Shown here: one piece after another, positions 1 through 23,888 of the stretch | Layout: every line of letters begins with the position of its first letter | How positions within the stretch are numbered: the stretch's first letter is position 1 | IMG/VR virus record: IMGVR_UViG_3300048921_000452 | Span: 1 to 23,888 of that record | Strand: one strand, 5' to 3' | DNA from: a virus | Length of the DNA: 23,888 bases | The notes under the pieces: model-generated | What the model was told of the DNA's origin: nothing | What the model saw: only the letters and a program-made list of their open reading frames with translations | The model's database searches: none | Made by a program: the position numbers and the translations under genes

Positions 1-257
1 CGGCGCGCCGGCGATGGATCCTCGCCGCGGCGGAGCTGCTGGCGCGCGTCGTCACGCGCCGCGCGCGCCTCCGCCAGCGACAGGTCGGGGAAGCGACCGA
101 AAACGAGAAGCTGCGCCTTGCGATCGCGACGGTACGCCATGCGCCAGGACCGCAGGCCGCTGGGCGCGACGTACAGGAACAGGCCGCCGGCGTCGGCGAT
201 CTTGTAGGGACGCGCGCGCGGCTCGGCCGCGCGGACGCCCGCTGCGGTGAGCGGCAT
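1..257 (-). CDS. int: P4-type tyrosine integrase, N-terminal part (truncated by window edge)
   Basis: The visible 85 codons start at ATG 257, preceded by a TGGAG ribosome binding site 6 nt upstream, and run off the left edge without a stop. The translation begins MPLTAAGVRAAEPRARPYKI and continues with a GGLFLYV motif, a W-R-M-Y core, FGRFPDLSLAEAR and a GEDPSPAR end. This is the N-terminal arm-binding domain (DUF4102) of P4/CP4-type site-specific recombinases, which insert and excise prophages and islands. The catalytic domain (R-H-R-Y) lies outside the window. The gene reads leftward, in the same direction as the tail genes. It could belong to this prophage, giving it a site-specific rather than Mu-like transposition lifestyle, or to a neighbouring element. 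The family is clear. Ownership is not. Confidence 0.85.
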   Translation of the reverse strand, partial: MPLTAAGVRAAEPRARPYKIADAGGLFLYVAPSGLRSWRMAYRRDRKAQLLVFGRFPDLSLAEARAARDDARQQLRRGEDPSPAR

Positions 258-541
258 GGAAATCTCCAAGCAAAGTCGGTAGCGAAGGCGTGCTGCGGCG
301 CGCCGACGGGCGTGATCGAGAGACACGTGATCAGATGGCGTACCGGCGAGCTAATGATGGGCTCGCTACACGTCGGGTGGAGAGGGTTGTCGCCTCTGCG
401 GTGTTCGTTTGCCGTCTCAGGGATCCGGAGCGGGTCGCGGCATCACGGAGAATGAGCGGGCCTTGCCTCTGCAAATACCATCTGGCCGCAGCACCATTGC
501 GCCGGCGGCCCGGTTGAGAGATATTGAGGCGTCATAAACGC

Positions 542-564
542 GGCGCGGCCGTTGGTGCCGCGCC
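542..564. terminator. GC-rich hairpin, possible terminator
   Basis: An 8-bp perfect stem (GGCGCGGC 542-549 with GCCGCGCC 557-564) closes a 7-nt loop. No clear T-run follows on either strand, so an intrinsic terminator is only possible. It lies downstream of the leftward methyltransferase. Confidence 0.35.
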
Positions 565-589
565 ATTCCGGCGGCCTGTGGCCTTGGAA

Positions 590-616
590 GCGCGGCGGAG
601 GAACCCTCCGCCGCGC
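590..616. terminator. Strong 12-bp hairpin, possible bidirectional terminator
   Basis: Positions 590-601 and 605-616 are perfectly complementary over 12 bp around a 3-nt loop, the strongest hairpin in the window's left end. It lies about 85 bp beyond the methyltransferase stop, as expected for a transcript end. T-runs are weak on both sides (AATTCT on plus, TTCC on minus), so it could instead be a structural or recombination-related palindrome. Confidence 0.45.
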
Positions 617-669
617 AATTCTGCTAAGTGTCGAGCCTTAAGCGGTTTTTCTCGGATGACGGCTAAGCC

Positions 670-689
670 GTACCCCACTCTGTACCCAC
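670..689 (-). repeat. Tandem GTGGG(G)TAC repeats, possible integrase arm sites
   Basis: On the minus strand GTGGGTAC (689-682) and GTGGGGTAC (678-670) follow one another with a 3-bp gap, about 11 bp apart, roughly one helical turn. Short tandem repeats of this kind next to an integrase gene can be arm-type binding sites. Only two copies are visible, so this is weak. Confidence 0.25.
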
Positions 690-701
690 AGCTACCGCGG
701 G

Positions 702-1622
702 CTAGGACCCCGGTCCGAAAGCAGCTTTGAGAGTGCTCCACGCGAGCGCCGCAGCCAGGCTGCAAACGCCGTTACCGGCGCCTCGGGTTCTGTCCATCCG
801 GCTGGCCACCCCATCGCGAGTTCGTAGAACAGCGGGTTGGGCATCAGGGTGGACAGAAAGGAGCTCTTCCCATGCTTGAAGCTCACCCGGACCGGGGGCG
901 AACAAGGGGAGCTTGCTGCGCTCGCAGTCCAGCCCACTGATTTGAGAACTAGCCAGAGGGCTGTCCAGCTCCGCGTCGCTTCGCTCAACGCGAACTGTCC
1001 CCCGCTCCCCTCCGAGATGTCGAGTGGAGAGACAGGAGTGATGTTGCCCTGCCGGATCTCCAGGTCCGGAACATAACCCGCGTCGCTTGCCGTCGGCGTG
1101 GGCCAGGATGAACAGGCGGCGACGCCGGTGACGAGCGCCTGCTTCTCGCGCAGTGAACAGGCCCGCCTTTGGCTCGTAGCCCATTGATCGTAGAGTTCGG
1201 GCGACGTCGGCGTATCCCAAGGACAGGTGTCCCTCGACGTTCTCGAGGAACACCCATTCAGGCTCGACCTCGCCGATGACTCGGGCAACCTCTGGCCACA
1301 GATGGCGTGGATCGTACTCCCCTCTACGGTGACCGGCGTAGCTAAATGGTTGGCAGGGATAACCGGCAGAGAGGACCTGTATGCGGCCGCGCCAAGGGCG
1401 GCCGTCGAAGGATCTGAGATCGTCCCAGATAGGCGCCGGAGCCAGTGCCTTGTCTTCCATCCGCGCCACGAGAGTGGCCGCGGCGTGACTTTCCCGCTCG
1501 ACGTAACAAACAGTTCGGTAGGTGGGCTCTGCGATATGCAGGCCGAGATCGAGTCCGGCATAGCCGGCGCAGAGCGACAAGCCGGTGAGCGACCGGCGTT
1601 CAGCATTGGCACGAAGATCCAC
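702..1622 (-). CDS. C5-cytosine DNA methyltransferase (orphan, Com-linked)
   Basis: This 306-aa enzyme would transfer a methyl group from S-adenosylmethionine to C5 of cytosine in DNA. It has motif I (LSLCAGYAGLDLGL, residues 15-28, AdoMet binding), motif IV with the catalytic cysteine (GYPCQPF, Cys90), motif VI (ENVEG, 127-131), motif VIII (GARHRRRRLFIL, 162-173) and a motif X-like GAGNGVCSLAA (281-291). The target recognition region (about 180-275) is short. The start is GTG at 1622, with a full AAGGAGG at 1636-1630, 7 nt upstream. It overlaps the end of com by 23 bp, so the two are translationally linked. No restriction endonuclease gene is adjacent, so it is probably an orphan phage enzyme that protects virion DNA or mimics host methylation. 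Its specificity cannot be read from the sequence. Confidence 0.93.
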   Translation of the reverse strand: MDLRANAERRSLTGLSLCAGYAGLDLGLHIAEPTYRTVCYVERESHAAATLVARMEDKALAPAPIWDDLRSFDGRPWRGRIQVLSAGYPCQPFSYAGHRRGEYDPRHLWPEVARVIGEVEPEWVFLENVEGHLSLGYADVARTLRSMGYEPKAGLFTAREAGARHRRRRLFILAHADGKRRGLCSGPGDPAGQHHSCLSTRHLGGERGTVRVERSDAELDSPLASSQISGLDCERSKLPLFAPGPGELQAWEELLSVHPDAQPAVLRTRDGVASRMDRTRGAGNGVCSLAAALAWSTLKAAFGPGS

Positions 1623-1791
1623 AATTGAGCCTCCTTGGCGCCGCTCCGCTGGCGGTCGGTGAAGGGCTCAAGGGCCTCAGTGAATTGAGCAGGCGGCAGC
1701 GCCTGCATTTGATTTCAACAATTCCGGAAATGGCGTTCGCAGCTGCCCGGAAGAGCAGAGCCTGGCACCCGCCGCATCTCAACGACTCCAT
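1600..1791 (-). CDS. com: Com-family zinc-finger translational regulator
   Basis: This 63-aa protein begins MESLRCGGCQALLFRA and has the paired CxxC motifs of the Mu Com family (Cys6, Cys9, Cys29, Cys32), followed by a basic segment. In phage Mu, Com is an RNA-binding zinc protein that opens the masked translation start of the downstream DNA-modification gene mom, whose start lies inside com. Here the same layout is kept, but the downstream gene is a C5-cytosine methyltransferase whose GTG start lies 23 bp before the com stop. The C-terminus (NCGSSCQC) has three further cysteines, partly imposed by the overlap with the methyltransferase ribosome binding site and start. ATG 1791 is the chosen start; the ribosome binding site there is weak. 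Family assignment rests on the finger spacing, the LLF motif and the context. Confidence 0.8.
   Translation of the reverse strand: MESLRCGGCQALLFRAAANAISGIVEIKCRRCRLLNSLRPLSPSPTASGAAPRRLNCGSSCQC
1625..1671 (-). promoter_or_regulatory. Possible RNA stem masking the methyltransferase ribosome binding site
   Basis: In the com-methyltransferase transcript, TTGAGCC (1671-1665) is perfectly complementary to GGCTCAA (1631-1625). After a bulged A, CTT (1664-1662) can also pair with AGG/AAG in the Shine-Dalgarno. The stem would cover the AAGGAGG and end 2 nt before the GTG start. This resembles the Mu mom initiation region, which is closed until Com binds. Pairing was read by eye; stability was not computed. 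Confidence 0.4.
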
Positions 1792-1862
1792 AACGATTTG
1801 CTGTCCAAGAGAGTCCCGCCCGAGGCCCGGGTGCGGGACGATGCGGCTGGCCGGCCGCTAGT

Positions 1863-1902
1863 GACGAGTTGACGCTCGTCGGTTGCCGTGTTGACGCACG
1901 GC
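1863..1902 (-). promoter_or_regulatory. Twin stem-loops with identical loop upstream of com
   Basis: Two neighbouring inverted repeats are separated by 4 nt. On the plus strand the first is GACGAG-TTGACG-CTCGTC (1863-1880) and the second GCCGTG-TTGACG-CACGGC (1885-1902). Both have perfect 6-bp stems (the second extends by one T-A pair) and the same 6-nt loop. In the com sense the loop is CGTCAA. Stem bases differ between the copies at two positions, but each change is compensated on the other arm. This favours a conserved RNA structure over a DNA operator. They lie 71 nt before com, in its probable leader. Confidence 0.5.
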
Positions 1903-1959
1903 ACCCCCGCTCGGTTTCGCGTGGCGGTATCACCACGCACGACCAGCTGGGGTGTTCGA

Positions 1960-2199
1960 TCAGCCGGGCAGCGCCGGCTTGAGGTGACAGGACGCCATCC
2001 GCACCGCGTCCCGTGCGAGACTGGCAAATACCGGCCGCAGCTCTCGCGGCATGGCGTAGCGGGCCATGTAGCGATGGCGAGCAGCCTCGCGCAGGCTGGC
2101 GAACCGCTTGGAGGTCGGCCGGTCCGTCGCCCGCCAGATGCCGGCGACATCGATCACGTCGAGCCGCCGGCCGGTACGGGTGAACGCAGGGGCGCTCAC
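1960..2199 (-). CDS. Small hypothetical protein (79 aa)
   Basis: The chosen start is GTG 2199, whose last two bases overlap the TGA of the upstream gene (GTGA), the tight coupling typical of phage operons. The protein begins VSAPAFTRTGRRLDVIDVAG and ends in a basic stretch rich in Arg, Ala and Met (KRFASLREAARHRYMARYAMPRELRPVFASLARDAV), probably helical. I recognise no family. A longer frame opens upstream to 2361, but its extra N-terminus is arginine-rich and overlaps the preceding gene, so I reject it. With the upstream gene it lies leftward toward com and the methyltransferase, though 168 bp and two stem-loops separate it from com. Confidence 0.5.
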   Translation of the reverse strand: MSAPAFTRTGRRLDVIDVAGIWRATDRPTSKRFASLREAARHRYMARYAMPRELRPVFASLARDAVRMASCHLKPALPG

Positions 2200-2411
2200 A
2201 GCCCCAGCTCCGCGAGAATTTCGTCGTCGCTCATGTCGGGCAGCGCAACGCCGTGCATGGTCATCATCGCTCGCTCCGCGGCCTCGGCCGCCCGATCGGC
2301 CTCCTGCGCGGTGGCGAACCCGCCCTGCGCCCGGAACACGTTGCCGTTCCAGTCGATGCACCGGAAGGCGAACTTGCCGGGGTTGGTCTGATCCTTGGTG
2401 CGAATGTGCAT
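2196..2411 (-). CDS. Small hypothetical protein (71 aa)
   Basis: The start ATG 2411 is preceded by GGAGA about 8 nt upstream; an upstream in-frame ATG at 2459 lies inside the promoter and operator, so I prefer 2411. The protein begins MHIRTKDQTNPGKFAFRCID and has an aromatic N-terminal half (W-N-G-N-V-F), then an alanine/glutamate-rich helix (ATAQEADRAAEAAERAM) and an acidic tail (DMSDDEILAELGL). The layout faintly recalls small DUF1508-like beta-beta-alpha proteins, but I would not assign a family. It is the first gene of the leftward unit, divergent from higB. Its promoter carries a copy of the repeated operator. Confidence 0.6.
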   Translation of the reverse strand: MHIRTKDQTNPGKFAFRCIDWNGNVFRAQGGFATAQEADRAAEAAERAMMTMHGVALPDMSDDEILAELGL

Positions 2412-2437
2412 GTCGTCGTCTCCGTCTCGATGACCAA

Positions 2438-2466
2438 TATGTACGGCGTCACCATACATCTTGCAA
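2438..2466 (-). promoter_or_regulatory. Leftward promoter with operator copy A
   Basis: On the minus strand TTGCAA (2466-2461) is followed, after a 17-nt spacer, by TACATA (2443-2438), a reasonable -35/-10 pair about 27 nt before the first leftward ATG. The inverted repeat TGTACGG-N5-CCATACA (2440-2458) fills the spacer and overlaps the -10, so a bound repressor would block RNA polymerase. Confidence 0.5.
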
Positions 2467-2474
2467 GCAGAAAA

Positions 2475-2493
2475 TGTATGGCGCCGCCATATA
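2475..2493. promoter_or_regulatory. Operator copy B
   Basis: TGTATGG-N5-CCATATA, one mismatch from perfect symmetry. It lies midway between the leftward promoter and the higB promoter; centres are 35 bp from copy A and 45 bp from copy C, so it could support repressor looping or cooperative binding over both divergent promoters. Confidence 0.55.
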
Positions 2494-2499
2494 AATCGC

Positions 2500-2538
2500 T
2501 TGCGTCAGTCGTCGCTTAGTGTATGGTATCGCCATACA
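2500..2538 (+). promoter_or_regulatory. higB promoter with operator copy C
   Basis: TTGCGT (2500-2505) and TATGGT (2522-2527) are 16 nt apart and form a plausible promoter for higB. The perfect inverted repeat TGTATGG-N5-CCATACA (2520-2538) covers the -10 and the likely start point. This is the most symmetrical of the five copies and the natural site for autorepression by the HigA-like protein. Confidence 0.55.
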
Positions 2539-2553
2539 CACGGAGGCACGGAA

Positions 2554-2853
2554 ATGCAGATCGTTTCGGTTCGGGATAAGCGGGTGGCGGCGATCGTCGA
2601 GGACGACACCCTGACCAGCGTCAAGGGGTTTAGCCCGGTCGAGGTTCGCAAGATCGCCGAGATGGTCATCGCCCTCAAGATGATGACCGACCCGGAACAG
2701 CTCTTCGCCTTCCCGGCGTGGCGCACCCACAAGCTGACCGGCGACCGCGCCGGGACGTGGAGCCTCCGGGTCACCGGCAACTGGCGCCTGACCTTCCTCG
2801 CCGACATCGACACGCAGGAGGTCACCCTACTGGACTATGAAGATTATCACTGA
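2554..2853 (+). CDS. higB: HigB/RelE-type toxin
   Basis: The 99-aa protein matches the HigB (killer-type) branch of RelE toxins, ribosome-dependent mRNA endonucleases held inactive by their antitoxin. The diagnostic C-terminal half is present: HKLTGDRAGTWSLRV (59-73), NWRLTF (76-81) and the terminal DYEDYH (94-99). Length is typical. The start ATG 2554 has GGAGG 7 nt upstream; a longer in-frame start at 2461 lies upstream of the promoter and is rejected. Gene order is toxin first, as in other higBA loci, but the antitoxin follows only after 96 bp that include a terminator-like hairpin and two operator copies. The likely role is prophage stabilisation or growth arrest of the host under stress or superinfection. 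Confidence 0.88.
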   Translation: MQIVSVRDKRVAAIVEDDTLTSVKGFSPVEVRKIAEMVIALKMMTDPEQLFAFPAWRTHKLTGDRAGTWSLRVTGNWRLTFLADIDTQEVTLLDYEDYH

Positions 2854-2870
2854 GGGGCTTCGGCCCCTCA
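2851..2870 (+). terminator. UUCG hairpin terminator after higB
   Basis: TGAGGGGC (2851-2858), loop TTCG and GCCCCTCA (2863-2870) form a perfect 8-bp stem with a very stable tetraloop. The stem begins with the higB stop codon. It is followed by ATTGTATT, a weak T-run. It would separate higB transcription from higA at least partly. Confidence 0.6.
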
Positions 2871-2872
2871 AT

Positions 2873-2891
2873 TGTATTCCGGCACCATACG
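2873..2891. promoter_or_regulatory. Operator copy D (degenerate)
   Basis: TGTATTC-N5-CCATACG: the core TGTAT and CCATAC are kept at the exact spacing of the other copies, but outer symmetry is partly lost. Its centre is 34 bp from copy E, close to the 35 bp between copies A and B. Confidence 0.45.
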
Positions 2892-2898
2892 TTTCCGC

Positions 2899-2927
2899 TT
2901 GCGGATTGTATGGTAATGCCATATAAC
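2899..2927 (+). promoter_or_regulatory. higA promoter with operator copy E
   Basis: TTGCGG (2899-2904), a 17-nt spacer and TATAAC (2922-2927) form a good promoter reading into higA. The repeat TGTATGG-N5-CCATATA (2907-2925) occupies the spacer and part of the -10, the same geometry as in the leftward promoter. Confidence 0.55.
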
Positions 2928-2949
2928 TGCTAGGGTGGAGGAGTGACCC

Positions 2950-3318
2950 ATGGCGAAGCGCGACGACAGCAAATACAAGATCACCGACCCGGCCGAGATG
3001 CTGGTGAAGCGGCAGCCGGACATCAGCATTCACCCCGGCGTGTTCCTGCGGGAGACGATCCTGCCGCAGTGGGGCTTGAAGAACCTGTCCGACCTGTCCC
3101 GCCGGCTGGGGGTGAACCGGGCGAACCTGCACAACGTGCTGCAGGGCACCGCCGACGTGTCGCGCGACCTCGCCTACAAGCTCGGCGCCTTGCTGCGCGA
3201 CGAGGTCGCTGACTTCCTCATCGCCTACCAGATGAAATGGGACATGGCGCGGGAAGCCGAGAAGCGGGCGGGGTACAGGGAGACGATCGAGCGCGTGCCC
3301 GAGCCGGTGGAGGCGTAG
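2950..3318 (+). CDS. higA: HigA-type antitoxin / XRE-family repressor
   Basis: The 122-aa protein has the HigA signature HPGVFLRETILPQWGL (28-43) followed by a helix-turn-helix of the XRE type (about 44-90: LSDLSRRLGVNRANLHNVLQ, then SRDLAYKLGALL). HigA antitoxins bind their toxin and repress their own promoter. ATG 2950 has GGAGG 8 nt upstream. The N-terminal 25 residues, with KYKITDPAEMLVKRQPD, extend beyond the minimal family. Unlike most higBA pairs it appears to have its own promoter and operator. It is the only DNA-binding regulator in this part of the window and so the best candidate to bind the five repeats. Two small genes follow one base after each other and are probably co-transcribed. 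Confidence 0.88.
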   Translation: MAKRDDSKYKITDPAEMLVKRQPDISIHPGVFLRETILPQWGLKNLSDLSRRLGVNRANLHNVLQGTADVSRDLAYKLGALLRDEVADFLIAYQMKWDMAREAEKRAGYRETIERVPEPVEA

Positions 3319-3319
3319 A

Positions 3320-3565
3320 ATGGCGCTGCGCTGGGAGAAGCAGGACGGCGCAGCGTGGCACGCCTATTCCGGCGACGTGCTCGTCGGCATGGCTGTCTGG
3401 TGCACGCCTCTCGCGCTCTGGCGATATTCGGTCGAGGGCATCTACGTGAAGTGGATCGCCAAGGGATCGGGCGACGTGAAGCGCCTCCCCTCGGCGCGGA
3501 AGGCCGTCGAGCGAGCTTGGCGGACGTGGCTCGATAGGGCGGGCCTCTTGGAAGCGGAGGCATAG
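3320..3565 (+). CDS. Small hypothetical phage protein (81 aa)
   Basis: ATG 3320 follows the higA stop by one base and has GGAGG 6 nt upstream, so it is probably translated from the higA transcript. The product begins MALRWEKQDGAAWHAYSGDV. It has a tryptophan-rich first half with alternating polar and aromatic residues suggesting a small beta-sheet, then a basic helix (KAVERAWRTWLDRAGLLEAEA). The pattern (sheet reading 'W...Y.G...G.a.W', then helix) resembles many small phage proteins of unknown role. No function can be assigned. Confidence 0.6.
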   Translation: MALRWEKQDGAAWHAYSGDVLVGMAVWCTPLALWRYSVEGIYVKWIAKGSGDVKRLPSARKAVERAWRTWLDRAGLLEAEA

Positions 3566-3566
3566 G

Positions 3567-3800
3567 ATGGGCACTCGCTCGGTCTACCTGCAGGGCGGCC
3601 CGAACGACGGGAAGACGATGGCTGTCCTGCACGGCTCGTCGGTCGTCTGCATGTCGATCAACGCAGACGGGTCGTTCACCCGCCATCGCTATCGCCCCGT
3701 CGCGCCAGGGTCGCTGGTCTGGCAGCACCAGGGCGCGGAGCCGGCCGGGTGCTGCCTTAAGCCGCCAGTCCCCCGAGGATCGGGAACAGACCGACCGTAG
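3567..3800 (+). CDS. Small hypothetical phage protein (77 aa)
   Basis: ATG 3567 lies one base after the preceding stop, with GGAGG 6 nt upstream. The protein begins MGTRSVYLQGGPNDGKTMAV and contains HRYRPVAPGSLVWQHQG. The GGPxDG N-terminus followed by a Y-R...W segment is common in small phage-encoded proteins of unknown function. The last 15 codons (PPVPRGSGTDRP end) overlap the 3' end of the convergent 908-aa tail gene by 44 bp, so that tail may be read-through of low constraint. Transcription of the two units meets here. Confidence 0.5.
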   Translation: MGTRSVYLQGGPNDGKTMAVLHGSSVVCMSINADGSFTRHRYRPVAPGSLVWQHQGAEPAGCCLKPPVPRGSGTDRP

Positions 3801-6483
3801 ACCCATCCGCATAGGTGCCCCGGATCTGGGGCGGCGCCGCGGCTCCCGTCGTGTTGTACGGGATCTCGAAGGGGCTGGCCCCGTCGAACTTGGCGGGCGA
3901 GCCGCTCTTGGTGGCCGGGTAGCGCGCAGCGACCGGGCCGCCGGGATCTGCGGACAGCGTGACCTTGATCGTGTTGCCGACGACGGCGACGCTGTTGACC
4001 GTGAGCGTGTTCGCCGGAGTGGCGAAGTAGCCGGCGGCGTCCTGCGAGCCGTCGAAGCCCGAGGCGGGAACGACCTGCCAGCCCTTCAGCGTGCCGCCAT
4101 CCGCCGCGATGCCCACCGCGCCGTTGAGGTCGACCGTGAACGTCAACTCCGCGCCGTTGCGCGCCATGCCGGTGATCAGCGGCCCGCGGCGGTCGTTGGC
4201 GACCTTGCCGAGCTTCTTGGCCAGGCCGTAGGCCCAACGCGGCCCTAGCTTCTCGTACTGGGCGTGATCGCTCTGGTGGATCGTGTCGACATAGTCGCAG
4301 TCGAACTTGTGGTGGCTGACGAAGGTCGACGCGAGGCCGGTGCCGACCAGCAACTCGGCGCGGCGAAGTTGGATATGGCCCTCCGAGGTAATCGAGCCGT
4401 CGATGCCCGCAGCGGTCGTGCCATTGGTGATGGCAATCCCGAAAGGCACGTCGGCCTCGCGCTGGCCCGTCGCCGCGAGAAGCGCGCGGTAGACGACGAA
4501 CCATGCGTCGCGCCACTGCGCCATCGTCATCGAGCCGCCGGTGCTGAGAGCGCCCGCGTTCGCCTCGCCTTGGTCGACCAGAAAGGCCGTGATCCGGCCG
4601 CCCTGGGCGCGGATGCCCGCGACGAGCGCCTCGAAATAGCCGGTGCCGGCACCCGGGGAGAGCGCCTGCACGCTCTGTCCCCCGACCGCGTAATTCATGC
4701 TGATCACGGGAAGGGCGAACAGGTCGGCGAAGGCATTGTTGTAGCCGGCGATCGCATACCCGACCGGCGCGCGAAGCGTGGTCGACGGCCCGACCGTCCA
4801 GCTCTTGCCCGAGTAATTGTCGGCGGCCGGCGCGTAGGCGTCGAGGGCGTGCGCCATGTTCGACTGGCCGTAGAGGGCGAGTGCGAGCCCCACGCCGAAC
4901 GCCGCCGTCGAGACGACCGTGGCAACATCCGCGCTGTCGCGAACCTTGATCACGTAGTTCACGACGCTCGCCGGCTTGGGGATGGTGACGAACTTCGAGA
5001 AGGCATTGTTTGCGATGCGGGGGGTGAGGTCCTGCCAGTCGTAGCCGGACACAACCGCACCCGCCTCGGTCTCCAGCCGCCATTGCAGGTTCGTCGGGGC
5101 GGCGATGAAACTGCCGACGATCGGCACATAGGCGTTGCCAGTCGCCGGATCGGCATAGACGACTTTGTTCAGGCTGCTGAGACCAAACGGCATCAGCGGC
5201 GTGATGGTCATGTCGTCGAGCAGCATGACGCCGCTGTTGAAGGTGTCCACGCCCCATTTCGTGCTTGCCGGCACGTCGGAAACATCGACCTGCGAGATCT
5301 TGGTGCCGTCGACCCACAGCGAGGCGATATTGTTGATGATGTCGAGCCGGACGGTTTGACCGTTCATGACGCCAGGATAGGCGCTGAATGCCGGCGAGAT
5401 GGTGGTCGCCGACCCCGCAACGCGCTTGGTGAGCTGCACCGAACTGCTCGTCGTCTGAAGGCCGACATAGTTCGAGGTGCTGCTCCACCGGGCCATGATC
5501 CGCCCCGAGCTGGTCGTAGCGGAGTTGAACTTGAACGACATCGAGACATTGGCCGACCCGGCATCGTGCGTGACGGTGTAGACGTTGGAACTGCCAGCCG
5601 CATTGACCTGCATCTGGTTCCCCGAGATGCGGATCGCGTCCTGATTGGTCGTGTTGCCGTTGCCGACCCAGCCGGCGCGCGAGCGGATCGGGTCCCCATC
5701 CGTGCCGGTGAAATCGTCGATGAAGGTGGTCCCGACCTCAGGCAGGTCGATCACGGTGACCGGCAGCGCCGTATCCCTGGTGAGAGCGTCGAGCGTCTCT
5801 CGCACCGTTACGAGATACAACGCCGAGGCCTCGTAATCGAGCGGCGTCGTGCCCGTGACGAGGGTGCTGCCCGACATGGCGAACAGCGTCGACGCGGCCG
5901 GATTGCCGGCGCTGTCGGCGACCGACACGATAGTGAGCGTCGAGCCCGCCGTGCGGTTTATCGGCGCGCCAATCGCGGTGGCGGCCGGCGAGGTCTCGAA
6001 GGCATACCCGCCATTATAGGCCCAGGCGAGCGGCTGCAGGCCGGGCGCGTCGTCGTTCACGATCGTGCTGTCGGCATTGCCAACCGATATCGTCCCGACC
6101 GTGACGGGGTTGGAGAGCACCACGCGGTAGCCGCGGTCGGGCTCGTAGATCACGTCGGGCAGGATGTTGACGGCGATCGCCACGCTGGACACGCCCGCGA
6201 TGAAATGGGCGCGGCCGGAGGGATAGCCGCCGCCGACGAAATCGCTCGCCGGAGCCGGCTCGCTCCCGTGCCCCTCGACGGCCCAGTCGACATAGCCGGC
6301 TGCGCCTTTGTAGCCGTTGCGCGTGATGGTGTAGAGCGCGGCCGTCGCCGCGCCGGTGCTGCCCTCGACGATCGAGGTCGCACCCGAAATCGCATAATCG
6401 GACACTTCGCTGCCTCCTTGGCCGGAGCCGGTCACGCGCTGGCGCGTGGCAATCTGGGTGATGGCGACGCCGGCGCCGATCAT
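3757..6483 (-). CDS. Tail appendage with Calx-beta, lectin-like and SGNH esterase domains
   Basis: The 908-aa protein starts at ATG 6483, overlapping the endolysin stop (ATGA); the longer frame to 6840 runs antiphase through the endolysin and is rejected. Domains by eye: a Calx-beta domain (about 32-145, ending STIVNDDA); an Ig-like segment (150-248); a concanavalin/LamG-like beta-sandwich (about 250-430, DDFTGTDGD...); a linker; then an SGNH hydrolase of the sialate-O-acetylesterase/DUF303 type (about 530-760) with GQSN (nucleophile Ser541), QGE (638-640) and DTIH (Asp733, His736); and a C-terminal beta-rich part. Such domains remove acetyl or other ester groups from polysaccharide. It is probably a virion-attached, receptor-modifying fibre or a released esterase. 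Calx-beta repeats are more usual in bacterial adhesins, so a recombination origin is plausible. Confidence 0.75.
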   Translation of the reverse strand: MIGAGVAITQIATRQRVTGSGQGGSEVSDYAISGATSIVEGSTGAATAALYTITRNGYKGAAGYVDWAVEGHGSEPAPASDFVGGGYPSGRAHFIAGVSSVAIAVNILPDVIYEPDRGYRVVLSNPVTVGTISVGNADSTIVNDDAPGLQPLAWAYNGGYAFETSPAATAIGAPINRTAGSTLTIVSVADSAGNPAASTLFAMSGSTLVTGTTPLDYEASALYLVTVRETLDALTRDTALPVTVIDLPEVGTTFIDDFTGTDGDPIRSRAGWVGNGNTTNQDAIRISGNQMQVNAAGSSNVYTVTHDAGSANVSMSFKFNSATTSSGRIMARWSSTSNYVGLQTTSSSVQLTKRVAGSATTISPAFSAYPGVMNGQTVRLDIINNIASLWVDGTKISQVDVSDVPASTKWGVDTFNSGVMLLDDMTITPLMPFGLSSLNKVVYADPATGNAYVPIVGSFIAAPTNLQWRLETEAGAVVSGYDWQDLTPRIANNAFSKFVTIPKPASVVNYVIKVRDSADVATVVSTAAFGVGLALALYGQSNMAHALDAYAPAADNYSGKSWTVGPSTTLRAPVGYAIAGYNNAFADLFALPVISMNYAVGGQSVQALSPGAGTGYFEALVAGIRAQGGRITAFLVDQGEANAGALSTGGSMTMAQWRDAWFVVYRALLAATGQREADVPFGIAITNGTTAAGIDGSITSEGHIQLRRAELLVGTGLASTFVSHHKFDCDYVDTIHQSDHAQYEKLGPRWAYGLAKKLGKVANDRRGPLITGMARNGAELTFTVDLNGAVGIAADGGTLKGWQVVPASGFDGSQDAAGYFATPANTLTVNSVAVVGNTIKVTLSADPGGPVAARYPATKSGSPAKFDGASPFEIPYNTTGAAAPPQIRGTYADGSTVGLFPILGGLAA

Positions 6484-7166
6484 GGCTTCACGCGCCGCGC
6501 GTAGGCGGCCGCCAGGCGCCGGTCGTAGTTGTTCAGGGCGAAGGCGGTGCCGTTGTACCCGCGCGCGAACTTCGCCCAGTCCTTCGCCCTCAGCGCCGGC
6601 ACCAGGCCGCGGCGCTCGATGAAGTGGGCGAAAGCGACCAACTGGTCGCCCTCCGACTGCGATTGCGTCCAGGCGAAGATCCACGGCGAGGAATAGCCGC
6701 AGGCGGCGTAGTTCTCTCCGAGCACCTGGAAGCCTCCCCAGGATGCGCTGGCGAAGGCCGCGTCGACGTCGAGGCCGACGGCATCGAGTAACTGAGCGTA
6801 GCGTCCGTCCTGCGTCTTCGGGTACCTGGTGCGGTCCCATTTCGGATAGCTGACGGTCGGATGCGTGGCGTCGAAGCGGCGACCGGTCGCCTTGCTGAAG
6901 CGATGGGGCTCAAAGAGGATCGTCGGCCGCCCGGCGATGAACGGGTCGCCGCTGCTCTCGATCTCGCGCACCGTGAGGATCACCGCTTCCTCGATCGCCA
7001 ATTCGCGCGCGATTGCGGCGACGTCGTGAATGGTGACCGGATTGTCTGTGCCATCGGTCAGTGCCTTCAGCACTGCCGCGCGCGATTTCGGTCCGTAGAG
7101 GCCGTCGAGCTTGCCGACATAGCAGCCAAGCTGCGCCAACCGCGTCTGCAGCTGCAGCACGTTCAT
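6480..7166 (-). CDS. Endolysin: N-acetylmuramidase with peptidoglycan-binding domain
   Basis: The 228-aa protein has an N-terminal peptidoglycan-binding repeat (1-38: LQTRLAQLGCYVGKLDGLYG) and an N-acetylmuramidase domain of the DUF3380 type (about 48-225). The catalytic glutamate is expected in EIESSGDPF (Glu70). Other family marks are ILFEPHRFSKATG (83-95), ASWGGFQVLGENYAACGY (141-158) and ARGYNG (201-206). It would cut the glycan strands of peptidoglycan at lysis. There is no signal peptide, so it depends on the holin-like protein encoded just upstream. ATG 7166 has GGAG about 7 nt upstream. The downstream tail gene overlaps by 4 bp, placing lysis inside the fibre operon. Confidence 0.92.
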   Translation of the reverse strand: MNVLQLQTRLAQLGCYVGKLDGLYGPKSRAAVLKALTDGTDNPVTIHDVAAIARELAIEEAVILTVREIESSGDPFIAGRPTILFEPHRFSKATGRRFDATHPTVSYPKWDRTRYPKTQDGRYAQLLDAVGLDVDAAFASASWGGFQVLGENYAACGYSSPWIFAWTQSQSEGDQLVAFAHFIERRGLVPALRAKDWAKFARGYNGTAFALNNYDRRLAAAYARRVKP

Positions 7167-7190
7167 AAGCGTCTCCGTGGGGAAGAATGC

Positions 7191-7218
7191 TTCGTGCGCT
7201 CGCCGACGAGCGCGGTGC
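7191..7218 (-). other. Intercistronic hairpin between holin-like gene and endolysin
   Basis: GCGCTCG (7213-7207 on the minus strand), loop TCGG and CGAGCGC (7202-7196) form a perfect 7-bp stem, flanked by CTTCG and CGAAG that can extend it. No T-run follows, so it may be an mRNA-stability or attenuation element that tunes endolysin expression rather than a terminator. Confidence 0.35.
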
Positions 7219-7223
7219 GAAGG

Positions 7224-7571
7224 TCAGCCGCCGGCGGCTTCGACCTGGCCGAGAAAGCGCTCTGTCATCAATTTGATCAGGCGATCGGCGCCGACCGTCG
7301 CGAATGCCGTCACCAGGGCAACGGCCTCGTCGGCCGCGCCCAGCCGGCTGACCAGGCTGAAGGAAATCAGGGCGACCATCGGCAGAACGAGAAGATCGGC
7401 GATAACGAGGCGCGGGGTCACACGCACGCCTCGCTTAATCAGCATCGCGTATTTCGCGGCGAAGCCGAAGGTTAGGCCGACGAGGATCCAGCCGTATTTG
7501 GCGATCACCGCCTCAATCCATGGCGTCATCGCCGTGTCCCCCTGTATGTGAGTTGCCGCGGTGCTCGCCAT
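7224..7571 (-). CDS. Holin-like small membrane protein, possible dual start
   Basis: The 115-aa product has two hydrophobic segments: about 27-45 (YGWILVGLTFGFAAKYAML) and about 56-76 (LVIADLLVLPMVALISFSLVS), with a third weaker one at 82-96, and a polar C-terminus (MTERFLGQVEAAGG). It sits directly upstream of the endolysin, as holins do. The first start, ATG 7571, overlaps the preceding stop (TGATG) and has a weak GAGG. A second in-frame ATG at codon 15 has AGGGGG 8 nt upstream, a much stronger site. The 101-aa form would be the main product, and the 14-residue extension could give an antiholin form. No sequence family is claimed; the call rests on topology and position. Confidence 0.65.
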   Translation of the reverse strand: MASTAATHIQGDTAMTPWIEAVIAKYGWILVGLTFGFAAKYAMLIKRGVRVTPRLVIADLLVLPMVALISFSLVSRLGAADEAVALVTAFATVGADRLIKLMTERFLGQVEAAGG

Positions 7572-10500
7572 CAGAGCCTCGCGCTGAGAGTGAGCGCCTG
7601 CACCGCGGCCGCGCCTTGCGTAACGACCAGCGCGTCGGCGGTCGTATTGGCGGCCGAGAAGTCCCCTCCCCCGCCCGAGATCGTCGGCACTGCGCGCATG
7701 GGCGGATTGAGCATGAGCGCCGCCGGCGAGCTGCCGACCCAGAGGCTGAGCCGCCGGTACCAGCGCGCAGCGCGGTCCGACTCTTCGGCGAAACTTAGGG
7801 GATGGAAGACGCGGAGCAGCGAGCCCGTGTTGAGGGCGGGCTCCTCGAACTCGAAATAATCTGCCGCGCCGGAGGCGGTCGCCGCCGGCGTGTAGGTAAC
7901 GGAGAAGATGAGCATCTGCGTTCCCTCCGGAACGACGACGTCGTTTGCGGCGCGTTGCGCGGCCGAGCCGATGTAGCGTGACGACCAGTCGGCAGTGTCG
8001 GCCGGGATGTTCCGGACGAGCAACTGCGTGGCGCCCGGCGGAAGCTGCCCGGAGAAGGCCGCGATCGTCGGCGCGGCGAAGACGCGGAGCAATGCGATGC
8101 CGCGGGCGTCGGCGCCGAAGCGGCCGCGCACGTTGGCGACCAGGTTGCGGCCGATGGCCGCGGCGACGACGTCGCCAGTGATCGCTTGGGCCAACTGGAT
8201 CTGCGCGGCCGAGGTGTCGCCCTGCGCGCACTGGATGCGAAGCGCCCAGGTCTGCCGCCCGCCGGCCACGCGGCTGATGCGCGCACCCGCCGTGCCCCGG
8301 TAGGCGCGCCAGCGGTCGAGCGGATATATCCCTGAGTTCGCCGGAACCGCGAACCCGTCGGGCGCTCCGTCCTGGACGATCGAGAAGCGGGCGTTGTCGA
8401 GCATGACCGGGTTGGGCTGGTAGTCCGACGTCTCCATCTGCACGCCGCCGCGCCACAGCCACGCTTGAGGAAACAGCCCGAACGGCCCCGGCTTGCTGCC
8501 CTTGGGCGGCGGACTGGCGATGTTGGTGCGGCCGCCGGCGGTCGGACCGTTGGCACCCTGCGGTCGCTGTCCGGCCATGATCCAGGTCGACCGTCCCCAG
8601 GGCTGGTCGACCTCGATCTCGATCGCAGTCTGGGCAACGTCGGCGTCGTCGACGATGCGGATACCGTCGACGACAACGCGCGGCGGCCGCAGACCGATAT
8701 CGGTCTCGAGGCCCTCGTTGACGAGCGGCGTGTCGTCGTCGACGTCGATGCCGCAATTCCCCGGGTCGGAGACCGGAAAGCAGCTCGTCGGTACGGTGAT
8801 GGTGCAGCCGCTCCCGGTGGTGCTGCGAAATTCGACCGGTTGCGGCGGCAGGACCTTGTAGATCCCCCCCGAGCGCATGCCCGCATCGGTGACTCCGCCG
8901 GCGCCGTCGACCAGCCCCACATTGATCGACGCCGGGTGGCCGCCGGGCGCGATCACTCCGCCGACGGCGTAGGCGATATCGCCGCGCGGATAGCCGGCAC
9001 CCTTGGCGCCGATCGTGGCCGGCGCCGACGAAGAAGCCGTGTCCTGAAAAAACGGGATCTCGTTGGTCTGGCAGAGCTGCTTGTAGCTCAGCACCGCGAA
9101 AGTCGCGCCGGATCCGAGCGAGTTGATGTTGGCGGTGAGGCCGGTCAACCCGCTCGAGCTCATCGCAACTGGGTTCGTCGGCAGCACCGAATAGTCGCCG
9201 GCCTCGTAGAGTGTAAACCCGATCGCCACGCCGTGGGGGGCCACGACCTGAAACACGGCCTGCTTGGTGTAGGTGCCGCCTTGCGCGCGAGCATAGGCGC
9301 CGTCGATCGCCGTGCCGGTTCCGGGCGTGGCAACGGTTGCGCCGGTGATCTGGGCTTGTGTGGTGACGATCCCGTTGAGCGGCGTGGCGTCGACCGCGTA
9401 GCGATGCGAGCCGCCATCAGTGATATGACATGCAACGATGCCGCCAACACCGTCGACCTGGTCAACGACCCACCGCGCGGCCGTGTCCATCCCGATCGCG
9501 CGGATCTCGTCGCCCACCCGGTAGTTCGCACCCGGGTTCGCGAGCTGCCACTCGTTGACCATGTAGCGCTGGATGCGGAGCTCGCCGGCGGCATTGTCGA
9601 CCAGGGCGCGTCCCTTGGTCATCGATGTCCGGCGCGCTCGGACGAGCTCGGGCGCACGATAGCGACCGTTGCCGAAAATGGTCCTGAAAAGCGGATCGCC
9701 GAACTGGCGGCCGAGGAGGTCGTACCCTGCCATGAAGCAATGAAGCCGGTCGACCAGGATGGCGACGTAGTTCGCCGGCCCCGCAACGATGCGTGGATCC
9801 ATGTGACTCGCCAGGCGCTGCCCCTCGGCAGTATTGGCGAGGCGCATGTCCGCCTTGCGCCAGCCGCCCACGAAGGTGCTGCCGCACTGGTCGGTGAACA
9901 GCCAGGGATTGTGGTCGGTGCCAGTGAGCTCGCGGACGATCTCGCGAAAGCGGGCGCGATCCTGGACGAGATAGGCGGCGTATTCGCGCGCCGTCATATC
10001 GGTTGAGAGGACGGGCTCGTCGTCGCCGGCGACCGGGTTTTGGTTCGAATCCGTTTCGCCGTGGACCCAGACTTTCAGGGGCAGGTAACCCCAGCCTTCC
10101 GCGCGTGCTGCGCCGTAGCCCGCGGCGACCGCCTCGCGCAGCCATTTGTCCGACAGGGATCCGGCGGTGAGCTCCTTGTACGCGCGCCCGCCGATGCCGA
10201 CCTGGGTGATGCAGATCCGCACCTTGTCGAGCGGCAGACCCGAGGCCTGGATCTGGTCGAGCAGCTGGTCGCTCAACCCGGACGCGAAGTCGCCACCATT
10301 TCCGGGTGCCCAGGTCTGCAGCTGCCCGGTCGCCGGGTTCACCACCGATGGATTCGGCCGCGTGGTCAGTCCCTCGACGAGCGGGATGACCCGCCCGGTG
10401 AATTCGTGGCCGAACTTGATCGGCCCCTGCAGCTCGGGACCGCCGGCGAGCTCGAGCATGAGCGCATTGTCCGGCCGAGGCTGGGTGTCGCGGCCCCTGC

Positions 10501-11167
10501 CCTCCGACAGCGTATTAATCGAGATCGATTGGCCGCCGACGAGCACATGGATCATCACCGGTGCGTCGGTGGCGGCGACGGTCGGGATCGCAGCGCGATA
10601 GAGCGCATCGCGCATCCACTTGCGCGCGGGCTCACCCGCCGCGCCACCGCCGCCCGCCGGCGCGTCGATCCACTGCGTGTCGAAATCGTCGCCCGAGCTC
10701 TTGGCAAGCAGCTGCCCGGCCGCGCCGCCGGCGGGGACGCCGACGCCGTGCAGTGGCGTCAGGACGTCGACGGTGACCTGAATCGGCCCGGTGCTGACCG
10801 CAAGCGTGACGGCGAGATCCGCCGGCATCGGTTCGCCGAAAATTGGTCCGCCGACCAGCGTGCCGAACAACTGCAGGCGCCGGCCGAAGGGCGGTGCGGT
10901 GCGCCACAGCTCGTACCGGGCGATGCGCCCGCGCGGGATCCGCGCCGAGAAATTCGCATCGACCGCCCAGTCCGCTCGATTGCCCTCGATCGTCAGGCCA
11001 GCGCCGGCGCCGAAGACGACGCTATGCGCCGCCCAGGTCACCTCGAGCTCGACGGTGCTGCCGGCGAGATCCAGCGCGGCGGCACTACCGGTGAAGATAA
11101 ACGCGATCGACGCGTCGGCGCCGACGACGATGGGCAGATCGGCATGGGCCGCCTGCTCGATCCGCAT
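7571..11167 (-). CDS. Large tail appendage protein with SGNH hydrolase domain
   Basis: At 1198 aa this is the largest gene. The N-terminus (1-135) has alternating strands of an Ig-like anchor seen at the virion end of fibre and baseplate proteins, followed by a linker typical of fibres (AAGQLLAKSSGDDFDTQWIDAPAGGGG, 149-175). An SGNH domain (about 200-490) has GGQS (Ser214), an HGETDS block (369-374) and a DRLH block (Asp473, His476). The rest is beta-rich: repeated small folds (550-830) and a C-terminal carbohydrate-binding-like sandwich (about 950-1110, LDRWRAYRGTAG...). The three blocks match polysaccharide esterases. Likely role: binding and deacylation of a surface glycan during adsorption. 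The start at ATG 11167 lies 4 bp after the preceding stop. Confidence 0.75.
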   Translation of the reverse strand: MRIEQAAHADLPIVVGADASIAFIFTGSAAALDLAGSTVELEVTWAAHSVVFGAGAGLTIEGNRADWAVDANFSARIPRGRIARYELWRTAPPFGRRLQLFGTLVGGPIFGEPMPADLAVTLAVSTGPIQVTVDVLTPLHGVGVPAGGAAGQLLAKSSGDDFDTQWIDAPAGGGGAAGEPARKWMRDALYRAAIPTVAATDAPVMIHVLVGGQSISINTLSEGRGRDTQPRPDNALMLELAGGPELQGPIKFGHEFTGRVIPLVEGLTTRPNPSVVNPATGQLQTWAPGNGGDFASGLSDQLLDQIQASGLPLDKVRICITQVGIGGRAYKELTAGSLSDKWLREAVAAGYGAARAEGWGYLPLKVWVHGETDSNQNPVAGDDEPVLSTDMTAREYAAYLVQDRARFREIVRELTGTDHNPWLFTDQCGSTFVGGWRKADMRLANTAEGQRLASHMDPRIVAGPANYVAILVDRLHCFMAGYDLLGRQFGDPLFRTIFGNGRYRAPELVRARRTSMTKGRALVDNAAGELRIQRYMVNEWQLANPGANYRVGDEIRAIGMDTAARWVVDQVDGVGGIVACHITDGGSHRYAVDATPLNGIVTTQAQITGATVATPGTGTAIDGAYARAQGGTYTKQAVFQVVAPHGVAIGFTLYEAGDYSVLPTNPVAMSSSGLTGLTANINSLGSGATFAVLSYKQLCQTNEIPFFQDTASSSAPATIGAKGAGYPRGDIAYAVGGVIAPGGHPASINVGLVDGAGGVTDAGMRSGGIYKVLPPQPVEFRSTTGSGCTITVPTSCFPVSDPGNCGIDVDDDTPLVNEGLETDIGLRPPRVVVDGIRIVDDADVAQTAIEIEVDQPWGRSTWIMAGQRPQGANGPTAGGRTNIASPPPKGSKPGPFGLFPQAWLWRGGVQMETSDYQPNPVMLDNARFSIVQDGAPDGFAVPANSGIYPLDRWRAYRGTAGARISRVAGGRQTWALRIQCAQGDTSAAQIQLAQAITGDVVAAAIGRNLVANVRGRFGADARGIALLRVFAAPTIAAFSGQLPPGATQLLVRNIPADTADWSSRYIGSAAQRAANDVVVPEGTQMLIFSVTYTPAATASGAADYFEFEEPALNTGSLLRVFHPLSFAEESDRAARWYRRLSLWVGSSPAALMLNPPMRAVPTISGGGGDFSAANTTADALVVTQGAAAVQALTLSARL

Positions 11168-11171
11168 CAGG

Positions 11172-11675
11172 TCAGACCGCCGTCGTCGTCAATTCGCGCC
11201 AGCCCTGCCAGCCGCTCTCATTGCGATAGCGGTGGTAGACCTTGCCGGCGGTGGTGTCGGTGGCGATCAACATGCCGTCTGTGTTCAGCGCGGCGAAGCT
11301 GGCGACCACCTGCAGCTCGTTGGAGCCGGACGGCCGGTTCGCGGCACCGTCGTTGATGCGCCAGGCACCGCTGCTGACGATGTCGTTCGCATCGTCGACA
11401 ATGCGCGGGCCGCCGACCTGGGGGCAGCCGGTGCGGTCGCGGATCATCAGGATGATCGAGTCGGCGACCTGGGTGGCGTCCGTGCGCGACGGGTCGAGGC
11501 CGGCCGCGACAAGCACGTTCAGCAGTTCCAGCATGACCGTGTTGAGCCAATGCGGCGACAGGACTGTCGGTGCGACGCCGGTGCCAGCATTGCCCCCGCT
11601 GAAGTAACCCGGGTCGTGCGCGGTCGGCGCCGCCGGCGGACTCGCTGCGGCGGTCGAATTGTCGATCTGGTACAA
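11172..11675 (-). CDS. Tail fibre protein, pyocin-knob-like C-terminus
   Basis: The 167-aa protein starts with TTG 11675, preceded by GAGGAG 7 nt upstream; no ATG gives a better frame. The first part (MYQIDNS..., YFSGGNAGTGVAPTVLSPHWLNTVMLELLNVLVAAGL) matches the conserved N-terminal motif of many phage fibre proteins, in which a 'DWLN' segment is followed by a 'D..Q...AI' segment. The C-terminus (GKVYHRYRNESGWQGWREL) is the pyocin-knob type sheet with paired tryptophans. It is short for a fibre, so it may be a small tip or adaptor that works with the large neighbours. Confidence 0.75.
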   Translation of the reverse strand: MYQIDNSTAAASPPAAPTAHDPGYFSGGNAGTGVAPTVLSPHWLNTVMLELLNVLVAAGLDPSRTDATQVADSIILMIRDRTGCPQVGGPRIVDDANDIVSSGAWRINDGAANRPSGSNELQVVASFAALNTDGMLIATDTTAGKVYHRYRNESGWQGWRELTTTAV

Positions 11676-11713
11676 GGGGACGCTCCTCGCGAATGGGTAA
11701 GGAGGCAGGTGCC

Positions 11714-12517
11714 TCAGAGGTCGATCGAGGGTGACGCGAGGCGCTGCCGCTCGCGGAACTGCGCGTGGGTTGCTGCGCGATCGTCGGCGCTGTGAAGCTC
11801 GTTGAAGATGGCGGCGACGCCGTGATCACCGATGCCGTCGCGCACCGTCTGGGTGCCGGCGCTGTCGCCCCAGATGATGCTGCTGCCGTTGGGGTCGATC
11901 ACATAGCCTGCGGTCACCGTGCGCTCAGCATGGGCGCCGGTCGTCAGGTCGTCGATGGTGACGAGCGTCGGACCGATCGTGACGACGAAGTCATGCCAGA
12001 TCGTGTAGTCGATGCCAGTCAAGGCGAATACGATCGGCAGCGCGGTCTCGGTCGTCGGATTGTAGGTGGCAACCGAAAGGCTCAGATAGCCCGCCTGCGA
12101 GGTCCACAGCGCAATACCGTTGCTGGTGCGGTTGCCCGCTTCGTTCTGATTGTTGAGGGCGAAACCGAGGCCGGTCGACCAGACCACGGGCTGGGCCTCC
12201 GGATCAATCGTCGGCGAGGCCGGCCGATAGGCCGCGTAAAGCGTGTTGGTCAGCGACTGCTTGATGCGGGTATCGAGCCGAGACTGGTTTGGGCCTTCCT
12301 CGCCGTTGAAGCGCACGAAGCCGCTGCCATAGGCGACCGGTGTCCCGGAGATGGCGCCGGGCACCCCACCCTTTACGCGGTTGCAGCCGCTCCGCGCGGC
12401 GTCGGTGCCAAGCAGGAAAATGGCCTGTGCGCCCGCTGCGCGCGGACGGATCGGCGTGAGCGCGGCCTCGTCGGAGAGATCGTCGCCCGGATAGGCGATG
12501 GCAAGACGTTTCGGCAT
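11714..12517 (-). CDS. Lectin-like (concanavalin-fold) tail-associated protein
   Basis: The 267-aa product starts at ATG 12517, two bases after the fibre stop, with GGGG about 8 nt upstream. A longer frame to 12727 overlaps the upstream gene and is rejected. After a short N-terminal segment (MPKRLAIAYPGDD) the sequence reads as a jelly-roll with typical patterns: FVRFNGEEGPNQSRLDTRI, STGLGFALNNQNEAGNRTSNGIALW, YLSLSVATYN, IWHDFVVTIGPTLVTIDDLTTG. Similar LamG-like folds occur in fibre-associated phage proteins that bind glycans. The end (FRERQRLASPSIDL) is charged. No catalytic motif is visible. Function as a receptor-binding accessory is inferred. Confidence 0.6.
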   Translation of the reverse strand: MPKRLAIAYPGDDLSDEAALTPIRPRAAGAQAIFLLGTDAARSGCNRVKGGVPGAISGTPVAYGSGFVRFNGEEGPNQSRLDTRIKQSLTNTLYAAYRPASPTIDPEAQPVVWSTGLGFALNNQNEAGNRTSNGIALWTSQAGYLSLSVATYNPTTETALPIVFALTGIDYTIWHDFVVTIGPTLVTIDDLTTGAHAERTVTAGYVIDPNGSSIIWGDSAGTQTVRDGIGDHGVAAIFNELHSADDRAATHAQFRERQRLASPSIDL

Positions 12518-12519
12518 GT

Positions 12520-14706
12520 TCAAACCCCTGCGGATGCGGCAGCGATGAAGGCGGCGGCGGCCTGCGCGACCTGGCTGCGGCCGGTGGACTGGGTCCGGTA
12601 GATTCCGCCCGGGTGCAGCGCGTCGGCGACAGGCGCGGTGAGCACGCCGGTGTGGGCGTCGGGCGCGCCGGCGCCCAGGTCGACACCGAGCTCGAGAGAC
12701 TGATGCATGTGGGCGTTGATCATCCACATGTTGCCATCGGCGGCGGCTTCGTTCTCGGCCCAGTCGACCATGTCGGCGTAGACTGCGGCGGCAGCGGGCC
12801 AGAGTTCATCGTCGATCGTCTGGCGAAGCGGCGCCGTCATGCAGCAGCCGATCGCGGCCGACGGACAGGCGGCGCGGATCGACTGCGTGACGATCTGACG
12901 ACCCTCGCGGCACCTCGCCGCTGCGGTCGCCGGCGAGGCCATGTTCGGCACGATAGTGTTCATGCCGTGATTGATCAGTACCACATCCGGCACCGCGACG
13001 CGGCCGTTTGTGTAGGGTGCCGGGGTAAGGGGACCGTAGGTCGACAGCCACCAGGCCATATCGAACTCGTAGTCGTGGCGGCTGTTCGGGCCGCTGCTCG
13101 CCCGAAGGAAGGGGCTGTATTTAACCTTTCCGCCGCCGAGCGTGCCGGCGAGATAGGCCGCCTCCTGCCCCAGCGGAACCGGCTGCTGATCCGCATTGGT
13201 ACCCTTCAGGTAGATCAAGTCTTCCCAGGCGCTGCCCGCCCGCGCCTCGGCAAACGGGCCGCTGATGTTGTCCGGGCTGTTTCGACCGTCGAGGGAGCTG
13301 CGGAACGTGCCGACGAACACGAGCGTAACGTCCGGGTACTGGTCGGCGAAGATCAGGCGGATCTCCTCCGCCATGCCGAGCCACCAGATGCTGTCTCCGA
13401 TCAGCAGGACGTAGATCGTCCGTGTCGACAGGGTCGCCGGGGCACTGTGCTGGCGCATCATGCGCCGGCGGTAAGTCGGCGGGCTTTCAAGGCCGAGGGT
13501 TCGGCTGATCACCAGTTCGGTCTCTGCCGCAAAGAATTTCGCCGCATCGAAAGCGACCATCTCGGCACCCGTCCGCGCGAAGGCGGGCTTGCCGCGGACA
13601 TTGTTGCCGATCGACAGCAGCGCAGTCCGGTCAACCCGACGCTCCGCCTGGATATTGTCGAGATAGACCGCCATTTCGCGGCCCTTGATCGCGAACAGGT
13701 CGGGGCCGACGATCGGAGTGACGCTCGCCGGCCCCGCCGACATCTCGTCATCCGCGTTGTCGATCTCCAGCCCGTAGCTGTTGGTGACGATCAGCCCGCC
13801 GCCGGCCGGATCCTCGACATAGCTGAAGTGCGCGTCAGGGATGCCGCTCAGCGCATCGGCGAGCAATGCGCGACCGACATCGCCCTCGATCTCCAAGCCG
13901 TAGCTGTTGACGAGGACAAGGCCGCGATCGCCATCCTGCGCGTCGACATAGCCGAAGGTTGCGTCGGGGATGCCGATCAGACCGCCGGCATTGCCGCTGT
14001 AGCCCCGGGCGGTGATATCGCCGTAATCCAATCCGTAGCTGTTGGTCAGCGACACCCCGCCCGGCTCGTCCTCGGCGGCCTCGACAACATGGATCAGCGC
14101 CTCGCGGTCCTCGATCTCCTGATCGACCGCGGCCCGAGTTGCCTGCACGAAGCCGACATTGGGGTAGGCGCCGCGATGCTCGGGAGCGGCCGACGCCCCC
14201 ATGTTCTCGTAGACGTCGATGATCGTGAGCGAGTCGTCGGCCCAGACGCTGAACGATTCGCCCGTCGCCGTCGCCGCGCGGCCGTCGGTCGGCGTGTCGT
14301 AGATCGGCAGCTTCGCGAGAGCCGCGGTCTTGGCTCCCTCCGCGCGGTCGGCCGCCTCCTCGGCCTGGTCGGCCTCGTCCGCTGCCTTCTCCTGGTAGAT
14401 CCGTGAAGCGAGCTCGGACCTGCCCGCACCCTGCCGTGCAGCTTCCGCCGCGCGGGCCGAGGATTCGGCATTCTCCTCGGACGTGCTGGCGCGGATCGCG
14501 GCGTCCTGTGCTCGCCCCAGCGGATCGCGAATGATCGCCAGCACGACTTCGTGCAGACGCGGATCGTTGAGGACGTATCCAGCAAGGCTCGGAAAGCCCT
14601 GCTGCTTTGCGCGCCCGTCCTGGACGACGAGCTCGCGATCAGCGTCCGTCGCCGGACCGGCCGGGGGAAGCTCGCCGACCGGAACATTCGGCAGGACGTC
14701 GCTCAT
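12520..14706 (-). CDS. Tail fibre with coiled coil, internal repeats and GDSL/SGNH esterase domain
   Basis: The 728-aa product starts at ATG 14706 (GCGAGG 6 nt upstream) rather than 14724. Residues 1-60 resemble a fibre anchor (VPVGELPPAGPATDADRELVVQDG). Residues 66-130 are an Ala/Glu-rich coiled coil. A repeated module spans about 217-316, in which NSYGL appears three times and IPDAxFxYV twice. The C-terminal SGNH domain (430-728) has LLIGDSIWW (Ser439), NHGMN (579-583) and DALHPGG (Asp695, His698), all three key blocks of GDSL/SGNH hydrolases. It probably cleaves ester groups on a surface polysaccharide. This is the first gene after the baseplate set and so probably the principal fibre. Confidence 0.8.
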   Translation of the reverse strand: MSDVLPNVPVGELPPAGPATDADRELVVQDGRAKQQGFPSLAGYVLNDPRLHEVVLAIIRDPLGRAQDAAIRASTSEENAESSARAAEAARQGAGRSELASRIYQEKAADEADQAEEAADRAEGAKTAALAKLPIYDTPTDGRAATATGESFSVWADDSLTIIDVYENMGASAAPEHRGAYPNVGFVQATRAAVDQEIEDREALIHVVEAAEDEPGGVSLTNSYGLDYGDITARGYSGNAGGLIGIPDATFGYVDAQDGDRGLVLVNSYGLEIEGDVGRALLADALSGIPDAHFSYVEDPAGGGLIVTNSYGLEIDNADDEMSAGPASVTPIVGPDLFAIKGREMAVYLDNIQAERRVDRTALLSIGNNVRGKPAFARTGAEMVAFDAAKFFAAETELVISRTLGLESPPTYRRRMMRQHSAPATLSTRTIYVLLIGDSIWWLGMAEEIRLIFADQYPDVTLVFVGTFRSSLDGRNSPDNISGPFAEARAGSAWEDLIYLKGTNADQQPVPLGQEAAYLAGTLGGGKVKYSPFLRASSGPNSRHDYEFDMAWWLSTYGPLTPAPYTNGRVAVPDVVLINHGMNTIVPNMASPATAAARCREGRQIVTQSIRAACPSAAIGCCMTAPLRQTIDDELWPAAAAVYADMVDWAENEAAADGNMWMINAHMHQSLELGVDLGAGAPDAHTGVLTAPVADALHPGGIYRTQSTGRSQVAQAAAAFIAAASAGV
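13759..14058 (-). repeat. Internal peptide repeats in the SGNH fibre
   Basis: The encoded peptide carries NSYGLD/E at residues 222-227, 267-272 and 309-314, and IPDA(T/H)F(G/S)YV at 246-254 and 289-297. The unit is about 43-45 residues. DNA copies have diverged, so the repeat is old or kept by selection at protein level. Confidence 0.7.
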
Positions 14707-14722
14707 GCAGGACCTCGCGAGC

Positions 14723-14751
14723 AAAAGCCGCCGGCGGCGCGGCCGCGGCGG
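14723..14751 (-). terminator. Possible weak terminator between gp48-like gene and fibre gene
   Basis: On the minus strand CCGCCG (14751-14746) and CGGCGG (14733-14728) can pair around a GC-rich loop, followed by C and TTTT (14726-14723). It lies in the 69-bp gap between baseplate and fibre genes, the only sizeable gap in this operon, and could reduce read-through. Confidence 0.35.
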
Positions 14752-14775
14752 TGCGACGCAGGACGGCGCGTGCCG

Positions 14776-15324
14776 TCAGGCGTCGGGATAGGTGATGACG
14801 ATCTCGGCCGGCTTGGCGCGGCCGAGCTGGCACTTCAGGGTCGTCAGCGAGGTGTCGCCGCTCGAGGAAAGCACGACGATGCCCATGGCGAACGCCCACG
14901 CCTCGCCGTAGAGGGGCTGGCCGGCACAGTTCTCGCCCACGCGGAAAGGAGCGTAGGCGAGAACCTCGACCTCGAAGCCAAGGGTCGCAGCGAGGTTGAT
15001 GTAATCGGCGCGGGACTGCCCGCCGCCCGCCTGCAACCGGCTCACGACCTGGGCGCGGCGATCGGCCAGCGTGCCGCTGGCGCTGCCGCATTCGTCGGGC
15101 AGGCCGACGGTCGCTTCCCATTCGGGCAGGAGATCCAAAGCGCGCCCGGGAAAGGCCGTCGCCAGCAGATCCGAGGCGTTCGCGTCGGATCGCGCGAAGC
15201 TCTTGGCGACCGCGACCGCGAAATCGCGCTGGGCGCTGTCCGGATCGCGCGGCCAGATGAGGCCCTGCGGTAGGAGCGCCAGGTACGCGGCGGAATAGGC
15301 GTTCACCGAATAGCGCGCGCTCAT
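14776..15324 (-). CDS. Baseplate/tail protein gp48-like (YmfQ family, DUF2313)
   Basis: The 182-aa protein begins MSARYSVNAYSAAYLALLPQG, then WPRDPDS, and continues with LLATAFPGRALDLLPEWEATVGLPDEC and TLADRRAQVVSRLQAGGGQSRADYI, the conserved core of Mu gp48/YmfQ proteins. These follow baseplate J and precede fibres in Mu-type tails, linking the baseplate wedge to fibres. ATG 15324 overlaps the gp47 stop (ATGA). Length is normal. Confidence 0.9.
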   Translation of the reverse strand: MSARYSVNAYSAAYLALLPQGLIWPRDPDSAQRDFAVAVAKSFARSDANASDLLATAFPGRALDLLPEWEATVGLPDECGSASGTLADRRAQVVSRLQAGGGQSRADYINLAATLGFEVEVLAYAPFRVGENCAGQPLYGEAWAFAMGIVVLSSSGDTSLTTLKCQLGRAKPAEIVITYPDA

Positions 15325-16460
15325 GCGAAGGTCACGGTTCCGAGGACGGCGAGCGCGCCGGCGCCCGACGTGATGTTGCCGACCGGGCTGGGCGTGACGC
15401 TGCCGTCGCTCGCCGCGATGTTGGTGATCAAGAAGCCGCCGGTGCCCGGAACGCCAGTGATCGCCGCGTCGATCGTCGAGAGCGCCGTCGTGCCGCCGGG
15501 CGCTGCATCGATGAGCAGCGCTGCGGCGATCGCCGCCTTCACGGCGTTCCTGGTCGCGGTGCTGGTACTGGAAAGGCCGGCGATCGTGATGTCGATGGTG
15601 TTCGGGTCGGGCGCGACCGCGTAGACCAGGGCGGTGACCGGCTGAAGATCGAAGACGGCATTGGCGACCTTGCGCTGGTCACCCGTGGCGTGCCCGTCGC
15701 GATCGTCGCCGGAGGCGACACCGTCGGTGCCCTGCGGAAAGCCGCCCTCGTCCGCGCGGACATCGTCCATCATGAAATAGACGGTCACGGTACCCGGGCC
15801 CATGCCGCCGGCGGTGATCCACGCGCGGGTGACGCCGGGCACGGCCAGCGCCCATTCGAGATAGTCGCTGCGCGAACCGCCGCGCGGTGGATTGGCATAG
15901 GCGGAAAGCATCCGGCTCCGCAGGGCGTCATTGCCCTCGATCGGGCCGCCGCCGCCGATATCGGACTGGACGGATCCGCTGCCGGAGACACCCTCGATCG
16001 CCACCGAAAGGTTCATCGGGGTGCCGACGTCGCTGTTGCCGCCGGCGCCGGGATCGTCCGCCGTGACGGCGACGTCGATCGCGCCGGCGACGGTGGAGGC
16101 ATCTTCGTCCGCAGTGTAGGTGGCGCCGTCGCCCCGCGCGATCGCGGTACCGGCCGGGATGGTCCTGCCGGCCGCGGCCGCGAAGCGCACCACACCCGAG
16201 GCACGGCTCGCCGGTTTGCGCGAAACCCCACGCAGGGCAGCCCAGGAATCGAGAAATTCGTCGGTGCACGTAAACGGCACCGATTGCCGCGCGATCCAGT
16301 CGAGATAGCCGTAATGGCCGCTGGTCATCTGGGCGAGGACGTCGCCGGCAATCCGCAGGTTGGAGAAGCGGAGCAACCCTTGCGTGCTGGGCAGCTCGGC
16401 CGAGATGTCGGCGGCAGCCTGTCCGCGCAGGTCGGTCAGGGTCGGGCGATCATACGGCAT
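15321..16460 (-). CDS. Baseplate assembly protein J-like (Mu gp47)
   Basis: The 379-aa product starts at ATG 16460, one base after the gp46 stop (TAACATG). The longer frame to 16730 is arginine/serine-rich and antiphase to gp46, so it is rejected. It begins MPYDRPTLTDLRGQAAADIS and shows baseplate J motifs: LDWIARQ, AxxRGVSRKPASRASGVVRF (96-115), a GTPMNL strand, NDALRSRMLSAYANPPRGGSRSDYLEWALAVPGVTRAW (about 195-233), then a glycine-rich C-terminal domain. It forms baseplate wedges that hold the contractile sheath. A DGVASGDDRDGHATGDQR insert is a typical variable loop. Confidence 0.93.
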   Translation of the reverse strand: MPYDRPTLTDLRGQAAADISAELPSTQGLLRFSNLRIAGDVLAQMTSGHYGYLDWIARQSVPFTCTDEFLDSWAALRGVSRKPASRASGVVRFAAAAGRTIPAGTAIARGDGATYTADEDASTVAGAIDVAVTADDPGAGGNSDVGTPMNLSVAIEGVSGSGSVQSDIGGGGPIEGNDALRSRMLSAYANPPRGGSRSDYLEWALAVPGVTRAWITAGGMGPGTVTVYFMMDDVRADEGGFPQGTDGVASGDDRDGHATGDQRKVANAVFDLQPVTALVYAVAPDPNTIDITIAGLSSTSTATRNAVKAAIAAALLIDAAPGGTTALSTIDAAITGVPGTGGFLITNIAASDGSVTPSPVGNITSGAGALAVLGTVTFA

Positions 16461-16461
16461 G

Positions 16462-16899
16462 TTATGCCTCCCTCCACGCCCATTCGAACTGCAGGGGCCG
16501 CACCTCGCCGCTGGCGCGGGTGATCGTGACCTGCGCCCCAAGCATCCCCGGCCGCGTGAACTCGGTGGTGATGGCGATCGTCGACGCGACCTGGTCGTCG
16601 AGCAGCCACTGAAGCGCGTCGGCGATGTCGCCCTTGACCAGCTCGAGGATGTCCGGCGTCTGCTTGGCACGCCGGCGCAGCCACAATTTCGAGCCGATCG
16701 GATAATCCGGATCGTCGCCCCACCAGCCACGCGGGTCGCCGCTGCCGTCGGGTATGACGTCGTCGGCCGAGGTGGTGCGATCGGTGAAAAGGCTGATCAG
16801 CACCGCGGTCGTGAGGTCGTCGCCGGCGACCAGGCCGGTGACCGGATCCCGCGCCCAATCGCCATGGTCGACGTTCCACACCGTCGCGATGTCAGGCAT
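16462..16899 (-). CDS. Baseplate protein gp46-like
   Basis: The 145-aa product matches the Mu GP46 family: MPDIATVWN start, then LTTAVLISLFTDRTTSADDVIPDGSGDPRGWWGDD, YPIGSKLWLRRRAKQTPD and LQWLLDDQVA. It corresponds to the wedge component (like T4 gp25) that nucleates sheath polymerisation. The ATG lies one base after the gp45 stop, and gp47 follows after one base. This compact spacing supports translational coupling. Confidence 0.92.
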   Translation of the reverse strand: MPDIATVWNVDHGDWARDPVTGLVAGDDLTTAVLISLFTDRTTSADDVIPDGSGDPRGWWGDDPDYPIGSKLWLRRRAKQTPDILELVKGDIADALQWLLDDQVASTIAITTEFTRPGMLGAQVTITRASGEVRPLQFEWAWREA

Positions 16900-16900
16900 G

Positions 16901-17494
16901 TCAGGCCTCGTGATCGGTGGTGTCGGACGTGTCGTCGCCGGCCTTCACGCCGCCGTGTGCATGCGCGTTGTAGGCGTCGTGGAGCCCGTCGAGGCTTACG
17001 TCGCCATCGCTGCTCTGGACGTCGCCGGTCGCCTTGATGTCGCCGTCGACGGTCAGGTCGCCGGTGAGTTCGACCAGCGGCGTGTCGAGGCGGACCTTGG
17101 TCTCCGCCACGACGGTGACCGTGTCGGCGTTGTCGACGGTGATGGACAATCCGGCGGCATCGACATGGATGCCCTCGGCCGTGAGGCGGATATGCGCCCC
17201 GCGCATGTCGAAGATCGCGACGTCGCCAGGCTGCAGATCCTTAAGGCGCGATTCAATGTGGATCGACCCCACGCCGAAGGTCTGCGATCGATCGCCACCC
17301 AGGCGCAGCAGCAGGATCTCGCTGTCGAGGGGCGGCACCGAGGCGATGCCGTACAGCCCCACCATCGGGACGTCGTCGATCAGCCCGTCCTTGCCCTGTT
17401 TGACCTGCAGGCGGGTCAGCCGTTTGCTGTCGTCGACGCGGGTAACCTTGCCGACACCGAAGAGGTGCCGGATGCGGCTCGGCAGGTCGATCAA
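16901..17494 (-). CDS. Baseplate spike protein V-like (Mu gp45)
   Basis: The 197-aa product starts with TTG 17494, overlapping the hub gene stop (TTGA); no ATG exists near the N-terminus. The N-terminal part (MIDLPSRIRHLFGVGKVTRVDDS, GLIDDVPMVGLYG) is the OB-fold of gpV/gp45 spikes. Residues 85-170 form the repetitive beta-helix (TGDLTVDGDIKATGDVQSSDGDVSLDG). The tip has HAH (178-180), matching the HxH motif by which P2/Mu-type spikes bind an iron ion. The trimeric spike pierces the outer membrane. The acidic tail after HAHGGVKAG (DDTSDTTDHEA) is an extra. Confidence 0.92.
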   Translation of the reverse strand: MIDLPSRIRHLFGVGKVTRVDDSKRLTRLQVKQGKDGLIDDVPMVGLYGIASVPPLDSEILLLRLGGDRSQTFGVGSIHIESRLKDLQPGDVAIFDMRGAHIRLTAEGIHVDAAGLSITVDNADTVTVVAETKVRLDTPLVELTGDLTVDGDIKATGDVQSSDGDVSLDGLHDAYNAHAHGGVKAGDDTSDTTDHEA

Positions 17495-18591
17495 GGCGTG
17501 ACGGGCTCCGGGATCGCTTCGGCGACGGCGTCGGGCTGCAGGACGATGGGTTCGGGCCGGAAGGCGTCGGGCGGCATCAGCAGCAGGTCCGCGGTGGTGC
17601 CGGAGCGGTCGTCGCGGCGATAACTGACGGCGCCGAGCACCAGGTCGGTGCTTTCGGACAGGCCCGGCACCTCGACCGGCACGATCGTATTGGGTTCCCA
17701 GAGCTTGCCGGCGCTATCGCGCCAGCTGTCGACCGTGACCTGGATCTCGCGGCCGCGGCCCGCGCGCCGCGCGACCTCCCAGATGGCGCGCCGCTTGACG
17801 AGCTCCTGCCCCTGCGAGCTCTGATCGGCGACGATGTTGAGCTTGCGGTGCCGTTTGACGTTCGGATCCGGCGCCGTGAAGAACGCCCAGGGATCGCCGG
17901 CGACGTCCGCAAACCCGTCCATCGACATCAGCGTGCATTCGACCTCGCTGTAGCGCTGGTCCATCGATTCGACGGCGGTCCAGCTCTCGACGTTCGCGCC
18001 ATAGGCGGCGCCGCTGGTGGCGCGCTCGGTTCCGACCAGGGCGAAGACCAGCTGGCCCGCGGCATCCTCGTAGAACAGCACGCCGGCATTGCGGGCAAGC
18101 CGCTCGATGATCGAGACGACGGTATCACCCAGGTTGAGGTTGAACTGCGGGATCGGCGGCCCGGCATTTGCGCCGTCTTTCAGCTCCACAGTGATGCCGT
18201 ATGGCGTGCAAAGCTTTTTCGAAATCGACGCGAGATCGCCGTTGATGATCTGATTTTCTTCCCACTCGGCCGAGCAGTCGACCAGGTCCGCGCACTTGCC
18301 GCGGCCGACCACGTGCAGCTCGTGCGACTGGGCGCCACCGGCGTTGACGACGCGGTCGACATAGCCGGTGACAACGACATCCTCGCCGAGCGAGACGGTG
18401 CAGTCGTCGCCGGGCCGCACGGCGGTACCGAGGCCGGTGATCGGATCCTGGGTTGACATGCCGACGACGAATTGCCGCGGAAGCGCTTCGGCGCTGCAGC
18501 TCACCTCGATCGTGGTCCATCCCGACATCTTCTTGCCGCCGATCGTCAGCGTGAGGTCATCCGCCTTCGGTTTCTTGGCCACCTCTTTCAT
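17491..18591 (-). CDS. Baseplate hub protein (Mu gpP/gp44-like)
   Basis: The 366-aa product begins MKEVAKKPKADDLTLTIGGK and shows the hub pattern: GWTTIEVSCSAEALPRQFVV, RPGDDCTVSLGEDVVVTGYVDRV (59-81), the VVGRGKCADLVDCSAEW motif (93-109) and a late PNTIVPVEVPGLSESTDLVLGAV segment. Such proteins form the trimeric hub that carries the spike and joins tube to baseplate. The ATG overlaps the gpN stop by 4 bp. The C-terminal 20 residues are proline/alanine-rich (VLQPDAVAEAIPEPVTP). Confidence 0.92.
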   Translation of the reverse strand: MKEVAKKPKADDLTLTIGGKKMSGWTTIEVSCSAEALPRQFVVGMSTQDPITGLGTAVRPGDDCTVSLGEDVVVTGYVDRVVNAGGAQSHELHVVGRGKCADLVDCSAEWEENQIINGDLASISKKLCTPYGITVELKDGANAGPPIPQFNLNLGDTVVSIIERLARNAGVLFYEDAAGQLVFALVGTERATSGAAYGANVESWTAVESMDQRYSEVECTLMSMDGFADVAGDPWAFFTAPDPNVKRHRKLNIVADQSSQGQELVKRRAIWEVARRAGRGREIQVTVDSWRDSAGKLWEPNTIVPVEVPGLSESTDLVLGAVSYRRDDRSGTTADLLLMPPDAFRPEPIVLQPDAVAEAIPEPVTP

Positions 18592-19889
18592 GCCGCCAGC
18601 GCCGTGAACGACCGCGGCATGAACAGCGGGTGGATCGGGTCGACCTGGGTCACGAGCTCGTCGGCGCGCGCCGGATCCGCATAGAAGCGCTGCGCGAGGA
18701 CGATCGCCGGCGCCGGCGCGGCCTGCTCGAAGACGCGCAGCGGCGACAAGGTCGCGCCGCGTGCTCTCAGATCCTCGATCACCGCGACGCGCAGCGCGCG
18801 CAGCCTGGCATAGACGTCCTGGTCACCACCGTCGGCGGCGGTCGTGGCCTCGTCATCGAGGAGGACGGCGACGATCGTCATCACGCGGACCGCGTCGTCG
18901 TGGCTCGATGGCTGATATTGCGCGGAGGCCTCGGCGAGGGCGACGACGGCCGCCCGGCGGAACAGCGCGTTGAGCGCGACGACGTCGGCCGCCGCGATAT
19001 CGGTGCCTGCCGGCGCGAAGCGCGCCAGCTCCGCGAGCAAGCGGATCGCGTCGGCGGGATCGGCGCAGGCGGCGAGCAGCTGCTCGACCAGCGCCTGGGT
19101 GGCGGCGGCGATCGCCTCGGCGTCAGAGGTGGCGGCGATCGCCGCCAGCTCGGCGGCGGCGTCGCTCACGGCCAGACGACGCTCGGAAGCGGTCGAGATC
19201 ACATCGGCGATCGTCGTGCTCTTCGGAAACGGAGCAAGGCGACCGGTGAAGCCCCGGGTCGCACCAGATACGTAGCGGCCGAGGCTGCCGGGCAGACGCG
19301 CGGCGAGATTATTGAGCGACGTCGCGTCGCCGGCGAGCTGCGTGGCCTTGCCTGCCCACCGGTTCGCGACCGGCTGACGCTTTCCGCCGCCGGCGACCAG
19401 CGCGATGACGCGGATCGCCGCGGTCGCGATCGCGACCTTGGCGATCGTCGCGCCGCTGATGATGCCGGCATCGGTCGCGCCGAGCAGCGAGGGAAATTGC
19501 TTCTTCCCCGATTCGACGAAGGAGAACTGGACCTCGGAATAGGTGCCGGCGCCGAGATCCTCACCGACCTCGCACGCCTCGCAATTGACGTTGAGGACGC
19601 CGAGCGTCGGATGGGTCAGCGTCCCGGCGCCTTTCGCCTCGGCCGCGGCGATCAGCAACAGGCGCTGCAGCTGGACCGGACCGCCGAGATAGACCCGGTC
19701 GCCGGCGACGATGTAGCCGCGGAAGCGAAAGCGTCGGGCGCCGCGCCCGAGATCTTCGACATAGGGCAGATCGCGCCCCGGATATTGGTGGACAGCGAGG
19801 CGCCGTGAAAAGCTGGTCGACGTGTCACGAACCGCAAACGGCACGCCGCGAAAGGTCGCCGGCAGCAACCCTTTGGAGAGGAGCGCCAT
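18588..19889 (-). CDS. DNA circularisation/baseplate protein (Mu gpN-like)
   Basis: The 433-aa product has the N-terminal domain of the 'DNA circulation' family (1-135): LLPATFRGVPFAVRDTSTSFSRRLAVHQYPGRDLPYVEDLGRGARRFRF, then QLQRLLLIAAAEAKGAGTLTHPTLGVL. Despite the family name, Mu gpN is a baseplate/tail component located between tape measure and hub. The C-terminal two thirds is alanine-rich and helical. It ends IHPLFMPRSFTALAA. Spacing to the tape measure gene is 14 bp. Confidence 0.9.
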   Translation of the reverse strand: MALLSKGLLPATFRGVPFAVRDTSTSFSRRLAVHQYPGRDLPYVEDLGRGARRFRFRGYIVAGDRVYLGGPVQLQRLLLIAAAEAKGAGTLTHPTLGVLNVNCEACEVGEDLGAGTYSEVQFSFVESGKKQFPSLLGATDAGIISGATIAKVAIATAAIRVIALVAGGGKRQPVANRWAGKATQLAGDATSLNNLAARLPGSLGRYVSGATRGFTGRLAPFPKSTTIADVISTASERRLAVSDAAAELAAIAATSDAEAIAAATQALVEQLLAACADPADAIRLLAELARFAPAGTDIAAADVVALNALFRRAAVVALAEASAQYQPSSHDDAVRVMTIVAVLLDDEATTAADGGDQDVYARLRALRVAVIEDLRARGATLSPLRVFEQAAPAPAIVLAQRFYADPARADELVTQVDPIHPLFMPRSFTALAA

Positions 19890-19903
19890 CGTCGATCCCC
19901 CGG

Positions 19904-21613
19904 TTACTTCATTGCGTGGTGGCGTTTTACGGTTGTGGCGCCGCGGGCGGTCACCGTCGTCTTCGTGCCTGGCGGCGCGGTCGGCACCTCGACGATGACT
20001 TTGACCGGAATTGCCTCGATCTGGCGCATCATCTCCTCGCCGACGAGGCCTCGATTGGCAGCGTCGCGAAGCTTAAGTTTCGGCCGCTCGTTGTAGTAGG
20101 TGAACGCATATGCGGAGTCGAAACCGGCATCGGCGCGAGCGACCTTTCGGCCCGAAGCGTGTTCACCGCCTCCCTTGCCAAACATCTCGTAGAGCGCGAA
20201 CCGGATCTGTTCTTCTTCGCTCGTTCCGTAGACTTCGTGGCCAGCCCATTTGGCGAAATCGCGACGGCGCGGCGCTTCGAGCTGAAACAGGCCGTAGCCG
20301 GATCCCCGCTTTCCGCCCTTCAGGATCTGCCACTGATGCGGATTGCCGTTGCTTTCCGCCATCGCCGCCGCCGCCATCGCCACGGCGACATTGCGATCCG
20401 CGCCAAGGGCCTCGATCCGCTGTCGGATCCCCTGTCCGCGGCGCGCCATGTCGATGACCTTGCTGCGTTCCCAGGTCGCGCCGGCGCGTGGCGCGACGAA
20501 GCTCTGTGCCGCCTCGAGCATCGTGCCGGCCGCCCGCTCTAGCTTTTCGACCGCCGGCCTGAAATTCCGAACGACCGTGTCCTTCAGCGCCGTTCCGCCG
20601 TCGGCGATCGCCCGGCCGCCACCGATGAAAGCGTCGAGGATCGGCTCGGTGACGCTGGCGGCGGCGGAACCGGCGACCGCTACGCCCTTCTGGCCGAGCT
20701 GCATGGCAATCGTCTTCTTGCGCTGCCAGCGCGTCGCCTTTTCGATCTCGCCGTCGGACTGGACGACACCATGGGCCGACAGGTCGGTCATATCGGCCGA
20801 GATCGCTTTCGATCCCTGGCGGAGTAGCGGGAGCAGCGCTCCCCCGCCGAACGTGTCGGCGACCCGCTTGGCGGTCAGCGGGTCCTTCTGGCGCGCAACA
20901 GCGTCGGCAAGATCGAGGGTCATCGCCGAATAATCCAGCGTGCCGTCGTCTTTGGTTCGAAACTTTACCCCAAGCCGGTTCATCAACGCCAAGGCCGAGT
21001 TATTTCGGCCGTATTTGGCATCGTGCATCGTCTCGGCGATGGATCCGATGGCGCCATTGGCGGCGTTCTTGTCGACGCCGGCGCGCTCGGCCGCGCCCTG
21101 CCATTCCTGCAGCTGCTTGTTCGCAATTCCGAGCGTCTTCGACATGCGGCCCAGTGCCGCAGCACTCGACGACCAACTGTCGGCCAGCTTGTAGCCAGCA
21201 TAGGCGGCGGCACCGACGATCGCGACAGTCGCAACCGCGGCCGTCGCTACACCGCCGAGGGCGCCGCCCAGCGCCGTCGCGCCGCTCGCTGCCTCACCGA
21301 GGCCCGTCCCGGCCGCGGCGCCGGCTTCCTGGACAGCGCCCAGGCGTGACGCGATGCCGCCGGTGAGCGAGGATCCGCCGAGCGCCTTGGATGCCGCCTG
21401 CTCGACGGCACCGAAGGTGCGCACGAGGCTACGGAGCCGGGAGTCGGATCGCCGTCCGGCCTGGTCGACGGAGCGGCCGAAGCGGTCGCTGGCGCGGTTC
21501 GCCTCGTTGACGGTCTTCGGCAGCCGGCCGAACCGCTTCTCGGCCGAGTTGATGCCCGAGGCGGTCTTGTCGCTGGCAACGATCGCGACGGCGTAGCGAG
21601 ACTGGGCGCCCAT
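19904..21613 (-). CDS. Tape measure protein fused to a lysozyme-like domain
   Basis: At 569 aa this is short for a tape measure, predicting a short tail. Residues 1-100 are polar and helical with Lys/Arg-rich repeats. Residues 111-141 form a glycine/alanine-rich hydrophobic segment typical of the membrane-inserting part. Residues about 381-525 read as a phage tail lysozyme: VAMAAAAMAESNGNPHQWQ (candidate catalytic Glu420), GSGYGLFQLEAPRRRDFAKW (437-456), then helices to NERPKLKLRDAAN. Such domains open the peptidoglycan locally for DNA entry. The last 40 residues (VEVPTAPPGTKTTVTARGA) are strand-like and basic. ATG 21613 has a G-rich site 8 nt upstream. Its place after the chaperone pair supports the call. 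Confidence 0.87.
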   Translation of the reverse strand: MGAQSRYAVAIVASDKTASGINSAEKRFGRLPKTVNEANRASDRFGRSVDQAGRRSDSRLRSLVRTFGAVEQAASKALGGSSLTGGIASRLGAVQEAGAAAGTGLGEAASGATALGGALGGVATAAVATVAIVGAAAYAGYKLADSWSSSAAALGRMSKTLGIANKQLQEWQGAAERAGVDKNAANGAIGSIAETMHDAKYGRNNSALALMNRLGVKFRTKDDGTLDYSAMTLDLADAVARQKDPLTAKRVADTFGGGALLPLLRQGSKAISADMTDLSAHGVVQSDGEIEKATRWQRKKTIAMQLGQKGVAVAGSAAASVTEPILDAFIGGGRAIADGGTALKDTVVRNFRPAVEKLERAAGTMLEAAQSFVAPRAGATWERSKVIDMARRGQGIRQRIEALGADRNVAVAMAAAAMAESNGNPHQWQILKGGKRGSGYGLFQLEAPRRRDFAKWAGHEVYGTSEEEQIRFALYEMFGKGGGEHASGRKVARADAGFDSAYAFTYYNERPKLKLRDAANRGLVGEEMMRQIEAIPVKVIVEVPTAPPGTKTTVTARGATTVKRHHAMK

Positions 21614-21627
21614 CGTTCAGCCCCCCG

Positions 21628-22025
21628 CTACCATCCGTTCTGCTCGGCCGCGTCGAACCATTCGAGCAGCTCCGACCATGGGTGCGCCGCGATCTCGCGC
21701 GGCGTCTTGGCATACCGACGGGCGAGGAGGTCGAGCCTCAATCGCCAGTCGGCTGGTCTTCCCCCAGGAAGGCGCCGATGTACCGGGCGGCAGTTAGAAA
21801 CGGCCGGGCGGGCAGCTTGCCGACCGCGCCGAGCGGCATCGCCGCGATGTGCGAGACGGCGAACTTGTCGGCGGCCCGGCCGGAATGCTTGTCGATCTCG
21901 ACCAGCTCGTCCGCGGTAGGCTCGCGCAGGCGGATCTCGCTATAGATGGTGCCGCCATGCTCGATCGGCGGCACCAGCGGGATGATCTTCTCCGACGGGA
22001 GATCGGCGACCTTGGTCTTTTCCAT
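21628..22025 (-). CDS. Tail assembly chaperone, -1 frameshift fusion product (about 132 aa)
   Basis: The region between the chaperone stop (21738) and the tape measure start is open in the -1 frame and has no start codon of its own. It encodes DWRLRLDLLARRYAKTPREI followed by AAHPWSELLEWFDAAEQNGW and ends at TAG 21630-21628. A run of five G (21765-21761) in CTG-GGG-GAA-GAC lies in the overlap. Slippage of the GGG codon by -1 would join 88 residues of the chaperone to 44 residues of this extension. Frameshifting at this exact place, just before the tape measure gene, is a conserved feature of tailed phages (lambda gpG-gpGT type). The extension looks like real protein (amphipathic, Trp-rich). 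Frameshift efficiency cannot be judged. Confidence 0.7.
21738..22025 (-). CDS. Tail assembly chaperone (Mu gp41-like)
   Basis: The 95-aa product starts at ATG 22025, one base after the tube stop; the longer frame from 22037 would overlap the tube gene. It begins MEKTKVADLPSEKIIPLVPP and contains GGTIYSEIRLREPTADELVEIDK, the core of the gp41/gpE-type chaperone family, then a C-terminal helix (FLTAARYIGAFLGEDQPTGD). It coats the tape measure during tail assembly. The end carries the slippery G-run used for the frameshifted form. Confidence 0.87.
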   Translation of the reverse strand: MEKTKVADLPSEKIIPLVPPIEHGGTIYSEIRLREPTADELVEIDKHSGRAADKFAVSHIAAMPLGAVGKLPARPFLTAARYIGAFLGEDQPTGD

Positions 22026-22026
22026 A

Positions 22027-22392
22027 TCAGTTCTCACTCACATCCGGACCTTCGAACGCGATCTCGAAGGTGCCTTCCTCGGAATTGACCTCGACCGGCT
22101 CGCCGACGCGGCTCATGTTGCGGCCGACGATCGTCTTGCCGTTGATGAGCTCGAGGGTGACGGTGACGTCGTTGGCGTTGGCCAGCGCGCCGATCGCGGT
22201 GCCGCTGCCGTCACGGCCGGTCCAGGAGATGCGACCCGGGGCGGGCATCTCCTTGAAGCCGTGAAAGCCGTCCTGCCCCATGAGGGTCTCGCGGGTGGAC
22301 TGGCTGACGCGATAGGTCCCCGCGCCGACGAGCGCGTAGGATCGGCCGTCCACCGCCACGAAGGCGGTGCCGGCCAGGCGATTGTCTGCCAT
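22027..22392 (-). CDS. Tail tube protein (Mu gp40-like)
   Basis: The 121-aa product begins MADNRLAGTAFVAVDGRSYAL and contains GFHGFKEMPAPGRISWTGRDGSG, LELINGKTIVGRNM and FEIAFEGPDVSEN, the conserved pattern of Mu-type tube proteins, whose hexameric rings stack inside the sheath. AAGGAG lies 5 nt before ATG 22392. It follows the sheath gene by 9 bp and is coupled to the chaperone by one base. Confidence 0.93.
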   Translation of the reverse strand: MADNRLAGTAFVAVDGRSYALVGAGTYRVSQSTRETLMGQDGFHGFKEMPAPGRISWTGRDGSGTAIGALANANDVTVTLELINGKTIVGRNMSRVGEPVEVNSEEGTFEIAFEGPDVSEN

Positions 22393-22401
22393 GGGGGCTC
22401 C

Positions 22402-23886
22402 TTAGTTCAGCCGGAACTGGATGAGGGTGGCGAAGATGCGCAGCTGGTTGATCAGCGTGCCGGGCCACAGGACGTTGACGCGGTTGGGGTTTTGCGCGTC
22501 CTTCTCGACCACGACCTGCTGGGCGAAGGCATCGCCGTTCTGGACGAAACCCTCGTCCTCGAGCTGGCGGTACTGGGCGATCAGCTCGGCGCGGATGACC
22601 TTCGGCGTGACGACGTTGCGGCCCGCGCGGACCCGGGTGGCATCGGAAGCCAGCTTCACCCGCGAGAATTTCGCCGTGATCGCGCCGGAGAGCCGGCGGA
22701 TGACGAAGGCGAGGAGGAACAACGTCTCGATTTCGAGGTAGCTGTTGTCGGCCTGACCCTGGGCGTTCGTCGAATAGGTCGTGATGATGTTTTCGATCAC
22801 GACCGTGCTGTTGGCATCTACCCGCCAGGTCGAAATGCTGCTCTGGAGCAGCATCTGCCGATCGAAGAGACCGAAGCGCGATTCCAGCTTCGGCGCCAGG
22901 ATGCCGGCGACGGTCAGCGTCTGCAGCGGCAGGCCCGCATCGGCGCGCAGGCTGACGGCCGCGGCGCCGGCGAAAGCGGCGGCCCAGCAGTAATTCGGCG
23001 ACGGGCTGTCGTTGAAGCCGATGACGCTGAGGTGCTGGTCGTTCTGCGCGCTGCCGAAGGTGGCGAGGTTGCCGAGCGTATCGCGTTTGGCGATGAAGCA
23101 ATGGCCGAACGCCTGCATCGACCAGGACCACCGGCCCGGGGAGATGTCGCTGAGCAGCGCCTTGATCGCGGCGATCGACGTCGCGTCCGTGTACGGCGAG
23201 ACGATGAAGTCGAAGGTGACGTCGCCGAGGGTGGCGAGCGCCGCGGTCAGCGACGGGTTGACGGTGCCGCCGCTCATGGCGGTGATAACGACCGACAGCC
23301 CCGCGGGCATCGCCTCGCCGCCGGCGGTGCCGAGGAAGTTGAAGCGAATGTCGATATCGTTGGCGGCCAAGCCCTTGTGGCGCGCGGTGATGTTGATCGT
23401 CGACGTCGACGTCGCCGCGGTAACCGGCAGGTCGGTCACCGCGGCGATCGCGGTGCGCAGCGCGGCCGCGGCCTGCACCGCGGTCATGCCGACGGTGACG
23501 TTGGCGGTGACGAGCGTGCCAGCGATGTAGAGGCTGAGCGTGCCGGCGGCCGTCGCGGTACCAGTGAAGGCAATGCTGCCGGTGGCGGCGGCGCCGCCGG
23601 CGTCGTCGGCGAGCGGCAGGACCCACGCCTCGCCGAACTGGTCGTTGGCGCGATAGGCGGCGTACATCGCGGCGAGCATCGATCCGATGCCGGCGCCAGC
23701 CTTGACGTCGGCCATGGAGCGCGCCTGGATTGGCGTGCTGGCGGCATAGCTGCCGGCCGATGTCATCTGGCCGAGGATCAGCGCGCGCTGTGTGATCGCC
23801 GCGGTATTGGCGCGCGACGGATCAATTTCCGCGTAGAACAGCGGCACGAGCAGGTTCTGAGGAACCTGCTTGAACGGGACGGTCAT
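22402..23886 (-). CDS. Contractile tail sheath protein (Mu gpL-like)
   Basis: The 494-aa product is complete; its ATG 23886 is two bases from the right edge, so the upstream gene is not visible. The start MTVPFKQVPQNLLVPLFYAE is followed by IDPSRANT and QRALILGQM, the signature of Mu-type sheath proteins. The middle (about 95-200) is an inserted beta-rich domain (GSIAFTGTATAAGTLSLYIAGTLVTANVTVG...). The C-terminal third has NSYLEIETLFLLAFVIRRLSGAI and ends FATLIQFRLN, the strand that interlocks neighbouring subunits. It contracts to drive the tube and spike through the envelope. Confidence 0.95.
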   Translation of the reverse strand: MTVPFKQVPQNLLVPLFYAEIDPSRANTAAITQRALILGQMTSAGSYAASTPIQARSMADVKAGAGIGSMLAAMYAAYRANDQFGEAWVLPLADDAGGAAATGSIAFTGTATAAGTLSLYIAGTLVTANVTVGMTAVQAAAALRTAIAAVTDLPVTAATSTSTINITARHKGLAANDIDIRFNFLGTAGGEAMPAGLSVVITAMSGGTVNPSLTAALATLGDVTFDFIVSPYTDATSIAAIKALLSDISPGRWSWSMQAFGHCFIAKRDTLGNLATFGSAQNDQHLSVIGFNDSPSPNYCWAAAFAGAAAVSLRADAGLPLQTLTVAGILAPKLESRFGLFDRQMLLQSSISTWRVDANSTVVIENIITTYSTNAQGQADNSYLEIETLFLLAFVIRRLSGAITAKFSRVKLASDATRVRAGRNVVTPKVIRAELIAQYRQLEDEGFVQNGDAFAQQVVVEKDAQNPNRVNVLWPGTLINQLRIFATLIQFRLN

Positions 23887-23888
23887 GG

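Follow-up and report, generated by a model that had tools for sequence, protein, structure and literature searches.

Two adjacent hairpins at positions 1863-1902 of a 23,888-nucleotide stretch of viral DNA (IMG/VR record IMGVR_UViG_3300048921_000452; this whole stretch is hereafter called the window) are two arms, P2 and P3, of a larger five-helix element and do not form a stand-alone unit. We put the probability at roughly two in three that this element is a conserved cis-acting leader RNA with translation-switching helices, placed in front of phage DNA-modification genes. The homology, covariation and genomic context of the element are established and it is conserved at the RNA level; transcription of the leader, switching between its states and translational control are inferred from sequence. 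Judged by Rfam 15 and the literature searched, the element is undescribed; that literature, which lay mostly outside subscription journals, contained no account of a com leader of this kind.

The timing of DNA modification matters to a phage: modification that comes too early may harm the host, and modification that comes too late leaves the phage exposed to restriction. To our knowledge, the com-mom system of phage Mu is the only case in which the RNA side of phage DNA-modification control is understood. That a covarying leader accompanies com and also, independently, D12 methyltransferases suggests a wider use of RNA-based control over phage anti-restriction genes. In addition, the leader offers testable base pairs, and its bearers that lack Com allow the direct question of what the RNA responds to.

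The twin hairpins and the leader that contains them

On the plus strand, hairpin 1 (1863-1880) reads GACGAG-TTGACG-CTCGTC and hairpin 2 (1885-1902) reads GCCGTG-TTGACG-CACGGC, with the spacer GGTT (1881-1884) between them. Stem positions 2 and 5 differ between the two, each difference being compensated on the opposite arm. The earlier note had described exactly this, namely two hairpins four nucleotides apart with TTGACG in both loops and two mutually offset stem differences; its coordinates and sequences match exactly and the offsets can be seen in the sequence. Read on the com strand, the twin becomes GCCGUG-CGUCAA-CACGGC, AACC, GACGAG-CGUCAA-CUCGUC, about 70 nt 5' of the com start, and both hairpins have predicted pair probabilities of 0.93-1.0. 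Nowhere else in the 23.9-kb window do two perfect 6-bp hairpins at most 60 nt apart share a loop, and a pair with a shared loop of at least 5 nt arose in none of 60 simulated windows (first-order Markov). When two copies of GTTGACGC lying 10-24 nt apart were sought in viral contigs, no neighbouring TTGACG hairpin pair outside the window was present among the matches listed.

The whole structured leader covers about 120 nt (1793-1914, minus strand, like all of its parts) and was delimited by a full-length cmsearch match to positions 1-125 of the covariance model R2 described below. Hairpin 2 is its arm P2 (1885-1902) and hairpin 1 its arm P3 (1863-1880), joined by the linker AACC (1881-1884), which is AACC, AGCC or CACC in nearly all homologues. 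The window fold then places arm P4, GCGGC-CGGCCA-GCCGC, at 1843-1858 and P5ext, GUCCCG...CGGGAC, at 1813-1839, the latter with a pair probability above 0.98 and with the inner P5, CCCG-GGCCU-CGGG, inside it (1819-1831). The long-range helix P1 consists of a 5' strand GCGGGG (1905-1910) and a partner strand UCCCGC (1833-1838) that is also used by P5ext. Finally, the window fold contains P0 (1902-1954), formed by the inverted repeat I4, CACCCCAGCU...AGCGGGGGUG, which encloses a further hairpin at 1919-1940.

Folded on its own, the 186-nt leader adopts the row P0, P2, P3, P4, P5ext (z = -3.2 relative to dinucleotide-shuffled sequences). The opposite strand folds nearly as well (z = -2.9) because the stems are palindromic, so the strand cannot be chosen from folding energy alone. 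At the gathering threshold, Rfam 15 returned no family in the window and only tRNAs in 45 related loci; at a relaxed threshold, the window gave chance-level matches only, none of them on the element. A tRNA-like identity for the cloverleaf described below was considered and rejected, ARAGORN having predicted no tRNA anywhere in the window.

Homologues, covariation and gene context

Relatives were gathered by using the Com protein, a Com alignment and the methyltransferase as queries. This gave about 160 com loci, 139 of which have distinct leaders; they lie in viral contigs and in genomes that are mainly alphaproteobacterial. The com leaders sort into sequence classes, the class of the window comprising L167, L170, L182, L193, L244, L250, L263, L265, L267 and L272, and the order within the aligned classes is G-rich strand, P2, P3, P4, C-rich strand, P5 and start codon. 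Leaders of the rhizobial class, e.g. L291:2854-2999, are very conserved, with GUUUGGCGAC/GAUUGGCGUC in P3 and UGACUGAGUCGUGAG 5' of the start codon.

Our conclusions are based on R2, a covariance model trained on 12 com leaders of another class with the window excluded. Searched with filters off, the window matched R2 over its full length at 1914-1793 on the minus strand (31.8 bits, E 9.2e-7), the second-best match in the window having an E-value of 0.34, and the P2 and P3 arms of the model coincide exactly with the two hairpins. Standard pairs fill 94.4% of cells across 42 distinct matches versus 69.2% after shuffling, double-sided changes occur in all 25 modelled pairs, and the covariation score is 0.608 versus 0.158 after shuffling and at most 0.09 with slid partners, counts that lean towards the structure since the alignment of these 42 homologues (A6) was fitted to it. 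By helix, 98.1% of cells are paired in P2, 98.6% in P3 and 97.1% in the co-varying P4; P5ext and inner P5 co-vary in homologues as well. When the 12 leaders used for training are aligned by plain MAFFT, without fitting to structure, eight pairs show double changes versus 3.2 after shuffling and at most 2 with slid partners, P3 being invariant in this set.

The proposal that the twin is an RNA structure in the com leader is thereby upheld: homologues keep both stems through extensive compensatory change, and a model built without the window detects it. The covariation check on related com leaders that had been suggested found double changes in every modelled pair of P2 and P3 (five of five in each, 42 homologues). 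The idea of a fixed loop fared differently. The stems are kept in homologues and the shared loop is absent from them, the window being the only one of the 42 to carry the same loop in both arms. P3 loops are hypervariable, with 39 kinds among the 42 homologues (1869-1874 in the window) on a stem that is nearly always paired. The most recurrent P2 loops are CGCCAA (8/42) and CGUCAA (5/42), the latter being that of the window (1891-1896) and of P2 in L202, L222, L237 and L296. As P3 loops are nearly all different, P2 loops recur and the window holds the sole identical pair, its shared loop looks like a P2-type loop that P3 also carries, either by chance or through local copying, rather than a constant signal for recognition. 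Two types of P2 loop occur, CNNNAA and its reverse complement UUNNNG; the second often substitutes, and the two types may have arisen through palindrome inversion or reflect isosteric C-A/U-G wobble closure.

Scans of genomes with R2, in which genomes were chosen irrespective of com with the exception of the centre genome, gave matches in 8 of 296 Sphingomonadales genomes and in 10 of 398 genomes phylum-wide. Apart from L329, a marginal match (E 1e-3), every scanned element lies directly 5' of com, of a com remnant (L343) or of a D12-type adenine methyltransferase gene, D12 genes having been assigned by eye from N-terminal sequence and similarity to annotated phage adenine methylases. The element is not confined to genomes with Com: in G175, G050, G084, G204 and G471 it precedes a D12 gene in a genome with no PF10122 match, and in G036 the PF10122 match is sub-threshold and carries a stop. 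Com is therefore not its sole purpose. In L227, L245 and L256, the element sits on the D12 gene and com is found elsewhere in the locus. The element is thus a leader of phage DNA-modification genes, neither a simple com feature nor a universal Com site. The com and methyltransferase genes behind it often have start-region bases in common (AUGGAGUC, AUGAAGGAGUC); as the proteins are unrelated, this sequence likeness suggests that these bases belong to the RNA. The copies directly before D12 genes in the three loci just mentioned are at L227:4171-4294, L245:2056-2173 and L256:4176-4299, and further such copies are in L317, L322, L323, L324, L326, L327, L328 and L340.

Alternative helices and competing explanations

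Alternative pairings were assessed in 38 homologues, relatedness ignored, by comparing strands from the same sequence with strands swapped between homologues. This swap test gave z-scores of -3.6 for P1 (the G-rich strand with its own C-rich strand), -3.3 for P5ext (the C-rich strand with the strand 3' of P5), -6.2 for P0 (an upstream strand with the G-rich strand) and -4.4 for P6 (the segment 3' of P3 with the ribosome-binding region), versus -1.0 and -1.2 for two control pairings. Since P1 excludes both P0 and P5ext, two mutually exclusive states are apparently conserved. In the window fold, the state with P0 and P5ext is favoured over the P1 state by 7.2 kcal/mol, and P2 and P3 form in the window whether P1 or P5ext is forced. 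The P6 of the window is weak (-3.6 kcal/mol) and its com ribosome-binding site is poor, so that the switch is best supported in the relatives.

We propose that phage DNA-modification transcripts begin with this element, which would act in cis as a conserved RNA. Its core would resemble a cloverleaf, in which long-range P1 closes around P2, P3 and P4, followed by P5 and then by the start codon of the first gene, com or a D12 adenine methyltransferase. In the alternative state, the C-rich strand of P1 would form P5ext with the G-rich strand that lies just 5' of the ribosome-binding region, and the G-rich strand of P1 would form P0 with the upstream strand; in many members P6 would link the segment after P3 with the ribosome-binding region. 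Such exclusive pairings could act as a switch on the translation of the first modification gene, letting DNA be modified at the right time or dose. P2 and P3, predicted in both states, may serve as a fixed scaffold or as recognition arms. The candidate trigger would be Com in bearers that have it; in those without Com, it would be the enzyme itself or some other factor. A more far-reaching version, which we regard as speculative and rather unlikely, is that the leaders make up a novel class of ligand- or protein-sensing RNA switches, found in phages from several proteobacterial groups, that responds not to Com but, for example, to the methyltransferase, its cofactor or a late-infection signal.

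The arms P2 and P3 could instead be an autoregulatory site at which Com binds the hexaloops of its own leader, much as Mu Com acts near the mom start. The hairpin that Mu Com recognises there has a loop of 6 nt, in which the first C and a GA near the 3' end are protected (PMC6483171), and a corresponding C-N-N-N-R-A pattern is fitted by the CGUCAA of the window and by 16/42 P2 and 9/42 P3 loops. Many elements also lie directly 5' of com, and by analogy with Mu a role for Com at the element is plausible in bearers that have Com. Many P2 loops are nonetheless of the UUNNNG type, P3 loops are hypervariable, and Com offers no explanation for the D12 loci of the genomes listed above, which bear the element without Com; as an account of the element as a whole, we consider this possible but improbable. 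Perfectly palindromic stems would also suit binding or recombination sites acting in the DNA, their hairpins being strand-symmetric and unrelated to RNA, and the CNNNAA/UUNNNG loop types are what inversion of a palindrome would produce. This explanation strikes us as the most remote, since orientation and distance to the start codon are fixed, long-range P1 and P6 co-vary and involve the ribosome-binding region, and it is the stems that are conserved and not their sequence. Nor do we think it at all likely that these are ordinary terminator or mRNA-stabilising hairpins that end the upstream gene and regulate nothing. The element does sit between an open reading frame (ORF) ending at 1960 and com, and its stems are very GC-rich, but they lack a U-run, a scan for intrinsic terminators found no site on either strand of 1793-1914, and conservation runs to the downstream start codon in unrelated phages whose upstream genes differ.

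Known systems and neighbouring genes

The leader resembles phage Mu com-mom in having RNA structure with hexaloop hairpins beside the start codon of a com-containing DNA-modification module. In Mu, however, the structure (the Com hairpin and the translation-inhibition structure) precedes mom, whereas here a multi-helix leader of about 120 nt precedes com or a D12 gene. A search of phage Mu with R2 found the element absent, and Mu lacks the space for this leader, since the annotated late promoter (35693-35759) extends to the ribosome-binding site of com (35758-35762). Similar features occur 5' of com in transposable phages of Pseudomonas (B3, JD024, UMP151 and PAN70), whose leaders have a GAGGGC/GCCCUC-type closing pair, a hexaloop hairpin, a subsequent hairpin and a stretch complementary to the bases immediately 5' of the start codon, although these leaders are beyond the reach of R2 at a useful E-value and their kinship was judged by eye. 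In L348-L354 (PAN70, Bise, Komp_PAO1_1, UMP151, JD024, B3 and Curvibacter phage TJ1), the com leader at about 1050-1200 is long and structured, with pairing of the GAGGGC/GCCCUC type and a stretch complementary to the bases directly 5' of the com start, the TJ1 leader having the hexaloop CGUCAA; a description of the Pseudomonas phage com leaders was absent from the literature searched. The element shares mutually exclusive helices 5' of a start codon and strong covariation with riboswitches and ribosomal-protein mRNA leaders, but unlike these it has no match in Rfam 15 and no known ligand.

Downstream of the leader, the window encodes com (1600-1791, minus strand), a 63-residue Mu-like Com zinc ribbon protein (PF10122, E 1.8e-7), and a C5 cytosine DNA methyltransferase with a GTG start (702-1622, minus strand; PF00145, E 1.7e-29). 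The ORF at 692-1708 was rejected as the methyltransferase because it is in the wrong frame. The GTG start overlaps the 3' end of com (1600-1622, minus strand), an arrangement likened to the mom-com overlap in Mu that, by this analogy, suggests coupled translation. The stretch upstream of the leader, used as a query that did not take in the ORF at 2196-2459, found no relatives. Mu-like tail genes, e.g. Gp46 and Gp48, are encoded on the same contig. An open frame at the left edge (3-326, minus strand) resembles the N-terminus of a tyrosine integrase, as judged by eye, and the plus strand carries a toxin-antitoxin pair consisting of a HigB-like toxin (2461-2853; phrog_3066, E 4e-15) and an HTH antitoxin (2950-3318; phrog_1381).
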